Source: Taibaiella koreensis
GTDB lineage: Bacteria; Bacteroidota; Bacteroidia; Chitinophagales; Chitinophagaceae
Assembly: GCF_003545715.1 (NCBI RefSeq)
Contig: NZ_QVNU01000005.1
Coordinates: forward strand, 62,001 to 126,000
DNA length: 64,000 nt
Direction: 5' to 3'
Below are positions 1 through 64,000 of this stretch, piece by piece (position 1 is the stretch's first letter; each line of letters opens with the position of its first letter). Under the pieces are notes generated by a model. That model worked only from the letters and a program-made list of their open reading frames with translations. It was not told the origin of the DNA and searched no databases. A program made the position numbers and the translations under genes.

Positions 1-2589
1 TTGTACTTCTATACGTTCATCTACCTGGAGCAGCATATCGTTGCCGTTCAATGCACAGAGCTCTTTAAAAAAGGCCAGCAATTCCTCCAGTAACCTATGC
101 AAGGCTATGGCTTCCGACCTTAGCTTGTAGGCTTCGTCCTGTACCCGTGCCCAGAGCTTGAATTCCTCGACGAACGAAAATATCTTGCCGGAAGTATTTT
201 TAATTTCAAGGCTTATCTCAGAGGCTTTGTCGTGTTGCTGCCCCTGCAGCACATCATAGTTGAGCTGCGACAGGTAACCGAGGAAATGCAAAGGCGATTG
301 CAGGTCGTGACTCACCATCAGCAGCATTTTCTCTTTGAGCCGGTTGGCATTGCGCAGGCTGACCGTACGGGCATTGACCTCTTCTCCCAGCTGCCTGTTT
401 TTCGCAGTAAGATAAGCATAGCGGGCTTTGATGAAGCCCCAAACCCCCAAACATAAAGCTAGAATAAGCCCTATACGGAATAGCCAGGTCTGGTAAAAAA
501 AAGGCGTTACGGTAAAGGTCAGGGATTTTATAATTACCCGGTCGTCACCTTTTTCAAAACCGCTTTTTTTTCTGAGCTGCAATACATAATGGCCGTAGGC
601 CAGCGTATTCAAAGAGATCACACGATCGTTCTTGACCGGGTACCAGTTATTGTCGAAACCCAGTAAATTGTATTCCAGTATCTGGTTGTCGGGATGACCA
701 TAAAACGGGGCGCTCAAGGCTATCTCCAGGCGTTTGAAAGAGGGTTCCAAAATAAGCGGCCGGCTCAGCGCTTGCTCTTTTCCATCAACAGAGAGCTGGT
801 CTATAAATACACCATATACAGGGCTTTCCTTCTTTATACTGTCCGGATAAAACTGCACCAGCCCGTCCAGAGATGGCAATGAAAACCGGCCATCTCCTAA
901 TATAATACCGGAAGGGATACAGTTACCATTGAATTCGTTGGTATTGAACCCCGATTCTTTACTGAAATACTGATAGTATACATTCCTGCTCTTTTTACCG
1001 AGGTAGTCCAGCAGGTCTTGCTTCCGGCACCGGAACAAGCCGTTGTTGGAGCTCATCCACATAAAGCCGCTTTTATCCTCCAGGAAAGTATGGGTATTTT
1101 TCAGATAGCCCTTCTGGTCGAGGGGAAAGGGATAAACCTTATTGTCTTTCAAAGCAAAAAAACCATTGCCTGTCGTACCGATCCACAATATCTTTTGGGG
1201 ATCCAGGTACAAGGTCTCTATCATGTAGGATTCCAGGGCTTTGAAATGGACCTCTTTGCCCGTGCGGACATTGAGCTTCAGCAATGTCTTATCGCCGGCA
1301 ATCCAGATCATATCGTTATTCTCATGGAGGAAATAGGCAATAGCCTTATCACGCAGGCGCGTACTCAGCCATTGTATGGTATCTCCCTTTAGCGTACCGA
1401 TCCTGTCGCCCTGCGCGGAGGATATCCAGATGCTTTTGTCGGGTGCTTCCCTGAAACAGCCTGCACACTCGTCCTTTATCGGTATTTTCTTGAGCAAACG
1501 GAGCGCCGTATCCAGCTCGATGATATGGTGCTCATAAGCGTATACGGCATTCATCCAGTAGTGACCGCGGCTATCCCGCAGCAGGCTTCTGAAGCCCCCA
1601 TCATGCCGGAGCAACGGATGATCATAAGATCTGGAAGAAAATGCAATCCCCATCTGCGTAATGACTCCGGAATCCCGGTACAAGGCTTGTGGATAAAAGC
1701 TCTGGGATTCGGTCCCGATCGTTAGTACCCGGAATTGTTTTTCCCGGAACAGGTACAGGCCATGTGTTAAGGAACCTACTACTTTAAGGTTCAGTTCGGG
1801 ATAATCGCGGTAGGTCCTTATTCCGGGAATGTCTCCTACTGTCAGCTCCAGGCGACAGTGTAACTCATCCTCACCCGATACTTCAGCCCGGTATATATCG
1901 GGTCCCAGCAAAATATATAGCTTGTCACCTTGCTGTATCAGTTTATGCGGTATCGGATCAGCTGCCGAAACCGTTACCTGTCCTATCGCCCCTGTCAGTT
2001 TTACCTTTCTTATTTTCTGCTGGCTGTCTACAGAACCTATACCCCCGCCGGTACTCCAGTAATATAGCTTCCCGCCCCAATTGCCATACCCGCCTTTTTG
2101 ATCAGGGTCTATATCGGGAACCGGCAAACGCCACAACAGGCGCTCGTCCCGGGCACGTACGAACCTGACTTCTTTAACGCCCATTTTGAAGTAACGAAGC
2201 CCCGGTGGATTGACGCTTTCTTCAAGCTTCCTATCTGAAACGGCAACAGGTTGGCCATAGGTATCAAAAGTGTAGATATACCGGTGCTCGTCTCTGAAAT
2301 AGATAGAGCCATCCTTCGCCCGGCAGACAAGCGGAATACGGTTAGAGGTCAATATGGGGTAATGCTCGCGGTCATACAGCTTGAATTTTTGTCCGTCGAA
2401 ACGGACCAAACCGCCTTCGGTCGCTATCCACAAAAAGCCGTTTTTGTCCAGCTCTACATCATCGGCGCTATTCTGTGGCAAACCATTCTCATTGGTATAA
2501 TGCGTAACGCTGAATGCCGGCTGCTGCTGAGCACACAGGTAAAAGGCATTCAGGAGAAAGACCAATAGGAACGCTACGGTTTTTTGCAT
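1..2589 (-). CDS. Propeller-type sensor histidine kinase, 3' end cut by window edge
   Basis: This open frame of 863 codons runs from ATG at 2589 to base 1 without a stop. It starts with a signal peptide (MQKTVAFLLVFLLNAFYLCAQ), continues with two-component-regulator propeller repeats (ENGLPQN, GFLWIATEGGLVRFDG, LWIGTTGNGFF, GFMWMSSNNGLFR), a Y_Y_Y-like domain, one membrane helix near residue 720, and a HisKA box MVSHDLQSPLHFL with phospho-acceptor His761. The HATPase domain must lie beyond the left edge. It is a close paralogue of the kinase at 21703-24699, sharing long stretches such as YYQYFSKESGFNTNEFNG. It probably senses a periplasmic signal and phosphorylates a separate regulator, since no receiver domain is seen. 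The divergent neighbour is a tail-fibre-like surface protein, a possible target. Confidence 0.93.
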   Translation of the reverse strand, partial: MQKTVAFLLVFLLNAFYLCAQQQPAFSVTHYTNENGLPQNSADDVELDKNGFLWIATEGGLVRFDGQKFKLYDREHYPILTSNRIPLVCRAKDGSIYFRDEHRYIYTFDTYGQPVAVSDRKLEESVNPPGLRYFKMGVKEVRFVRARDERLLWRLPVPDIDPDQKGGYGNWGGKLYYWSTGGGIGSVDSQQKIRKVKLTGAIGQVTVSAADPIPHKLIQQGDKLYILLGPDIYRAEVSGEDELHCRLELTVGDIPGIRTYRDYPELNLKVVGSLTHGLYLFREKQFRVLTIGTESQSFYPQALYRDSGVITQMGIAFSSRSYDHPLLRHDGGFRSLLRDSRGHYWMNAVYAYEHHIIELDTALRLLKKIPIKDECAGCFREAPDKSIWISSAQGDRIGTLKGDTIQWLSTRLRDKAIAYFLHENNDMIWIAGDKTLLKLNVRTGKEVHFKALESYMIETLYLDPQKILWIGTTGNGFFALKDNKVYPFPLDQKGYLKNTHTFLEDKSGFMWMSSNNGLFRCRKQDLLDYLGKKSRNVYYQYFSKESGFNTNEFNGNCIPSGIILGDGRFSLPSLDGLVQFYPDSIKKESPVYGVFIDQLSVDGKEQALSRPLILEPSFKRLEIALSAPFYGHPDNQILEYNLLGFDNNWYPVKNDRVISLNTLAYGHYVLQLRKKSGFEKGDDRVIIKSLTFTVTPFFYQTWLFRIGLILALCLGVWGFIKARYAYLTAKNRQLGEEVNARTVSLRNANRLKEKMLLMVSHDLQSPLHFLGYLSQLNYDVLQGQQHDKASEISLEIKNTSGKIFSFVEEFKLWARVQDEAYKLRSEAIALHRLLEELLAFFKELCALNGNDMLLQVDERIEVQ

Positions 2590-2610
2590 TTGGTTATGGC
2601 TGTGGTAACG

Positions 2611-2618
2611 CAAAGGTA
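2611..2618 (-). promoter_or_regulatory. -7 promoter element of the histidine kinase
   Basis: TACCTTTG read on the minus strand, an exact match to the Bacteroidota -7 consensus TAnnTTTG, 22 bp ahead of the ATG at 2589. No convincing -33 TTG was found. Activity is inferred. Confidence 0.6.
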
Positions 2619-2754
2619 AGCAGGCCTTGCTGATTTACTACCCATTTGTAGCAATAATGGATACAAGGTTGTATAAGGCTTATTGCTGCCGAAATCTCAG
2701 GAATGCCATTGACATTGGTATGCTATTGATACAAATCGTTTTAAGAGGAGGCGA

Positions 2755-2788
2755 CAACTTTGCTGTGCCAATATCGGCCTGAACCAAA
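2755..2788 (+). promoter_or_regulatory. Promoter and conserved leader with near-palindrome
   Basis: A -7-like CAACTTTG at 2755-2762 is followed by GCCAATATCGGC at 2767-2778 (10 of 12 bases palindromic) and AACCAAA at 2782-2788, then the start codon at 2799. The same three blocks in the same order precede the paralogous gene at 21488 on the minus strand. The conservation of non-coding bases suggests a promoter plus operator or RNA leader element shared by both copies. Confidence 0.6.
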
Positions 2789-2798
2789 CAAATTAAGA

Positions 2799-4667
2799 AT
2801 GAAAAAAACTTACATCCTGATGGCCGGGGCACTAGCGCTGGCCTGCATTGAAGCAAAGGCCCAGACCAAGATCGGCGGAGCAGGAGCGCCCGATAACAGT
2901 GCTATGCTCGAGGTAACCGGCGGCGCCGGCAACAATAAAGGCGTGCTGTTTCCGCGACTGACCACAACACAACGCGATGCCATTGTAAGTCCGGCTACGG
3001 GTTTAATGATCTACAACACGACGAGCAACCAATTGCAGGTGAATACCGGAACACCCGCGGCGCCTATCTGGAGCATTTCCAGTGGCAGCAATGCCTGGAC
3101 CACCAGCGGCAACGCCGGAACCGATTCCACAACCAACTTCCTGGGCACTACAGATACACAGCCCCTGATCATGCGCACCAACAATACGGAGAAATTGCGC
3201 ATCACAACCGATGGCAATGTGGGTATCGGTGTGGCGGCGCCTACAGCGCAATTGCAATTCAACAATAGCATACAGCCACGTAAAGTGGTGCTTTGGGATG
3301 GCGGCGCCAATAATCCCAACCGTTACTTTGGATTTGGTGTGCTGAATCACGAGTTTGCTTACCAGGTGAATCAGCCCGGCGATGATCATGTGTTTTATAC
3401 TGGTGGGCTAACAGATAGCACTTCTATTGAGTTGATGCGCATAAAGGGTAATGGTAATGTAGGGATCGGAACATCGACACCTGCTGCGAACCTTGATGTT
3501 AATGGTACAGCCCGTATCAGCAGCAGTACAGGTACCCCGACTGCAATCACCGGCCGTGATACTGCCGGGAATATAGGCAATGTAACGCTGGGCGCCGGCC
3601 TGACACTCAGCGGCGGTACACTCGCTGCCGCTGCGACCCAACCCGGATGGGGACTGACCGGAAATGCAGGTACCGATTCCACTATTGATTTCCTGGGTAC
3701 CACCGATGCACAGCCGCTAATCATGCGCACCAACAATACGGAGAAATTGCGCATCACAACCGATGGCAATATAGGTATTGGCGTGGCGGCGCCTACAGCG
3801 CAATTGCAGCTTAATAATGCGCTGCAGCCCCGCAAAGTGGTGCTGTGGGACGGAGATCCCGGTACTGCTAATCCTAACCGCTTCTTCGGATTTGGCGTGG
3901 AAAATCACCTGATGCGCCACCAGGTAAACAGCACTGCTGATGACCAGGCATTCTTTGCCGGCGCTACCGATACCAGCACCCTGGAACTGATGCGCATCAC
4001 AGGTAATGGTAATGTGGGTATCGGTACCAGTACACCTGCTGCGAAACTTGATGTGAATGGTACAGTCCGTGTTGGGGGAAGCGCTCCCGGCAATACCATG
4101 ACCAGCCTTACCGGTCGGGATGCTACAGGTAATATAGGCAATATAACACTCGGCTCAGGCCTTTCTTTGAACAGCGGCACGGTTTCCGTGTTAACTCCTG
4201 CTGTGCAGCTTATAAAGGGAATACTTGTACCTAATGGCGTAGATGTAACGGCAGCCGTTGGAGCCAGTTGGCTCAATACCGGCGCCACGATCACACTACC
4301 TGCCAACAGCACCTATGTAGTTACTGCCGACATGATCCTTTCCACTGTTGCTATCAGTGCACCCTCTTCGGGTTTCGTACCCGCTGATCAGAGCCTATGG
4401 GTACGGACGAGCTTTGCAGATACTCCTACCGGAGGATCAAGTGCAGATCTGGTAGGAAACAATGTCCTTATCAGCGGTACAATCAGCTCCGGTATGCGCT
4501 ATAGCATGCTGCATGGCGCCGTAACCATTACGAATGCAACCAATGCACCTAAGACCTATTACTACATCGTAGGTCAGGTGGAGAGCAATGGCTTTACACC
4601 GACGCTGTACGGAATTGGCGCCAACCAATGGTCCGAAAACCAGATCTATGCCATTCCGATAAATTAA
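2799..4667 (+). CDS. Secreted tail-fibre-like surface protein, two-repeat form
   Basis: 622 residues from ATG 2799, chosen over an upstream in-frame TTG at 2760 because it gives a clean signal peptide (MKKTYILMAGALALACIEAKAQ) and lies after the promoter element. The mature N-terminus TKIGGAGAPDNSAMLEV and the block NNKGVLFPRLTTTQRDAI are shared with the protein at 19071-21488. Two internal repeats of about 170 residues follow (NTEKLRITTDGNVGIGVAAPTAQLQ ... GNGNVGIGTSTPAANLDVNG), of the beta-strand NVGIGT type found in tail-fibre-like bacterial surface proteins. Unlike its paralogue it lacks the C-terminal S74 chaperone domain and ends in a domain of about 150 residues that I do not recognise. 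Role unknown; probably a surface adhesin. Transcribed with the T9SS cargo downstream. Confidence 0.85.
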   Translation: MKKTYILMAGALALACIEAKAQTKIGGAGAPDNSAMLEVTGGAGNNKGVLFPRLTTTQRDAIVSPATGLMIYNTTSNQLQVNTGTPAAPIWSISSGSNAWTTSGNAGTDSTTNFLGTTDTQPLIMRTNNTEKLRITTDGNVGIGVAAPTAQLQFNNSIQPRKVVLWDGGANNPNRYFGFGVLNHEFAYQVNQPGDDHVFYTGGLTDSTSIELMRIKGNGNVGIGTSTPAANLDVNGTARISSSTGTPTAITGRDTAGNIGNVTLGAGLTLSGGTLAAAATQPGWGLTGNAGTDSTIDFLGTTDAQPLIMRTNNTEKLRITTDGNIGIGVAAPTAQLQLNNALQPRKVVLWDGDPGTANPNRFFGFGVENHLMRHQVNSTADDQAFFAGATDTSTLELMRITGNGNVGIGTSTPAAKLDVNGTVRVGGSAPGNTMTSLTGRDATGNIGNITLGSGLSLNSGTVSVLTPAVQLIKGILVPNGVDVTAAVGASWLNTGATITLPANSTYVVTADMILSTVAISAPSSGFVPADQSLWVRTSFADTPTGGSSADLVGNNVLISGTISSGMRYSMLHGAVTITNATNAPKTYYYIVGQVESNGFTPTLYGIGANQWSENQIYAIPIN

Positions 4668-4773
4668 GGATGTGTCCGCATTCCTACCGGAGCACGGGCG
4701 GCAAAAATTACTGATCCATATAGCTCATGGCTTCGTGTGTTCCATACATCCGGGGCTTCTTAAAAAATCTATC

Positions 4774-6270
4774 ATGCAAAAACATTTATTCATAGCTATA
4801 GCACTGGCTCTTGGGGCCGATGGACTACAAGCGCAAACCACAACTTATGGTGGCGGCAATGCGCCCTATAGCGTCGTTGGCGGTTACAACAGCGACTATT
4901 CGCCCGACGGCACCATCGTGCTGTCAGATGGTGCTGTGAGCCTTTCGGGCAACGCCACCTATGAGCACGGCAACAACCTGCTGCAAAACGACGGCAGCTG
5001 GACATCTGCCGGCAGCCTGGATCTGTTTGCCGGTACCGGCAGCAATACTATAGGCGGCAGTTCAGCGCCTTCTTTTTACGATGCACAATTCAATATCGGG
5101 GCGGGTAATATTATGGCCATTACCAATGCCCAGGGCATACAGGTGAGCAACGAGCTCCAGTTTAACAATGGGATCACCACCACAGTGCGCAGCAATACCA
5201 GCGCCGGCGCGGTTCATTTTGCCGCCGGCGCCACCTATACCGGTGCGGGTACCGATGCCCAGCATGTAGACGGCTATGTGAGCAAGGCCGGCACTACCGC
5301 GTTTATCTTCCCGGTAGGCAGTGGCACCGATCTGCGCACAGTTTCTATTACAGCTCCTGCAGCGCCCACCGAGCTCAGCACCGCCTGGTTTGCCGGTAGT
5401 CCCGGTACCATTGCCGACCCCTCCGACGGCAGCACACACAGCATTACTGCAGTAGCAGCGCCACTACAATCCATCAGCGAAGCCGGTTTCTGGGACTGGA
5501 TACCTGTGAGCGGCAGCGATGATGGTATTACCGTAACGGTATCCATACCCGATATCGGTGGCTTCGGCAATAGCACCGATCTGAGGCTGGCCGGCTGGGA
5601 TGGTACCCAATGGATCGATCTGAGCGGATCGGCTACAGCTACAGGCAACCTGGAAAACAACAGCCTGAGCGGTACCATACCGGCTGGCGTCAATATTACA
5701 GCACTTGCGATAGGTAGCCTCAGCACACCTTTGCCGGTTACATTCAGCGCTTTTAATGTCGCTGCGCAAGGCTGCAGGGTGCTTATAGGCTGGCAAACTG
5801 CGCAGGAAATCAATAACGACTATTTCCTGGTAGAACGTAGTCGTGACGGTCGCACCTTCGACGCGATCGCGAAGATGCAGGGGGCCGGCAACAGTGCAGA
5901 ACCCAATAGCTACAGCGCTTCGGATGAGCAGCCCTTCAACGGCAGGAATTACTACCGTATACAACAGGTAGATAAAGATGGGAAAAGGAGCTACTCCGGT
6001 ATAAAAACAGCCGAGGTATCTTGTTCTGGCAGGGATGACATTCAGATATTCCCTACCGTCAGCAGCGACGATATACAGGTGCGTCTGCCCCAACGGTATG
6101 AGGGAGCCGCAATTGACTTGCTGACCGCGCTGGGACAAAAAATAGTTGTGCCGGTAGACAAGGAACACCTGCAATACCGGCTACATGTAGACCGGTTAAC
6201 AGCGGGCATGTATATTATCCGCATCGTAAAAGGAAATGAGATCCATAGTTATAAGATCGTGAAAAGGTAA
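4774..6270 (+). CDS. T9SS-exported surface protein, family of 17442-18941
   Basis: 498 residues from ATG 4774 (MQKHLFIAIALALGADGLQAQ). An in-frame start at 4672 would add a stretch that hides the signal peptide. The N-terminal half carries TTYGGGNAPY, GGYNSDYSP and YEHGNNLLQN, which are almost the same in the paralogue at 17442-18941. A middle domain of about 90 residues (VTFSAFNVAAQGCRVLIGWQTAQEINNDYFLVERSRDG) is the fibronectin-like module that commonly precedes Por sorting tails. The last 80 residues (QIFPTVSSDDIQVRLP ... AGMYIIRIVKGNEIHSYKIVKR) fit a type A T9SS sorting domain, so the protein should be exported by T9SS. Gap to the upstream gene is 106 bp with no terminator; a strong terminator follows at 6291. 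Confidence 0.85.
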   Translation: MQKHLFIAIALALGADGLQAQTTTYGGGNAPYSVVGGYNSDYSPDGTIVLSDGAVSLSGNATYEHGNNLLQNDGSWTSAGSLDLFAGTGSNTIGGSSAPSFYDAQFNIGAGNIMAITNAQGIQVSNELQFNNGITTTVRSNTSAGAVHFAAGATYTGAGTDAQHVDGYVSKAGTTAFIFPVGSGTDLRTVSITAPAAPTELSTAWFAGSPGTIADPSDGSTHSITAVAAPLQSISEAGFWDWIPVSGSDDGITVTVSIPDIGGFGNSTDLRLAGWDGTQWIDLSGSATATGNLENNSLSGTIPAGVNITALAIGSLSTPLPVTFSAFNVAAQGCRVLIGWQTAQEINNDYFLVERSRDGRTFDAIAKMQGAGNSAEPNSYSASDEQPFNGRNYYRIQQVDKDGKRSYSGIKTAEVSCSGRDDIQIFPTVSSDDIQVRLPQRYEGAAIDLLTALGQKIVVPVDKEHLQYRLHVDRLTAGMYIIRIVKGNEIHSYKIVKR

Positions 6271-6290
6271 AGTGCGGCACTATTGGTTAT

Positions 6291-6331
6291 AAAACGGCAA
6301 AACCCTTTCCTGTAAAGGGTTTTGCCGTTTT
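6291..6331 (+). terminator. Rho-independent terminator after the two-gene unit
   Basis: Perfect 18-bp stem (6291-6308 with 6314-6331), loop CCTGT, ending in TTTT. It closes the unit 2799-6270. Confidence 0.85.
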
Positions 6332-6477
6332 ATGATATAGGTCCGATTTCTCATTGGTTGGTAGCCTGCTGTACAGTAACGCTACCCCGGCATTCCTCAT
6401 TTATTTTTTCCGGAATAAAAACAGTTACCGTCGAGGTTAAAGTATGGAAGAAATACCGGATACATCATATTTCGCTT

Positions 6478-6485
6478 TACATTTG
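6478..6485 (+). promoter_or_regulatory. -7 promoter element of the FG-GAP gene
   Basis: TACATTTG, an exact TAnnTTTG match 57 bp ahead of ATG 6543. It lies after a possible upstream ATG at 6444, which supports 6543 as the true start. Confidence 0.5.
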
Positions 6486-6542
6486 CGGGGACAACCAATT
6501 AACCAATTTTCCGCGCAGGGCCTCCTGCCTATTTTTCAGCTC

Positions 6543-8528
6543 ATGACCAACCCCTTTACACTTTTACAGAGAGTTCGTTTGTCCATCGCATTCTTTTTCC
6601 CGGTTTGGGTACTGGGCCCAATGGCCTTTGGACAATTGACCTACAGCAGCCAGACGCCCTTTTACGACTTTACCGGCGCCGGATTTGCGCTGGTGCAAGT
6701 TGCCGATTTCAACAAGGACGGCTATGTGGATATTGTTGTTGGCACGGGAGTAGGCAGCGGCATTACCTACCTGCAGAACAGTGGTACCGGCACTTTCAGC
6801 ACACCGGCGACCAATCCTTTTGCTGCCTTTACAGCCAGCACACCTGCTGGATTTACCCTGAACAATGCCAGCACCACTGTTGCTGATTACGATGGCGACG
6901 GCGACCTCGATATATGGTGCCGGGTCAATGGCGCCGGCGGCGATGTTTACCTCAGGAACGACAATGGCGTCTACAGCAGCCAGACACCCTTTTATGACTT
7001 TACCGGCGCCGGATTTGCGCTGGTACAAGTTGCCGATTTTAACAAGGATGGCTATGTGGATATTGCTGTTGGCACAGGCGTAGGCAGCGGCATTACCTAC
7101 CTGCAGAACAGTGGTACCGGCACTTTCAGTACACCGGCTACCAATCCTTTTGCTGCCTTTACAGCCAGCACACCGGCGGGATTTACTTTAAACAATGCCA
7201 GCACGAGTGTTGCCGATTACGATGGCGACGGCGACCCCGATATATGGTGCCGGGTCAATGGCGCCGGCGGCGATGTTTACCTTAGGAACGACAATGGCGC
7301 TTACAGCAGCCAAACGCCCTTTTATGACTTTGCCGGCGCAGGATTTGCACTGGTGCAAGTCGCCGACTTCAATGGGGACGGCTATGTGGATATTGCCGTT
7401 GGCTCGGGTGTAGCGGGTAGTATTACCTATCTGCAGAACAGTGGTACAGGTGCTTTCAGCACACCGGCTACTAATCCTTTTGCTGCTTTTACGGCCAGCA
7501 CACCGGCAGGCTTTACATTATACAATGCCGAAACTACCGCTGCCGACTTTGACGGCGACGGCGACTTGGATATATGGTGCCGGGTTAATGGCGCCGGCGG
7601 CGATGTTTATCTACGAGGATCCGGCGAGGCCCCACGGCTGATTACCAGCATACCCGCCAATAATGCAACGAATTTTGCCACCAACGGTAATATGACGTTA
7701 ACCTTTAGCGAGGCCGTTGCGGCAGGGACCGGTAATATTTACATCCGTCGGCTTTCAGACGCCGTCGCGGTGCAGACAATAGCGGCCAATAGCGCTGCCG
7801 TAACAGGAACGGGAACAGCTATCCTCACCATTAATCCGCCAGCCGACCTTGCCGCCAATACAACCTATTATATCACCTTTGACCGCAATGCCATTGCAGA
7901 CGTGGATGAAGGTCTGATCTTTGGCTACATTGATCCCCAAAAGAACATAAGGGTTCCTTACACCCAAAATAATTTCCTCCGTTTTACGACAACAGCTCCC
8001 TTACCCGTAACGCTGATTGATTTTACGGTAAGCCTTTCCGGCGAAAAAGCCCTGTTGGAATGGCAAACCGCTACGGAAAGGAACAGCCGTGATTTTACCA
8101 TACAATACGGCAATGACGGCATCAGCTGGTCTGCTATCGGGAAGGTTAAAGCGGCCGGCAATAGTACCGGTATCGTCAACTATCATTTTTCGGACCCACA
8201 GGTCCTCCAGGAAAAAAATTATTACCGGCTGATACAAACGGACATCGACGGCAAACAAACAGTTAGCCCCGTACGATCGCTGCTCATCAACGGGCCGGCC
8301 GCTATGCTCGTCTACCCCAATCCTGCCAGCAATGAAGTAACAGTAAGGCTTCCGGGGAACGGCACGGCGACTATAATCGTTTATAACAATATAGGACAAG
8401 AAGTATACCGGAAGCAAGCTTCTGCTGCTTCTGCTCAACTGTCGCTGGCAACATTGCCCTCAGGTAGCTATTACCTGGTAATGCTTCAAAACGGCAAACA
8501 GTATACCGCACGCTTGCAGCACCTGTAA
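6543..8528 (+). CDS. FG-GAP/VCBS repeat protein with Ig-like domain and T9SS tail
   Basis: 661 residues from ATG 6543, giving a signal sequence MTNPFTLLQRVRLSIAFFF...GPMAFGQ. Residues about 34-360 are three near-identical 110-residue repeats, each holding two calcium-type FG-GAP motifs (DFNKDGYVD and DYDGDGDLD). Then comes a bacterial Ig-like SbsA-type domain (PANNATNFATNGNMTLTFSEAV ... DLAANTTYYITFD), the fibronectin-like module (VTLIDFTVSLSGEKALLEWQTATERNSRDF) and a T9SS sorting tail (VYPNPASNEVTVRLPG ... SGSYYLVMLQNGKQYTARL). It is probably a secreted or surface-anchored calcium-binding protein. The nearly uniform repeats point to recent amplification. Confidence 0.88.
   Translation: MTNPFTLLQRVRLSIAFFFPVWVLGPMAFGQLTYSSQTPFYDFTGAGFALVQVADFNKDGYVDIVVGTGVGSGITYLQNSGTGTFSTPATNPFAAFTASTPAGFTLNNASTTVADYDGDGDLDIWCRVNGAGGDVYLRNDNGVYSSQTPFYDFTGAGFALVQVADFNKDGYVDIAVGTGVGSGITYLQNSGTGTFSTPATNPFAAFTASTPAGFTLNNASTSVADYDGDGDPDIWCRVNGAGGDVYLRNDNGAYSSQTPFYDFAGAGFALVQVADFNGDGYVDIAVGSGVAGSITYLQNSGTGAFSTPATNPFAAFTASTPAGFTLYNAETTAADFDGDGDLDIWCRVNGAGGDVYLRGSGEAPRLITSIPANNATNFATNGNMTLTFSEAVAAGTGNIYIRRLSDAVAVQTIAANSAAVTGTGTAILTINPPADLAANTTYYITFDRNAIADVDEGLIFGYIDPQKNIRVPYTQNNFLRFTTTAPLPVTLIDFTVSLSGEKALLEWQTATERNSRDFTIQYGNDGISWSAIGKVKAAGNSTGIVNYHFSDPQVLQEKNYYRLIQTDIDGKQTVSPVRSLLINGPAAMLVYPNPASNEVTVRLPGNGTATIIVYNNIGQEVYRKQASAASAQLSLATLPSGSYYLVMLQNGKQYTARLQHL
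6642..7631 (+). repeat. Three 330-bp tandem DNA repeats inside the FG-GAP gene
   Basis: Units begin at about 6642, 6972 and 7302, exactly 330 bp apart and in frame (110 codons). They differ by scattered, mostly silent changes, with more changes in unit three. Because synonymous sites are also conserved, recent duplication or gene conversion is more likely than selection on protein alone. Confidence 0.9.
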
Positions 8529-8855
8529 AATAACGGCAATGAGGACTAAAAAGCCAATGTCGTTTAGTTGAGGAACAAGGTATCTATAATTTTGCCCAGC
8601 AAGGCAATCCCTTAAATTAAGGGAATAGTGTTCTTTCAACGTATGTAAATACTTTTGAACAACTTAAGATATTGCCTTAAAGGGTACAGATGATTGAGGC
8701 CCGTTGTTAGCTACCAGGATATCCCTATAGCGAGAAAATGTTCCTGGTGAAGCATTCGCATCAGTACTTTGTGTCCTTTGCGTATAGCTTAGCGTCCTTC
8801 GCGGTTAACTATCCTGGCTTTTCCTCTTAAAGATACTTAAAAACGACATTGAATT

Positions 8856-8900
8856 AAAAAAGCTACAATCAGCTATGGGTGCTGATTGTAGCTTTTTTTT
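8856..8900 (+). terminator. Terminator downstream of FG-GAP gene (bidirectional)
   Basis: Stem AAAAAAGCTACAATCAGC (8856-8873) pairs with 8881-8898, loop TATGGGT, then a T tract. An A tract at the start would serve the minus strand, so it may also end the adhesin transcript. Confidence 0.8.
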
Positions 8901-8941
8901 GAGTATATGCCTTGCGATCATAAAACAAGCGCTATTTTTTC

Positions 8942-9098
8942 GACAAAGAAAAACGAGGTTGTCTCAAAAGGGATAATTTTTGTCATATTGAGCGCAGTCG
9001 AAATACGGCAAAAATTATGTTTCAAGCCTGTTTACATTTCGAATCGCTCAATGTGACAGGCTTGAGGTCTTTTGGAGACAGCCTCATTTTTCTTTGTC
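8942..9098. repeat. Imperfect inverted-repeat element, 157 bp
   Basis: The outer arm GACAAAGAAAAACGAGGTTG at 8942 continues to 8970 and is matched in inverse at 9069-9098 with a few mismatches. Inner arms TCATATTGAGCGCAGTCGAA (about 8983) and its inverse near 9034-9058 also pair. The whole could fold into one long hairpin. It has the shape of a MITE or REP-like dispersed repeat; no coding potential. Confidence 0.65.
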
Positions 9099-9212
9099 CG
9101 GCAGATCGAATGTTGCCATCACGGTTGCACTATCTAACCTTTTATTTTCCCTGGTGGCATTTCTTTCCATTTCATCCCGGATAGCCTTTCTTACAGATTA
9201 AGTAGCGAACGA

Positions 9213-12200
9213 TTATTGCTTGCTGATCTTAAACGTTTGACTGCGCAGATCGTCCTGATACTGGATGATGTAATAGCCTGCGGCTAATTCACTTACCGGA
9301 ATGTCTATTTCAGAGCCTGTCATCGCCGTCTTATACAGTTGTTTACCGGAAACATCCATGATCCGGATGCTAGCCGCGCCGCTTACAGGCTGGGAAGTAT
9401 GCAGGGTTAGCCTGGCTTTTGCAGGGTTGGGATAAACCTCAACAACGAAGAAGCCTTCCTTCACAACGGCATACGCAATATTGCTGTACTTACCACTGCC
9501 ATCTTTATCCATCATTCTTAAACGATAGTAATTAACACCCGTTGCCGGTTGCTCGTCGATGAACTGATAACCGCCACCGTCAGGATATTTAGCCGGAACC
9601 GTGCCGATGCGGCTAAAGTGCTTCGCATCAAAGCCGCGCTCTACCTCAAAATGATCCACATTGTATTCCCTAGCGGTAGACCAGGTTACTTCGTTGCGGC
9701 TTCCGATATTCTTAGCGCTGATCTCTTTCAGGCTAACCGGCAAGGGTGTATTAGTACCGGAAGTAATAAAAAAGCCGCTGAAGCCGGAAACAGGGAAAGC
9801 AAGGGTCCAGTAATTGCCATTCCATGTAGTCGTGATCTGGCTATTGGCAACAAGCTCCTGCTGCGCTGCATCATACTGCCCGCCAGGACCATCGATACCG
9901 GAAGAAGGCAGACCGTGGAATTGCAGCACACTGATATTGGCCTTGCCGGCAGTATCTGCCGGTCCTGTAGGCAGTAGAGGCCAGCCTGAAGAATGGCTGG
10001 CGATATAGGTATTGTACGCATCAAACTCCGATTGCAAGGCGTATATTTTCACCATTGCCGTACCATTGCTGGCGGGTTGCAGATCGTAGTGGCGCTGTAC
10101 ATAGGGGCGGGCGTTGAATGCCTGTACAGTACCATCAATGGCCAGACCCGCATTGACCTGTCCCAGCACATTGCCTCCGTTTGTATCCACGATAGCAGCA
10201 ATGGGCTGACAGCTCGCGTTGGCATAATTGTAGTCCATACCGTCTATGTGCATATTGCTGGCTGTAGCATTGGCCGTGGGCAGGCTATTGCTCATCGTCG
10301 TTACAGCGACTACACTATTTGCCGAAGTATCGTTACAGCCATTACTACCTGTAGCAATAAGGCTATAGGCGCCGGCATCGGCACTTGTGCTACCAGGCTT
10401 ATTGAACAGGGCCGACGTAGCCAATGGAATATCGGCGCCATCCTTTTGCCATTGATAACCGGTAGCATTGGTTGCCGTTGCATTTAATACGATCGGGTTA
10501 GAAGAACATACTGTTGTGCCAGCCAAAGGCTCTGTTGTGATTTTGGCAGTAAGACTCACCATTTTGGGGCTTGAAGTTGTTGCGCAACCGGCGAAGCTGG
10601 TAACGATGGCGGTATAGCTGCCTGCAGTGGTCGGTATATAGCTGGTATCTGTAGCCGGCAGATATTTTTGAATACGGTTGTTACCATTATCCGTTACGAA
10701 CATATTACCTCCAGCATCCAGCATTACGCCGGCCGGGGTTGCTAATTGTGTTGCACCGTTGCCTGATATTCCTGTTCCGGCAATGGTAGTACCCGACGAT
10801 GCCCCTGGTGTCCATCGCTGGATCCGGTGATTGTTCAGGTCGGAGATATACAAGTTGCCGGTGCCATCGATATAAACATCAGCGGGTGTATTCAATTGTG
10901 CAGGACTGTTGCCTGCGCTGCCATTACCGGCAATTACCGTACCAGCACTGGCGCCCGGCGCCCATTTCACTACCCGGTTATTGGCATTGTCGGCTACATA
11001 GATATTACCCGCTGCGTCGAGACGGGAAGCGTAGGGAAAGTTAAGCGAAGTATTGGCCGTACCCGAGGTACCGGCGCTGTTGCCAGCCACGGTAACCCCC
11101 GAAGTCGCACCCGGCAGCCATTTTGAAACACGGTGGTTGTAACATTCGGTCACATATAGATTACCGCCGGCATCCATCGTCACGCCTATAGGTTCGCGCA
11201 ACAAATGAGGGGCGGCACCTGCGCTTCCGGTAACACCGGCAACGGTAGTACCTGTGATGGCGCCCGGCGTCCATTTCTGTACACGCTGGTTATTAAGATC
11301 GGCAACATATACGTTTTGCGCTGCATCTACATAAATACCTTGCGGCCCATTGAGCTGATTGGCGCCGCTGCCCGGACCGTTACCGCCGGCTACAACAACA
11401 CCTGAAGATGCGCCCAGCGCCCATTTGACCACCCGGTTGTTGCCCGCATCGGCGATGTAGATATTGCCCGCTGCATCAATAAAGCTGCGATTAGGGCTAT
11501 TCAGTTGCGTAGGCCCGCTTCCCATAGAGCCTCCTGCGACGGTGGCGCCACCGGTTTGCCATGCCGCATTAGTTTGCGCAACGGTGCTTCCCGACTGCCA
11601 TTGTATTTGTGCCGGTACCGGTGTTGCGATAGCCATCAGCTGGCCATCAGTACAATTTGTGCCGGCAAGGGTAACCACGGGATAAGGGTTTACTTTCAGC
11701 TTGATATAGGCCTTAGCTGTCGAAGCGGCACAAACCCCTGTAGTATTGGTCACGATTACGGAAACAGAATCTCCATTGACAAATGCATTGTTAGAAAAAC
11801 CGGCCGCATTGCTCATTGCAGTTGCGTTTTTATACCATTGATAAGATGGTGTAACCCCATTGGTAACCGTGGTGCTTAATGTTAGCGTAGTACCGGCACA
11901 TATTTCGCTGCCCGGATTGGCGCCGATCGCTACGGAAGGCAGGCCATTTACGTTGATCGTAGTATTGCCGCTTGCGGTAGCAACACAGCCTGCGTTACTT
12001 TTTACACTGACAAGATTGTATTGATAGCTACCTGAGGTTGCTGTGGGTGCAGCAACCTTTATGATAGAAGGCGGCGTCACCGGCCATGATGTCGTATAGC
12101 CGTTGTTCTGGTTTTGATAGGCGTTGATCGGAGCAGAAGAATACTGCACATTGCTGGCATCGCTAAGGATCAGCTGAAGATTGGCTTCACGCTCCCAGCA

Positions 12201-15200
12201 ACAATCCTGGCGGTTTACCAGCTCTATGTGATCGAGAAGATAAGCAGCGCCGAGATCGATCTGCACATATTCGTTAGCGCCGGTGTTCTGAGAGTGCCAG
12301 TAATTGGCCGTATTGTTATCGGTAAGGTTAGTGATCGGGTACGGGCTATTGGTACTGTTGGCTGTTCCGCCTTTACCAAGAGCTACGTTATTGCCCGTTA
12401 CGGCTTCAATGGCGCGTAATTCAGCCAGGTGCAGGTAGGCATCTGCCGCTGTGCTGTTTTGTTTTACACGGACGTAACGGATAGGGGTGTTTGCAGGTGT
12501 AGTGATCGTTTGATTGGTACCACCATTAATGTTATAAGTAAAGGTATAAGGTGGTGTACTACCCGATCCCGTAAAAGTAACGAAAGGAGCTGTCGCATTC
12601 ATGCAGACAGTAGCCGCGCCCGTAATGGTTCCGGCAGGACTGGCATCAGTTATAGCAGAAACGGTATCGCTGGCAAGGCCCGAACAGCCCGCGCGGCTTA
12701 CCTTAACACTGTAAATGGTGGTACCGGCGGCGGCAGTAGTCGTTTGTTTTTCCAGATTGGAAGCGATAGGCATCGCGCCCGTACCCGACCAGGTGTACAT
12801 GTAATAGTCCTGTTGCTGTGTATTGCTGATGGTGCTCCAGTTAGCTTGCGCCGGCGTTCCCTTATCGTCGGCCAGGGAACCGCCGTTGAAGGAATAACGG
12901 GCAACAAGCGTTTTACCTGGAATAACTACATCTGACTTATTCTTAGCAACCATGATCTCCGCTGCTGTAAGCGGCGCATTCCAGATACGGACATTATCCA
13001 GCTGACCTGTAAAAGCGCCGAAACCGCCAATGCCGCCCGAACCGATGCTCGGGTACACATTAGGCATGGCACTGGTCAACCCCGTACCTACGAGCGTGCC
13101 GTTCACGTACAAGCTGGGTTGTTTGTTGGTATAAACGACAGCTATATGGGTAAAATCATTGGAAGGAAGCGTTCCGTTATAAGCGAGCAGGGAGGGCAGG
13201 TAAGAATTGCCGTGCTCACAAACGTTGATACCATTGGTGCCTACAGAGACACCGGCGCCGCCGTTGGTACCACTCTGGAAAGGCATAATCGCAAAGCACT
13301 GTCCGCTGGTTCCCGATGTACCGCCTGTCGCTGGCGCAATCGCCGTTATCGTATTGCTGGGTTTCACCCAGAATTCCATAGTGAAATTATTGGCCACGGA
13401 AGTGATATTGGCAGTACTGCTGGCCCCGCTTTGCGTACCGGAAAAAGTCGCTACTTCTTTTGACGGCGCCAGGCCCGAAGCATACAGGTCTATGGCGCTG
13501 CCCGCACAAGCGTTTGCCAGCGTATCGGAAGCAACAGCTATATAAGTAGGATTGACGGTAACAGTTACCGGCACGCGTGTAGTAGCGCCGCAGGCAATAC
13601 CATAGCTGATGAACACTACACCCAGCGTATCCCAGGCCCCTTGTGTATGGATCACATTATTGCAATAGATCGGATTGGTATAGCTGCTGCCGCCACCGCC
13701 ATCGCCGCTGGCAGTACCGCCGCCGCCACCATACCAGCCACCGCCGCCGCCACCGCCATTGTACTGGCTGGAGTAGGCTCCTGAACGTCCGCCCTGTCCG
13801 AAAGTGCCTTTAAGTCCCAGGTTAGTCCCGGTCGTTACGCCATTCAAAATGCCGGGGCTTCCACCTGTATTTTGTGTGGCGCCGCCGCCCACCTGCGCTA
13901 CACCGGTACCGAGAGCCTGGTATCCGCCATCCTGCCCGGTAAGGCCGCCGCCGTTTCCGGTATTACTATTCAGGTTGCCGCCGTTGGTAGAATTATTACC
14001 GGTACCGCCGCCGCCGCCGGCTACCAGCACACGGTTCAGCAGGCCTGTTCCGCCAATACGGATATCAGTGGCATCGCCACCCCTGCTACCATTGGCTATT
14101 ATACGGGCGCCGCCGCCATTAAAATTGCTTTGTCCGCCTACGTAGATATTCAATACCTGTCCCGGTGTTACATTCATCACGGTTTGTACGCGGCCACCTT
14201 TGGCTCGGTAACTTTTGGCGGCAGATGTCCGTTCCCCGGCAGAACCATAAGCGTCTATGTTTATACTGGTAACGCCCGGCGGTACTGTCCATGTTTGTAC
14301 GCCGCCGGTATAGTCAAAGCTCCGGCTGAACTGCAAGGGAACGCCTTCGGCATAATAAGTTGTGGTTACAGCAGGTGTCACAGGCAATGAAGTATCAGAA
14401 GTCGTAGTCCCGACCAGGTTGCCTCCTGTGGGCGCATCGTACCATCTGGTAAGTCCCAGGTAGACAGCCGACAAACGGCTGATAGCCCCACCGCAGATCA
14501 AGGAAGGTGTTGCGATCACATTGGCAGCCTGGGTGCTGGCAACACTTACTTTTACTTCCTTACGCGCACCGCCGTTGGCCGATACCCAATAAGATTTATC
14601 TGTGCTTAAATTACCGGTATTGTAAGTAGCATTGGAAGAAAGTAAAGTTCCGCCATTGGCGGCATCGTACCAGGTAAACGGCCCGGTACCCGAAGCGGTC
14701 AATGAAGTAGCGGTACCACTGCAAATCGTCGTATTACCAGTAACGGCCGCCAGCTTGCTGACCGTAATTACGGAGGTGGCCTGCGCCGTACAGTTATTGC
14801 CGTCTGTTGCGGTAACAGTATAGGTGGTCGTTTGGGTAGGTACTACGGAAAGGGCGCTGCCGGCAGGGGCATCGATATTTCCCGGGTTAGCCGACCATGA
14901 ATAGGTAGCGGTAGCAATGGAAGAACAGGTAAGATTAAAGATATCGCCTTCAGTCACGGTAGCATCGCCACCCGTGGTAAGGCCTAAGCTGGGGCGTACG
15001 GTCACGATCACCGTATCTGTTGTAGTGCAGCCAGAGCCGGTACCCGACACAATATAAGTCGTGGTGCCAACAGGGGACACATTTACGGAAGCGCCGCTGA
15101 GGTTGCCAGGATTCCAGACATAAGTACTGGCCCCTGAGGCGGTCAATGTGGTGGTAGCACCATAGCATATCGTTACATCTGAAGATGCGGTTGTCTTATT

Positions 15201-15725
15201 TACATTTACAGTAGTAGTCCCGGAAGCGGAACAGCCGTTGGCACTACCTGTAGCCGTATATAAAGTATTGGTAGCAGGGCTTACCACAATAGATGCGCCT
15301 GTAGCATTGCCCGGCGTCCAGGTATACGTGGTAGCGCCCGATGCGGTCAACGTCGTATTGCTGCCGAGGCAGGCAGTAGGGTTAACCGGTGTTACAGTTA
15401 CCGTAGGCGTTTGGTTCACCGTTACAGCAACATCCGTCCGGGAGCTGGTTAAGCCGCCAACGGTCTGCTCTACATACCAGTGAAAAGTGCCTACTGTATT
15501 CTGAACGGGAATGGTGTAACCTGCGACAGAACTTTTGAGGCTGCCCCCTGCAGGAGCATCCCACCATCTGAACGTAGCGCCGGACGCACCGGTTGCGGTC
15601 AACGAGGTGCTATTGCCGGTACAGATGGTAGTGGTACCTGTAAATCCCGGAGCAGCTGGCTGAGCATAAAGATCTATCCCTGGCATACAACATGCCAGCA
15701 GAAGCAAAGTGGTTATTTTATTCAT
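9213..15725 (-). CDS. Giant multidomain T9SS adhesin (2170 residues)
   Basis: Start ATG 15725 gives the signal peptide MNKITTLLLLACCMPGIDLYA. In order: Ig-like/PKD-type modules with CxGxxxxLTASGA motifs (residues about 25-400); a glycine-rich domain (about 465-710, QTWTVPPGVTSINIDAYG then runs of Gly); a LamG/concanavalin-like domain (about 760-950, NFTMEFWVKPS ... LDNVRIWNAPLTAAEI); a discoidin/F5-8-like region (about 1075-1230, YVQIDLGAAYLLDHIELVNR); NHL repeats (about 1390-1685, six to seven copies of LNxPxGxxxDAxGNxYVAD); more Ig-like modules; and a T9SS sorting tail (about 2085-2170, VEVYPNPAKARLTLHTSQPV ... YYIIQYQDD). Probably a surface adhesin or carbohydrate-binding protein; the ligand is unknown. 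Single-gene unit. Confidence 0.9.
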   Translation of the reverse strand: MNKITTLLLLACCMPGIDLYAQPAAPGFTGTTTICTGNSTSLTATGASGATFRWWDAPAGGSLKSSVAGYTIPVQNTVGTFHWYVEQTVGGLTSSRTDVAVTVNQTPTVTVTPVNPTACLGSNTTLTASGATTYTWTPGNATGASIVVSPATNTLYTATGSANGCSASGTTTVNVNKTTASSDVTICYGATTTLTASGASTYVWNPGNLSGASVNVSPVGTTTYIVSGTGSGCTTTDTVIVTVRPSLGLTTGGDATVTEGDIFNLTCSSIATATYSWSANPGNIDAPAGSALSVVPTQTTTYTVTATDGNNCTAQATSVITVSKLAAVTGNTTICSGTATSLTASGTGPFTWYDAANGGTLLSSNATYNTGNLSTDKSYWVSANGGARKEVKVSVASTQAANVIATPSLICGGAISRLSAVYLGLTRWYDAPTGGNLVGTTTSDTSLPVTPAVTTTYYAEGVPLQFSRSFDYTGGVQTWTVPPGVTSINIDAYGSAGERTSAAKSYRAKGGRVQTVMNVTPGQVLNIYVGGQSNFNGGGARIIANGSRGGDATDIRIGGTGLLNRVLVAGGGGGTGNNSTNGGNLNSNTGNGGGLTGQDGGYQALGTGVAQVGGGATQNTGGSPGILNGVTTGTNLGLKGTFGQGGRSGAYSSQYNGGGGGGGWYGGGGGTASGDGGGGSSYTNPIYCNNVIHTQGAWDTLGVVFISYGIACGATTRVPVTVTVNPTYIAVASDTLANACAGSAIDLYASGLAPSKEVATFSGTQSGASSTANITSVANNFTMEFWVKPSNTITAIAPATGGTSGTSGQCFAIMPFQSGTNGGAGVSVGTNGINVCEHGNSYLPSLLAYNGTLPSNDFTHIAVVYTNKQPSLYVNGTLVGTGLTSAMPNVYPSIGSGGIGGFGAFTGQLDNVRIWNAPLTAAEIMVAKNKSDVVIPGKTLVARYSFNGGSLADDKGTPAQANWSTISNTQQQDYYMYTWSGTGAMPIASNLEKQTTTAAAGTTIYSVKVSRAGCSGLASDTVSAITDASPAGTITGAATVCMNATAPFVTFTGSGSTPPYTFTYNINGGTNQTITTPANTPIRYVRVKQNSTAADAYLHLAELRAIEAVTGNNVALGKGGTANSTNSPYPITNLTDNNTANYWHSQNTGANEYVQIDLGAAYLLDHIELVNRQDCCWEREANLQLILSDASNVQYSSAPINAYQNQNNGYTTSWPVTPPSIIKVAAPTATSGSYQYNLVSVKSNAGCVATASGNTTINVNGLPSVAIGANPGSEICAGTTLTLSTTVTNGVTPSYQWYKNATAMSNAAGFSNNAFVNGDSVSVIVTNTTGVCAASTAKAYIKLKVNPYPVVTLAGTNCTDGQLMAIATPVPAQIQWQSGSTVAQTNAAWQTGGATVAGGSMGSGPTQLNSPNRSFIDAAGNIYIADAGNNRVVKWALGASSGVVVAGGNGPGSGANQLNGPQGIYVDAAQNVYVADLNNQRVQKWTPGAITGTTVAGVTGSAGAAPHLLREPIGVTMDAGGNLYVTECYNHRVSKWLPGATSGVTVAGNSAGTSGTANTSLNFPYASRLDAAGNIYVADNANNRVVKWAPGASAGTVIAGNGSAGNSPAQLNTPADVYIDGTGNLYISDLNNHRIQRWTPGASSGTTIAGTGISGNGATQLATPAGVMLDAGGNMFVTDNGNNRIQKYLPATDTSYIPTTAGSYTAIVTSFAGCATTSSPKMVSLTAKITTEPLAGTTVCSSNPIVLNATATNATGYQWQKDGADIPLATSALFNKPGSTSADAGAYSLIATGSNGCNDTSANSVVAVTTMSNSLPTANATASNMHIDGMDYNYANASCQPIAAIVDTNGGNVLGQVNAGLAIDGTVQAFNARPYVQRHYDLQPASNGTAMVKIYALQSEFDAYNTYIASHSSGWPLLPTGPADTAGKANISVLQFHGLPSSGIDGPGGQYDAAQQELVANSQITTTWNGNYWTLAFPVSGFSGFFITSGTNTPLPVSLKEISAKNIGSRNEVTWSTAREYNVDHFEVERGFDAKHFSRIGTVPAKYPDGGGYQFIDEQPATGVNYYRLRMMDKDGSGKYSNIAYAVVKEGFFVVEVYPNPAKARLTLHTSQPVSGAASIRIMDVSGKQLYKTAMTGSEIDIPVSELAAGYYIIQYQDDLRSQTFKISKQ

Positions 15726-15747
15726 CGCGATTGGTTTCTTGACAATG

Positions 15748-15755
15748 CGAAGATA
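15748..15755 (-). promoter_or_regulatory. Probable -7 element of the giant adhesin
   Basis: TATCTTCG on the minus strand, one mismatch to TAnnTTTG, 22 bp ahead of ATG 15725. The spacing matches that seen for the kinase at 2589. Confidence 0.4.
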
Positions 15756-16486
15756 CAATAGCAATTTTAAAATTTTATTAACACTCTATTTGCTTTTCAA
15801 AGATTCTTAATGAATAAAATAACCTTAAAAAAAATATCTCGTTATTTGATCATTATTAACAAATAAAACAATCAATTTATAAATATATTTCAAAGAACAT
15901 TTTGAAATCCTGAGAAGATAATGTCATACAGGATATTACAAATGTTGTTGACAATAATTCTATAGATAAGAAACCTACCCCATCGACAGGAAATTTGCTT
16001 TCCGGATCTTTGAAAATTACAGGATGATACAAGTCCTGCCATGTCATAAGTCCTTGCTCCAAAGTCATAAGTATTGGGATCAAATGCTTTTCCAATTTCC
16101 CTCGTAATTAATGATACTATTGCTCCTTCCGCAGCTGACTTTCGTCAACTTCGACCGTCAATCTACAGGAAGAATAAAAGGCACAGGAATGGCAAAACCC
16201 TGGAAAGTATGTCACAGTAATAAGAGCCTTGGATATCATTGATCAATATGACTTGAAGATTATGGGTTAAGCAAAGCTTGCTAGCGGCTTGTATTCCTGA
16301 TCATATCGTAAAGAACAACATCCAGATCATCCCCGGAGAAACATAATGCATGAGCACTAAGCCCCTCTTTACCAGAGTGTTTTTTGCCGCTTATCAACTT
16401 AATGATACCGGTAGTAAAGCGATGGTGATAACTGAAATAAAGTTGCAGCGGCTAATAAGACCTTTAAGGTTCACCAAATCTATTTT
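15756..16486. other. AT-rich intergenic region, no confident gene
   Basis: About 730 bp, clearly richer in A+T than its neighbours. A 72-codon frame at 16095-15877 (minus; MEKHLIPILMTLEQGLMTWQ...) has no recognised motif, no clear ribosome site and no promoter match; it could be a gene remnant. Nothing else supportable was seen, apart from the leader of the precursor gene at 16487. Confidence 0.5.
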
Positions 16487-16717
16487 ATGAAAAAGAAACA
16501 AGTAAATCTGAAGCGTCTTGCTATCAAAAAGAGCGTAATTTCTCACCTCGATGCAAGTGTCATCCTGGGCGGTGCTGCCACAATTACACCCATATCTTTT
16601 TGCGGGGAAATATGCCCAACGAGGCAGGCAAACTGTACAATGGCTGTAACTTGTAATGACAGCAACACGCCTGATGGGTGTGGTACAGTAGAGCGAACTA
16701 TCTGCGTTGCTTGCTAA
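16487..16717 (+). CDS. Orphan RiPP-type precursor peptide, seven cysteines
   Basis: 76 residues. The leader MKKKQVNLKRLAIKKSVISH...ILGG ends in Gly28-Gly29, the usual site for a double-glycine peptidase transporter. Its pattern KKK...L-x-[LI]-K-K-x-x-I-x-x-L is the leader type of Bacteroidota class I lanthipeptide and related GG-leader families. The 47-residue remainder is rich in Ser/Thr and has seven Cys (SFCGEIC, NCTMAVTC, GCG, TICVAC), fit for thioether or disulfide formation. No LanB/LanC, radical SAM enzyme or peptidase-ABC transporter lies nearby, so processing would have to occur in trans. Related leaders occur at 27249, 53197 and 53508. A terminator follows at 16736. The chemical class is inferred. 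Confidence 0.7.
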   Translation: MKKKQVNLKRLAIKKSVISHLDASVILGGAATITPISFCGEICPTRQANCTMAVTCNDSNTPDGCGTVERTICVAC

Positions 16718-16735
16718 TCACTAGCATCGTCTATC

Positions 16736-16764
16736 AGGGCCACCCATTTAAAGGGTGGCCTTCT
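16736..16764 (+). terminator. Terminator of the precursor gene
   Basis: Stem GGCCACCC (16738-16745) with GGGTGGCC (16753-16760), loop ATTTAAA, then TTCTCATT; the T tract is weak. Confidence 0.6.
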
Positions 16765-16825
16765 CATTACCCGTCCAGCTCCGGCACATCATCTATGATA
16801 TCCTGTTGTGGTGGCTACGTTCCTC

Positions 16826-16926
16826 TTCATTTTTGCTGGCGGAGGGAGAGGGATTATTTCATGATCCCTTAGTGGTGGGGACTACAGCAAAAATGAAACC
16901 ATTCGCTGCACGCATTATTTTCTTAT
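16826..16926. repeat. tRNA-Ser 3'-end-derived repeat, copy X (interrupted)
   Basis: GGAGGGAGAGGGATT at 16841-16855 equals the last 15 bases (acceptor and T arm side) of the tRNA-Ser gene at 25965-26049. It is followed by about 75 bp nearly identical to the copy at 25634-25720 (TATTTCATGATCCCTTAGTG ... AGCAAAAATGAAACCATTCG). The repeat is broken at 16926 by the 315-bp element and resumes at 17242-17290 (TTTATGGATGTTTGGGCAAG), as in the unbroken copy near 25720. Confidence 0.8.
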
Positions 16927-17241
16927 ATTGACTATCCGGATAAAGGAAACAAAGTTTTGCACGTCTATATATATCAGCTGGGACGCTTTGCTTTACCCCT
17001 CTTTTTATTTGGTGTTACTATCTTTTCTTTTTTGCTCCGCCAAAAAAGAAAGAAAAAAGGCGGCAAAAAAACAATGCTCCGCTGTTTTTTTGGCCGGCGC
17101 ACCCGGGCTTAAAAACAGATAGCAACTTTAATGCAGCATTGCCGGGCATAGGGTCATAAATCAACGTTTTAATAATTGACATAAAGGATCATTTCTTTAT
17201 TGCTACTATTTTAGCTGGTTTCCTATATCCGGATAGTCAGA
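16927..17241. mobile_element. 315-bp non-autonomous transposon (MITE-like) with 8-bp target duplication
   Basis: The ends are inverted repeats of about 24 bp (21 matches) with core TGACTATCCGGATA and AGGAAAC. TTTCTTAT stands directly on both sides (16919-16926 and 17242-17249). The homologous repeat at 25634-25760 reads straight through this point with a single TTTCTTAT, so it serves as the empty site. No open frame of note lies inside, so mobilisation would need a transposase elsewhere. The element also carries the hairpin repeat at 17021-17109. Confidence 0.85.
17021..17109. repeat. Dispersed hairpin repeat, copy 1
   Basis: The segment with TTTTTTGCTCCGCCAAAAAA, CAATGCTCCGCTG and GCACCCGGGCT aligns over about 88 bp with 42477-42564. 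Each copy has two short inverted repeats (T6-GC..GC-A6 and around AATGCTCCGCT). Copy 1 lies inside the 315-bp element. Confidence 0.7.
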
Positions 17242-17388
17242 TTTCTTATTTATGGATGTTTGGGCAAGCTCACATACTTTCATCATGAGACAAGATGTAT
17301 CCTCAGAAAGAATAAGAAATGGTAAGATTATGAAAAGGATAGTTTGTCATAAGTTTTAAGTCATTCATTCCCTTTTGGAAAAGATATA

Positions 17389-17416
17389 AAAAGAGCCGGG
17401 TTAAAAAACCCGGCTT
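17389..17416 (-). terminator. Terminator of the T9SS cargo gene 17442-18941
   Basis: AGCCGGGTT with AACCCGGCT around a short loop; on the minus strand followed by CTTTTTAT. Confidence 0.8.
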
Positions 17417-17441
17417 TGCTCATACTTATACCCAGCCAGTA

Positions 17442-18941
17442 TTAGGGCTGATATAAGATCTTGAACGTTTCCAATCTGTTATCATGCTCTATTTTTAATA
17501 AATAGGTTCCTGCAGCCAGAGAGGAAAGTCGCACTACTCGAACTAAACCATCTTTGGGTATATCTGCCCGTACCTGGCGGCCATTGATATCGATCACCAT
17601 GATCCTGGCTTGCTCATACCCGGAGGGCATAGCCACATATACAGTCCCCTCTGTTACCGTTGGGTATACACGGACTGCATGATTACCGCAATCGAAACCA
17701 AGGGCTTTTACAACAGTGGTGCTATGCTTTCCGTCAGCATCTATCTGCGCAACACGGTAGTAGTTCATACCGGAAACAGGGTGTTCATCAATAAAGCTAT
17801 AGTCCTGCACTTCGGTGCTGTTGCCTGCAGCCTGTACTTTACCAATTACGTTGAAGCTGCGGCCATCGGCACTCCGTTCGATCTCGAAATGATCGTTGTT
17901 GTGCTCCATTGCTGTGCTCCAGTTCAATAAGGCCCTACAGCCGTCTTTGGCTACATCGAACTTGCTGAACAATACAGGAAGCGGGGTACCGATGCTGCCG
18001 ATCCCGATAGCCGTAATACCGGCAATCATAGTACCGCTAAGCGTAGCGTCTTCATTTGTGCCGGTAGCTGTGGCGATGGTACTAAGGTTTATCCAGGAGG
18101 TACCATTCCAACCCACAAGACGAAGTTCCGTCGCTGATACGCCTGTTGCACTCAGGTCAGGTATGGAAACAGTAATGGTAAGCCCTGCCCCGGTACCGGA
18201 TACCGGTATCCAGTCCCATTGACCGGTTGAGCTTACCGAGGTTATCGGCGCTGTAACAGCGGTAACAGGGTGCATTGCATTAGCATTGGAAGGATCGCCA
18301 GTCATACCAGGATTTCCGGGTATCCAGGCCACACTGTACTGGTCGGTGACAACTGCTGGTGCAGAAATGGAAAGCGTACGGATATTCGCTCCCCAACCTA
18401 TCGGGAAGGTAAAGGCATCGTTACCGGTTTTGCTTACATAACCGTTTACATGCTGAGCATCAGTAACACCACCGGTATAGGTAGCATTGTCTGCAAAATG
18501 CAGGGAACCTGTGTTGGTATTACTTCTTACCGTAGTCGTAACACCATTGCTGAACTGTATAGCATTTTTCACTACAATGCCTTGTGCATTGGTAATGGCC
18601 ATAATATTACCTGCACCATTGTTGAAATGAACATTGAAAAAAGAAGGAGCTGTACTGCCACTTATCGTATTGCTGTCTGCACTCAGGAACAAGTCCATGC
18701 TACCTGTAGCAGCAGTCCATGATCCGTTATTTTGCAACAGGTTATTACCATGCTCATAAGTAGCATTGTTCGATAGGGTAACGATGCCATCGGCCAGCAC
18801 GATGGTACCGCCGGGCGAGTAGTCGCTGTTGTAGCCGCCGTCGAGCACATAGGGCGCATTGCCACCACCGTAGGTAGTATTCTGCGCCTGTGCTGAAACG
18901 GTAACTGCAGTGACCGCAGCTAAAATTAAAAGTCGTTTCAT
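17442..18941 (-). CDS. T9SS-exported surface protein, paralogue of 4774-6270
   Basis: 499 residues from ATG 18941, with signal peptide MKRLLILAAVTAVTVSAQAQ. The start of the mature protein (NTTYGGGNAPY, GGYNSDYSPGGTIVL, NATYEHGNNLLQN) and the middle (ATYTGGVTDAQHVNGYVSKTG, WDWIPVSG) align without large gaps to the protein at 4774-6270. It has the fibronectin-like module (LFSKFDVAKDGCRALLNWSTAMEHNNDHFEIERSADG is its core region) and a C-terminal sorting tail (VYPTVTEGTVYVAMPSGYE ... AAGTYLLKIEHDNRLETFKI). It is the second gene after the tail-fibre-like protein (129-bp gap), as in the first block, so the pair was copied together. Export by T9SS is inferred; function unknown. Confidence 0.85.
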   Translation of the reverse strand: MKRLLILAAVTAVTVSAQAQNTTYGGGNAPYVLDGGYNSDYSPGGTIVLADGIVTLSNNATYEHGNNLLQNNGSWTAATGSMDLFLSADSNTISGSTAPSFFNVHFNNGAGNIMAITNAQGIVVKNAIQFSNGVTTTVRSNTNTGSLHFADNATYTGGVTDAQHVNGYVSKTGNDAFTFPIGWGANIRTLSISAPAVVTDQYSVAWIPGNPGMTGDPSNANAMHPVTAVTAPITSVSSTGQWDWIPVSGTGAGLTITVSIPDLSATGVSATELRLVGWNGTSWINLSTIATATGTNEDATLSGTMIAGITAIGIGSIGTPLPVLFSKFDVAKDGCRALLNWSTAMEHNNDHFEIERSADGRSFNVIGKVQAAGNSTEVQDYSFIDEHPVSGMNYYRVAQIDADGKHSTTVVKALGFDCGNHAVRVYPTVTEGTVYVAMPSGYEQARIMVIDINGRQVRADIPKDGLVRVVRLSSLAAGTYLLKIEHDNRLETFKILYQP

Positions 18942-19070
18942 TTGGAAGAATGATTTAAGGATGAAGAGACCGGACGTACTGACCGCGATAAAGCCTTCTG
19001 TTTACCATAGCATAAAGAAGGACTTTATCATACGTCAGCAACATTCGTTTTGATAAATGGACGGCAAAAC

Positions 19071-21488
19071 TTATTTACCGGCTACTTTTGAAGTACCTTC
19101 AATCTCATTGATACCCATCATTTGTTCCATTTGCTTTACGCGCTCCATAAGTTGTGCCGTTGCCACTTTGGTTTCTTTCAACGATTTGTTTTCGGCTTGT
19201 AATGCCTCAATCTCTACCTGTTGCTCCTGTATAGCTTTGGTCAGTACAGGGATCAATTCTGTATAAGAAACGGCCAGTGTTTTATCGGCATCTTTACCTT
19301 CTGTTACCAGGCCTGGCAATACTTTGGCTACTTCCTGCGCAATGAACCCGATCTCGTGGCGGTTATACTCCTTCTCCTGGATGGTGTTTTTCTTTTCGTA
19401 TTCTACCGGACGAAGTGTCATAATTGTGGAAAGACCATGTTGTGTATTGCTGATATTACGTTTCAGACGTGCATCGGAAGTCAATACTACGCCACCGGCC
19501 CTTACGGTATTAGAAGCATTGATATCGCCTATTACATGTAGTTTGTAAGTGGGCGTGATTGTTCCGATTCCTACAAAACCACTGCTGTCGACAGACACAA
19601 CCGGATTGTTCGGACCATTTACGTTGAGGGTAAGCCTTGATTTTAATGTTGTTCCGTCGCCGAGGTATACCGATTTAATACGGCTGATCTCAGCAAATGA
19701 ACCATTGACCAGTGTGTTGAAACGCAGAGCACCTGCATTATCGCCGGTCTGAGCATTTTGCGGCGCCGCTGCTGTTCCGCGTGCTGTCCACATACCAAAG
19801 GCAGGAATGGTGGCGGTACCATAAGAAAAGATGTCGACATCATCGACCTGGCCCGAACCACCGCCGTCATTGATAAATGAAGCGGCAGACCTTGTTGTAG
19901 GCGCATTGTTTGATACGACTAAGCTACCGCCCTCCACCTGAAGCTTAGAAGCGGGTGCGTTTGTACCGATACCTACATAACCACTGCTGTCGATGGTCAT
20001 GGCCACCGCGGCGCTTGTATAAAACGTCATACTGGATTTGTTGTTGGTGCCATTTCCCAAATAGGTATTGGAAATCAGGTTTAACGAAGCCTGAGCACCA
20101 TTGACCTGTGCACCGCTGTATAAATTACCCATATTGTCGCCTGCCTGATTATTGGCCGGTGTGGCGAATGTACCACGGGAGGAGAATGTTCCGAATGAAG
20201 GGCCTGTAGGCACACCGTAGGATTGAATGACCACGTTGTCGCTGTTGCCACTGCCGCCGCCATCATTGATCACCTGGATAGCGGGGGTGGCGGTGTTGGC
20301 GGTGTTCGATACCTGTAATGCGCCGTTGTTTACATGCAGCTTGGTTGCAGGGTCTTTGATCCCGATACCTACGTTACCGGTGTTTTTCAAGGTGAACTGA
20401 TCCAGTAATACCGTGTCGTTAACTGAAGGACGGGCCGACAGGTAAAGATTGCCCGCAAGCGCAGCACCGGGGCCGGAGTTGGTAAACAGGGCCACATCGT
20501 TGGCCAGGCCGCCCGCGTTGGTAAGGTTACGAACGATGCCATGGAGGTGATTGCCCAGGGTGACACGCATCCTGCCGGTTGTTGCCGTAGTCGATGTCAC
20601 GCGGATATCAACATCTCCTGTATCGGCAACCTGCAGTTTTGTTTCCGGTGAGGCAGTTCCGACACCTACAAAACCACTGCTGTCGATCGTCATGCTGTTC
20701 ATACCACTTACAGTAAAGTTCAGACTTCCTTTATTGTTTGTTCCATCTCCCAGGTAGGTTCCGAAAACCCGCACCGTGTTGGCGAGACTGCCATTCACCC
20801 GCGCGCCGAAATAAAGATTACCGATAACGTCTCCTGCCTGGCTGTTTTCTGGCGCGGCTATCGTACCACGGATAGTTTGTGTGGAAAAAGAGGGCAGTGT
20901 ATTGACGCCGTAAGAAGTGATGGTGATATTGTCATTATTACCCTGGCCACCACCCTCTTTGATCACCTGGATAGCAGGGCTCCCCAATGCAATCGAATCG
21001 GAGGATATTCTTAATGAGCCGTTATTGACATGCAGCTTTGTCGCCGGTGCAGTGGTGCCGACACCTACATTGCCTGCAGGGGCTATCCTTACCTTTTCCG
21101 TGTTATTGGTACGGATCGTAAGCGGTTGGTTGTCGGTAGTACCGATAAAGTTGGTGGCCGGAGTAGTGCCGGTGTTGCCGGTAACATCCCAGCCGGAGTT
21201 GGTTGCGGTGGCAACAACCCATACCGGTGCGGCGGGCGTTCCCGTATTCACCTGCACCTGATTGGTCGTTGTATTATAGATCATAAGGCCGGTAGCCGGA
21301 CTTGTGATGGCATTGCGCTGTGTAGTAGTCATTCTGGGCAGCAGCAAGCCTTTGTTGTTGCCGGTGCCGCTGGTCACTTCCAGCATGGCGCTTCCGTCAG
21401 GAGCACCAGGGGTGCCGATCTTGGTTTGCGCAAACGCAGGGCTTGCGGCGAGCAGTACAAGGCCCCCGAAAAGGTAATACTTTTTCAT
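19071..21488 (-). CDS. Tail-fibre-like surface protein with S74-type chaperone domain
   Basis: 805 residues from ATG 21488 (MKKYYLFGGLVLLAASPAFAQ). An in-frame upstream start at 21569 would overlap the promoter. The mature start TKIGTPGAPDGSAMLEV is shared with the protein at 2799. Three to four repeats with GYVGIGTNAPASKLQV and SGFVGIGT motifs follow. The C-terminus has SDARLKRNIS, the Ser/Lys signature of the intramolecular chaperone (peptidase S74) domain that trimerises and cuts itself off phage tail spikes, then IGFIAQEVAKVLPGLV and a coiled coil (KAIQEQQVEIEALQAENKSL). It is therefore probably a trimeric fibre. There is no phage context; it heads a two-gene unit with the T9SS cargo. Confidence 0.87.
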   Translation of the reverse strand: MKKYYLFGGLVLLAASPAFAQTKIGTPGAPDGSAMLEVTSGTGNNKGLLLPRMTTTQRNAITSPATGLMIYNTTTNQVQVNTGTPAAPVWVVATATNSGWDVTGNTGTTPATNFIGTTDNQPLTIRTNNTEKVRIAPAGNVGVGTTAPATKLHVNNGSLRISSDSIALGSPAIQVIKEGGGQGNNDNITITSYGVNTLPSFSTQTIRGTIAAPENSQAGDVIGNLYFGARVNGSLANTVRVFGTYLGDGTNNKGSLNFTVSGMNSMTIDSSGFVGVGTASPETKLQVADTGDVDIRVTSTTATTGRMRVTLGNHLHGIVRNLTNAGGLANDVALFTNSGPGAALAGNLYLSARPSVNDTVLLDQFTLKNTGNVGIGIKDPATKLHVNNGALQVSNTANTATPAIQVINDGGGSGNSDNVVIQSYGVPTGPSFGTFSSRGTFATPANNQAGDNMGNLYSGAQVNGAQASLNLISNTYLGNGTNNKSSMTFYTSAAVAMTIDSSGYVGIGTNAPASKLQVEGGSLVVSNNAPTTRSAASFINDGGGSGQVDDVDIFSYGTATIPAFGMWTARGTAAAPQNAQTGDNAGALRFNTLVNGSFAEISRIKSVYLGDGTTLKSRLTLNVNGPNNPVVSVDSSGFVGIGTITPTYKLHVIGDINASNTVRAGGVVLTSDARLKRNISNTQHGLSTIMTLRPVEYEKKNTIQEKEYNRHEIGFIAQEVAKVLPGLVTEGKDADKTLAVSYTELIPVLTKAIQEQQVEIEALQAENKSLKETKVATAQLMERVKQMEQMMGINEIEGTSKVAGK

Positions 21489-21499
21489 AAAAATAATGT

Positions 21500-21532
21500 T
21501 TTGGTTTAGCCGATATTGGCGGAACAAAGGTG
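21500..21532 (-). promoter_or_regulatory. Promoter and conserved leader, second copy
   Basis: On the minus strand: CACCTTTG (21532-21525, one mismatch to TAnnTTTG), GCCAATATCGGC (21520-21509) and AACCAAA (21506-21500), ending 11 bp before ATG 21488. The order matches 2755-2788 ahead of the paralogue. Confidence 0.6.
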
Positions 21533-21688
21533 AATGTTCCGGGAGAAGCCAATTGTATGAGAAGGTCAAAACTTCACCTGCTAATGTATCCGTATTTTTT
21601 TCGCTTTTCGCAATATGACTTTGTATGATTAATCACTACAAAGGCGTATTACACAGGTCAAGCATTATGTATTATTCTGCCTTACGGC

Positions 21689-21696
21689 TATCTTTG
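21689..21696 (+). promoter_or_regulatory. Possible -7 element of the second kinase
   Basis: TATCTTTG matches the consensus exactly but ends only 6 bp before ATG 21703, so use of this site would give an almost leaderless mRNA. A weaker match, TGACTTTG at 21616-21623, is an alternative. Confidence 0.3.
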
Positions 21697-21702
21697 CCGG
21701 GT

Positions 21703-24699
21703 ATGTGTTATCTCATTTGTAAAAAGACCGCACTGTTATTCATTACACTTCTTATAGCGCTGAACGTAACTGGTATAACATCAGATTACAGTGTAACACA
21801 TTATACCAATGAGAATGGCCTGCCGCAAAACAGCATAAAGGGAATTGAGCTGGATAAAAACGGCTTTCTTTGGCTGGCAACAGAATCCGGGCTATTGCGT
21901 TTTGATGGCCGGCAATTTAAATTATATGACCGGAAGCACTTCCCGGTTATGGTATCGAACCGCATCATTGGATTTATGGGATTGACCGAAGATAATATGG
22001 TCTATTTCTATGATGAGCATCTAAACTACTATTCCTTTAATCAACAACAGGAATTAACCCGTATAGATGCAAAAGCAATTCGGAGAACACCGGACGGTTA
22101 TGACCCACGGCAATTGGATCTGGATAAGATAAATGGTAAAGACGAAGGCTTTTTAGGTATCAGGGATACCGTTTTCTATATATCCGGTAACAAAAATTTA
22201 TGGATACGTCGTTTACCGGATGTCAACCAGGAGGTATATACGGTCGTCGGACATTTGAACGAAAAGCTTTATTACCTGAATAAGCAGTTAAAAATTAAAA
22301 GTATTGATAAGAAAGGGAACATAAAGGACGTATTGCTAAAAGGCGTTCATCCCGATCTTATGGTAACTGGTCCTTACAATTATTGTTTTTTCCAACAAGC
22401 CCGGGACTTGTATTTATTAATAGGTAAAGGCATTTATCAACTCCAGGAGACGGGTGAACAGGAACTGACGGCGGACTTGATGCTGCAAACCGATGTTCCG
22501 GGTATCTATGCTTATCGCAACTACCCATCCCTTAATCTCCAGGCAATAGGTTCCTTAACACACGGACTTTACCTTTATCGAAAAAAACAATTTAAGACTT
22601 TGCGCTACCCCAATGGGTATGGTAATTTCTATTCACAGGCTGTTTACCGGGACACCGGCGTGCTGACCAACTGGGGCTTAATCTATCCTTCTTCTTCCAG
22701 GTTCGGTTATCCTTTAGGTATCAGGGATATGGGGAGAAGCTTACTGCGGGATGCCAGGGGACATTATTGGATAAACTCATGGCTGCTCCGGGATGGAAAG
22801 TTCTATAACGTTATTGAACTGGATGAACAGCTGAAAATGGTGAAAAGATACAGCGGGAAAAGTGCGCTCTGTTATCAGCAAACACCAGACGGTACGATAT
22901 GGGTATTGACGCATGATGGGTACCAGTATCGCATGGGCCGGATCAGCGGAGATTCTGTAAAATTGATACCTGGTCTCCGGTCAAAAACGCCTGTTATCAC
23001 TTTTCTGCCTGAGAACAATGAAGCATTTTGGATAGGGGGCGTTAACAGCTTCGTAAAGCTGAATGTACGTACGGGTAAGGAACAACACTACAAGAGTCTT
23101 GAACAATTTACTATCGAAACCTTATACCTGGATGCTGATAAAGTATTGTGGATCGGTACAACGGGTAATGGTTTCTTTGCCTTGAAGGAAAATAAGGTCT
23201 ACCAGCTTCCGTTGGATAGCAAGAACAACCTGAGTAATGTTCACGCTTTCATTGAGGATAAAAGTGGTTTCCTGTGGATGAGCACCAATAACGGTTTGTT
23301 CCGCTGCAGGAAAGAAGAGCTTACCCCTTTTATAGATCATAGAACAGCTACTGTTTATTACCAATATTTCAGCAAGGAATCGGGTTTCAATACGAACGAA
23401 TTCAATGGAAGTTGCACGCCATTTGCGGTAGTCCTGGGCAACGGAAAATTTTCATTTCCATCCCTGGATGGGCTTGTACAATTTTACCCGGACAGCATCA
23501 ACGAAGTACTTCCTGTAAGCAAAATATTTGTCGACAAATTATTAATTGACGGGAAACCACAACTGTTGACGGGCAATAGGATCAGCATCGATCCTTCTTT
23601 CAAATACCTTGAAGTGCAAGTGGCTTCGCCTTACTTTGGACATCCGGCCAATCAAATGCTGGAATACAGGCTTACTGGCCTGGATAGCGCATGGCAACCT
23701 TTAAAAGAAGACAATACCGTAGTGTTCAATAATCTCGCCTACGGCAAGTATAACTTACAATTCAGGAAACGTGCCGGCTTTGGTAACAGCAACTTTGTTA
23801 CAACAAGCGTACTATTGTCTGTTAAGCCGTTCTTCTACCAGACTATTTACTTTAAAGCCGCGCTATTGATCGCTATGTCCCTGCTGGTGTTCTTAATTGT
23901 AAAATTGCGGTACGCCTACCTGGTAAAACGTAATAAAGCGCTGGAACAGGAAGTGGAGCAACGTACACTTCATTTGCGTAGTGCCAATCACTTAAAAGAA
24001 AAGATACTGATGATGGTAGGACACGACCTTCAATCGCCGTTACATTTCCTTGGCTATCTTTCCGAATCCAATTACGATGCTTTGATGTCTAAAGAACACG
24101 AAAAAGCGGGCTTAATAAGCAGGGAGATGAAGAACACGACGAAGAAGATCTACGCCTTTGTTGACGAATTTAACCTTTGGGCAAGAGCACACGATGAGCG
24201 GTTCAATTTAAAGAAGATGGTATTTTCTTTAGATACGCTCCTTAATGAACTTCACGTTTTTTATAAAGAGATATTGGAGATTCGTGGCAACAGGCTTACG
24301 TTTACGATGAGCAGGGCGTATGAGTTGTATACCAACAGGGAGCTGCTCAAGGCAGTATTGCGCAACCTGGTGGATAATGCGAATAAGCATACCCGCGACG
24401 GTGTGATTGACATTTATTGTACAGAATACGAGCATGAAACGTGCCTTATCCGGGTATCCGATACCGGTAACGGTATGTCACCTGAAGTCCTGAGCAAGCT
24501 GAGAACATTGATCTCCGAAAGAGATAAAACCTTCGCTATAGAACCGGGCAGCAAGTTAGGCTACCAATTCATTATCGATTTTGCCGTCAGGTTAGGCGCA
24601 AGTATAGCCATAGACAGCGAAAAGAATAAAGGTACAAACGTTTCCATCTATGGTATAAGGTCCGGTGTTTCCACCTTCGGGACGTTGCATCATCATTGA
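21703..24699 (+). CDS. Propeller-type sensor histidine kinase, complete
   Basis: 998 residues from ATG 21703. This start gives an N-terminal hydrophobic segment (CKKTALLFITLLIALNVTG); starts at 21625 or 21667 would bury it. Propeller repeats fill residues about 30-570 (ENGLPQNSIKGIELDKNGFLWLATESGLL is the first, starting at about 37). Then come a Y_Y_Y-like domain (about 640-715), a membrane helix (about 720-742), a coiled linker, HisKA with MVGHDLQSPLHF (His774), and a HATPase with NLVDNANKH (about 887) and DTGNGM (about 923). There is no receiver, so it should signal to the LuxR-type regulator whose gene converges and overlaps by 7 bp (24693-24699). Base composition is more A+T-rich than its paralogue at 1-2589. 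Confidence 0.93.
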   Translation: MCYLICKKTALLFITLLIALNVTGITSDYSVTHYTNENGLPQNSIKGIELDKNGFLWLATESGLLRFDGRQFKLYDRKHFPVMVSNRIIGFMGLTEDNMVYFYDEHLNYYSFNQQQELTRIDAKAIRRTPDGYDPRQLDLDKINGKDEGFLGIRDTVFYISGNKNLWIRRLPDVNQEVYTVVGHLNEKLYYLNKQLKIKSIDKKGNIKDVLLKGVHPDLMVTGPYNYCFFQQARDLYLLIGKGIYQLQETGEQELTADLMLQTDVPGIYAYRNYPSLNLQAIGSLTHGLYLYRKKQFKTLRYPNGYGNFYSQAVYRDTGVLTNWGLIYPSSSRFGYPLGIRDMGRSLLRDARGHYWINSWLLRDGKFYNVIELDEQLKMVKRYSGKSALCYQQTPDGTIWVLTHDGYQYRMGRISGDSVKLIPGLRSKTPVITFLPENNEAFWIGGVNSFVKLNVRTGKEQHYKSLEQFTIETLYLDADKVLWIGTTGNGFFALKENKVYQLPLDSKNNLSNVHAFIEDKSGFLWMSTNNGLFRCRKEELTPFIDHRTATVYYQYFSKESGFNTNEFNGSCTPFAVVLGNGKFSFPSLDGLVQFYPDSINEVLPVSKIFVDKLLIDGKPQLLTGNRISIDPSFKYLEVQVASPYFGHPANQMLEYRLTGLDSAWQPLKEDNTVVFNNLAYGKYNLQFRKRAGFGNSNFVTTSVLLSVKPFFYQTIYFKAALLIAMSLLVFLIVKLRYAYLVKRNKALEQEVEQRTLHLRSANHLKEKILMMVGHDLQSPLHFLGYLSESNYDALMSKEHEKAGLISREMKNTTKKIYAFVDEFNLWARAHDERFNLKKMVFSLDTLLNELHVFYKEILEIRGNRLTFTMSRAYELYTNRELLKAVLRNLVDNANKHTRDGVIDIYCTEYEHETCLIRVSDTGNGMSPEVLSKLRTLISERDKTFAIEPGSKLGYQFIIDFAVRLGASIAIDSEKNKGTNVSIYGIRSGVSTFGTLHHH

Positions 24700-25322
24700 A
24701 GACCGTAAATGGAAGCCAATTCATTCAGCTCCTTTCTTTCCCCGATTTCCAGCTTATCGTAAACACGTTGTTTCAATGTATTTACCGTACCATATTGCAC
24801 CTGAAGTATTTCGCTGATCTGTTTTTGCGTAAAGTCTTTAATAAGATACATAGCCACCTGAAACTCCCTGGGACTAAGCCTTTCAAAAGGACTAATGGAT
24901 GTACCCTCTAATGAATGTTGCAATAAGCTATCTGCCAATTCCTGACTTACATATTTTTTACCTGCAAGAACGGTTGCGATTGCTTTTGCAATTTCCTTTT
25001 TAGGTGTATCCTTTTTCAGATAGCCATGTGCCCCCAAATGGATGGAACGTAACCCATAAAGGGTTTCGTCATTCATGGACAAGATTAAGATTTTTACTAT
25101 TGGATGAATGTTTTTTATGTAGGGCAGTAAAATGCTGGCGTCGGTGTTAGGCATTACCAGGTCGAGTAAGATCAGCTGATATTCCTTTTTCCTCATCTGT
25201 TCTATTACACTTTCCGCATCCCAGGCTTCATCAACGATATAATCCGGAAAAAATTCCTTAAGCATCATAGTTAATCCGAAGCGGACAATGTCGTGATCAT
25301 CAGCGATTAAGATTGATTGCAT
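24693..25322 (-). CDS. LuxR/NarL-type response regulator
   Basis: 209 residues from ATG 25322; an upstream in-frame start at 25358 is less likely because the receiver begins directly at MQSILIADDHD. Asp8, Asp9 and the phospho-acceptor Asp54 (LLLDLVMP) are present, with Lys in YLKKDTP. A C-terminal helix-turn-helix (LSPREFQVAMYLIKDFTQKQ ... TVNTLKQRVYDKLEI) binds DNA. It is tail-to-tail with the kinase at 21703 and is its likely partner. Probable targets are the neighbouring surface-protein genes, perhaps through the GCCAATATCGGC element; that link is a guess. Confidence 0.93.
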   Translation of the reverse strand: MQSILIADDHDIVRFGLTMMLKEFFPDYIVDEAWDAESVIEQMRKKEYQLILLDLVMPNTDASILLPYIKNIHPIVKILILSMNDETLYGLRSIHLGAHGYLKKDTPKKEIAKAIATVLAGKKYVSQELADSLLQHSLEGTSISPFERLSPREFQVAMYLIKDFTQKQISEILQVQYGTVNTLKQRVYDKLEIGERKELNELASIYGLQ

Positions 25323-25594
25323 GTTGGTTCGTTTGGCACCACGAAGGTAATTATTCAATTCGGTTTTGCACAGGCCGGCAAACGAGAAAACAACTTTAAC
25401 GCTTTCTTTGGCTTTGCGTTATGTGAAAAGATACACAATGCTGAAAATACACAGCCTGCCCTACCCAAAAAACAAGGTGAAGCCGAAGGGCGGCATTTAT
25501 TTAAGATATCCTGACTTGCTTAAGTGAACAGAATTCGAACTTCGATCGGCTTATAATGAGTGAATTGCGAGATGCACATCAAATTAATAAAACA

Positions 25595-25623
25595 ACAAAA
25601 CCTGCTACCAGAGCGGGTTTTGT
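25595..25623. terminator. Terminator-like hairpin downstream of the tRNA-Ser repeats
   Basis: ACAAAACCTGCT pairs with AGCGGGTTTTGT (one G-T pair) around a 5-base loop. Confidence 0.55.
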
Positions 25624-25633
25624 TCATTTCGAA

Positions 25634-25790
25634 GGAGGGAGAAAGGGATTATTTCATGATCCCTTAGTGGGGGGACTACAGCAAAAATGAAACCATTCGC
25701 TGCGTTCATTATTTTCTTATTTATGAATGTTTGTTTGAGCAAGCTCACAAACATTCATAAAAACAAAAACCCGACTATCGTCGGGCTTCA
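25634..25790. repeat. tRNA-Ser 3'-end-derived repeat, copy Y (unbroken)
   Basis: GGAGGGAGAAAGGGATT (25634-25650, the tRNA 3' end with two extra bases) is followed by the same trailer as copy X, an inverted repeat ATGAATGTTTGT...ACAAACATTCAT (about 25722-25757), and a second copy of the CCCGAC/GTCGGG terminator (25770-25785). It holds the uninterrupted TTTCTTAT that serves as the empty site of the 315-bp element. Confidence 0.8.
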
Positions 25791-25796
25791 TTTTTG

Positions 25797-25880
25797 CTGC
25801 GGAGGGAGAGGGATTATCTGCGATGATCCCTTTAGAGGAGGCAGCAGCAAAAATGAAGCCGGTCGCTGCGCTCCTTGTTT
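25797..25880. repeat. tRNA-Ser 3'-end-derived repeat, copy Z
   Basis: GGAGGGAGAGGGATT at 25801-25815 followed by a diverged trailer (GATGATCCCTTTAGAGGAGG, AGCAGCAAAAATGAAGCC). It lies between copy Y and the intact tRNA, in the same orientation. Confidence 0.75.
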
Positions 25881-25925
25881 TTTTGTTTTTTCAATTTGCT
25901 GAAATTGCATTTCGCAAATCATAAA

Positions 25926-25952
25926 AACAAAAAACCCGACTATCGTCGGGCT
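25926..25952 (-). terminator. Terminator of tRNA-Ser
   Basis: Stem CCCGAC/GTCGGG with loop TATC and, on the minus strand, a run of T. A second copy is at 25762-25785 behind copy Z. Confidence 0.75.
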
Positions 25953-25964
25953 TCATTTTTGCTG

Positions 25965-26049
25965 CGGAGGGAGAGGGATTCGAACCCCCGGACCTGTTAC
26001 AGTCAACAGTTTTCAAGACTGCCGCAATCGACCGCTCTGCCATCCCTCC
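25965..26049 (-). tRNA. tRNA-Ser (anticodon UGA)
   Basis: The minus strand folds as a class II tRNA: acceptor GGAGGGA/TCCCTCC, discriminator G, anticodon stem CAGT/ACTG with loop CTTGAAA (anticodon TGA), a long variable arm as in serine tRNAs, and T loop GGTTCGAATCC. CCA is not encoded. The 3' end is repeated three times elsewhere in the window (16841, 25634, 25801). Confidence 0.95.
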
Positions 26050-26184
26050 GGGCGCAAAATAAAGACAAGCACCCCAATTTTCAAAAAAAAAGTGAAAGTA
26101 TTTTTCAAAGCCTTTGCCACAGCGGCTTCCATAACAATCCGTTCACAGACCGATGCCGTATCTTTATGTAAAACCAACAAGATC

Positions 26185-26859
26185 ATGTTTAAGAATTTCG
26201 TGAGAAATGCCTTGCTGTTGCTCCCTCTTGGCTTTAGCGCCTGCGCGCAGCAACCGGATATCAGCCATTCCCCTACTTTTGCAGAAATGAATCAAAAACA
26301 AACCGATCATAAAATGTCAGAACACAAAACGGAGATTGCCACTTTCGCCGCGGGCTGCTTCTGGTGCGTAGAAGCCCAGTTCCAACAGCTGGAAGGCGTA
26401 CAGAAGGTAGAATCGGGCTATACCGGCGGCCATGTGGCCAACCCTACTTATAAAGAGGTATGCACCGGTACTACCGGACATGCCGAGGCCTGCAACATTA
26501 CCTACGATCCTGCTGTGATCTCCTATGATGAGCTACTGGCGGCCTTCTTTATGGCCCACGACCCTACCCAGCTCAACCGTCAGGGTAACGATATCGGCAC
26601 GCAATACCGCTCCGGTATTTATTACCACAATGAGGAGCAAAAGGAAAAGGCGGCGTATTATATCAAAAAGCTGAACGAGGAAAAGGCCTATGACGGTACC
26701 GTGGTGACAGAAGTAAAGCCCTACGGCGCTTTCTATAAGGCTGAAGATTACCATCAGAACTATTACAACCAAAATGGCGAGGAAGGCTATTGCCGCATGG
26801 TGATCCGGCCCAAGCTCGATAAGTTCAAAAAGGTATTTGCAGGTAAGCTTAAGCAATAA
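26185..26859 (+). CDS. msrA: Peptide methionine-S-sulfoxide reductase, lipoprotein form
   Basis: 224 residues from ATG 26185. The N-terminus MFKNFVRNALLLLPLGFSAC fits a lipoprotein signal with Cys20 as the lipidated residue. The catalytic motif GCFWC is present (Cys58), followed by the family blocks GVQKVESGYTGGHVANPTY, EVCTGTTGHAEA, FFMAHDPTQLNRQGNDIGTQYRS and EDYHQNYY. It reduces methionine-S-sulfoxide in oxidised proteins, here most likely in the periplasm. Frames starting upstream at 26092 would add a poor N-terminus; a TATCTTTA element at 26159-26166 is a possible promoter. Single-gene unit ended by the hairpin at 26881. Confidence 0.95.
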   Translation: MFKNFVRNALLLLPLGFSACAQQPDISHSPTFAEMNQKQTDHKMSEHKTEIATFAAGCFWCVEAQFQQLEGVQKVESGYTGGHVANPTYKEVCTGTTGHAEACNITYDPAVISYDELLAAFFMAHDPTQLNRQGNDIGTQYRSGIYYHNEEQKEKAAYYIKKLNEEKAYDGTVVTEVKPYGAFYKAEDYHQNYYNQNGEEGYCRMVIRPKLDKFKKVFAGKLKQ

Positions 26860-26880
26860 ATAACCTTTACTCTTCAAACC

Positions 26881-26919
26881 AAAAAGCGATCCGGCCTCTT
26901 CCTGGCCGGATCGCTTTTT
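26881..26919 (+). terminator. Terminator of msrA
   Basis: Perfect 16-bp stem AAAAAGCGATCCGGCC (26881-26896) with 26904-26919, loop TCTTCCT, ending in TTTTT. Usable on both strands. Confidence 0.9.
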
Positions 26920-26941
26920 ACTATCGTTCTATTTCAGAAAA

Positions 26942-26992
26942 CTATTTCTTAAACCACCGGAACACATCCATGCCATTGGCATAGAGCATCAG
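26942..26992 (-). pseudogene. Left-over 3' end of an rseP allele
   Basis: On the minus strand, 16 codons plus TAG read LMLYANGMDVFRWFKK. The intact RseP at 27311-28678 ends LMLYANGMDIFRIFKK. So a second, slightly different rseP terminus lies beyond the precursor gene at 27004-27249, without the rest of the gene. Its base composition is like the surrounding chromosome, whereas the present rseP 3' half is A+T-rich. Read together, this is the remnant of the resident rseP end. Confidence 0.8.
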
Positions 26993-27003
26993 GCACCTAT
27001 GGT

Positions 27004-27249
27004 CTATCCCTGGCACCTATTACAAGCACTACCTTCTGTACACAGGAGACTATTGCCAGGTCCATCTACGGTTACTCCGCAGCGTGGCCTCGTTATCAAT
27101 GTAGTCCAGGTAGGTAATGGCCAGGAATGAGTTTCAACTCGAGTTCCTATTATGTCCCCCCCTTTCACTACAGCTGAATGCGTAGGAGCCAATTCAAAAA
27201 TAGACATTTTCTTCAGATGAAGTTTTTTACCCAAATGTTTCTTTTTCAT
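27004..27249 (-). CDS. Orphan RiPP-type precursor peptide beside rseP
   Basis: 81 residues from ATG 27249. The leader MKKKHLGKKLHLKKMSIFEL...VVKGG ends at Gly30-Gly31 and has the same pattern (KKK, L-x-L-K-K-x-x-I-x-x-L) as the precursors at 16487, 53197 and 53508. The 50-residue core has four Cys in its second half (RPRC, LLC, SACNRC) and many Thr/Ser. No maturation enzyme is nearby. It lies between the intact rseP stop (27311) and a stray copy of the rseP 3' end (26942-26992), so it seems to have arrived together with a foreign rseP segment. Confidence 0.68.
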   Translation of the reverse strand: MKKKHLGKKLHLKKMSIFELAPTHSAVVKGGDIIGTRVETHSWPLPTWTTLITRPRCGVTVDGPGNSLLCTEGSACNRCQG

Positions 27250-27310
27250 AAGAATTAGTATTTATCGTTAAAAATAAAAACGAATATACCAAATAATACT
27301 ATTAAGAAAT

Positions 27311-28678
27311 TTATTTCTTGAAAATTCTAAATATATCCATACCGTTTGCATAAAGCATTAAGCCCAGAAGCAGAACAAGCCCTATAGTTGTGGCTACTTC
27401 AAGCACTTTTTCATTTACCTTACGCCCGGTGATCATTTCAATAAGAGTAAAAAGCACATAACCGCCATCTAACCCGGGGATAGGCAAGAGATTCATAAAA
27501 GCCAGTACAATTGACAGGAAAGCCGTAATGGTCCAAAACGCTTCCCAATTCCATTGCTGCGGAAAGATATTGGCCATTGAAGCAAAGCCACCTAACCCCT
27601 TGTAGGCTTTGGTTTTGAAATCAAGAATCAACCTAAACTGTCTGATATACTTGTTCAACTGTTCCCCGGCCATACGAATACCGGCGGGGAAGCACTCCAG
27701 GAAGCCATAACGATGGGTATCAAGCTTCACCATTCCCAGCTTTTCCATATCAAGTATTGACAGGCCACCTCTCTGTATACCCAAAGTACCCGAATCGCTT
27801 AGCTGGATCTGCGTTTGATAGGATTTACCTTCACGCACATAAACCAAGGACACAAGTTTGCTTTTGTTGGCCAGTCGAATAGAGTCAAATATTACGTTGT
27901 TAGCAATCGCTACACCGTCTAGTACAGTAATATAATCTTTTGCTTTAAGACCGGCCTTATCCGCACTGCTCCCCTTGGTCACCTCGACTATTGTAGGTGC
28001 ATACGCCACACCAAAAAAGGCTTTACGTTTATCGATCATCTGCGAAATATAATCCTTGGGCAGGGTGATCACTTCATGCTTCCCATTCCTTTGTACTGTA
28101 ATCGTTTTGGCATAGATTAATTCATCTATAATATCATCGTAATAATACACCTGTCTGTCATTTACAGAGAGGATATGATCGCCGTCCTTCAATCCGATCT
28201 TGTAGCCTAAAGAGTCCCGTATCTCTATTCCACCCTTCATCTGCGATACAGGCATCCGCTTTTCGCCCCACACAAACAAGATCATAGCATAAATAAGAAT
28301 GGCCAGCAACACATTGACAATAATGCCGCCCAGCATAATGAGCAGGCGCTGCCAGGCTTTCTTGGAACGGAACTCCCAGGGCTCCGGCGGCTTGGCCAGC
28401 GCCTCTTTGTCCATGCTTTCATCTACCATGCCGGCGATCTTAACATAGCCGCCCAGCGGGAACCAGCCAATACCCCATACGGTATCACCGATCTTCTTTT
28501 TGAGTAGTGAAAAGGGAAGAATATTGCTGAAGGGAAAAAGGAAGTCGAAGAACAAATAGAATTTTTCAACCCTGGTCTTGAACAGGCGGGCAAAGAAAAA
28601 ATGCCCTCCTTCATGTAAAACGATCAATAAAGACAGGGCCATTAAAAACTGGACTACCTGCACCCAAACTCCTGACAT
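27311..28678 (-). CDS. rseP: Site-2 intramembrane metalloprotease RseP
   Basis: 455 residues. Zinc motif HEGGH (His22-His26) lies in the first membrane segment. A PDZ domain (VTKGSSADKAGLKAKDYITV, about 235-300) and the second active-site motif LLPIPGLDGGYVLF (about 395-410) in a late helix are present. It cleaves membrane-bound regulators such as anti-sigma factors. It lies 60 bp downstream of dxr, a common Bacteroidota pairing. From about 28,320 to the 3' end, base composition drops sharply (13 of 60 G+C in 27301-27360 against 35 of 60 in 28321-28380), and a second rseP end survives at 26942; the gene looks mosaic by recombination. Confidence 0.95.
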   Translation of the reverse strand: MSGVWVQVVQFLMALSLLIVLHEGGHFFFARLFKTRVEKFYLFFDFLFPFSNILPFSLLKKKIGDTVWGIGWFPLGGYVKIAGMVDESMDKEALAKPPEPWEFRSKKAWQRLLIMLGGIIVNVLLAILIYAMILFVWGEKRMPVSQMKGGIEIRDSLGYKIGLKDGDHILSVNDRQVYYYDDIIDELIYAKTITVQRNGKHEVITLPKDYISQMIDKRKAFFGVAYAPTIVEVTKGSSADKAGLKAKDYITVLDGVAIANNVIFDSIRLANKSKLVSLVYVREGKSYQTQIQLSDSGTLGIQRGGLSILDMEKLGMVKLDTHRYGFLECFPAGIRMAGEQLNKYIRQFRLILDFKTKAYKGLGGFASMANIFPQQWNWEAFWTITAFLSIVLAFMNLLPIPGLDGGYVLFTLIEMITGRKVNEKVLEVATTIGLVLLLGLMLYANGMDIFRIFKK

Positions 28679-28738
28679 ATATTTCTAAATAAGGTTGTTG
28701 ATGTTGTTAGGGATAATAGCGAATGTACGGTATCGCTG

Positions 28739-29908
28739 TCAACTATACAATTGACTGTTCTTTACAAGACGTTCCGTAAGCTTGCGGGTCTCCGCATCTG
28801 TCTGCTCCAATGCTTCCAGGCTGGGATGCTCAATAAAGGCTATATCGCCCAGGGCCTGTTCGATAATATCATTCATTTCGAGAAAACCCACTTTGTTCTG
28901 CAGGAAGGCGTGCACCACGATCTCGTTTGCCGCATTGAGGATGCAGGTGGCATTGCCCCCTTTATACATAGCCTCTTTGGCCAGGGCCAGGTTGCGGAAG
29001 GTTTTATAGTCGGGCTGCTCAAAAGTAAACTTGCCGAAATCGCGGAAGTCGAAACGCTTGAAATCATTAGTCAGGCGCTGCGGAAAAGTAAGGGCGTACT
29101 GTATCGGCAACTTCATATCGGGGAGGCCCAGCTGCGCTTTCAGCGATCCGTCCTTAAACTGTACCAATGAGTGAATGATAGATTGCGGATGGATCACCAC
29201 ATCGATCTGGTCGTTCTCCAGTTCGAAGAGCCACTTCGCTTCGATCATCTCCAGGCCTTTGTTCATCAGGGTTGCGGAGTCAATGGTGATTTTGGCGCCC
29301 ATCGACCAGTTGGGATGCTGCAGGGCATGATCTTTCTTTACATTGACGAGAAAGTTAGGCTTTTTGCCCAGGAAGGGTCCGCCCGATGCCGTAAGGATCA
29401 CTTTATCCACGCTGTCAGCACGTTCGCCTACCAGACATTGGAACAAGGCCGAATGCTCGCTGTCGACCGGCAGGGGAAGAATATTCTTTTCCCTTGCCTT
29501 CTGCATCACGATCTCTCCGGCTACTACCAGCGTTTCCTTATTGGCAATAGCAACCTGCTTGCCGGCATCTATGGCGGCCAGGGTCGAATGCAGCCCGGCA
29601 AAGCCTACGATAGCGGCCAGCACCATATCCACGCTTTCCCATTGCACTACATCGCATAGCGCTTTGGCGCCGCCAAACACTTTTACGTCGGTAGCGCTGA
29701 GCGCCTGCTTCACTTGTTCGTATTGCTGCTCATTGGTTACCACTACGGCATTGGGCTTATATTTTATCGCCTGTTCCGTAAGCAGGGCAGCGTTGTTGTG
29801 CGCGCTCAGTATCTCGACCGAAAACAGGTCGGGATGCGCGTCCACAACGCCAAGGGCCTGCGTACCTACAGATCCGGTAGAACCCAATATAGCTAATCGC
29901 TTCTTCAT
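28739..29908 (-). CDS. dxr: 1-deoxy-D-xylulose-5-phosphate reductoisomerase
   Basis: 389 residues from ATG 29908 (family length about 390). The N-terminal NADPH fold begins KKRLAILGSTGSVGTQAL. Typical blocks are IANKETLVVAGEI, LPVDSEHSALFQCL, TASGGPF, MGAKITIDSATLMNKGLE and HPQSIIHSLVQFKDGS. It converts 1-deoxyxylulose 5-phosphate to 2-C-methylerythritol 4-phosphate in the non-mevalonate isoprenoid pathway. A consensus -7 element precedes it at 29919, and rseP follows in the same direction, probably as one operon. An upstream frame extension to 29944 crosses the promoter and is rejected. Confidence 0.97.
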   Translation of the reverse strand: MKKRLAILGSTGSVGTQALGVVDAHPDLFSVEILSAHNNAALLTEQAIKYKPNAVVVTNEQQYEQVKQALSATDVKVFGGAKALCDVVQWESVDMVLAAIVGFAGLHSTLAAIDAGKQVAIANKETLVVAGEIVMQKAREKNILPLPVDSEHSALFQCLVGERADSVDKVILTASGGPFLGKKPNFLVNVKKDHALQHPNWSMGAKITIDSATLMNKGLEMIEAKWLFELENDQIDVVIHPQSIIHSLVQFKDGSLKAQLGLPDMKLPIQYALTFPQRLTNDFKRFDFRDFGKFTFEQPDYKTFRNLALAKEAMYKGGNATCILNAANEIVVHAFLQNKVGFLEMNDIIEQALGDIAFIEHPSLEALEQTDAETRKLTERLVKNSQLYS

Positions 29909-29918
29909 AGATTGGTCG

Positions 29919-29926
29919 CAAAGGTA
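29919..29926 (-). promoter_or_regulatory. -7 promoter element of dxr-rseP
   Basis: TACCTTTG on the minus strand, exact TAnnTTTG match, 11 bp ahead of ATG 29908. Confidence 0.6.
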
Positions 29927-29997
29927 AAGAATTGAGGGGAACAAAGTTCAGCGCTACCATTTAAAGCAACAGGGCCAGGGAATGGCCTTTTGCACCA

Positions 29998-30027
29998 AAA
30001 AAATACCCCGGAAATGATACCGGGGCA
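29998..30027 (-). terminator. Terminator of the porin gene
   Basis: Stem TACCCCGG with CCGGGGCA around an 8-base loop; on the minus strand followed by TATTTTTTT. Confidence 0.8.
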
Positions 30028-30051
30028 TTGTACAAAACGATGTTAAATTAT

Positions 30052-31419
30052 CTAGAAGCTAAATTGCGCCCTGCAGGTAAAGATACCATCCTTCAGATCT
30101 TTGTCGTAGCCTGTGAGCGCCGTCTTTTCGTTGATCGGATGCTCGTACCAGAACACAAGCTTGAGGTACGCATTGATGTAATAAAGATAGCCGCCGCCTA
30201 TCGTGTTGTAGCGGATATCGGCCGGCGACAGCCCCTTCTCCTTACTGATCTGTTTACCGCTGACGCGGGTATTGGGATCGTACCAATCGAACTTCAGCAC
30301 CACCTGGTGCTGCCAGCTGCCCAGGTGCTGCAGGAAATAAACATAAGCGCCATCGAAAGGACGGGTTGCCAACGGCAAAGCCGCTCCTGCCCCATCGACA
30401 GGATAAGTGCCTGGCGTGGTACTGTTGGTCAGGCTTGCCGTTTGCAATCCTCTTATGTACTCGGCACGGAATTCAGTTTGCCCGTTACGGTTGGGAATTA
30501 CCAGCTGAACATCGGCGCCAAAGTAGCGCCGGCTTCCATTACGGCCGATATTGGAAGCAAGGGAATCGGATTGCATTCTCCATATGCCATCCTGCTGCTG
30601 CATGGTATAGAGGCGTGCATTCTGATTGGTGATGCCGCCGAAATAACCGCTAAGTCCCCCCGATATCTTGGCGCCCATCGACTTGATCAATGTTTGCCGT
30701 CTAGAGCTTATCCTGAAGACAATGTCCTTATGGCTGTCGTACTCCATGGGGCCGGTAAGTCCCTGGCCGTTGTAGACGCCGAGGTCTATAGCAAACCATC
30801 TCATTTTGGAAGTGGCTTTCCGGGGATTGAGGCTGATCATAAAGCCCAGGTCGCGTTCCGTGTTCATGATCGTTTGCGACATGCGGCCACGCTCCGGCGC
30901 CTCCCGGAAGATGGAAGACAGCAGCACCTCATGGCCGAAAGGCCGCGCCATCATACCAGCCGAGAAATGGAAGAGCTCCCATTTGTTTTCGTAATAACGC
31001 CCCCAGAAGTCGCGGATATTCACACCCCGTTCTGTACCGTCAAACTGGAACAGAAAGTAAACTGAGGGCTTACCGTCTTCGGTATAATGCGCAAAGTCGG
31101 TACGCAAACGGCCGCGACGCAAGCGGAAACGGTTGTCGGAGTTGGCGCCCCAGTCCCCACCCTGGAATATATTGGGACTACCCTTGGATTCGGCATACTG
31201 AAACTGCGGCTGAAGATAGCCGCTGAAGCCGATCTGGCCGAACTTATTGTACAGCGACAGCATATTCTTACCCATGCGGGTAGAAGTATCGATCATGTCT
31301 GTCAATAGCTTGCCGTTGTACAACGACGATTGTATGTCCGTTTTCAGGTTTTGGGAGAAGGCAGTTGAGCCGCTAAGCACACATAAAATAAGCGAGTAAA
31401 AAAGTAAAGTTTTCTTCAA
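30052..31419 (-). CDS. OprO/OprP-type outer-membrane porin
   Basis: 455 residues, start codon TTG at 31419, which directly begins a signal peptide KKTLLFYSLILCVLSGSTAFSQ; no nearby ATG would keep it. The mature part has a short helical start, then GQIGFSGYLQPQFQYAES, RFRLRRGRLRTDF and YFLFQFDGTERGVNIRDFWGRYY, as in phosphate-selective porins O and P (16-stranded barrels that trimerise). The chain ends in FTCRAQFSF with the usual C-terminal Phe. It may take up phosphate or another anion; substrate cannot be told from sequence. Single-gene unit. Confidence 0.88.
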   Translation of the reverse strand: MKKTLLFYSLILCVLSGSTAFSQNLKTDIQSSLYNGKLLTDMIDTSTRMGKNMLSLYNKFGQIGFSGYLQPQFQYAESKGSPNIFQGGDWGANSDNRFRLRRGRLRTDFAHYTEDGKPSVYFLFQFDGTERGVNIRDFWGRYYENKWELFHFSAGMMARPFGHEVLLSSIFREAPERGRMSQTIMNTERDLGFMISLNPRKATSKMRWFAIDLGVYNGQGLTGPMEYDSHKDIVFRISSRRQTLIKSMGAKISGGLSGYFGGITNQNARLYTMQQQDGIWRMQSDSLASNIGRNGSRRYFGADVQLVIPNRNGQTEFRAEYIRGLQTASLTNSTTPGTYPVDGAGAALPLATRPFDGAYVYFLQHLGSWQHQVVLKFDWYDPNTRVSGKQISKEKGLSPADIRYNTIGGGYLYYINAYLKLVFWYEHPINEKTALTGYDKDLKDGIFTCRAQFSF

Positions 31420-31545
31420 ACGTCAGATTTTTGGCCGCTAAAGTATCCGAATATTGTTAATCGGTTGTTTATGTCGTCAAAAGAAACAATTACTTAACCT
31501 TAAAGATACATTGAATTAATGTAATGATAATAATTTGGTAACATT

Positions 31546-31875
31546 TCATTCATCGGCCAACGATGCCGGGTCCCAGAACAGCCTATCAAAATCCACCACC
31601 TTATCATTTTTTACCCGTATCCCTTCCTGCTCGAGCAGCTCCTGCATTCTTGTAAGCGTAGCAAAATGGTGCTTGCCGGTCAACAGCCCCTTGCTGTTAA
31701 GTACCCGGTGCGCCGGCACATCGGGATAAGGGCCGGCAGCATGCATGGCCCAGCCTACGATACGTGCCGAACCGCCCGTTCCGATACACCTTGCGATCGC
31801 ACCGAACGAGGTTACCCGCCCTTCCGGAATATGCCTTACGATATCAAATATGAGGTCGAATAATGCATCCTTCAT
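31546..31875 (-). CDS. Alkyltransferase-like DNA-binding protein (no active-site Cys)
   Basis: 109 residues, the length of free-standing alkyltransferase-like (ATL) proteins. The fold of the C-terminal domain of O6-methylguanine methyltransferase is clear: IPEGRVTSFGAIARCIG, GSARIVGWAMHAA, then VPAHRVLNSKGLLTGKHHF. In true methyltransferases the motif is PCHRV with the acceptor cysteine; here the Cys is Ala. ATL proteins bind O6-alkylguanine and pass it to nucleotide excision repair without repairing it themselves. Neighbours give no further hint. Confidence 0.88.
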   Translation of the reverse strand: MKDALFDLIFDIVRHIPEGRVTSFGAIARCIGTGGSARIVGWAMHAAGPYPDVPAHRVLNSKGLLTGKHHFATLTRMQELLEQEGIRVKNDKVVDFDRLFWDPASLADE

Positions 31876-31947
31876 AAGTAAGGACTATATAATTGGTGAT
31901 AGAATTTAAAGGAAAGGTCCGGTATCCGGGCAAAGCCTTTTCTATGC

Positions 31948-32130
31948 CTACCGTTCCGTTTTCTCCTTCAGCAGTTGGGTCCGCCGCGGCTCCGGTACAT
32001 TTTGATAATCATAGGGGCAATGCCTGCAGCCATTGCCGCAGCAATAGCCGCGGTGCAGCAGGTAATGTGCCGTCAGCACCATTTTCCCTTCCTCGTTGAA
32101 ATAATAATCGATCCCTTCTTCGATCTTCAT
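31948..32130 (-). CDS. Small Cys-rich protein, DUF5522-like
   Basis: 60 residues from ATG 32130. A start at 32166 is rejected since it would run into the terminator at 32152-32184. Five cysteines cluster in HRGYCCGNGCRHCPYDYQN, which matches my memory of the DUF5522 family and suggests metal binding. No known function. It follows the TPR gene in the same direction. Confidence 0.7.
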   Translation of the reverse strand: MKIEEGIDYYFNEEGKMVLTAHYLLHRGYCCGNGCRHCPYDYQNVPEPRRTQLLKEKTER

Positions 32131-32151
32131 CTGTACCCTGGAGTTAAAACA

Positions 32152-32184
32152 AAAAAGGTTGTCCACTGCACGCAGCCGACAACC
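32152..32184 (-). terminator. Terminator of the TPR gene
   Basis: GGTTGTC/GACAACC stem, on the minus strand followed by TTTTTTG. Confidence 0.7.
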
Positions 32185-32210
32185 CCTTGTATCTGACGAC
32201 GGAGCGCCGG

Positions 32211-32864
32211 CTATCCCGGTATCCGGGACATATACTTTTTCATTTCATTCAATTGCTCCACGATCTGCTCATTCTTGGGCTTGGCTGCTTTTGCTTTACC
32301 ATAGTAGAATTTAGAGCCTTTAAAATCGCGACGCTGCAGGCAGATAGAGGCTAGCTGCAGGTAAGCGGTGGCATTGCTATCCGCATCGGGCAAGCCACTT
32401 TTTACGGCTTTACGCAAATGCTCGTAAGCTTCTTTCATATTGCCTTTACGATAGGAGATGGAGCCCAATTGCAGCAAAGCGGTGCCCTGGAAGTCCTTGT
32501 CGGCTACGCCGGCTTCCAACCCTTTGCGTAGTTCTGCCTCGGCGGCATCCAGATCGTCGCCCATAGTCGAAAAATTGGCTTTCAACATATAATAAGCAGA
32601 CCGGATGGGCTTGTACAGCAGGTTGGGGTATTTTACCCTCTTCAATATCTTTTGTGCACCCTCCACATCACCGGCTTCGATATAACGCTGCATAATGGTA
32701 ACCGGTCCTACCATAAAATGGGCCACCACCATCAGCACCGCGATCAGCATGGGCAGCCAGCCCAACCACCAGGTTACTTTAAAGCCCAGCAAAAATCCCA
32801 GGGCAAGCATGACTACTGCAAGGCCTAAACGGTTGAATACAATAAAACGACGTAACGCGAACAT
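32211..32864 (-). CDS. Membrane-anchored TPR protein
   Basis: 217 residues from ATG 32864. Two hydrophobic helices (about 12-32 and 34-55: LGLAVVMLALGFLLGF, WLPMLIAVLMVVAHFMVG) anchor it to the inner membrane. The remainder is three or more TPR-like helix pairs (GDVEGAQKILKRVKYPNLL, DLDAAEAELRKGLEAG, GNMKEAYEHLRKAVKSGLPD, DFKGSKFYYGKAKAAKP), a protein-protein interaction scaffold. Common in Bacteroidota, partner unknown. Promoter at 32886. Confidence 0.8.
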   Translation of the reverse strand: MFALRRFIVFNRLGLAVVMLALGFLLGFKVTWWLGWLPMLIAVLMVVAHFMVGPVTIMQRYIEAGDVEGAQKILKRVKYPNLLYKPIRSAYYMLKANFSTMGDDLDAAEAELRKGLEAGVADKDFQGTALLQLGSISYRKGNMKEAYEHLRKAVKSGLPDADSNATAYLQLASICLQRRDFKGSKFYYGKAKAAKPKNEQIVEQLNEMKKYMSRIPG

Positions 32865-32885
32865 AAAAGGGTTTCAATTGGAGCG

Positions 32886-32893
32886 CAAAGGTA
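32886..32893 (-). promoter_or_regulatory. -7 promoter element of the TPR gene
   Basis: TACCTTTG on the minus strand, exact match, 22 bp ahead of ATG 32864. Confidence 0.6.
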
Positions 32894-33223
32894 GTACAAT
32901 TAATGCCGCCCGGCAAGAGGCGGCAACAAAGGCCCTATCCTATTTTAGCCATGGCCTATAATTGCCTGCGAAAGCATATTGCACATTTATTAACAATTCA
33001 AAAGAGCGTCCCGATAAGGATAAGCGCTTCCAGATCGCTTTATTTCTTTACATAAAGCATGAACAAACATATAAATATTCGTTTGACTTACTGCTGCTTA
33101 CAGTAAAATAACCGTTCGTAAACAATTTAATACCGTTTGTAAAATTCCATTACATTTTTAATTATTCATTTTGCTATTTCGCAACATTGTACAAATATTA
33201 ACAAAACAAACAAATTGTATTTC
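32894..33223. other. 330-bp AT-rich intergenic region
   Basis: Between divergent genes. It must hold the promoter of the lipoprotein at 33224. TACCGTTTG near 33131 and TATTTCGC near 33173 resemble -7 elements but neither matches cleanly. Nothing else seen. Confidence 0.4.
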
Positions 33224-33463
33224 ATGAAAAAATTTGCCCTCATTGCAATGATCGCCTTCGTTGGCGCATCCTCTATCACCTTCACCTCCTGCAGCAAGAA
33301 GAAAGATTGGAGCTGTGACTGTACGATTTCCGGTTTAGCAGGCGGTACGCCCATCCTGGACAAGAAAAAGGGTGATGCAGAAAAAATGTGCGACGACATT
33401 GAAAGCCAGGGAAACACTTTGATCCCCGGAAGCACTACCTGCTCTCTGACAGAAAAGAAATAA
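33224..33463 (+). CDS. Small lipoprotein, unknown function
   Basis: 79 residues from ATG 33224 (MKKFALIAMIAFVGASS...). The lipobox is TFTSC followed by SKKK. The mature part is about 55 residues with four Cys (WSCDCTISG, MCDDIE, TTCSLTEKK), so two disulfides are possible in the periplasm. I do not recognise a family. Ended by a strong terminator; single-gene unit. Confidence 0.75.
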   Translation: MKKFALIAMIAFVGASSITFTSCSKKKDWSCDCTISGLAGGTPILDKKKGDAEKMCDDIESQGNTLIPGSTTCSLTEKK

Positions 33464-33488
33464 GTTTTATCATCTTATTCGATAAAAA

Positions 33489-33515
33489 GAAAGGTCGGGA
33501 AATTCCCGGCCTTTC
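33489..33515 (+). terminator. Terminator between convergent genes
   Basis: GAAAGGTCGGG pairs with CCCGGCCTTTC, loop AAATT; serves both the lipoprotein and the collagen-like gene. Confidence 0.85.
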
Positions 33516-33542
33516 ATTTGAATAATAACAATGTAGAAGAGT

Positions 33543-35795
33543 TTATTTACTTGCTTTTTTCAGCTCGGCTCCGGCAGTACCGGGAGCGGACGCCGCTTTG
33601 GTTTCCCGTACAGGCGGATGTTGCTCAAACTTGCCTTCTGCAACCTGGTGTTGCCTGGGCAGGGTAACGGCATCTATGCTCTTGCTTTCAGGCTGTCCCC
33701 ACTCTGCGGCATGCAGGTAGTGTCCTTTCATTTCCGGCTCTTTCTCCACTTCGGCCACTACACGGTGTGCATTGGCATATTTATCGTGACGGATACCGGT
33801 GATCTGCCAGCTTACTTTTACTTGCGGTGCATTGGTCTTGATCAGGAATTGACCATTGTGCATTTCCTCCGCGATGATGGCCTGGGCAAATGTCCCGATC
33901 ACGGTCAGCTGGTAGCGGAATTCTTCGTTCAACGCTTCAAAATAAGCAGGCATTTTCACCACAGCGACACCTTGCGCATCGGTAGTTACATTACCGTTGT
34001 AGATATTCATCATATCGGGGCTTTCTACGAAGCTATGGTACAGGTATTTGTTCTCCGGGTCCAGCGGATGGTCGATCTTAAAGGTACCGCTGCCCTTGGC
34101 TATGGAGCCGGTGATCTGGACATTGCCGGAAAAATAACCGGCATAATTGGTCGTTGCGCCGGAAGCAAAGCCATATACCCCATAACGTACAGTGGGTACG
34201 GTAGCGCCACCCACGGTTTGCGCATTACCATAGACGCCATAAGTATTACCGATACCAGTAGTCGCGGCAAAGGAGGCATTTTTATTATAGCCTACAACAC
34301 CTATGCCGCCTACCGAACCGCCCATAACGCCGGCCGTATTGGCCGATCCGTAAACGCCGAGGTCCTGGTTACCCACGCCAAATATAGTATTGGCATCCTG
34401 GTTGTTCACACCGTTGTAGCCGGTACCTTGTACGCCCACGCCATAGTTGCTGCCGTTGTAGCTGCCAAACACACCCGCTTTAAGACAGCCCTGAGCGGTA
34501 TAGGAGTAACCGGATATGGTCGCAAAAGTATCGATGGCCGGTACCGGAGTAGCCGGCTGGGTCACCATTAGTCTGCCTGTAGGTGTGCTGGTACCGAAGC
34601 CGGAAGAACCGGTGGAAACCACAATACCACGACCGGTAACACCACCGTCAAAGAAGCCGGCTACACCGGCGCCGGTAGCCACACCCCAGATACCGTTACC
34701 GGTACCGCTGCTTACCCCTACGGTACCGCCGAGGGTACCGGTCGATAAGCCGTACACGCCATTCTGTGTGCCACTCACACCTATCACACCAATGCCGGTA
34801 GTAGATTCTCCATAAATAGCACCAGCTGTAGCAATGCTGGTTGCGGGGGTACCTGTAAGGGTAGCCCGGGCTGCATTGCCAATACTGCCTGCAGTGATCT
34901 GGAACTTGATATTGGGGCTCAGCGTGGGTGTATTGAGGCCTACGCTGGTACCGTCATCGGTGAGCTGGGAATTTACGCCTGTCGTGGCCGTACCGAATTT
35001 GATGAGTGTATTGGCTGTACCGTTGATATTGGCCGAGCCGGCTGGACCAACAGGACCCACGGGGCCAGCAACACCGGCTGGACCTACCGGGCCTACGGGG
35101 CCAATGGGACCAATAGGGCCTACAGCACCCACAGGACCAGCTGCGCCGGCAGGACCGGTAGCACCCACGGGACCTACAGGGCCTACGGGACCAAGGGGAC
35201 CAGCGGGGCCCACAGGACCGGCAATACCCATAGCCCCGGCGGGACCTGCAGGGCCTACAGGACCAAGCGGACCATCGGCGCCGGTAGCACCTATAGGACC
35301 AATGGGGCCTACGGGACCCACAGCTCCGGTAGCACCCACGGGTCCATCGGCGCCGGTGGGGCCGGCAGGGCCGGTAGCGCCTGCCGGTCCGGGCGTACCG
35401 CTGGCGGCATACATAGCATAGGGCACGCTAAGCAGCTGGCTGGCGCCCAGGTCGGTATAATTGGTACCGCCGGCCGGGTCCAGTTCCACTTTGATATATT
35501 TATCACCAGTCGACCAGTCTACGTCGCCCAAGGTGCCGGTAACAGGTGTACCGGCGCCGATGGCAACGGAATACAGGCCATAGGCATTGGTAACGGCCGA
35601 TTGGGTTTCGACATAAACAGGCGTACCGGTCGCACTGTCGCTCAGGATGCTGATACGCATCCCTAAGCTTTGGCTGACCAGCGGCGCGCCGGAGCCATTG
35701 CGCGCAATACCCTGGTAGTTGAATTTGGCGGGGATCTGTGCCTGCGCCAGAAGGAAGGAAGAGACCAATAAGGCGCTGAGTAGTATTTTTTTCAT
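33543..35795 (-). CDS. Secreted collagen-like repeat protein
   Basis: 750 residues from ATG 35795 with signal peptide [20 protein letters not shown]. Residues 21-130 form a domain seen at the front of Bacteroidota surface proteins ([20 protein letters not shown] ... [12 protein letters not shown]). Next are about 41 Gly-X-Y triplets without a break ([18 protein letters not shown]), able to form a collagen triple helix; Pro is common in X, and charged residues are nearly absent. A long beta-rich part with GVYG/GVGVQG-type repeats (about 300-560) and a C-terminal domain follow; no T9SS tail is seen. It shares an operon with the T9SS protein upstream (47-bp gap). Likely a trimeric surface fibre. 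Confidence 0.85.
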
Positions 35796-35842
35796 TGTAA
35801 GGGTTTTTCAGGAATGGGAAAAAAGGTGATGGGGATTAATGG

Positions 35843-36355
35843 TTATTGTATTTTCTGGATCTTAAATGTGCCGTTACGCGACGCTCCCTGCTGTTTCCAG
35901 GTAATGCTCAGGTGGTATTGCCCCTGCGCATATGCCGCCATAGAGATCTCCTGTCTTTCATTACCGGCTTGCAGTGCAAACTCACGGCTGAAGAGTTGCC
36001 GGCCCAGGGCGTCGTAGAGTACGCAGCTAAGCTTGCCGGCTTTATTAAAACGGGGCTGGAGCAGCAGGATCGTTGTGGCCGGATTAGGGAATACGAGCAG
36101 GTCGTTGGCGTCGAGGCCCTGCCCATGCACCCCTACACCATCGTCGTGAAAGGGTTGCAATACGCCGGGAGTAACGACAAGCGTGGGTGAGACGAAGCTA
36201 TTGCTGCCGATGCCGCCGATAGCATATTCATAGCTGTTTCCGGTGATCTGCCTGCCGCCACCGGAGGCATTCAGCTCAGCCGGGCCTATGCTTTGTGCCC
36301 TGGCCTGAAGCGCCAGGCAGCACAAGCCGGTACATATCATGTAAATTGGTTTCAT
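35843..36355 (-). CDS. Small T9SS-sorted protein
   Basis: 170 residues from ATG 36355 (MKPIYMICTGLCCLALQARAQ). About 65 residues (SIGPAELNASGGGRQITGNS ... VTPGVLQPF) precede a sorting tail starting LVFPNPATTILLLQPRFNKA and ending TFKIQKIQ. The short forward part is the type seen in small surface proteins encoded beside collagen-like or tail-fibre-like partners. First gene of the operon with the collagen-like protein. Confidence 0.8.
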   Translation of the reverse strand: MKPIYMICTGLCCLALQARAQSIGPAELNASGGGRQITGNSYEYAIGGIGSNSFVSPTLVVTPGVLQPFHDDGVGVHGQGLDANDLLVFPNPATTILLLQPRFNKAGKLSCVLYDALGRQLFSREFALQAGNERQEISMAAYAQGQYHLSITWKQQGASRNGTFKIQKIQ

Positions 36356-36700
36356 ACGATAAGGTCGATAGGTTAAAAAAAATGAATGTTGAAAGGAAAG
36401 GCCGGTCTACACTTCAGTTACATATTCCGCTTGGAGAACGTTGATCAAAGGACGGGCGCGCACCGCCGGTTGACAGGTACAAAATTAAATTTATCATGCT
36501 ATATAACAAATTGCCAACAAAAGCGCTGCAATCTAAAACAAGACTAATTGGTCCCGTATTTAACTTATTATCAAATAGTTAAGAAGCAATTCGCCACACC
36601 ATACATATTTGAAAAATACGTATTAAAGCGGAGGCTTTTGGCCATTAAAAGAGGGCTAAGAGGAGACATTTGAATTGTTTTTTTATGCAAAAAAGCATCT
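36356..36700. other. Intergenic region upstream of the collagen operon
   Basis: AT-rich, with no gene and no clear -7 element; the operon promoter must lie here. Confidence 0.4.
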
Positions 36701-36729
36701 CACCTGTAGCTTTGTTTTAGCTCGAATAC

Positions 36730-37560
36730 CAACAATTTAAGATTTGAAATTGCCCACCAGGAAGGTATAACCGCAAAGGGCGCTAAGAGGAGTGTGAGTA
36801 TTGCGTATTGAGATTTGAGTATTGAGATTTGAAATTTGGAACCTAAGACTTGAAAATCGCCAACTACCAATTGCCCACCAGGAAGGTAACCGCAGAGGGC
36901 GCTAAGATGAGTGTGAGTATTGCGTATTGAGATTTGAGTATTGAGATTTGGAACCTGGAATTTAAGACTTGAAAATTGCCAACTGCCAACCGCCAATTGC
37001 CCACCAAGAGATAACCGCAAAGGGCGCTAAGATGAGCCTGAGTATTGAAATTTGGAACCTGGAATTTAAGACCTGAAAATTGCCAACTGCCAATTGCCCA
37101 CCAGGAAAGTATAACCGCAAAGGGCGCTGAGCTTTATGCAAAGGGCGCAAAAGATGAGTGTGAGCCTGAGTATTGAGATTTGGAACCTGGAATTTAAGAC
37201 TTGAAAATTGCCAACTGCCAATTGCCCACCAGGAAGGTATAACCGCGAAGGGCGCAAAAGATGAGCGCGAGTATTGCGTATTGAGATTTGAGTATTGAGA
37301 TTTGGACCTTGGAATTTGAAAATTGGAACCTGGAACTTAAGACTTGAAAATTGCCCACTGCCAATTGCCCACCAAGAGATAACCGCAAAGGGCGCAAAAG
37401 ATGAGCGCGAGTATTGCGTATTGAGATTTGAGTATTGAGATTGGGACCTTGGAATTTGAAAATTGGAATTTGGAATTTAAGATTTGAAAATTGCCAACTA
37501 TCACTGGAAATTGCCAACTGCCAACTATGCTTTGGAATTTGGAACTTAGTATTTTGACCT
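36730..37560. repeat. Tandem repeat tract of about 125-bp units with 7-nt inner period
   Basis: About six units begin near 36749, 36871, 36995, 37093, 37220 and 37363. Each has a constant part (TTGCCCACCAGGAAGGTATA, ACCGCAAAGGGCGCTAAGA) and a variable part of heptads such as GATTTGA, GTATTGA, GACTTGA, AATTTGG. Open frames within it (ISIRNT-like peptides) just reflect the repeat and have no start signals. It follows the ribH stop directly. Confidence 0.85.
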
Positions 37561-37573
37561 TGGATTTCCCAGC

Positions 37574-38071
37574 TTACAGGCTGTTCTTCATCTTGATCAT
37601 CTTCAGCGCGGCGATCATTGCCTCTTCGCCTTTGTGTCCATGGCTGCCGCCAAGGCGTTCCCAGGCCTGCGCTTCCGTATCCAGGGTCAATACGCCAAAG
37701 ATCACCGGTATAGGCAAGCTCAGGTTCAGTTGCAAAATACCTTCGGTTACCGCTTTGCACACATATTCGAAATGCGGCGTCCCCCCACGGATCACCGCGC
37801 CGAAAGCGATAATCGCCTCGGGCGCTTCCGTAAGACTTTCTCGGCTTTCCCATACCGCCTTGCAGGCAAAAGGGAGCTCGAAGCTACCCGGTACATATAT
37901 CTCGTGCGAGATCACCGCGCCGGTTTCTCCGGCAACGCGCCTTGCGCCCGCGATCTGCGCAGCAACGATCTTATCGTTCCATTCGGTAGCCACGATCGCC
38001 ACCCTGGGATTGTCCATATCATCCAGACCGGTGATATCAAGCAAAGTGCTGCTTTCAGAAGATTGAGCCAT
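37574..38071 (-). CDS. ribH: 6,7-dimethyl-8-ribityllumazine synthase
   Basis: 165 residues from ATG 38071. Family blocks: VAIVATEWNDKIV (substrate-binding Trp/Asn), VPGSFELPFACK, AFGAVIRGGTPHFEYVCKAV (with the catalytic His) and IPVIFGVLTLDTEAQAWER. It condenses ribitylaminouracil with 3,4-dihydroxybutanone phosphate in riboflavin synthesis and usually forms pentamers or 60-mers. No other rib gene and no FMN riboswitch is seen close by. Repeat tracts flank it on both sides. Confidence 0.96.
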   Translation of the reverse strand: MAQSSESSTLLDITGLDDMDNPRVAIVATEWNDKIVAAQIAGARRVAGETGAVISHEIYVPGSFELPFACKAVWESRESLTEAPEAIIAFGAVIRGGTPHFEYVCKAVTEGILQLNLSLPIPVIFGVLTLDTEAQAWERLGGSHGHKGEEAMIAALKMIKMKNSL

Positions 38072-38081
38072 GTGAAATGTG

Positions 38082-38325
38082 AGACGTTAGATGTTAGACG
38101 TTAGATATTAGACTTTAGATATTAGATGCAAGAGACAGGAATCAATGTAAGCGATTGTAGGTATTAGGTATTACGTATTAGGTATTAGGTACTTGATACT
38201 TGATACGTAATACGTAATACTTGATACCTGATACTTGATACCTGATACTTGATACGTAATACGTAATACGTAATACTTGATACGTAATACTTGATACCTG
38301 ATACTTGACTCTTGATACCTGAAAT
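38082..38325. repeat. 7-nt-period repeat tract between coaE and ribH
   Basis: Two parts. 38082-38130 is built of TTAGAYN heptads (TTAGATG TTAGACG). 38157-38325 is about 23 heptads such as ACTTGAT, ACCTGAT and ACGTAAT, and ends at the coaE stop codon. Units vary at two or three positions while the period stays 7. No ORF, no spacer-repeat order as in CRISPR. Confidence 0.85.
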
Positions 38326-38904
38326 TTACCCCCGCAGCAACTTGTCCAGCGCCAGCACCTGTTCAATAACAGACAGGGTACCGTCGTTGCGGATAATATG
38401 ATCGCAGCGGCTCATTTTCTCCTCCTCATTCATCTGCTTATCCATACGCGCTTTGATCGCCTCTTCGCCGGCATTATCCCGCTGCATAGCCCGCTGCAGC
38501 CGCAGGGAGTAAGGCGCATAGACACCGATCATTTTGTCCATTTCCTTATCGCTGCCGCTTTCAAAAAAGATAGCAGCTTCCTTCAGTACATAAGGCGCCT
38601 GCTGCTTTTGGGCCCAGGCATTGCTGTAAGCAATGGTGGCAGGATGCACCAGGCCGTTCAATTGGCGAAGCTTTTCTTCATTGCCAAAAACCATGGATGC
38701 CAAAAACGGCCGGTTGAGCCGGCCGTTCTGATAAGCTTCTTCACCAAATACGCGGCTGATCTCCTGCCTGAGCCGGGCATCATGCTCCATCAAGTATTTT
38801 GCCGTATCGTCGGCATGCAGCACCGGAACACCCAGCAGGCTGAACAGCTCAGCTACCAGGCTTTTGCCCGATCCGATACCGCCGGTCAATCCTACTTTCA
38901 GCAT
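38326..38904 (-). CDS. coaE: Dephospho-CoA kinase
   Basis: 192 residues from ATG 38904. The P-loop is GLTGGIGSGKSLVAE (residues 5-19), followed by PVLHADDTAKYLM, VFGNEEKLRQLNGLVHPA and EAAIFFESGSDKEMD, as in CoaE. It phosphorylates the 3'-OH of dephospho-CoA in the last step of CoA synthesis. It lies 21 bp after yajC and probably shares its transcript. Confidence 0.96.
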   Translation of the reverse strand: MLKVGLTGGIGSGKSLVAELFSLLGVPVLHADDTAKYLMEHDARLRQEISRVFGEEAYQNGRLNRPFLASMVFGNEEKLRQLNGLVHPATIAYSNAWAQKQQAPYVLKEAAIFFESGSDKEMDKMIGVYAPYSLRLQRAMQRDNAGEEAIKARMDKQMNEEEKMSRCDHIIRNDGTLSVIEQVLALDKLLRG

Positions 38905-38925
38905 AGGGATAAGCTCGTAATCAAA

Positions 38926-39288
38926 TTATTTTACTGCTGCTACAGAAGAAGCGGCGGTAGTTTGACCGGTACGCTTCAAGTAAGCCTGGGTCATTTCCAT
39001 GGAAATAGCCTGGCGTTCGATAGTAATATTGGTGTTGCGGTCGATCTCGATCACGATCGTGCCGTCTTCATTGGTCCGTATAATACGGCCATGAATACCG
39101 GAAGTGGTAATGATCTTATCGCCGGTACCCGTGCTTTCGGCAAATTTCTTCTGCTCTTTTGCACGCTTCTGCTGCGGACGGATCATAAAGAAGTACATCA
39201 CCACGATCATACCCACCAGCATGATCGGCATCATTGCCCCACCGCCCGGTTGTGCCTGAAGCATAACACTTGCAAAGGTTGTTGTCAT
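38926..39288 (-). CDS. yajC: Preprotein translocase subunit YajC
   Basis: 120 residues from ATG 39288. A single membrane helix (MPIMLVGMIVVMYFFM) is followed by the family signature IRPQQKRAKEQKKF, then a small beta-rich cytoplasmic domain (GDKIITTSGIHGRI ... IVIEIDRNTNITIERQAIS). It is an accessory of SecDF/YidC. The promoter at 39317 leads into yajC and probably coaE. Confidence 0.95.
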   Translation of the reverse strand: MTTTFASVMLQAQPGGGAMMPIMLVGMIVVMYFFMIRPQQKRAKEQKKFAESTGTGDKIITTSGIHGRIIRTNEDGTIVIEIDRNTNITIERQAISMEMTQAYLKRTGQTTAASSVAAVK

Positions 39289-39316
39289 TTTAAACTTAAT
39301 TTTTAGAATTGAGGTG

Positions 39317-39324
39317 CAAAGGTA
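39317..39324 (-). promoter_or_regulatory. -7 promoter element of yajC
   Basis: TACCTTTG on the minus strand, exact match, 28 bp ahead of ATG 39288. Confidence 0.6.
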
Positions 39325-39489
39325 CGGAGAAAAATGCAGGCGACCATAGGCGCCCTCTTGTTAATGTTGCCTTGTATCAATTATGTAGACCAGGAGCGCA
39401 TCCTCGCCGGCAAAGAGCCGGATGTGCTGCCGCCCCTGCCCTTTAACCTTATAAACCAGACGAATACGATCGTTATGCGTATCAGCCGG

Positions 39490-40452
39490 TTATTTTGTAC
39501 GTTCTATTTTACGGATCTTGTTCTCGCTCAGCAACTCTTTCAGCAGGTTGTCCAGTACCCCGTTCACAAACTGTCCGCTTTGCGGTGTGCTGTAGTTCTT
39601 GGCGATCTCGATATACTCGTTGATCGTTACCTTGGTAGGAATAGTGGGGAAATAGAGTAGTTCCGACACGCCCATTTTCAGCAGGATCATATCGATCTGC
39701 GCTACCCGCTCGGCATCCCAGTTTTTCAGCTTGGGACGGATAAGCTCCATGAGGTGCGCATCTTTTTGCAATACGGTCTTGAGCAGGCTATAAGCGTATT
39801 CCCGCTTTTCGGCGGAAATGAATTGCAGGAAGTTAACATTTTTAGGGCTGCGGAAGTAATTGTCGATCAGCATCACCACCATCTCCTTATCATCTTCCCA
39901 GCCGCTCCACTCGTCGCCTGTATGTTCCTGGAAATCCTCGTTGCCGAGCATTGCTGTACGCCATATGTATTGCATGATCTGCTTTTCACCGGCAGCATTG
40001 CGGCTTTGCTCGGCCGTATACTCCTTATAAGGCTCCGAGCTGACCAGCGACTGGTAGATCTTTTTTACCCATTCCTCATCGATAAAACGCTCCAGCTTGT
40101 CTTCCTTTACTTTTTCCAGGAAGGTGGCGTTACCCAGCAGTTCCCACAGAAAAGTATTGCCGGCGATCTTGGTATTCACCTCCAGGTCTTCCTGTGTAGG
40201 CAGGTACTTGGAAGCCCGCTGCCGGGCACTGGTCTCGGAAAACTGCGCCACTTTGCTCACATAGAGCAGCATCAGCGCAAACAGGTCGGAGGAACGTTGT
40301 ATTTTTTCCACCAGCACCTTGATCCCGTTCTTTTCGAGGGCGGGCAGGTCGGTAGAAAGTTCCTTTTCTACACCGGAAGGATTTTCGGCGTAAGCCTCCA
40401 GGGCATACAGCGATTGCATTACTTTGACCCTGATATTTCTGCGACTGATCAT
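39490..40452 (-). CDS. nusB: Transcription antitermination factor NusB, long form
   Basis: 320 residues from ATG 40452 (MISRRNIRVKVMQSLYALEA); a longer frame to 40536 would cross the probable promoter TACCTTCG at 40461-40468. The NusB fold is C-terminal: KNWDAERVAQIDMILLKMGVSELLYFPTIPTKVTINEYIEIAKNYS is its hallmark region (about 240-290). The first 200 residues extend the domain in the way usual for Bacteroidota (about 310 residues). It acts in rRNA antitermination with NusE. 165 bp separate it from yajC, with nothing recognisable between. Confidence 0.94.
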   Translation of the reverse strand: MISRRNIRVKVMQSLYALEAYAENPSGVEKELSTDLPALEKNGIKVLVEKIQRSSDLFALMLLYVSKVAQFSETSARQRASKYLPTQEDLEVNTKIAGNTFLWELLGNATFLEKVKEDKLERFIDEEWVKKIYQSLVSSEPYKEYTAEQSRNAAGEKQIMQYIWRTAMLGNEDFQEHTGDEWSGWEDDKEMVVMLIDNYFRSPKNVNFLQFISAEKREYAYSLLKTVLQKDAHLMELIRPKLKNWDAERVAQIDMILLKMGVSELLYFPTIPTKVTINEYIEIAKNYSTPQSGQFVNGVLDNLLKELLSENKIRKIERTK

Positions 40453-40615
40453 ATTTGAAGAAAAGGAGGCGAAGGTACGCATTCCGGCGGGCATAGACAA
40501 AAAACGGGATCTCATGCTCAAATTTTCCCCCTCCAATCCCTTAGCGCCGGCCGGTTTTCACCCAATAGTATTTCGACGCGAAAGGCCTGCATCATGATTA
40601 TTCTGGTAAAAAACC

Positions 40616-40623
40616 TATTTTTG
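40616..40623 (+). promoter_or_regulatory. -7 promoter element of the CNNM/CBS gene
   Basis: TATTTTTG, exact match, 29 bp ahead of ATG 40653. Confidence 0.6.
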
Positions 40624-40652
40624 TCAGAACACACACTACCACATCACAATCT

Positions 40653-41948
40653 ATGAGCGTCACTGTCGCCCTCATCCTTTTTTGCCTGCTGCTTATCGTC
40701 ATCTTTACCGGCGTTGAATACGCGTATCTCGCTTCCAACAAGCTTACCATTGAGCTTAAACGGAAGCAGGGCCGTGCTTCGGGCAGAATACTAGGCTCCT
40801 TCTTCGATTATCCCGAACGTTTCTGGAGCGCCACCGTGATCGGCTTTTATATCGTACTGGTCTGCTTTTGCTTTTTCTTTTCCAAGCTGACCACCATGCT
40901 GGAAGAAAAATATCTGTCGCGCACAGGTCTCAACCTCCGCTTTGAAAATTACCAGAACCCTGCCTTTTACCTGCACCTGGCCATTGATTTTGTCTTGGTG
41001 ACCTTTATCATACTGGGCACTATCGGCATCATTGCCAAAAGAAGCTTCGAATTCCACCCGGAGGCCAAGCTCAATACCTGGAGCAAGTTCATCAATATCA
41101 TTTGCGACATTACGGCGCCCTTTGCTACCGTTTTTATCGGCGTATCGGAATTTATTTTGAAATACCTGTTCAATGTGCGCATCAACAAGAAGGAAAGCAT
41201 TTTTGAGCGTACCAATACTGTGCAGTTCCTGAGGCATGCTACACACGGCCATGCTGTAGACCTCGACGAGGCCAACAAAGAGCTTTTTGAACGTGCACTC
41301 GACCTTACCAAAGTGAAGGTGCGCAAATGCATGACGCCCCGTAACGAAACGACCGCCGCCGATATCAATACTTCGGTGAAGGACCTGCGCGACAAATTTG
41401 TCGATACCAAGTTGTCCAAGATCGTGATCTACGAAGAAACACTGGACACTGTGCTGGGCTATACCCATCACCTGGACCTCAACCGCCGCCCACAAACGAT
41501 CCAGGAGATACTCCACCCCATTCCTACCGTACCGGAAACCATGAGCGCGATCGACCTGATGCACAAGTTCACCAAGGAACGGAAGAGCATCGCCTGGGTA
41601 GTGGACGAATTTGGCGGCACCGCCGGCTTCGTCACCATGGAAGATGTGCTGGAAGAGGTCTTTGGCGACATCAAGGATGAATACGATACCGAAGAGTTTA
41701 CCGAGAAGCAGATCAGTGACAACGAATACCTCTTCTCCGGGAGATTGGAAGTAGATTATCTCAATGAAAAATACGACCTGGATATTCCTTCCGACGAAGC
41801 GGACACCCTATCGGGCTTCATCATCACCAATCATGAAATGATACCGAAGCAGAAGGAACGCATCATTATCGACAACTATGAGTTTGAGATCCTGATGGTG
41901 ACCGATACCCGCATCGAGACCGTAAAGCTGAAAATACTGAACCATTAA
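40653..41948 (+). CDS. CNNM/CBS-domain membrane protein (HlyC/CorC family)
   Basis: 431 residues. The N-terminal half has membrane helices (ALILFCLLLIVIFTGVEYAY, VIGFYIVLVCFCFFFS, IDFVLVTFIILGTIGIIA) of a CNNM domain, with a start (GVEYAYLASNKLTIELKRKQG) typical of the family. Two CBS domains follow (VRKCMTPRNETTAADINTSV, about 225 onward; HPIPTVPETMSAIDLMHKF; WVVDEFGGTAGFVTMEDVLEEVFGDIKDEYD) and a C-terminal CorC_HlyC domain (about 355-430). Relatives act in Mg/Co efflux; in Bacteroidota the related GldE supports gliding, but no gld genes are seen here. A thioredoxin-like gene follows after 6 bp. Confidence 0.9.
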   Translation: MSVTVALILFCLLLIVIFTGVEYAYLASNKLTIELKRKQGRASGRILGSFFDYPERFWSATVIGFYIVLVCFCFFFSKLTTMLEEKYLSRTGLNLRFENYQNPAFYLHLAIDFVLVTFIILGTIGIIAKRSFEFHPEAKLNTWSKFINIICDITAPFATVFIGVSEFILKYLFNVRINKKESIFERTNTVQFLRHATHGHAVDLDEANKELFERALDLTKVKVRKCMTPRNETTAADINTSVKDLRDKFVDTKLSKIVIYEETLDTVLGYTHHLDLNRRPQTIQEILHPIPTVPETMSAIDLMHKFTKERKSIAWVVDEFGGTAGFVTMEDVLEEVFGDIKDEYDTEEFTEKQISDNEYLFSGRLEVDYLNEKYDLDIPSDEADTLSGFIITNHEMIPKQKERIIIDNYEFEILMVTDTRIETVKLKILNH

Positions 41949-41954
41949 GCTCCC

Positions 41955-42431
41955 ATGATCCGCAAATACATACTGCCGCTGCTTTGGGTTTGCCTGTTCA
42001 TCAGCATCGATGTGACCGCACAGCAGAAGACGGCGCCCGACATGCATTTCAAAGACACGGAGGAAGCTGCTGTAAGCAATAAAGATATTCCCAAAGGCAA
42101 AGCGCTGATGCTGCTCTATTTCCGCTCCGACTGCGACCATTGCGAGCATACAGCGCAGCAGCTGAAAACCACAGCCCGTCAATATCCCGCTACTATTTGG
42201 ATGGTGAGTGCGGAGCCTATCCCCACCCTGCGCACCTTCGAGGACATGATGGGACTCTACGATATCGGCAACCTGCGCGTGATGCAGGATCATACGCAAT
42301 CTATGCACCGCTGGTTCGAATTCACGAAGCTACCGTTCATTGTGCTGTACGATAAGAACGGCATACAGAAGGCCGTGTTCGACGAGCTGCCCACGGCGGC
42401 TACTGTAAAGAAAATGCTGGCGGTACGCTGA
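41955..42431 (+). CDS. Secreted thioredoxin-like protein (CDHC motif)
   Basis: 158 residues with signal peptide MIRKYILPLLWVCLFISIDVTA. A thioredoxin fold is clear: KALMLLYFRSDCDHCEHTAQQL carries the redox motif Cys-Asp-His-Cys, and KLPFIVLYDKNG supplies the cis-Pro loop. It is probably a periplasmic thiol-disulfide protein. Only 6 bp separate it from the CNNM/CBS gene, so the two are co-transcribed. A hairpin repeat follows at 42477. Confidence 0.88.
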   Translation: MIRKYILPLLWVCLFISIDVTAQQKTAPDMHFKDTEEAAVSNKDIPKGKALMLLYFRSDCDHCEHTAQQLKTTARQYPATIWMVSAEPIPTLRTFEDMMGLYDIGNLRVMQDHTQSMHRWFEFTKLPFIVLYDKNGIQKAVFDELPTAATVKKMLAVR

Positions 42432-42476
42432 GGCATTTTCAGTTGGCGGTACAACGCTTTAAGTATCTCTATCTTC

Positions 42477-42564
42477 GTTACTTTTTTGCTTCTCCAAAAA
42501 AGTAACCCAAAAAGGAGCCCCAAAAATAATGCTCCGCTATTTTTGGGTAGCCCCGCACCCGGGC
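42477..42564. repeat. Dispersed hairpin repeat, copy 2
   Basis: The segment with GTTACTTTTTTGCTTCTCC, AAAAAAGTAAC, AATGCTCCGCT and CCGCACCCGGGC aligns to 17021-17109. GTTACTTTTTTG and CAAAAAAGTAAC near its start, and CCAAAAATA/TATTTTTGG further on, form stems. It may act as the terminator of the preceding pair. The rest of 42432-42763 is featureless. Confidence 0.7.
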
Positions 42565-42763
42565 CATGAATGGTCATGGGACTTAGGGAAGTGTACTTGG
42601 GACAAAGGATTCACGTATCAGCTTCATGTTGATCTATGAAGTACAAGCTTGCCGAGCTCAGGTTTTCGCAATACCAAGAGCATATCATTCTTGCTGCAGA
42701 CAAGGGTTTCCTGCAGGATGGATAGCAATTAAAAAGATTTTGAGCGGTAAGTGATTTCTCCCC

Positions 42764-42771
42764 TATCTTTG
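42764..42771 (+). promoter_or_regulatory. -7 promoter element before the small CDGKC gene
   Basis: TATCTTTG, exact match, 52 bp ahead of the TTG start at 42824. Confidence 0.6.
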
Positions 42772-42823
42772 CACCCGGATATCAGGTCTTTTTCTACACA
42801 GACAAGCCAAACCATCTACCCCT

Positions 42824-43195
42824 TTGAGAGTTCCGGTAATCATAGTGCTCATTGCTGCCCTGCTCACTCAATCGATGAGCAAGGGTATCATTGTGCTCAG
42901 CTATTTTACCAACAAACAGGCTTACGAACGCTATTGCGTAAATAAAGCCCGCCCCCAGCTGCATTGTGACGGTAAGTGCCAGATGGCCAAAAAGATCAAG
43001 GCCGAAGAAGAGCGCGATCAGAAAGATCCGCTGAAAAGCACCACTTACGAAACCGTCCTTATCCTGCAGGATCATTTTTTCCGCATTCAACCCGAGTACT
43101 TTCCCTTAGCGCTTAAGGAGCACGTTTATCCCCTGGCTATCGGGCATACCCGCGATATGTCCCGCAGCTGCTTTCATCCGCCCAATGCGGCCTAA
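42824..43195 (+). CDS. Small membrane-anchored or secreted protein with CDGKC motif
   Basis: 123 residues if TTG 42824 is the start; this keeps the hydrophobic N-terminus RVPVIIVLIAALLTQS, whereas the first ATG (residue 18) would lose it. After it comes YCVNKARPQLHCDGKCQMAKKIKAEEERD, with Cys-x3-Cys and a Lys-rich stretch. The same type of protein occurs in other Bacteroidota, often as a hypothetical. It precedes the MbnP/MbnH copper operon in the same direction, so metal binding is a fair guess only. Confidence 0.65.
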   Translation: MRVPVIIVLIAALLTQSMSKGIIVLSYFTNKQAYERYCVNKARPQLHCDGKCQMAKKIKAEEERDQKDPLKSTTYETVLILQDHFFRIQPEYFPLALKEHVYPLAIGHTRDMSRSCFHPPNAA

Positions 43196-43551
43196 TCTCC
43201 TTCTCTTTCTTTTCCTTTGAATGGCTTTGGCTATAAAGCCAGGTATTGCTATGCTTTCGTAACAGGTATTCCTGTATCGTATTGCCGCGCCCATGTTTCA
43301 TCGTAAGGTAACTTGATGCGGTAACGAAGCTTTGTCCCGGCCGCCTGCCAGCTGCGGTCCAGGCTGGGCGCTGCTGCTATCATCGATGCCGTTCCGCGGC
43401 CGTCGGCGGGGTATGTTATTCCCTGTGGCTACCCCGCATGCCATCTTGCCAAGCGTATGCCATGGTATAAAGAAAAATCGAGGAGGACACGATCTGAGCG
43501 ATACGCTCTTTTATTTTCATCTCCTTTAATGCTTCAACAAACAAGATCCAA
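43196..43551. other. 356-bp region ahead of the mbnP-like gene
   Basis: No gene, repeat or clear promoter could be supported. An open frame at 43332-43529 (+) has no signal of being real. Confidence 0.4.
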
Positions 43552-44370
43552 ATGAAATCTGCTTATAAAATTATTACCCTTGCTTTCGCGGCGCTGCTCG
43601 TACTCGCTTCCTGTAAAAAAGAAAAGAACGAACCTGGATTCGACGACCAGAACCTGGCGCCGCTTTCCATCGAGTTTGACAATATCGTGGGCGGGCAAAA
43701 CCTCTACCTCAATACCGGCTCTTATACCGATGCGGCCGGCGAGTCTTTCTCCGTCAGCCTGCTTCAGTACTTCATCAGCAATATCAAGGTGCGTAAAGCC
43801 GATGGCACCGAATATGTGGTACCCCAGGACAGCAGCTATTTTCTCATTAAAGAAGGCGACGAAGATCTTTCGCATGCCGTAGTGAACGTACCCGAAGGCG
43901 ATTACACTACGCTTACATTCACGGTAGGTGTCGACAGTCTGCGCAGCACCATGGATGTGAGCAAACGCACCGGTGTGCTCGATCCTTCAGGCAGTATGGC
44001 CGATGGTATGTACTGGGGCTGGAACAGCGGCTATATCTTCTTTAAGATGGAAGGCTTGTCGGATGCTGCGCCGGTTGATCCCAGCGGGCAGCATAAGTTC
44101 CGCTACCATATCGGCGGCTTCGGCGGATACAATGCGCCCACGATCAATAATATCAAGACCATTACACTGGATCTGAGCGAAAGAGGTGTGGCGAAGCCCC
44201 GGAAAGACCGGAAGGCCAATATACACCTGATGGTAGACATCAGCAAAGTATTGAGCGGCAGCACTACGGTAAGCATTGCCGCTAACCCCGAGGTTATGTT
44301 CAGCGACTACAGCGTCAACATTGCCAACAACTATGCCCAGATGTTCCGCCATGATCACACCGAAAATTAA
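43552..44370 (+). CDS. MbnP-type copper-binding lipoprotein
   Basis: 272 residues. Lipoprotein signal MKSAYKIITLAFAALLVLAS with Cys21. The blocks LSIEFDNIVGGQNLYLN, FSVSLLQYFISNIKV, and ADGMYWGWNSGYIFFKMEG (Trp155, Trp157), with KFRYHIGGFGG, fit the MbnP family. In methanotrophs, the partner MbnH oxidises a Trp of MbnP to kynurenine to complete a copper site. The MbnH-type peroxidase gene begins 6 bp downstream. Start ATG chosen for the signal. Copper as ligand is inferred from the family; not proven for Bacteroidota members. Confidence 0.88.
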   Translation: MKSAYKIITLAFAALLVLASCKKEKNEPGFDDQNLAPLSIEFDNIVGGQNLYLNTGSYTDAAGESFSVSLLQYFISNIKVRKADGTEYVVPQDSSYFLIKEGDEDLSHAVVNVPEGDYTTLTFTVGVDSLRSTMDVSKRTGVLDPSGSMADGMYWGWNSGYIFFKMEGLSDAAPVDPSGQHKFRYHIGGFGGYNAPTINNIKTITLDLSERGVAKPRKDRKANIHLMVDISKVLSGSTTVSIAANPEVMFSDYSVNIANNYAQMFRHDHTEN

Positions 44371-44376
44371 AGGATC

Positions 44377-45423
44377 ATGGACAGGAGAAAAATAGGTATT
44401 GGCCTGTCGCTGCTGCTGCTCATGGGGCTGGCTGCCTGCCGCAAGGAAGTGCTGGAGCAGCTGGAAATTGCCTTTCCCGGTTTTGTAAAGCCGGCCAATT
44501 TTCCCGAACCGGCCTATCATTTCAATACCAATGCGGTGACCCGGGAAGGTTTTGAGCTGGGTCGCAGGCTGTTTTACGAACCCAGACTAAGCCGCAACAA
44601 TACCGTCAGCTGCGGCAGCTGTCATATACAGTCGGCGGGCTTTACACATCATGGGCACGACATCAGTCATGGTATCGACGACCGTCTGGGCAAGCGTAAT
44701 TCGCCGCCCATCATGAACCTGGCCTGGAACACTTCGTTCATGTGGGATGGAGGCATATTCGACCTCGACCTGCAGCCTGTAGCGCCCATTACAGCGCATG
44801 AGGAAATGGATGAAAAGGTGGACAATGTGCTGGCCAAGCTGCAGGCGCATCCCGATTATCCCGGCTTGTTTGAAAAGGCTTTTGGCAGTAAAGAGATCAC
44901 TTCGGCCAATTTCCTGAAAGCGCTGTCGCAATTCATGTTACTCTGTGTGAGCAGCAATGCCAAATATGACAGCGTGATGCGGCAAGAGGGGCCGGCCTTT
45001 ACCAATGACGAAGCGGCGGGCTATGCTTTATTCAGGCAGAAGTGCGCCGCCTGTCATACCGAACCGCTATTCACCGATCATTCCTTCAGGGACAATGGTA
45101 TCGGTATCGGTTACAACCGCGACAGCGGCCGCTATCTTGTAACCCTCAACGAGGCTGATCTGTACCGGTTTAAGGTGCCCAGCCTGCGCAACCTGGCGTA
45201 TACAGCGCCCTATATGCACGATGGACGCTTCTATACGCTGGAAGCCGTGCTGGACCAGTATTCGGAACAAGTGAAGCATACGCCCAACCTTGATCCGCTG
45301 TTGCAGCAGAACGGCGTAACAGGCATCCCGCTTACGGCGACGGAAAAGAAGCAATTGCTGGCTTTCCTCAACACCCTTAACGATAAACAATTCGTGACGG
45401 ACCGCTTACTTTCTGAACAATAA
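44377..45423 (+). CDS. MbnH/MauG-type di-haem peroxidase
   Basis: 348 residues. The N-terminus IGIGLSLLLLMGLAAC suggests a lipoprotein (Cys21). Two c-haem sites are visible: CGSCH (79-83) and CAACH (223-227). Further family blocks: FELGRRLFYEPRLSRNNTVS, RNSPPIMNLAWNTSFMWDGG and FKVPSLRNLAYTAPYMHDGR (with the axial Met/His region). It belongs to the bacterial cytochrome c peroxidase/MauG family and is the probable modifier of the MbnP-like protein encoded 6 bp upstream. Acts in the periplasm. Confidence 0.93.
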   Translation: MDRRKIGIGLSLLLLMGLAACRKEVLEQLEIAFPGFVKPANFPEPAYHFNTNAVTREGFELGRRLFYEPRLSRNNTVSCGSCHIQSAGFTHHGHDISHGIDDRLGKRNSPPIMNLAWNTSFMWDGGIFDLDLQPVAPITAHEEMDEKVDNVLAKLQAHPDYPGLFEKAFGSKEITSANFLKALSQFMLLCVSSNAKYDSVMRQEGPAFTNDEAAGYALFRQKCAACHTEPLFTDHSFRDNGIGIGYNRDSGRYLVTLNEADLYRFKVPSLRNLAYTAPYMHDGRFYTLEAVLDQYSEQVKHTPNLDPLLQQNGVTGIPLTATEKKQLLAFLNTLNDKQFVTDRLLSEQ

Positions 45424-45434
45424 ACATCAAACAG

Positions 45435-46358
45435 ATGAAAAAAGGATTGCTCTTACTTTGTCTTTTGCTGGCCGGCATCCCCTATGTACAGGCCTGCGAT
45501 ATATGCGGCTGCGGCGCAGGCAGCAGCTACCTCGGTATCCTGCCCGACTTCACCACCAGGATCATAGGCATACGGTATCGCTACAACAGTGTGCTGACAC
45601 ATGTGGCGCCTGAGGGTATTGCCTCCTATCTTACCGCCAGCGAGCGTTATCACACGGCCGAGCTGTGGGGCGGCTGGACCTTTGGTAATAAGGTGCGCCT
45701 GATGGCCTCCGTACCCTTGGGCTACGATACCCGCAGGAGCCAGGAGGAAAATGATTCCAAGACCGGCCTGGGCGATATCAACATCCAGGGTTTTTACCAT
45801 TTACTGAGCCGGAGAAGTACGCTGGGTGGCAGTAAGCTATTGGTCCAGGACCTTTGGATCGGCGGCGGCGTCAAGCTGCCGACAGGCAAGTACGAGCCGC
45901 TGGACATGGACGAATCGGGCAAAAGCGCCAACTTGTTCCAGCTGGGTACCGGTAGCTTCGACTTCCTGCTCACCGGCATGTACGACATCCGGCTGCAGGA
46001 TGCGGGCCTCAACCTGAGCGCCAGCTATAAGTACAATACAGCCAACCACTACGACTATGACTATGGTAATAAATGGAACGGCAATGCCCAGCTGTATTAC
46101 AAATTCCGGATCAAACAACAGGCCACAGTTGCTCCCAACCTGGGTATGAGCTACGAGCGGTCGGCGCAGGATCTTAACGAAGGTTACAGCGTGTATACCT
46201 CCGGTGGCTATGCCCTGTACGGCACTCTGGGCGCAGAATTACAGTACCGGAAGATCGCCCTGGGCGGCAACTGGCAGCCGGTGCTGGATCAAAACCTGGC
46301 GGCCGGTGTGGTCAAGGCGCAGAACCGCATGATGCTGCACCTGTCGTTGATGTTCTGA
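45435..46358 (+). CDS. Outer-membrane beta-barrel protein with N-terminal CDICGCG
   Basis: 307 residues from ATG 45435 (11 bp after the MbnH gene). Signal peptide MKKGLLLLCLLLAGIPYVQA is followed at once by CDICGCGAGSSYLGILPDF, a compact Cys cluster that could hold a metal at the barrel entry. The rest alternates as beta strands (RIIGIRYRYN, VRLMASVPLGY, WIGGGVKLPTGKY, YDIRLQDAGLNLSASYKYNT) and ends MLHLSLMF. Such barrels are common at the end of MbnP/MbnH operons. A role in copper transport or sensing across the outer membrane is inferred from context. Confidence 0.85.
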   Translation: MKKGLLLLCLLLAGIPYVQACDICGCGAGSSYLGILPDFTTRIIGIRYRYNSVLTHVAPEGIASYLTASERYHTAELWGGWTFGNKVRLMASVPLGYDTRRSQEENDSKTGLGDINIQGFYHLLSRRSTLGGSKLLVQDLWIGGGVKLPTGKYEPLDMDESGKSANLFQLGTGSFDFLLTGMYDIRLQDAGLNLSASYKYNTANHYDYDYGNKWNGNAQLYYKFRIKQQATVAPNLGMSYERSAQDLNEGYSVYTSGGYALYGTLGAELQYRKIALGGNWQPVLDQNLAAGVVKAQNRMMLHLSLMF

Positions 46359-46362
46359 TCCC

Positions 46363-46412
46363 TATGTTCAATGGTAGAGACGTTGCATGCAACGTCTCTA
46401 CCATTGAACATA
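46363..46412. repeat. Perfect 50-bp palindrome (dispersed GTAGAGACGTTGC-type repeat)
   Basis: Both arms, TATGTTCAATGGTAGAGACG plus TTGCA, are exactly complementary through 50 bp, centred at 46387/46388. A second, shorter one (GGTTGCATGCAACC) follows at 46434-46447 with related flanks (TCTCTACTACCAT). It sits between convergent genes and could terminate both. The GTAGAGACGTTGCATGCAAC word is, as far as I recall, a frequent palindrome in several phyla. Confidence 0.85.
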
Positions 46413-46469
46413 TATGCAACGTATCTACCATGGGGTTGCATGCAACCTCTCTACTACCATGAGGCATCG

Positions 46470-47129
46470 TCAGCGGTACAGCCACAGCAGTACCGGGCGT
46501 TTGCTGCCGCGCAGCAGGGAATCGAGCGTAGTCATATAGGCATTGGATACAGCAGGGCAGCCCCAGCCTTCGGGCGTGCCGTCGGGATACACTTCCTGGT
46601 CCGGGATGGCATCCCAGCCATGCAGCACGACCTGCCGGGCGAGCGCATTGCTGTTGGTGGGTTCCAGACCGTGCAGCAGGTAATTGACGTGGATTCCCCA
46701 TTCGCCATAGCCCCGCTTACCCACTTTATATTTGCCCAGCGAAGAGCAATGGCTGTCGGGACGGTTGCTGAATACCGGCCGTTCCCGGCTCCGGTCTTTG
46801 CCCCAGGGACCGGCGCCGCAGCCATGACTTACCAGGCCGGCCACGACAAAGGTATCCTTACTAAAATCCCAAACGACCAAGCGTGCCTTACCGGAATGAA
46901 TATTCATATCGGCCAGCAGGCAGATACGGGTATTCATGCCTTCCCGGGCACAAAAAGGCTTTGCCAGGCGGGCCTGCTGCCGGAAATGCTGCACATCGAT
47001 GTGCCTGAAAGGCGTCTCAAGCCCGGTAGAATATGTCGACTCACCGGCTGCGCCGGCGCCGCAACCGATATAAAAGGGCAAAAACAGCAGTATCAGGCTA
47101 TTGAAGATACGGGTAAACACAGGGGTCAA
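46470..47129 (-). CDS. Murein L,D-transpeptidase catalytic domain protein
   Basis: 219 residues if TTG 47129 is used; GTG 47120 is an equal option, and no ATG lies before the domain. N-terminal hydrophobic LILLFLPFYIGC may be a lipoprotein signal. The YkuD_2-type active site is present: SHCSSLGKYKVG, VVLHGWDAIPD and EGWGCPAVSN, with Cys in GCPAVS as nucleophile and His in LHGWD. Such enzymes cross-link or anchor proteins to peptidoglycan. Convergent to the copper operon and divergent from the M48 protease. Confidence 0.87.
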   Translation of the reverse strand: MTPVFTRIFNSLILLFLPFYIGCGAGAAGESTYSTGLETPFRHIDVQHFRQQARLAKPFCAREGMNTRICLLADMNIHSGKARLVVWDFSKDTFVVAGLVSHGCGAGPWGKDRSRERPVFSNRPDSHCSSLGKYKVGKRGYGEWGIHVNYLLHGLEPTNSNALARQVVLHGWDAIPDQEVYPDGTPEGWGCPAVSNAYMTTLDSLLRGSKRPVLLWLYR

Positions 47130-47258
47130 GAATAAAAAATGAAGTCTTCTTTTCCGAAGTTAGGTAATATCCGAATTGCAAAACCTATCTAAAAATGAGT
47201 GTAGATTCAAAACCTTACTGCATTTTTGCCGGACAATTTGCATCATAAAACAAAAAAC

Positions 47259-48032
47259 ATGAAGAAATCTATCTTTACCCTGATGGTACTTTCCATCGCT
47301 ACGGGCGTGACACATGCCCAATTCAAGCTAAACACAAAATCCATAGGCGCCGCCGAAAAAGGTGTAAAAGCCGCCACTTTCAGTGATGCCGATGCCGCCA
47401 AACTGGCTAAGGAATCTGTTGACTGGATGGATAAGAATAACCCGGTAGCAGCAGACAACGATCCTTATACCGTACGCCTGAACAAGATCTTTGGCAAGCA
47501 CAAGAACGAAGATGGTCTTACCCTCAATTACAAAGTGTACAAGGTTGTGGACATCAACGCCTTTGCCTGCGCCGACGGCAGCATCCGCGTTTTCTCTTCG
47601 CTGATGGATATGATGAGCGACGAAGAGCTGCTCGCGGTGATCGGCCACGAGATCGGCCATGTGAAGAACCACGATACCCGCGATGCGATCCGCGACGCCT
47701 ATAAACGCGCTGCCGTTGCCGACGCCGCCGGCTCGCAATCAGGTGTGGTATCCAACCTGACCGACAGCCAGCTGGGCGCGATGGCTAACGCCATGCTGGA
47801 ATCCAAGTACAGCCGCAAGCAGGAGTCACAAGCCGATGATTATGGCTATGATTTCATGAAAAAACACCAGTACAATGTAATGGCTATGGCCAGCGCTTTC
47901 AAAAAGCTGCAGTCCCTGAGCTCTGGCGCCAAGCAGAGCAATATGGAAAAAATGATGAGCTCTCACCCCGACAGTGGCGCCCGCGCCAAAGCAGTGGAAG
48001 AAAAAGCTAAGAAAGACGGACTGTACAAATAA
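47259..48032 (+). CDS. M48-family metalloprotease, secreted
   Basis: 257 residues from ATG 47259 (MKKSIFTLMVLSIATGVTHA). The zinc motif is GHEIGHVKNHDT (HExxH), preceded by FACADGSIRVFSSLMDMMSDEELLAVI as is typical of M48, and followed by the third ligand region SRKQESQADDYGYDFM. No membrane helices beyond the signal, so it resembles periplasmic BepA/LoiP-like proteases that check outer-membrane proteins. CATTTTTG at 47221-47228 may be the -7 element. Terminator at 48060. Confidence 0.9.
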   Translation: MKKSIFTLMVLSIATGVTHAQFKLNTKSIGAAEKGVKAATFSDADAAKLAKESVDWMDKNNPVAADNDPYTVRLNKIFGKHKNEDGLTLNYKVYKVVDINAFACADGSIRVFSSLMDMMSDEELLAVIGHEIGHVKNHDTRDAIRDAYKRAAVADAAGSQSGVVSNLTDSQLGAMANAMLESKYSRKQESQADDYGYDFMKKHQYNVMAMASAFKKLQSLSSGAKQSNMEKMMSSHPDSGARAKAVEEKAKKDGLYK

Positions 48033-48059
48033 GCGTGTCTGTCATTCCTTTTCAATACC

Positions 48060-48090
48060 AGGACTGCCTCTGCCAGGGCAGTCCTTTTTT
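48060..48090 (+). terminator. Terminator of the M48 protease gene
   Basis: AGGACTGCC pairs with GGCAGTCCT, loop TCTGCCAG, then TTTTTT. The following 250 bp to 48342 hold no gene; GCTTCGACGGGCTCAGC near 48153 resembles a repeat word common in Bacteroidota. Confidence 0.85.
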
Positions 48091-48342
48091 GTCTTTATTA
48101 TCCTTGAGCATACCGAACTTTTTCCACCGAAGGTAAAGGACAGCTATAAATGGTGCTTCGACGGGCTCAGCAGTCGTTATCAGGACGAATTTGACTCATG
48201 TTTCCTATATTGGAGTAGTCAATCTATTTTATTTGCGGCGTCGCTGCTTCGCCATAAGGGAAAACCGTTACGGTCACAACGGAGAAGAAACCTTTTTTCA
48301 GCAGAAGAGTTGATTTTGTTATGATCCCTCCATTGCGTTATT

Positions 48343-48990
48343 TTGCTACCTGAATTACCTATCCGGCAAAACAGACGCTTTACTTTGTACCTACAGCACT
48401 ACATACAATGGCGGCAGCAACGGGTGCTGCGTGATGGTCATCTTCTTTACGAAACGGCGGAGCAGGACATCCACGCCATTGCCCTGGCACTATACCAGCA
48501 GTCCGGCATCGGCTATCCCAAATTTTTCAAGATGGATATCCTGAGCCGTGTGGCTTTCCTCGCAGCGGAATGGGCATTGCCTATTGCGCTAACGGTTGAT
48601 CGCGACAAGACCGCTACCGTGCTTAGCAGCGCCTCGGGCTGCCTGGAGGTAGACCATAGGTTTGATGAAAGCCGGCAAACACTGGCCAGCCCCTCTTTGT
48701 TTGTCTACACCCTGCCCAATATCATGCTGGGCGAGATCGATATCCGCCATGGTTTTAAAGGCGAGCAGATGTGTACGATCTCTGAAAGCGCCGATCCCGC
48801 CTGGCTGGACTTTTATGTGAGCGATCTGTTGCAGCACAGGGGAACGGAAGCTTGTCTTTGCGGACATATCGAAGCGGCAGCAGATAAGCTTTCTGCTACC
48901 ATGCTGTGGGTAAGCAAGGACCGGCCGGCAGATGGCAACGCCCTGCCCTTTCACCTTCCCGTGTTGGAACAAATTTTCAATTATGCCTAA
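48343..48990 (+). CDS. Short beta-ketoacyl-synthase-like protein (N-terminal domain only)
   Basis: 215 residues from a TTG at 48343; the frame is open only from 48325, and no ATG lies before residue 64, so the start is uncertain. The length and the stretches QQSGIGYPKFFKMDILSRVAFLAAEW and FVYTLPNIMLGEIDIRHGFKGEQMC fit the short ketoacyl-synthase N-terminal family (Ketoacyl-synt_2) found in aryl polyene/flexirubin clusters. It lacks the Cys-His-His triad and may be a partner of the full synthase. Its stop overlaps the next start (ATGCCTAA), so the two are coupled. Confidence 0.72.
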   Translation: MLPELPIRQNRRFTLYLQHYIQWRQQRVLRDGHLLYETAEQDIHAIALALYQQSGIGYPKFFKMDILSRVAFLAAEWALPIALTVDRDKTATVLSSASGCLEVDHRFDESRQTLASPSLFVYTLPNIMLGEIDIRHGFKGEQMCTISESADPAWLDFYVSDLLQHRGTEACLCGHIEAAADKLSATMLWVSKDRPADGNALPFHLPVLEQIFNYA

Positions 48991-50167
48991 TCATGCTTAT
49001 ATAGCCGGCAGCGGCATCGTTACGAGTATTGGTCATACTGTAGCTGAGAACCTGGCTTCGCTAAAAGCAGGCCTCGCCGGCATAGGCCTCCCCGAACTGC
49101 TGCTGACGCAACATAGGTTGCCGGTAGGCGAAATAAAGCTAAGCAATGATGACCTTGGCCGCCGCACCGGCGCTGACACCCGGCTGCCGCGCACCGCACT
49201 CCTCAGCATTATGGCGGCACAAGAGGCTTGGCAGCCGCTGGCGGATAAGGCAGCAGGACTGCGCATCGCCTTCATTTCGGCCAATACTGTGGGCGGCATG
49301 GACCTTACCGAATCGTTTTACGCAGCTTTCAGAAAGGATAAACAGGCCGGCGATCTGGAGGCAGTGCGTCATCATGAATGTGGCGCGATCACTGAGCTTA
49401 CGGTGCAGGCGCTGGGCCTGTCCTGCTGGAGCACCACCATCAGCACGGCCTGCTCCTCCTCGGCCAACAGCATTATGATGGGCGCTAAGCTTATTGAAAA
49501 CGATCGTTATGATATTGTGATCGCAGGCGGCGCCGACAGCCTGTCCCGCTTTACCCTGAACGGCTTCAACTCGCTGATGATCCTGGATAAGGAATTGTGC
49601 CGTCCATTCGACGAGCATCGCCGGGGGCTCAACCTGGGCGAAGGCGCGGCCTACCTCGTGCTGGCAGGCGAGAAGGCTATGCAGCAGCTGGGCGTGCAGC
49701 CCCGGGCTATTGTTTCCGGCTATGCCAATGCCAATGATGCGCATCACCAAACAGCCTCGTCGCCCGAAGGCAAGGGCAACCAGCTGGCCATGAAGCAAGC
49801 GATCGCACAGGCCGGCATTGCCCCGGACCAGGTAAGCTATATTAACCTGCACGGTACCGGTACCGAGAACAACGACGCCTCCGAAGGCGCTGCTGTGCAG
49901 GCCGTGTTTGACCAGGTACCGCCTGCCAGCTCCACCAAGGCCTTCACGGGGCATACCCTTGGCGCGGCTGGAGCCGTTGAAGCGGTTTTCTCCCTGCTGA
50001 GCCTGCAGGAGCAGATATGCCTGCCGCACCTGCGCATGACCACACCCATCAGCAGCCTGCGCTGGCAACCGGTAACGGCCCTGCAGTCCCTGCTGGTAAA
50101 GCATGTGCTGTCCAATTCCTTTGGCTTCGGCGGCAATTGCTCTTCCCTGGTATTGTCGGCTGTTTAA
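48983..50167 (+). CDS. Beta-ketoacyl-[ACP] synthase
   Basis: 394 residues from ATG 48983, which overlaps the stop of the gene before by 8 bp. Active-site triad: Cys157 in ISTACSSSANS, His290 in NLHGTGTENND and His324 in FTGHTLGAAGA; the C-terminal signature SNSFGFGGNCSSLVL is intact. It extends acyl chains by decarboxylative condensation. FabF-like, but the coupling to the short partner points to aryl polyene (flexirubin) style synthesis, though none of the other cluster genes is present here. Confidence 0.9.
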   Translation: MPNHAYIAGSGIVTSIGHTVAENLASLKAGLAGIGLPELLLTQHRLPVGEIKLSNDDLGRRTGADTRLPRTALLSIMAAQEAWQPLADKAAGLRIAFISANTVGGMDLTESFYAAFRKDKQAGDLEAVRHHECGAITELTVQALGLSCWSTTISTACSSSANSIMMGAKLIENDRYDIVIAGGADSLSRFTLNGFNSLMILDKELCRPFDEHRRGLNLGEGAAYLVLAGEKAMQQLGVQPRAIVSGYANANDAHHQTASSPEGKGNQLAMKQAIAQAGIAPDQVSYINLHGTGTENNDASEGAAVQAVFDQVPPASSTKAFTGHTLGAAGAVEAVFSLLSLQEQICLPHLRMTTPISSLRWQPVTALQSLLVKHVLSNSFGFGGNCSSLVLSAV

Positions 50168-50412
50168 TCTTTAGCGATCTTATTTTTCCTTTATACTGCA
50201 ACAAAAACCCTGAGCTCTTCGAGAGCAGCCTGGATGAAACAGCCAAAGCTCATTTGCTGGAAACCATACGCTGGACACGGTTCCTGGCCATTTGTCTCAT
50301 CATCGTTATAATACTGTCGGGTGTTTATATTGCCCTTACGTCCTACACGCTTTTTGCCATGATGTTTCATCTCGCAGCGTCGCAGCGCCGCAGCGGGAAA
50401 ATGATTTGCTGA
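50168..50412 (+). other. Possible small membrane protein after the synthase, start unclear
   Basis: The frame continues ELFESSLDETAKAHLLETIR, then a good membrane helix (FLAICLIIVIILSGVYIALTS) and ends MFHLAASQRRSGKMIC at 50412. It has no ATG or GTG start after the synthase stop; a TTG within the stretch AHLLETIR is the only candidate. It could be a real small gene of the cluster or a decayed one. Confidence 0.35.
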
Positions 50413-50433
50413 AACAAATTACCTGAAAAAGCA

Positions 50434-50466
50434 AAAAGCCGGAACGTGTTGCAGTCCCGGCTTCTC
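50434..50466. terminator. Terminator between convergent genes
   Basis: AAAAGCCGG/CCGGCTT stem with a loop of about 14 bases and CTCTTTT; also fits the minus strand. Confidence 0.65.
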
Positions 50467-50487
50467 TTTTATGGTTATTCTTTATGG

Positions 50488-52974
50488 CTACTGACCACCC
50501 ATGCTTTGCTGACCATTACCGCCGCTCTTCAGGTCATTGTTGTCTACTTTCTTCTGCTGCATAAAATGCATTTTCCCGAAGTTGAGCTGGAAAGACAAGC
50601 GCACACCGCGGCCATAATAGGTGGAATGCATTTCGTAATCGGCATTCTGGTATTGGTACTTGGTGGTCATGTGCACTTCAGGCGTAAAGAAGTTCTCACC
50701 GGCCAGGTTGAGCGTTCCTTTGCCTTTAAGCACGGTCACCTGTAGGCCCAGGAAGTAGTAATACCAGGTGGTCTGGTAACCCTGCAGCTGGATCTGGTTG
50801 CCGTTGTACATAGCATATCCGGCAATGGAGAAGCGCTCCGAAAGCTTGAAGCTGGTGTACATGCTGGCGGTATACTGCCATCCTGAATTTTCAATATTCA
50901 GCGAGGGGCTCTTCAGCATTTTGTAATAGAGGCTGCCATTGAGATTGACCATCCAGCGGCCGAAGAAGGTTCCCGACCCAAAAAAATCAAGGCCTGCAGT
51001 ATTGTTCTTCGCCACATTTTGGTAAGTCGTATGGCTTACGTTATCCGCATCTACGGCGGTCACGTTCTCGATCCCATTGCCGGTGTAGCGGTAAAATGAG
51101 GAGAAGTTGAGGCTGGTATTGCCGAAAAAAGTGCTGTAGCCCAACTCGATATTATGTGTCTTTTCCGGCACCAGCAGCGGGTTGCCCTGCGTCAGGTTGT
51201 ACCGGTCGCTGTAATTGATATAAGGATTCACATAGTCGATGGACGGCCGTTCGATCCTCATATTGTAAGACAATTTCAGCTTGCTGTAATCGCTAAGGCC
51301 ATAAGCAAAGCTAAGATTGGGCAGCAGGTTGTTGAATTGCGTTTTGAATGCGCTACCTGCTTCCTCTTGGTGGCCTTTGATATCGGTAAACTCATAACGT
51401 GCGCCCGCAATCATGCTCAGCTTTTTGCTGAGCGGCGTCGAGAATTGCGCATAAGCGGCGCCCACCTGCTGCACATAACCCAGCCGGTTGGTCCTGAGCG
51501 GATCTACCGCAAAATCGGTAGCATTAGGCGTCCAGAACTCCAGCTCGTAATCGCTTGAGATATTCCGGTTGATGTATTTGAGCCCCGTCTCGATCTTCTG
51601 CTTCGGATTCTTCAGCGGATGTACATAATCGGCCTGTATGGTAAACTCGTTGTTATGGTTCTTGTTCGTATTACGCTCTTTATAGTTGACAGCATCGTCC
51701 GTCATCCCCTTCCCTTCCAGTTCGTATTTTGAAGTAGTCGAATTAATGGAATATTGCGCGAGGATATCCAGCGTTCGTTTGGGATTGTTGCGGAACTTAA
51801 GCGAGTAGGCCGCATCGAATCCTATATTGTCGCGGGGTGACTCGGAATAGGTATTCCGGCGTGAATCGGCCGTATCGACGGGCGCAAAGTGGTTGAACAG
51901 GCGTGTGTTCTGTGTCCAGTTGCCGGGGTTATAATTGATGCCGGCCTGTATGGATTGCAGCGAGTCGATCTGGTAATCGGCATTAAGGCGGCTCCAGTAG
52001 AAATTGCCGCCACCGTTGAATATAGTCTTCTGGATCAGGGTTGCCTGGGAGTCGGTGCGGGGAAAATCGGTTCGCTCCGACATCATGTCGATCACCATTT
52101 CCCAGCGGCTGGCGCCTGCATTCAGGCCCAGGCCAAAATTCTTATTGCGGTAATTGAGGTTGAATCCGCCATGACCGGTCAACAGTTGCTGCGGCGCATT
52201 ATAGCTAAGCGCGCCGAATACCGAACCGCTAAGCCCTTTCATTACATTCTTCTTCGTAATGATATTGATCACGCCTGCAGCGCCCTCGGCATCATAGCGC
52301 GCGCCGGGACTCGTAATGACCTCCACCGATTTGATATTGTCCGACGGGATCTGGCGCAAAGCATCCTTAACGCTCGAAGCAATGAGCGTCGAAGGCTTGC
52401 CATCGATCAATACCCTGATGTTGCGGCTGCCACGCAGCTGTACATTGCCTTCCAGGTCTACAGTTACCATAGGCACCTTGCGCAGCAGCTGATCGGCGGT
52501 AGTGCCTTTGTTGGTAATATCTTTGTCGGCATTATAAACCATACCATCGGGACGCTGCTCTACCAGCTGACGGTAATCGACGATCTGCACTTCCTTCAGG
52601 GCCGTATTGCCGGCATTCATATTGACAATGCCCAGCGCAAGGTCTTTTCCGGAAGGTTCCACAACGACGGTGCGTTCCAGTTTGGGATAACCGACATAAT
52701 AAACGCTTAATGTGTATTCGCCCGGCTGTACATTCCGGAAAGCGAAGTAGCCCGCACTGTCTGAATTGATGCCATCGGAAGCCTGTTCACCTTTTTTGAT
52801 CAGCATCACAGAACTGAATTCCAATACCTGGTTGGCAGCCGAATCTTTAATGGTCCCCGATACGGTAACCCCACCCTGTTGCTGCGTCGTAGCATTCCCG
52901 GTCGGGTTCCCAGTTTGAGCCATAGCGCCGGAGAGGTAGCAGGTCAGCGCTATGGCGAGTAATAGTCTCGTCAT
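50488..52974 (-). CDS. TonB-dependent-receptor-like outer-membrane barrel protein
   Basis: 828 residues from ATG 52974, signal peptide MTRLLLAIALTCYLSGAMAQ. An N-terminal carboxypeptidase-like domain (VTVSGTIKDSAANQVLEFSS ... GEYTLSVYYVGY, about 35-115) is followed by a plug (QLLRKVPMVTVDLEGNVQLRGSRNIRVLIDGKPS ... IKSVEVITSPGARYDAEGAAGVINIITK are its core region) and a barrel of the outer-membrane beta-barrel family 3 type (YGLSDYSKLKLSYNMRIERPS, NPYINYSDRYNLTQGNPLLVPE). No TonB box was identified. Ligand unknown. The promoter TAACTTTG is at 52994. Single-gene unit. Confidence 0.92.
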   Translation of the reverse strand: MTRLLLAIALTCYLSGAMAQTGNPTGNATTQQQGGVTVSGTIKDSAANQVLEFSSVMLIKKGEQASDGINSDSAGYFAFRNVQPGEYTLSVYYVGYPKLERTVVVEPSGKDLALGIVNMNAGNTALKEVQIVDYRQLVEQRPDGMVYNADKDITNKGTTADQLLRKVPMVTVDLEGNVQLRGSRNIRVLIDGKPSTLIASSVKDALRQIPSDNIKSVEVITSPGARYDAEGAAGVINIITKKNVMKGLSGSVFGALSYNAPQQLLTGHGGFNLNYRNKNFGLGLNAGASRWEMVIDMMSERTDFPRTDSQATLIQKTIFNGGGNFYWSRLNADYQIDSLQSIQAGINYNPGNWTQNTRLFNHFAPVDTADSRRNTYSESPRDNIGFDAAYSLKFRNNPKRTLDILAQYSINSTTSKYELEGKGMTDDAVNYKERNTNKNHNNEFTIQADYVHPLKNPKQKIETGLKYINRNISSDYELEFWTPNATDFAVDPLRTNRLGYVQQVGAAYAQFSTPLSKKLSMIAGARYEFTDIKGHQEEAGSAFKTQFNNLLPNLSFAYGLSDYSKLKLSYNMRIERPSIDYVNPYINYSDRYNLTQGNPLLVPEKTHNIELGYSTFFGNTSLNFSSFYRYTGNGIENVTAVDADNVSHTTYQNVAKNNTAGLDFFGSGTFFGRWMVNLNGSLYYKMLKSPSLNIENSGWQYTASMYTSFKLSERFSIAGYAMYNGNQIQLQGYQTTWYYYFLGLQVTVLKGKGTLNLAGENFFTPEVHMTTKYQYQNADYEMHSTYYGRGVRLSFQLNFGKMHFMQQKKVDNNDLKSGGNGQQSMGGQ

Positions 52975-52993
52975 ATTTAGGGTTTATTCCCGG

Positions 52994-53001
52994 CAAAGTT
53001 A
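52994..53001 (-). promoter_or_regulatory. -7 promoter element of the barrel protein gene
   Basis: TAACTTTG on the minus strand, exact match, 20 bp ahead of ATG 52974. Confidence 0.55.
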
Positions 53002-53172
53002 CCAATGTCCCGGCTATAGCCGCTACCGCCAAAAGGGGGAGAAGTATATTCTGAAAAGGCGTTTTGTCCCTAACATCAGCAGTACAAATGCCGTTGCCAG
53101 CCGGTATTCAGGGTAAACCCGCAGTATTCAAAATACAGATTTGCGTCTATTGCCGTACGGCGGTAACGGCAC

Positions 53173-53180
53173 TACCTTAG
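53173..53180 (+). promoter_or_regulatory. Probable -7 element of the tandem precursor genes
   Basis: TACCTTAG, one mismatch to TAnnTTTG, 17 bp ahead of ATG 53197. Confidence 0.4.
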
Positions 53181-53196
53181 CGCACAAAGAAGACAC

Positions 53197-53454
53197 ATGA
53201 AAAAGAAAAACACAGGCAACAGGCTATCCCTGATCAAAAAGAAAATCATTTCTCTTTCAGCTGGTGCAAATCAGGTGCACGGCGGTATACAGCAGGATAC
53301 ACTATTGGGTTGCCCCCAACCCACCGGCTCGCCCACCTCACCCCGGGAATGCCATAACACCCGGGACAAAAACTGTGTCGGCGCAAACACTGCCCGCTGT
53401 AATGCCACGACCGTGCCGCCGTTTACACAAGGGCAGTGCGGCATCGATGCCTGA
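53197..53454 (+). CDS. RiPP-type precursor peptide, first of tandem pair
   Basis: 85 residues. The leader MKKKNTGNRLSLIKKKIISL...NQVHGG ends at Gly29-Gly30 and shares the KKK...L-x-L-x-K-x-x-I-x-x-L pattern with the precursors at 16487, 27249 and 53508. The 55-residue core carries five Cys (GCP, ECH, NCV, RCN, QCG) among Pro, Thr and Asn. No modifying enzyme or exporter lies nearby. The second precursor starts 53 bp after its stop and both precede one strong terminator, so they are likely co-transcribed. Class (lanthipeptide or other) is inferred only from the leader. Confidence 0.7.
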   Translation: MKKKNTGNRLSLIKKKIISLSAGANQVHGGIQQDTLLGCPQPTGSPTSPRECHNTRDKNCVGANTARCNATTVPPFTQGQCGIDA

Positions 53455-53507
53455 ACCCTGTTCCGGCAAATCCTTTATGTATCATTTCACCCTTTAAAAT
53501 TGTTCTG

Positions 53508-53675
53508 ATGAAAAAGAAAACTGGTTCCGGAAAAAATCTGTCGCTTACCAAGATCCACATTACGGCATTGGATAAGATCACCGGTAAAGGCGGCGTTACC
53601 GCCAGTAACAACGGCTGCGGAAGCGCCCGCACTATTGACGGCGCCTCAGGCGGATGCGGCTATTGCCAAAATTAG
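53508..53675 (+). CDS. RiPP-type precursor peptide, second of tandem pair
   Basis: 55 residues from ATG 53508; an in-frame extension to 53436 would cover the spacer and is rejected because the leader pattern starts at MKKK. Leader MKKKTGSGKNLSLTKIHITA...TGKGG with Gly28-Gly29; the core is only 26 residues, VTASNNGCGSARTIDGASGG then CGYCQN, with three Cys and many Gly/Ser. It differs in core from its neighbour although the leaders are alike, the expected pattern when one enzyme set handles several products. Confidence 0.68.
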   Translation: MKKKTGSGKNLSLTKIHITALDKITGKGGVTASNNGCGSARTIDGASGGCGYCQN

Positions 53676-53694
53676 GAAACAGATCGCCCCATAT

Positions 53695-53739
53695 AACGGC
53701 TATCGCGTAACGGCATACTGCTGTTACGCGATAGCCGTT
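53695..53739. terminator. Strong bidirectional terminator between precursor genes and lysA
   Basis: Perfect 17-bp stem AACGGCTATCGCGTAAC (53695-53711) with 53723-53739, loop GGCATACTGCT. Confidence 0.85.
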
Positions 53740-53745
53740 TGTATC

Positions 53746-54951
53746 TTAAAGCTGCGTGGCCAACAGGTCATCCAGTGTTTCCCTGCGCCGGATGAGTTTA
53801 TCCGTGTCGCCATCGACCAGCACCTCTGCGGGCCTTAGCCGGGAATTGTAATTTGAGGCCATCATAAAGCCGTAAGCGCCGGCATTGTGAAAGCACAACA
53901 GGTCGCCTTCCCGCACTTCCTTGAGCGGACGGTCCCAGGCAAACGTATCCGTCTCACAGATATAGCCCACAACAGTATACACCCTTTGCCGGCCGTGCGG
54001 ATGCGAAAGGTTGGTGATGTGGTGGTAGGCATCGTACAGCGTGGGCCGCATCAGGTGGTTAAAGCCGGTATCCAGCCCGGCAAATACGGTAGCAGTGGTC
54101 TGCTTGATCACATTCACCTTTGCCAGGAAATAACCAGCTTCGCTTACCAGGAACTTGCCCGGCTCAAAGTGGATCTGGATCTCCCGCCCGTACTCCTTAC
54201 AGAAACGCTGGTAGCGCTCCGTTAGCCTTTTTCCCAACAGGGCCACATCGGTGGTCACATCGTCGGGCTTATAACCCACCTTAAAGCCGCTGCCGAAATC
54301 GATATAAGCAATATCGGGAAAAGACAAGGCCAGGTCAAACAGCAGCTCCGCGCCGTTCAGGAACACATCGACATCCAGGATATCGCTGCCTGTATGCATA
54401 TGGATGCCTTCCACCTTAATACCCAGGGAGCTTATCAACCTTTCTACATGCCGCATCTGGTGTATCGATATCCCGAATTTACTGTCGATATGACCAGTCG
54501 ATATTTTATAATGACCGCCCGCCATAATGTGCGGGTTCACCCGGATGCACACAGGCACCGAAGCACCATATCTGTGTCCGAATTGCTCCAGGATGGAAAT
54601 ATTATCGATGTTCAGCTTTACACCTAAAGCAACACATTCCTCGATCTCGGCAAAAGATACGCAATTGGGCGTGTAGAGGATATCTTCGGGCGGATAGCCG
54701 GCCAGCAGGCCTATGCGCACCTCTTCCAGCGATACGGCATCAAGTCCCGCGCCCAGCTCCCGGAACAGCTGCAATACATGGATATTGCTCAATGCCTTCA
54801 TGGCATAATGGATCTTTACCTGGCATTCCTTAAAGGCATCTTCGAGCTTGCGGTACTGCCGGCGCATGGTCTGCGCATCGTAAACATAAAGGGGGGCGCC
54901 ATATTCGGCGGCCAGGCGAATCAGCTCCTGCTGGGCAATCGATGTGCTCAT
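53746..54951 (-). CDS. lysA: Diaminopimelate decarboxylase
   Basis: 401 residues from ATG 54951. The PLP lysine is Lys52 in IHYAMKALSN. Other family blocks are GLDAVSLEEVRIGLLAG, VCIRVNPHI, GIHMHTGSDI, YIDFGSGFKVGY, IHFEPGKFLVSEAGY and GYICETDTF with the catalytic Cys, then NAGAYGFMMASNYNSR. It converts meso-diaminopimelate to L-lysine, the last step of lysine synthesis. The 5' leader of about 170 nt holds a lysine-rich leader peptide and a terminator hairpin, which suggests control by attenuation. Runs alone. Confidence 0.96.
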   Translation of the reverse strand: MSTSIAQQELIRLAAEYGAPLYVYDAQTMRRQYRKLEDAFKECQVKIHYAMKALSNIHVLQLFRELGAGLDAVSLEEVRIGLLAGYPPEDILYTPNCVSFAEIEECVALGVKLNIDNISILEQFGHRYGASVPVCIRVNPHIMAGGHYKISTGHIDSKFGISIHQMRHVERLISSLGIKVEGIHMHTGSDILDVDVFLNGAELLFDLALSFPDIAYIDFGSGFKVGYKPDDVTTDVALLGKRLTERYQRFCKEYGREIQIHFEPGKFLVSEAGYFLAKVNVIKQTTATVFAGLDTGFNHLMRPTLYDAYHHITNLSHPHGRQRVYTVVGYICETDTFAWDRPLKEVREGDLLCFHNAGAYGFMMASNYNSRLRPAEVLVDGDTDKLIRRRETLDDLLATQL

Positions 54952-54980
54952 GGTCGTTTTTCTCGTTAGTATTAAGACAT

Positions 54981-55008
54981 AAAAAAAGCTTACCGGTTCC
55001 GGTAAGCT
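54981..55008 (-). promoter_or_regulatory. Intrinsic terminator in the lysA leader (probable attenuator)
   Basis: On the minus strand: AGCTTACC-GGAACC-GGTAAGCT followed by TTTTTTT, 30 bp before the lysA ATG and downstream of the leader promoter. Upstream bases can compete: CTGTAT within the leader-peptide gene (55059-55054) is complementary to ATACAG just before the hairpin, and CTTACC (55064-55059) to GGTAAG of its 3' arm. Either pairing would form an antiterminator. Confidence 0.7.
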
Positions 55009-55047
55009 GTATCATTATTGTTTCGTTCAGGACAATAAGATCTCCGC

Positions 55048-55107
55048 TCACCCATACAGGTAAGGTTTCTTGGTCTTTATTGTCTTTATGCTTGTTATCA
55101 GGGACAT
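55048..55107 (-). CDS. Lysine-rich leader peptide of lysA (19 residues)
   Basis: ATG at 55107 reads MSLITSIKTIKTKKPYLYG and stops with TGA at 55050-55048. Four of 19 codons are Lys (AAG, AAG, AAG, AAA), all within seven positions, right ahead of the bases able to pair with the terminator region. This is the layout of ribosome-mediated attenuation (as in trp, his or thr leaders). The peptide itself needs no function. Short length makes chance possible, but promoter, peptide, hairpin and gene are in the expected order. Nothing resembling a lysine riboswitch core was seen. Confidence 0.6.
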   Translation of the reverse strand: MSLITSIKTIKTKKPYLYG

Positions 55108-55124
55108 GTTGTTGTCGGTGGACG

Positions 55125-55132
55125 CAAAGATA
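55125..55132 (-). promoter_or_regulatory. -7 promoter element of the lysA leader
   Basis: TATCTTTG on the minus strand, exact match, 18 bp ahead of the leader-peptide ATG and about 174 bp ahead of lysA. It shows that the hairpin at 54981 lies inside the lysA transcript, not at the end of the upstream gene. Confidence 0.6.
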
Positions 55133-55158
55133 AATATAAATCTGAATTCCGCTCTTCT

Positions 55159-55842
55159 TTAATCGATCAGGCTTTTGCGTTTGCCTGCCGGCGGCCTGGC
55201 ATATCCTTTCTTATTGTGCGGCAGGTTGTCGTTCCGTTTCCTGATCGCCAGGCTATCCGATCGTGTGTAATGGCTGAATTCCTGCTCCCGGATCAGGTTG
55301 TCCACCTGGTATTCCTCTTCCCGGGTCAGCTGACCGGTAAGGGCGTCATAATAGCGCCATACGCCATGCTTGGTATAGCCCAGCTCTGTAGGCACCATCA
55401 CCAGGGAGTCCTCCAGGGTTTCGGGGCTCGTTACCCAAATGGAGTCATATTTGCCATCGGCATAGAGACCGCGGTAATTGCCTACGCATACAAGCCGGCC
55501 TTGTTCGTAGTACTGGGAAGTGCCGTTGAGCTGGCCACGCAGGTAATTCTCGGTGGAAAGAAGCCGCTGATCCTCATCCAGCTTGGTCCATACGCCGGCT
55601 TTCTTGTCGTCGATGTAGCTTCCGTATTCGTAGTAATGTGGCTCCCCCATGTGGGCCGCATATTCGTAGAACCAAAGTCCCTGCTTGTGGTTGCGGATAT
55701 CGGTCCGGTTCAGGTTATCCTTTTTGGCTATCGCCGGCTGATGTTCCGGCTTATTTTCCTTTTTGCTCTGGGCAAAAACGACAACATCGCCCGAAAGCGC
55801 TATTATCACCATCACTATTAAAAACCCGGTCTTTCGTTTCAA
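55159..55842 (-). CDS. Secreted MORN/YwqK-like repeat protein
   Basis: 227 residues; start TTG 55842 gives the signal peptide KRKTGFLIVMVIIALSGDVVVFAQ, while the first internal ATG would cut it. Repeats of MORN/YwqK type follow: HKQGLWFYEYAAHMGEPHYY, DDKKAGVWTKLDEDQRLL, GQLNGTSQYYEQGRLVCVG, YTKHGVWRYYDALTGQLTREEEYQ. Such repeats mediate protein contacts; function not known. It is the last gene of the run 59467-55159. Confidence 0.75.
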   Translation of the reverse strand: MKRKTGFLIVMVIIALSGDVVVFAQSKKENKPEHQPAIAKKDNLNRTDIRNHKQGLWFYEYAAHMGEPHYYEYGSYIDDKKAGVWTKLDEDQRLLSTENYLRGQLNGTSQYYEQGRLVCVGNYRGLYADGKYDSIWVTSPETLEDSLVMVPTELGYTKHGVWRYYDALTGQLTREEEYQVDNLIREQEFSHYTRSDSLAIRKRNDNLPHNKKGYARPPAGKRKSLID

Positions 55843-55887
55843 TTACTTTCCTCCGTTTTTTATGCGTCCAAAGCGGGCGTCGCAGGC

Positions 55888-56229
55888 TTATACTGCGAAC
55901 GAAGTGCCGCAACCGCAAGAGCTGCTGGCATTGGGATTATTAAATACAAAACCACGGGCGTTAAGGCCAGCAGCAAAGTCGATCTCCATACCCAACAGGT
56001 AAATGCCGTGCGCTTTTTTCATCACGACAGGAATACCCGCTACCTCGCTCACAATATCGTCTTCCTCCCGGTGGTCAAAACCCAATACATAACTAAGGCC
56101 GGAACAACCGCCGCCTTTCACCCCTACACGCAGCATCATGCCCTCCGCCTCGGGTTGGGCCTGCAGCTGCCTCAGTTCTCTCAGGGCGCCTTCCGTAAAG
56201 GAAACCGGTGCCGTCTCTGTTGTCGTCAT
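55888..56229 (-). CDS. HesB/IscA-type iron-sulfur carrier
   Basis: 113 residues from ATG 56229. The three conserved Cys of A-type carriers are present: GGGCSGLSYVLGF and, at the C-terminus, SSSCGCGTSF. It also has FTEGALRELRQL and MLRVGVKGGG. It holds an Fe-S cluster or iron for transfer to target enzymes (IscA/ErpA role). Lies 26 bp after the unknown gene at 56256. Confidence 0.93.
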   Translation of the reverse strand: MTTTETAPVSFTEGALRELRQLQAQPEAEGMMLRVGVKGGGCSGLSYVLGFDHREEDDIVSEVAGIPVVMKKAHGIYLLGMEIDFAAGLNARGFVFNNPNASSSCGCGTSFAV

Positions 56230-56255
56230 CTTTCCAGATTTTATTTTATTGATCG

Positions 56256-56753
56256 TTATGCTTTGCCAACGGCCTTTTGCTCCCCTTCGCCTTCTTCTTT
56301 TTCACCCCCTTCCTTTCCATCGGCCGGCTCGATGATGAACTGCGGGAACATCATTTGCGGCCCCTGCTGCTGCTTGTCCTTCTCTTCCAGGAAAGCGCTG
56401 TAGCTTCCAAACTGGCTCATGAGCTGGTAGCCTTCATTGGTGAGCGAAAGCTTGCCCGCATTACCAAAGCCGATAATGGAATGTACCAGCCCGGTATTGA
56501 TCATGATATCCCATATCCGTCCTGCATCTTTCTCCGATATCCGGATCTGGTTAGGTATCAGGATATCGTCCTGTAGAGAACGGGTTACCTTATCTCCTTC
56601 ATTATACAGGGAGCTCAACGCAGTATCGATGATGTAGACATCCTGCTGTTTACGATCCTTCATCGAAGGCAGGGGCACCCTATTCTTAAAGCGCTCAACG
56701 ATCTTCTTTTTCCGTTGGCGTTGCTCGTTATCTTCTATTTTCTTAAAAGCCAT
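56256..56753 (-). CDS. Conserved protein of unknown function, winged-helix-like
   Basis: 165 residues from ATG 56753. I do not recognise the family. The N-terminus is charged (MAFKKIEDNEQRQRKKKIVE). The middle (YIIDTALSSLYNEGDKVTRS ... INTGLVHSIIGFGNAGKLSL, ending in TNEGYQLMSQF) resembles a winged-helix domain in its helix and beta-hairpin pattern. The C-terminus is acidic and low in complexity (DGKEGGEKEEGEGEQKAVG). Between psd and the HesB gene, with small gaps, so probably in the same operon. Confidence 0.7.
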   Translation of the reverse strand: MAFKKIEDNEQRQRKKKIVERFKNRVPLPSMKDRKQQDVYIIDTALSSLYNEGDKVTRSLQDDILIPNQIRISEKDAGRIWDIMINTGLVHSIIGFGNAGKLSLTNEGYQLMSQFGSYSAFLEEKDKQQQGPQMMFPQFIIEPADGKEGGEKEEGEGEQKAVGKA

Positions 56754-56797
56754 AAATAGCGTGACGTGATTTTTGGGACAGGGATGAAACCTGCCGG

Positions 56798-57451
56798 TTA
56801 TATTTTAGCCAGTATAGTCTGACCGCCTTTTACGGCCTCGCCTATCTTCACCTCGATCTTGGTGCCTACGGGAAAAAAGACATCGACCCTTGATCCGAAA
56901 CGGATAAACCCGAACTCAGCATTCTGCTGAATCGTCTCTCCTCCCTTTACGTAATATTTAATACGACGGGCCATAGCTCCGGCGATCTGGCGCATAAGTA
57001 AAGTTACATGATTATTGCTTACCACCACTGTAGTACGTTCATTCTCTGTGGATGATTTGGGATGCCAGGCGACCAGGTACTTTCCGGGATGATATTTTAC
57101 ATAATCCACTTTACCGGTGATGGGGCTGCGGTTGACATGCACATTGAGCGGCGACATAAAAATGGATACCTGCAGCCGCTTATCCTTGAAATACTCGCCT
57201 TCCTGGGTTTCTTCGATCACAACCACCTTTCCGTCGGCAGGCGCGACAACCACATTTTCCCCTTCGGTGAATTTACGTACAGGGATGCGGAAGAACCAAA
57301 GTACCCAAAACCAGAGCAGAAAAAAGACTATCTGTATCGGCCAATACAATACCGGTATAGAATAAAGGAAATGAAAATTGAGCCAGGAAATTCCAATCCA
57401 GAGGATGGTGGCAATGAGGATGTGGATATAGCCTTCGCGATGAATGTACAT
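56798..57451 (-). CDS. psd: Phosphatidylserine decarboxylase proenzyme, short type
   Basis: 217 residues from ATG 57451. Two N-terminal helices (YIHILIATILWIGISWLNFHF, LYWPIQIVFFLLWFWVLWFF) anchor it. Blocks NVVVAPADGKVVVIEE, VSIFMSPLNVHVNRSPITGKV and YVKYHPGKYLVAWHPKSSTENERT fit the family; self-cleavage to the pyruvoyl enzyme would be at the Gly-Ser in FIRFGSRVDVFFP. It makes phosphatidylethanolamine. Follows cdsA, so the two serve one pathway, but a 7-nt-period repeat tract lies between. Confidence 0.94.
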   Translation of the reverse strand: MYIHREGYIHILIATILWIGISWLNFHFLYSIPVLYWPIQIVFFLLWFWVLWFFRIPVRKFTEGENVVVAPADGKVVVIEETQEGEYFKDKRLQVSIFMSPLNVHVNRSPITGKVDYVKYHPGKYLVAWHPKSSTENERTTVVVSNNHVTLLMRQIAGAMARRIKYYVKGGETIQQNAEFGFIRFGSRVDVFFPVGTKIEVKIGEAVKGGQTILAKI

Positions 57452-57461
57452 GTGCCGTGTT

Positions 57462-57655
57462 TAGATGTTAGACTTTAGATATTAGATGTTAGACTTTAGA
57501 TGTTAGACTTTAGATGTTAGATATTAGACTTTAGATATTAGATTCAGGATTATCGGAATCAGAATTTCTTGATTTTTATCTTTTGATTCCTGTTTCTTGA
57601 TCCTTGGTTCCTGTTTCCTGGTTCTTAATTCTTGGTTCCTGATTCCCACAAAGAT
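57462..57655. repeat. 7-nt-period repeat tract between cdsA and psd
   Basis: 57462-57542 is about 11 TTAGAYN heptads (TTAGATG TTAGACT TTAGATA). 57560-57650 is a second series (GATTCCT GTTTCTT GATCCTT GGTTCCT and so on), also period 7. The first part matches the tract at 38082. Confidence 0.85.
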
Positions 57656-57664
57656 ACGCCGTCT

Positions 57665-58483
57665 TTAATTGATCATAAACAGCACAGCGTAGCAAAAAGC
57701 AAAGGGTAGCGTTACCAGCAACGAATCGAAACGATCGAGTGCACCGCCGTGTCCCGGCATAATATTGCCGGAATCCTTGATACCCGCCAGCCGTTTGAGT
57801 TTGGACTCGAGCAGGTCACCTGCTGTGCCCGCTACAGCCGCGCACAAGGCCAGCACCATCCAATCGGTCATATCGTATTGTTTGAAGGGCGCATAATAGC
57901 CCCATACTGCTGCACCGGCAATGGTAAGCAGGGCGCCGCCAGCCGTTCCTTCCCAGGTCTTTTTGGGTGAAATAGGGCTGAAAGGTGTTTTCCCGATAAA
58001 AGAACCTACTATATAAGCCATGGTATCGTTCATCCAGATCATGAGGATAAGCGCCAGGGGTATTACCCAGTTGATCCCTCTCAAGGTCACCAGGAACGCC
58101 ATAGGCAAGGCAATATACAGGAGGCCGGTAATGGCGGCAAAGCCTGCTACTAGCGCAGTCTTCTTATCCAATATCGTACAGAGCAGGATCAGTATGGGGC
58201 ACAACATCAATATAAAGGCGTAGCCGGGTGTAGTTATCAGCATGGGTACACTCAGCACCACCAGCACGCCCGCCACCTGGGTAAACCACATGAGCCAGCC
58301 CGGGAAATGCTGGTCGGGGAATATTTTGCCTACAAGACCAAAGAACTCACGGATACAGAGGAACTGGATGAGCAGGGCCAGTATAAAGATCGCCATCGGA
58401 TGCGAATACAGCAGGCCCAGCATCATAATGATGGCAAATATAATGGCAGAACCCAGTCGGGTGAAGAATACAGGCCAGTTCAT
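57665..58483 (-). CDS. cdsA: Phosphatidate cytidylyltransferase
   Basis: 272 residues from ATG 58483. About eight membrane helices, with the CDP-alcohol-forming signature near the C-terminus: SPKKTWEGTAGGALL and LESKLKRLAGIKDSGNIMPGHGGALDRFDS. It makes CDP-diacylglycerol from CTP and phosphatidate. It is 39 bp after the CPBP protease gene and upstream of psd. Confidence 0.96.
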   Translation of the reverse strand: MNWPVFFTRLGSAIIFAIIMMLGLLYSHPMAIFILALLIQFLCIREFFGLVGKIFPDQHFPGWLMWFTQVAGVLVVLSVPMLITTPGYAFILMLCPILILLCTILDKKTALVAGFAAITGLLYIALPMAFLVTLRGINWVIPLALILMIWMNDTMAYIVGSFIGKTPFSPISPKKTWEGTAGGALLTIAGAAVWGYYAPFKQYDMTDWMVLALCAAVAGTAGDLLESKLKRLAGIKDSGNIMPGHGGALDRFDSLLVTLPFAFCYAVLFMIN

Positions 58484-58522
58484 TCCGGTAGGATACGGTT
58501 TCTAGGATTAAATGATAAAGGA

Positions 58523-59467
58523 TCAGGCATCTTTTTCGGGCAGCCAGCTACCCTTATTACTGCCGGGCGCTACGTTCCAGCCCGCTGGTAAGGGAGTCCG
58601 TTTGCGGTACAGCACAAACACACAGCCGGCAATGAGCACAGCGCCGATAACGAAGGCAATGACCGTGGGACCAGCGCCTTCCAGCGATTTTTCCATACCA
58701 GGAGTAGCGTAAATACCGATCAGCGCCTGTATCCCGTTGAACAGCAGGTGCAGCAAGATGCTCATCCACAGGCTGCCGGTAATATAGTACACCCAGCCCA
58801 GCACAACCCCTGCGATGAAGATGGGCAGAAACTCGGATATGCTGGCATGAAACAACGTGAACAATATAGACGATACGCCAATGGATAGCCACCAGCGCCG
58901 GAATATGGACTGGGCAAATTTGAATATGACTCCTCTGAAGAACAGCTCCTCGCAGATGGCTGGCACCAGGGCAATCAAGGCTACGTTGCGCAACACCGAC
59001 CAGACACTGCCTGAGCTCAGATAAGCATTAATAAAGCCCTCCCGCTGGCGGTCCAGCTCTTGCGAAGCCTTACCCAGGTCCAACTGCGCCATCCATTCGG
59101 CAAGGGCACCTGTAAAGCACAACAGGCCCAGGGCCAGTACCAGCATGCCGGCAATACGGATCTTACGGACAGGATTGACGAGACCCAGGTAGCTGCGTGG
59201 CGAGGGATCGGCCAGGTAAGCATAGATGAGCGCGGGTACCAGGAAAGAAAAAACCTGGAAAAGTGTATTCGAAACAAAGATCAGGTTGGGATACCGGTAA
59301 ATATCCTGCTCCAGGAAATGATCCATTTGATCGGCGCCGATACCGGTGACGGCTTTAATATACAGCGGTTGTATAAACAGACCCAGCAGCATGAGCGCGC
59401 ACCAGAAAGACAGGAAAACGAGCAATTGTACCGATACAGGCTGAATTCTCAGATAACTTTTGAACAT
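58523..59467 (-). CDS. CPBP-family intramembrane metalloprotease
   Basis: 314 residues from ATG 59467, about eight membrane helices. The Abi/CPBP motifs are clear: PAICEELFFRGVIF (EExxxR), then SSILFTLFHASISEFLPIFIAG (FxxxH) and a late helix with HLLFNGIQALIG (HxxxN). Related to Rce1 prenyl-protein proteases; substrates in bacteria are mostly unknown. Its 5' region contains a hairpin (CATCGGGCG near 59571 with CGCCCCGATG near 59618) in the 300-bp divergent spacer to 59768. Confidence 0.93.
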   Translation of the reverse strand: MFKSYLRIQPVSVQLLVFLSFWCALMLLGLFIQPLYIKAVTGIGADQMDHFLEQDIYRYPNLIFVSNTLFQVFSFLVPALIYAYLADPSPRSYLGLVNPVRKIRIAGMLVLALGLLCFTGALAEWMAQLDLGKASQELDRQREGFINAYLSSGSVWSVLRNVALIALVPAICEELFFRGVIFKFAQSIFRRWWLSIGVSSILFTLFHASISEFLPIFIAGVVLGWVYYITGSLWMSILLHLLFNGIQALIGIYATPGMEKSLEGAGPTVIAFVIGAVLIAGCVFVLYRKRTPLPAGWNVAPGSNKGSWLPEKDA

Positions 59468-59767
59468 ATTCGGAATGGGAAGCTGCCATAAGCGGGCCGC
59501 TACAATATAAAGGCAGCAAAAATACGGCTTTTTACGGAAGCAACAGGCTCATTGCCCGGCCAGCGAAAAAGCATCGGGCGACGATACCACCGAAGTCTGT
59601 TACAGATGGGCGCAAAACGCCCCGATGCTTTATAACTCCTTTTTAAAGCGCTGGTTAAACATAAATTATTGCTAAAGCGTCTTTGGGGCGCGGCGCAATA
59701 GCTTAATTTTAGCGATCACAATCAAAACCACGCTTGCCCTGCAAGCCAACCTCATTTGTTGTACCTT

Positions 59768-61999
59768 ATGAATAGAAAATTTGTACTGCTATTCCTTTTT
59801 GTTGCTTCCCTGACCGTGTTGGCTGCTCCCGACGCTTTTGCCCAAAAGAAAAAGAAAAAGAAGGATAAGAAAAAGGAGAAGATCGAAAAGCTGGAACCCT
59901 GGGAAATAGATACCCTTATTGCGCCCATTCCTATCAACCGGCAAATGTTTACCGGCAATATCGAGAAGCAGGTAAAGAAAGCCGATCTGAAGGACGGTGA
60001 AGCAGATGGCGTCATCGAGCTGGAGGATACTGCCGTGTCCCATATGGTAACCCAGGCCCTGCTCAAAGACGCGCCCCTGATCATGATCCATATCGAAAAC
60101 CTGCCCAATACCACACCGCAGAAAAAGATACAATACCACCGCTCACTGGAGAACCTGATGCGCCGGCTCAATAGCCGGCCGCTTACGCCCGACAATGCCA
60201 CTTATATCAAACGTTCCGTAGCCAATTTTGAAGAGCTGGTGCTGGCCCGTGAGCAGAATCGCGTCATGGACTTCGTAAAGCAGAATGACAATATCTACAC
60301 CCTCGACAACAGCGAACTGCTGAATGAATACCCCGAAGCCAAGGCCTATGTGTTTGAAGCAGTAGGTAAGGCCAAGCCCGAGATCATGATCAAGAGGCTA
60401 CCGGAGTTTGCCAAAGAGTCTTATGCCGATCCCGTGATCGCCGCAGCGGCTAAGATAGTTCCCGGCACCATTCTCACCTACGCCACCTCTACCAGCGCGC
60501 TGAGCGCTGCCGTGCGGCGCAACAAGGATCCTCTGGTGCAGACCATAGTACAGATCGGCACCGAATCCCGCACGCCGCTAAAGGCCCTGCCCTTCCTTAC
60601 AGAGATATACAATAAGAAAAGGACCATCCGCGAGGTCGATGCCATTACTGCCAACCCCAAGGCTTACTACAAGGCCCTGGTAGGCCTTAAGATAGAAGGC
60701 AACAATATATCGGAAAAAGCAGTGGACCAGGAGCTCAACCTTCGCGGCCTGGAGCTGGTACGCGAAGTGAACCGCCTGCACGACTCCCCCGCCCCGGTAC
60801 GCTTTAAGTCGCTTATGGATTTTGATGCCGAGGATCTTTATTTTATGATGATCGGCAGCCAGGATGAGATCTATACCAGCAGCTTTACCTGGATGTTTGA
60901 CCGTATGCTGGAAAAAATGAAGCCGATGAGTGGCGACCAGCTATTGGATAAGGTACACAAGAGCCACTTCCGCACCTTTATCCGTATGGCCGCCGGCTAC
61001 AATGAGCTGTCTCCGTTCCTGTCTTCCATGGAAGAGGATAAGAAAAGTGCGCTGATGAAGGAGTTCGTGGCCAACCTGGAACAAGGCGCCGAAGATGACC
61101 TGGAAGATGCGGTGGATGTGGCCGACGCTTTCGGCAGCATCACCGATCCCAAGCTGATCGACTTCCTGAAAAGCGAGATCAAGAGCAATTACGAAAGGAC
61201 CTATAATACCAACAATAAAGAAAGCGAAAAAGGTGTGATCGTTTACGGGTTGCTGAGCACGATCTTCAACAGCGCCGATAACTCGAGTGAGCTGAGCGGA
61301 CAACTGAGCGTGATCCCACCCATTACCTATGTGCCCTACGAATCGCTGAAGAATGCTAAAGGAGAAGTGATTGTCCAGGCATTCTTCTATGGCGACGAGG
61401 ACGGCCGTTCCTCTTTTGCCAGCTTCAAATCCAATTTTCCCGCCGCCAAATGGAAGGTAACCAGTAATAAGGACTGGGTAACCTTCTCTTCGCTGGGCGA
61501 CCATCCGGTGATCGTTTATGCCAATCTGCCACTGGAAGAACCCAAGGACGAGGAAGCCCAGCGGGCCTTGCAGAAATATCTTTCCGAAAAGGAGATCGTT
61601 CCCAGCATGGTGATCCATCGCGGGCACAGCTATCACCTGGGCGGATCGCTCGAAAACCTCACACCTGATGTAAAGGTAGTAATGCTGGGTTCCTGTGGCG
61701 GTTACCACAACCTGGCACAGGTGCTCGATAAAGCGCCCGATGCCAATATCATTTCATCCAAGCAGGTAGGTTCCAAGAGCGTGAACGAGCCCATTATCCG
61801 AACCATGTTTGCGCAATTGCTGCAAGGGCAGGATATCGACTGGATCAATTCCTGGTCGGAGCTGACCAAATATTTCAACGGGCGTGGCGCGCAGGAAAGG
61901 GACCTCTTCAGCGACTACGTGCCACCCAACAAGAACCTGGGCGCGATCTTTATTAAGGCTTACCGCAAAATGGCCCTGAAGAACAATACAGAAAGCTGA
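59768..61999 (+). CDS. Conserved secreted protein with C-terminal His...GSCGG (possible clan CD-like) domain
   Basis: 743 residues from ATG 59768 (MNRKFVLLFLFVASLTVLAA...). After the signal comes a basic run QKKKKKKDKKKEKIEK. The main body is helical and close to the protein at 62231 (identical stretches APVRFKSLMDF, EDLYFMMIGSQDEIYTSSFT, MKEFVANLEQG, DDLEDAVDVADAFGSI). The C-terminal 130 residues look different: a hydrophobic strand with His (SMVIHRGHSYHL, His617, His620) and another with Cys (VKVVMLGSCGGYH, Cys643), followed by DANIISSKQVGSKSVNEPI. That order fits caspase/gingipain/CHAT-like (clan CD) folds, though the His-Cys spacing of 23-26 is short. Catalysis is unproven. Possible -7 TAATTTTA at 59704. 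Confidence 0.8.
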   Translation: MNRKFVLLFLFVASLTVLAAPDAFAQKKKKKKDKKKEKIEKLEPWEIDTLIAPIPINRQMFTGNIEKQVKKADLKDGEADGVIELEDTAVSHMVTQALLKDAPLIMIHIENLPNTTPQKKIQYHRSLENLMRRLNSRPLTPDNATYIKRSVANFEELVLAREQNRVMDFVKQNDNIYTLDNSELLNEYPEAKAYVFEAVGKAKPEIMIKRLPEFAKESYADPVIAAAAKIVPGTILTYATSTSALSAAVRRNKDPLVQTIVQIGTESRTPLKALPFLTEIYNKKRTIREVDAITANPKAYYKALVGLKIEGNNISEKAVDQELNLRGLELVREVNRLHDSPAPVRFKSLMDFDAEDLYFMMIGSQDEIYTSSFTWMFDRMLEKMKPMSGDQLLDKVHKSHFRTFIRMAAGYNELSPFLSSMEEDKKSALMKEFVANLEQGAEDDLEDAVDVADAFGSITDPKLIDFLKSEIKSNYERTYNTNNKESEKGVIVYGLLSTIFNSADNSSELSGQLSVIPPITYVPYESLKNAKGEVIVQAFFYGDEDGRSSFASFKSNFPAAKWKVTSNKDWVTFSSLGDHPVIVYANLPLEEPKDEEAQRALQKYLSEKEIVPSMVIHRGHSYHLGGSLENLTPDVKVVMLGSCGGYHNLAQVLDKAPDANIISSKQVGSKSVNEPIIRTMFAQLLQGQDIDWINSWSELTKYFNGRGAQERDLFSDYVPPNKNLGAIFIKAYRKMALKNNTES

Positions 62000-62024
62000 T
62001 CCCGGTTCTTCATATGATTGTAAC

Positions 62025-62064
62025 GCTGCCCGTGAGTTGCCCGACTTCCGGGCAGCCTTTTATT
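62025..62064 (+). terminator. Terminator between the two paralogues
   Basis: GCTGCCCG pairs with CGGGCAGC, followed by CTTTTATTAT. Confidence 0.65.
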
Positions 62065-62230
62065 ATAGAAACGGCCCTTTTGCGATGCAGCCAGGAAAGA
62101 CCGACTGGCCAAAAGTTAATACCTTTATACCGGATTTACATTTTGGCCTGAAATTTGCCGTCATTGGTTTAAACGCAAGATCTTTTTTGCCCTTGCACGC
62201 TACTATTTGTTCTCCTTACCGCATTTGTAT

Positions 62231-64000
62231 ATGAAACGCACTACCCCTATTGTTCTCGCTTCCGGCCTTTTGCTGTTGCTGGGCGCCGATGCCCTGGCCC
62301 AACAAAAAGGCAAAACCAACATCGCTGCACCCGCCCCCTGGCAGATCGACACGCTTATTCATCCTATTCCTACCAACAGGGCCATGTTTACCGATAAGGT
62401 ATTGCAGCAGGTAAAGAAAGCTGACCTGCGCGACGGGGAATCGGACCATAAGATCGAGCTGGAAGATGCCACCGTATCGGGTATGCTCAGCCAGGCGCTG
62501 CTGGTGAAGGCGCCGCGGATCATGATCCATATCGAGAACATGGACATCCCCCACCAGACCAAGATCCAGTACCACAAGGCGCTGGCCAATATGCTGCGGC
62601 GTCTCAATGCCCGCAGCTCCGGTCCCGACGATGCTACCTATATCAAGCGGTCGGTAGATAACTTCGAAGAATTAATGCTGGCACGCGAACAGAACCGACT
62701 GGCCGACTATGTAAAAGCCAACGACAATATCTATACCCTCGACAACAGTGAGCTGCTCGATGACCATCCCGAGCTGAAAAGCCTGGTCTTCGCCTCGGTA
62801 GGTAAGGCAAAACCGGAAATGATGATCCGCCGGCTGCCCGACTTTGCCAAGGAAAGTTATGCTGATCCTGTGATCGCCGCTGCCGCACAAGTAATGCCCG
62901 GCACCATACTTACCTATGCCAGCTCGACCAGCGTACTGAGCGCCGCCGTGCGCCGCAACCAGGATCCTTTTGTCAAAGTGATCGTTGCCATTGCCGACAA
63001 GGCTAAAAATCCGCAAAAGGTATTGCCCTTCGTTGCCCAGATCTATGCCGGCAAAACGACCATTGCCGAGATCGACGGCATTGCCAACGATCCCAAGGCT
63101 TATTTCCAGGCCCTGGTCAACCTGAGGATGCAGGGACAATCGGTAGCCGACAAGGCCATTGACGAAGAGATCAATTTCCGCGGGCTGCAGTTTGTACGCG
63201 TGGTCAACGAGCTGCACGACTCGCCTGCCCCTGTACGCTTCAAATCCCTGATGGACTTCAATGCCGAAGACCTTTATTTTATGATGATCGGCAGCCAGGA
63301 CGAGATCTATACCAGCAGCTTCACCTGGATGTTTGACCGGATGATGGAAAAAATGAAGCCGGTGAGCGGCGACGCGTTCCTGGCCAAGGTGCAGAAAAGC
63401 CATTTCCGTACCTTCCTCCGCATGGCCGCCGGCTACAATAAGCTTTCGCCTTTCCTGGCCTCCATGGAAGAGAACGCCAAGAATGAGCTGATGAAAGAAT
63501 TTGTGGCCAACCTGGAACAGGGACCTATGGACGACCTGGAAGATGCTGTGGATGTGGCCGACGCCTTTGGCAGTATCAACGATCCCAAGCTCATTGCCTT
63601 TCTGAAAGAGGAGATCAGGACCAATTATGAGAAAAAGGCGAATGAAAAAGGCGTTATCGTTTATGCCCTGCTTTATACCATCTTCAATAGTGCGGAAAAT
63701 GCAGAACAGCTGAATGCCAAAGTGAGCGACTTGCTTCCCCCTATCACTTATGTACCTTATGCCTCGCTCAAAGATGAGCAGGGCGACATTGTGCAGCAAG
63801 TCTTTTTCTACGGCGACAAAGACGGCATGGGCGCCTATAAAGGCTACCTGAACCTGTTCCGCAGCGCCAAATGGAAGATCGAGCAAAACCAATATTGGGC
63901 TGCCATCACTTCGACAGGGGCCAACCCCATAAAAATATTCGTGAACGTTCCCCTGCCGGAAGAAGCGGAAGAGAATGATGTCTTTGCCCAAACCAAGTTA
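62231..64000 (+). CDS. Paralogue of 59768-61999, cut by the right window edge
   Basis: 590 codons are open from ATG 62231 to the edge with no stop. Signal peptide MKRTTPIVLASGLLLLLGADALAQ. It keeps the layout of its upstream paralogue (PWQIDTLIHPIPTNRAMFTD; YIKRSVDNFEELMLAREQNRL; KESYADPVIAAAAQ; EDLYFMMIGSQDEIYTSSFT), roughly two thirds identical by eye, but lacks the basic run after the signal. The window ends before the region that would hold the His and Cys motifs. A terminator stands between the two genes, so it probably has its own promoter; none was found with confidence. Confidence 0.88.
   Translation, partial: MKRTTPIVLASGLLLLLGADALAQQKGKTNIAAPAPWQIDTLIHPIPTNRAMFTDKVLQQVKKADLRDGESDHKIELEDATVSGMLSQALLVKAPRIMIHIENMDIPHQTKIQYHKALANMLRRLNARSSGPDDATYIKRSVDNFEELMLAREQNRLADYVKANDNIYTLDNSELLDDHPELKSLVFASVGKAKPEMMIRRLPDFAKESYADPVIAAAAQVMPGTILTYASSTSVLSAAVRRNQDPFVKVIVAIADKAKNPQKVLPFVAQIYAGKTTIAEIDGIANDPKAYFQALVNLRMQGQSVADKAIDEEINFRGLQFVRVVNELHDSPAPVRFKSLMDFNAEDLYFMMIGSQDEIYTSSFTWMFDRMMEKMKPVSGDAFLAKVQKSHFRTFLRMAAGYNKLSPFLASMEENAKNELMKEFVANLEQGPMDDLEDAVDVADAFGSINDPKLIAFLKEEIRTNYEKKANEKGVIVYALLYTIFNSAENAEQLNAKVSDLLPPITYVPYASLKDEQGDIVQQVFFYGDKDGMGAYKGYLNLFRSAKWKIEQNQYWAAITSTGANPIKIFVNVPLPEEAEENDVFAQTKL

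Follow-up and report, generated by a model that had tools for sequence, protein, structure and literature searches.

A putative lysine-sensing leader-peptide attenuator ahead of lysA in Taibaiella, and related candidate leaders before other amino-acid genes of Bacteroidota

The window analysed here is a stretch of 64,000 nucleotides from Taibaiella koreensis, in which the diaminopimelate decarboxylase gene lysA lies on the minus strand behind a compact leader (Table 1). The upstream ORF is on the same strand and ends at 55159, 51 nt before the leader ATG. The leader contains a box of the Bacteroidota -7 consensus (TAnnTTTG), a short ORF with Lys at codons 8, 11, 13 and 14 (AAG, AAG, AAG and AAA), a hairpin closed by seven T and, ∼30 nt past the T-run, the start of lysA. 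These elements had been read from the letters alone in a preliminary description, and all of them were recovered at the same places. The distance from the -7-type box to the leader ATG is 15 to 22 nt in the window and three Taibaiella relatives, and reading of the sequence between the hairpin and lysA found no TAnnTTTG box. Between lysA and an 828-aa gene (50488-52974), the window also holds two small ORFs on the plus strand (53197-53675) that look like Bacteroidota peptide natural-product precursors; the first (53197-53454) has no family match, and for the second (53508-53675) there is a weak match (E 0.015, below the cut-off) to NF038153, a family of class I lanthipeptide leaders.

Table 1. 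Features of the lysA leader, in window coordinates
Feature	Position	Strand	Basis or remark
-7-type promoter motif, TATCTTTG	55132-55125	-	Bacteroidota-type consensus, motif only; upstream of leader ORF
Leader ORF, 19 codons, MSLITSIKTIKTKKPYLYG and stop	55107-55048	-	Counterparts in T. helva, T. chishuiensis and T. lutea
GACAATAA within the Lys codon stretch	55077-55084	-	Possible protector helix with TTATTGTC at 55038-55031
Region 1, CTTACC, adjoining the last Lys codon	55059-55064	-	Can pair with region 2
Region 2, GGTGAGC, antiterminator 5' arm, includes UGA stop	55046-55052	-	Invariant in four Taibaiella species
Small hairpin TTATTGT...ACAATAA, inside the antiterminator	55015-55038	-	Folding
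Region 3, GCTTACC	55001-55007	-	Partner of region 2 (antiterminator) or region 4 (terminator)
Region 4, GGTAAGC, terminator 3' arm	54988-54994	-	Hairpin call
Terminator hairpin, AGCTTACCG-GAAC-CGGTAAGCT	55008-54987	-	Strong stem
T7 run closing the terminator; first T also in the stem	54981-54987	-	Sequence
lysA, diaminopimelate decarboxylase, 401 aa	54951-53746	-	NCBIfam TIGR01048, 392.2 bits against a cut-off of 297.9

The leader thus combines a cluster of Lys codons, a terminator between ORF and gene, and an antiterminator 5' arm that lies over the stop codon. Three pairings are available (1:2, 2:3 and 3:4), each of which excludes its neighbour. The preliminary description had proposed a natural antiterminator from two complementary pairs, CTGTAT/ATACAG and CTTACC/GGTAAG. 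Both are complementary as written, but ATACAG is missing from the T. helva leader, which rules out CTGTAT/ATACAG as the conserved antiterminator. An alternative pairing does exist; its conserved partners are GGTGAGC and GCTTACC.

We propose that this leader is very probably a ribosome-mediated transcription attenuator that senses lysine, as charged tRNA-Lys, ahead of lysA; the reading rests on sequence comparison and agrees with the main claim of the preliminary description. RNA polymerase would start upstream of the small ORF, with a ribosome following. When charged tRNA-Lys is scarce, the ribosome would wait on the Lys codons and mask the codon stretch together with region 1, so that region 2 could pair with region 3, no terminator would form and lysA would be transcribed. 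When lysine is plentiful, the ribosome would reach the stop codon and mask region 2, the 3:4 terminator would form, and transcription would end ∼30 nt before lysA. We infer the transcription start site, translation of the ORF, ribosome stalling and the response to lysine.

In the folding computations, the ribosome was represented by deleting all RNA as far as 12 nt beyond the start of its A-site codon. With the RNA cut before region 4 and the ribosome on either of the last two Lys codons, the probability of pairing 2:3 is 0.99 and 1.00 in the window, 1.00 and 1.00 in both T. helva and T. chishuiensis, and 0.98 and 0.99 in T. lutea, where a ribosome on the first Lys codon gives only 0.04. In every one of the four species, a ribosome at the stop codon brings P(2:3) to 0.00 (RNA again cut before region 4) and P(3:4) to 1.00. 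The full-length equilibrium fold without a ribosome favours the antiterminator in the window (P 0.97) and T. helva (0.99), and the terminator in T. chishuiensis and T. lutea; the protector pairing 1:2 is possible, and ribosome-free folds are mixed overall. If the ribosome is placed on the last Lys codon, the full-length equilibrium fold favours 3:4 in each of the four species. The model therefore needs the antiterminator to form before the terminator is complete, i.e. it relies on co-transcriptional timing, as in known attenuators. On that condition, the computed folding fits classical ribosome-mediated attenuation.

The lysA genes of T. helva, T. chishuiensis and T. lutea are 98%, 87% and 86% identical to that of the window, and all four Taibaiella genomes keep the leader ORF, its Lys codons, regions 2-4, the hairpin and the T-run. 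Their leader peptides (MSLITSIKTIKTKKPYLYG in the window, and MTLIANIKTIKTKKPYLYG, MISIPTAKQIKKIKLYPER and MFQALKQIKAKLTSPGEPYFIV) contain three or four Lys each: Lys is found at codons 8 and 11 in every species and at codons 13 and 14 in three species each, with AAA/AAG exchanges. The T. lutea leader has three Lys codons, and its stop begins 15 nt beyond region 2, which a ribosome at that stop would mask only partly. The preliminary description had also looked to covariation. The alternative pairings are kept in all four species, but pair counting in this four-sequence alignment found no covariation beyond shuffles. One double change is visible by eye (a terminator pair that is A-U elsewhere and G-C in T. 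lutea), where MAFFT had put the arm one base off.

We also searched with a codon-blind detector, defined as a terminator, a region complementary to its 5' arm and a short ORF stopping at that region. It finds the window leader and gives no hit when the 260 nt preceding lysA are dinucleotide-shuffled 1500 times. Applied to the window ORFs of 150 codons or more (36 in all), it marks lysA and one other gene, whose leader-like ORF (MYWVLTTGRKTIL) has one Lys. The lysA survey comprised 109 loci from two overlapping collections with duplicates retained; one locus was too short, 108 were tested, and the window leader was tested separately. Eight of the 108 are marked: six are Taibaiella (three species, each twice) with three or four Lys, and two (L092 and L100, with 0 Lys each) give the background of 2 in 102 non-Taibaiella loci. 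No Lys leader stands before lysA at any of these 102 loci. Before lysA, the Lys codons expected in related leaders are thus kept in the four Taibaiella genomes but not at these loci outside the genus; the lysA leader is not a general feature of Chitinophagaceae, in which a related element precedes asd or an aminotransferase gene instead.

Two side observations arose from these loci. At three lysA loci (L070, L078 and L043) and three Taibaiella asd loci (L143, L145 and L146), a hairpin with a T-run lies no more than ∼15 nt past a promoter-like box, and these start-site-proximal terminators have no visible leader ORF. On two contigs of metagenome-assembled genomes, L004 (labelled Competibacteraceae) and L063 (labelled Rhodobacteraceae), lysA is 68% and 58% identical to the Bacteroidota gene, and both contigs are probably misbinned.

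Relatives of the leader were sought with covariance model R1, built from the four Taibaiella lysA leaders only (sub-alignment A3, in which T. lutea is aligned at the second ATTGT copy, as in the unused A2 and A4) and run on 394 Chitinophagaceae genomes, 79 of which match at E 0.1 or better. The 30 loci listed comprise the four Taibaiella lysA genes and 26 loci of other genera. At each of these 26, the downstream gene is an amino-acid gene that fits the leader codons: asd (aspartate-semialdehyde dehydrogenase) at 20, behind Lys or Lys/Thr leaders (e.g. MKKIKNIKIKKQILNREVA), an aminotransferase gene at three, behind Lys leaders (e.g. MMNNKPYKKDKKRIPQR), and hisG at three, behind His leaders (e.g. 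MNSIFHIHHHHTYLGR). At least three Lys occur in 19 of the 20 asd leaders; the other (L135) has two. One representative of each gene was checked against NCBIfam: asd and hisG score above the cut-off, while the aminotransferase matches generic families only, all below the cut-off among the 25 of 66 families listed. Because the Lys codon columns are part of R1, its hits are to some extent bound to be A-rich ORFs; the match of the downstream gene to the codons is not prescribed by the model.

The asd upstream regions surveyed came from 115 non-Taibaiella Chitinophagaceae, four Taibaiella and 24 Bacteroidota of other families; six of 121 matching non-Taibaiella genomes were omitted (G107, G122, G046 and G056, all four with incomplete hits, and also G075 and G105). 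The detector marks a leader in 75 of the 115 regions, 74 of them with at least three Lys. In Taibaiella it marks two of the four asd regions, and a Lys leader is present in none. Lys accounts for 26.3% of residues in frame in the 74 leaders, compared with 6.3% and 11.0% in the other frames, and Thr for 12.9%. RNAalifold on the 74 recovers a counterpart of region 2 and the 2:3 pairing (five pairs, two with changes on both sides); it does not return the terminator. Pairing 2:3 forms in 74 of 74 stall folds and in 56 of 74 ribosome-free folds, and 3:4 in 72 of 74 stop folds. Since the detector demands 2:3 complementarity, the 2:3 alignment and stall-fold results are partly circular. This does not apply to the pairing of the codon stretch with the segment past the stop, the equivalent of the possible protector helix in Table 1, which the detector does not build in: the mean energy is -12.9 kcal/mol with a leader's own post-stop segment versus -10.2 kcal/mol with those of other leaders, 66 of the 74 leaders pair better with their own partner than the cross mean, and none of 5000 permutations reaches the observed mean (relatedness ignored). 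Of the 74 leaders, 71 have a TAnnTT[TC]G box no more than 45 nt upstream of their ATG, compared with nine of 319 background windows, and in 39 of the 71 the box is only 7 to 10 nt before the ATG. With the box so near, many asd leaders are probably almost leaderless.

The aminotransferase gene appears to carry the lysine leader where asd does not. All four Taibaiella genomes have a weaker R1 match before it (E 0.05 to 1.9), with leader ORFs containing three, three, four and two Lys (MTRHKVYKNMKRFTNPR in the T. koreensis genome itself); the detector misses these Taibaiella leaders. It marks six of the 30 aminotransferase regions listed, five with at least three Lys, and a further two, from Taibaiella, come from R1 only. 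All seven Lys leaders before the aminotransferase gene are in the 14 genomes without a detected asd leader and none in the 16 with one (Fisher p = 0.0017, with relatedness ignored and the lax R1 search applied to Taibaiella alone). The gene behind the lysine attenuator thus seems to differ within the family, being asd in some members and the aminotransferase gene in others, with lysA in addition in Taibaiella. None of the four Taibaiella genomes has a match above the cut-off to the DapL family TIGR03542. This leaves room, as a prediction only, for the aminotransferase in diaminopimelate synthesis; the absent match does not prove such a role. In T. koreensis the gene lies outside the window (G000:C10:100182-101435), and in each of the four Taibaiella genomes its leader contains Lys codons. 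The relative L137 matches only generic NCBIfam families below the cut-off, and we regard the aminotransferase as a candidate diaminopimelate-pathway transaminase.

A second model, R2, made from the asd leaders, was run on 345 genomes of the class, 87 of which match at E 0.01 or better. The 30 loci listed comprise (i) four Chitinophagaceae asd genes; (ii) 15 asd genes of other families with Lys leaders, often with Met or Cys; (iii) five aspartokinase-homoserine dehydrogenase genes with Thr/Ile leaders (e.g. MTINNTTIITIITTGINFGGR); (iv) one hisG with a His leader; (v) one asnB with MKTQTHNNNRFFALASR (Asn); and (vi) four loci (L323, L325, L326 and L327) that were rejected for having no matching leader. 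The strict detector marks none of the 24 other-family asd regions, yet R2 yields these 15 among the loci listed, of which L310 and L311 have identical leaders. NCBIfam supports L318, L324 and L328 as aspartate kinase (genes cut by the locus end), L320 as asparagine synthase B, L317 as hisG and L304 as asd; the remaining downstream genes were assigned by their N-termini only. In five asd leaders of other families (L310, L312, L313, L314 and L319), Lys is accompanied by Met or Cys codons, as though more than one product of the aspartate pathway were sensed.

Explanations other than lysine sensing were weighed against these data. The same leader could act through the ribosome but respond mainly to Thr or Ile, or to the general state of translation: the window ORF also has three Thr and three Ile codons, the four Taibaiella leaders share Ile10, and Thr is frequent in the asd leaders. 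However, the invariant Lys8 and Lys11 are joined in each species by at least one later Lys, while no Thr position is common to the four; lysA serves lysine alone, and Thr/Ile-rich leaders instead precede aspartokinase-homoserine dehydrogenase genes. We consider this reading very unlikely. A shade less probable still is that the hairpin does no more than terminate the upstream gene and that the Lys-rich ORF arose by chance in A-rich DNA. The upstream ORF does run in the same direction and ends close to the leader, Lys codons do arise from A-rich DNA, and the R1 match before lysA of one genome (G157), set aside as a candidate, is just such a plain terminator without a Lys leader. Chance is difficult to reconcile with an ORF, Lys codons and region 2 kept in four species, with an arrangement not reproduced in 1500 shuffles, and with Lys enrichment in the related asd leaders that is specific to one frame.

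The explanation to which we give the least credence is a metabolite- or protein-binding RNA (a riboswitch or the target of an antitermination protein) that controls the terminator, with the ORF incidental. The leader is strongly structured (-38 kcal/mol over 169 nt, z = -4.63, with none of 200 dinucleotide shuffles as stable), but its conserved parts are the codon stretch and the alternative pairings, and no Rfam family matches it at the gathering score; below that threshold, Phe_leader ranks first (E 2.5, 16.6 bits; gathering score 55). At the gathering score, the window as a whole gives a single Rfam match, to a tRNA (25965-26049), no T-box leader is found there, and no Rfam leader family matches in 20 related loci. 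The lysine riboswitch (L-box, RF00168), which controls lysine genes in other bacteria, is not found in the four Taibaiella genomes or in the window, and is found in four of 14 control genomes. It resembles the proposed attenuator in controlling lysine genes, but unlike the window leader it binds lysine directly and has no ORF.

A lysine-sensing leader peptide remains our preferred reading, and its closest mechanistic counterparts are the classical attenuators of Proteobacteria (trp, his, thr, leu, ilv and pheA). The window leader shares with them a short ORF with regulatory codons, alternative 2:3 and 3:4 pairings with a possible 1:2 pairing, and a terminator before a biosynthetic gene; it differs in its Lys codons, its Bacteroidota host and the lack of a match to an Rfam leader family at the gathering score. 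The nearest precedent for the Lys codons is SEP5 of Sinorhizobium meliloti, a small ORF in the 5' UTR of what the authors name an aspartate dehydrogenase gene; it contains six Thr codons and three Lys codons and was proposed as a possible leader peptide (PMC10117765). It belongs to an alphaproteobacterium and does not precede lysA, and the passage describing it does not mention an alternative RNA structure (PMC10117765). Within the same phylum as the window leader, 'strong clues' were described for leader-peptide attenuation before amino-acid biosynthesis operons in Flavobacterium psychrophilum (PMC9723704), and small ORFs in long 5' UTRs of Bacteroides thetaiotaomicron were called reminiscent of leader peptides (PMC7366714). 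The word 'lysine' is absent from the main texts of these two papers, supplementary tables apart, and overlap is possible. The Bacteroid-trp RNA motif RF01692, listed as a cis-regulatory candidate in Bacteroidetes (PMC2864571) and compared here by that listing alone, has no match in the window at the gathering score. According to the part of a 2010 paper that treats the subject, leader-peptide systems had been shown only in Proteobacteria and Actinobacteria, to which it added Firmicutes (PMC2965389), and the corresponding part of another describes no conserved RNA structure upstream of actinobacterial lysine operons (PMC1262725). Among the literature titles listed, none deals with a lysine leader attenuator of Bacteroidota. 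The mechanism is therefore known, whereas its lysine specificity and its breadth in Bacteroidota were not found in print among those titles.

In brief, the comparative data are the strongest evidence: they suggest a conserved attenuator that is one of a larger set, with lysine as its most likely specificity. Bacteroidota mRNAs rarely use Shine-Dalgarno sites, and transcription-translation coupling is little studied in this phylum; lysine is also an unusual signal for leader-peptide attenuation. One short leader may thus open a set of candidate attenuators in Bacteroidota, whose codons match genes of Lys, Lys/Thr, Thr/Ile, His and Asn synthesis. We see an even chance that this set is a wide class of near-leaderless attenuators in which the regulatory codons double as the 5' arm of the protector helix, and that its Lys version has moved between asd, the aminotransferase gene and lysA in Chitinophagaceae, so marking the aminotransferase as the missing diaminopimelate-pathway transaminase. 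The shift in which gene is under putative lysine control would in this way provide a testable prediction for an aminotransferase that has no specific family name.
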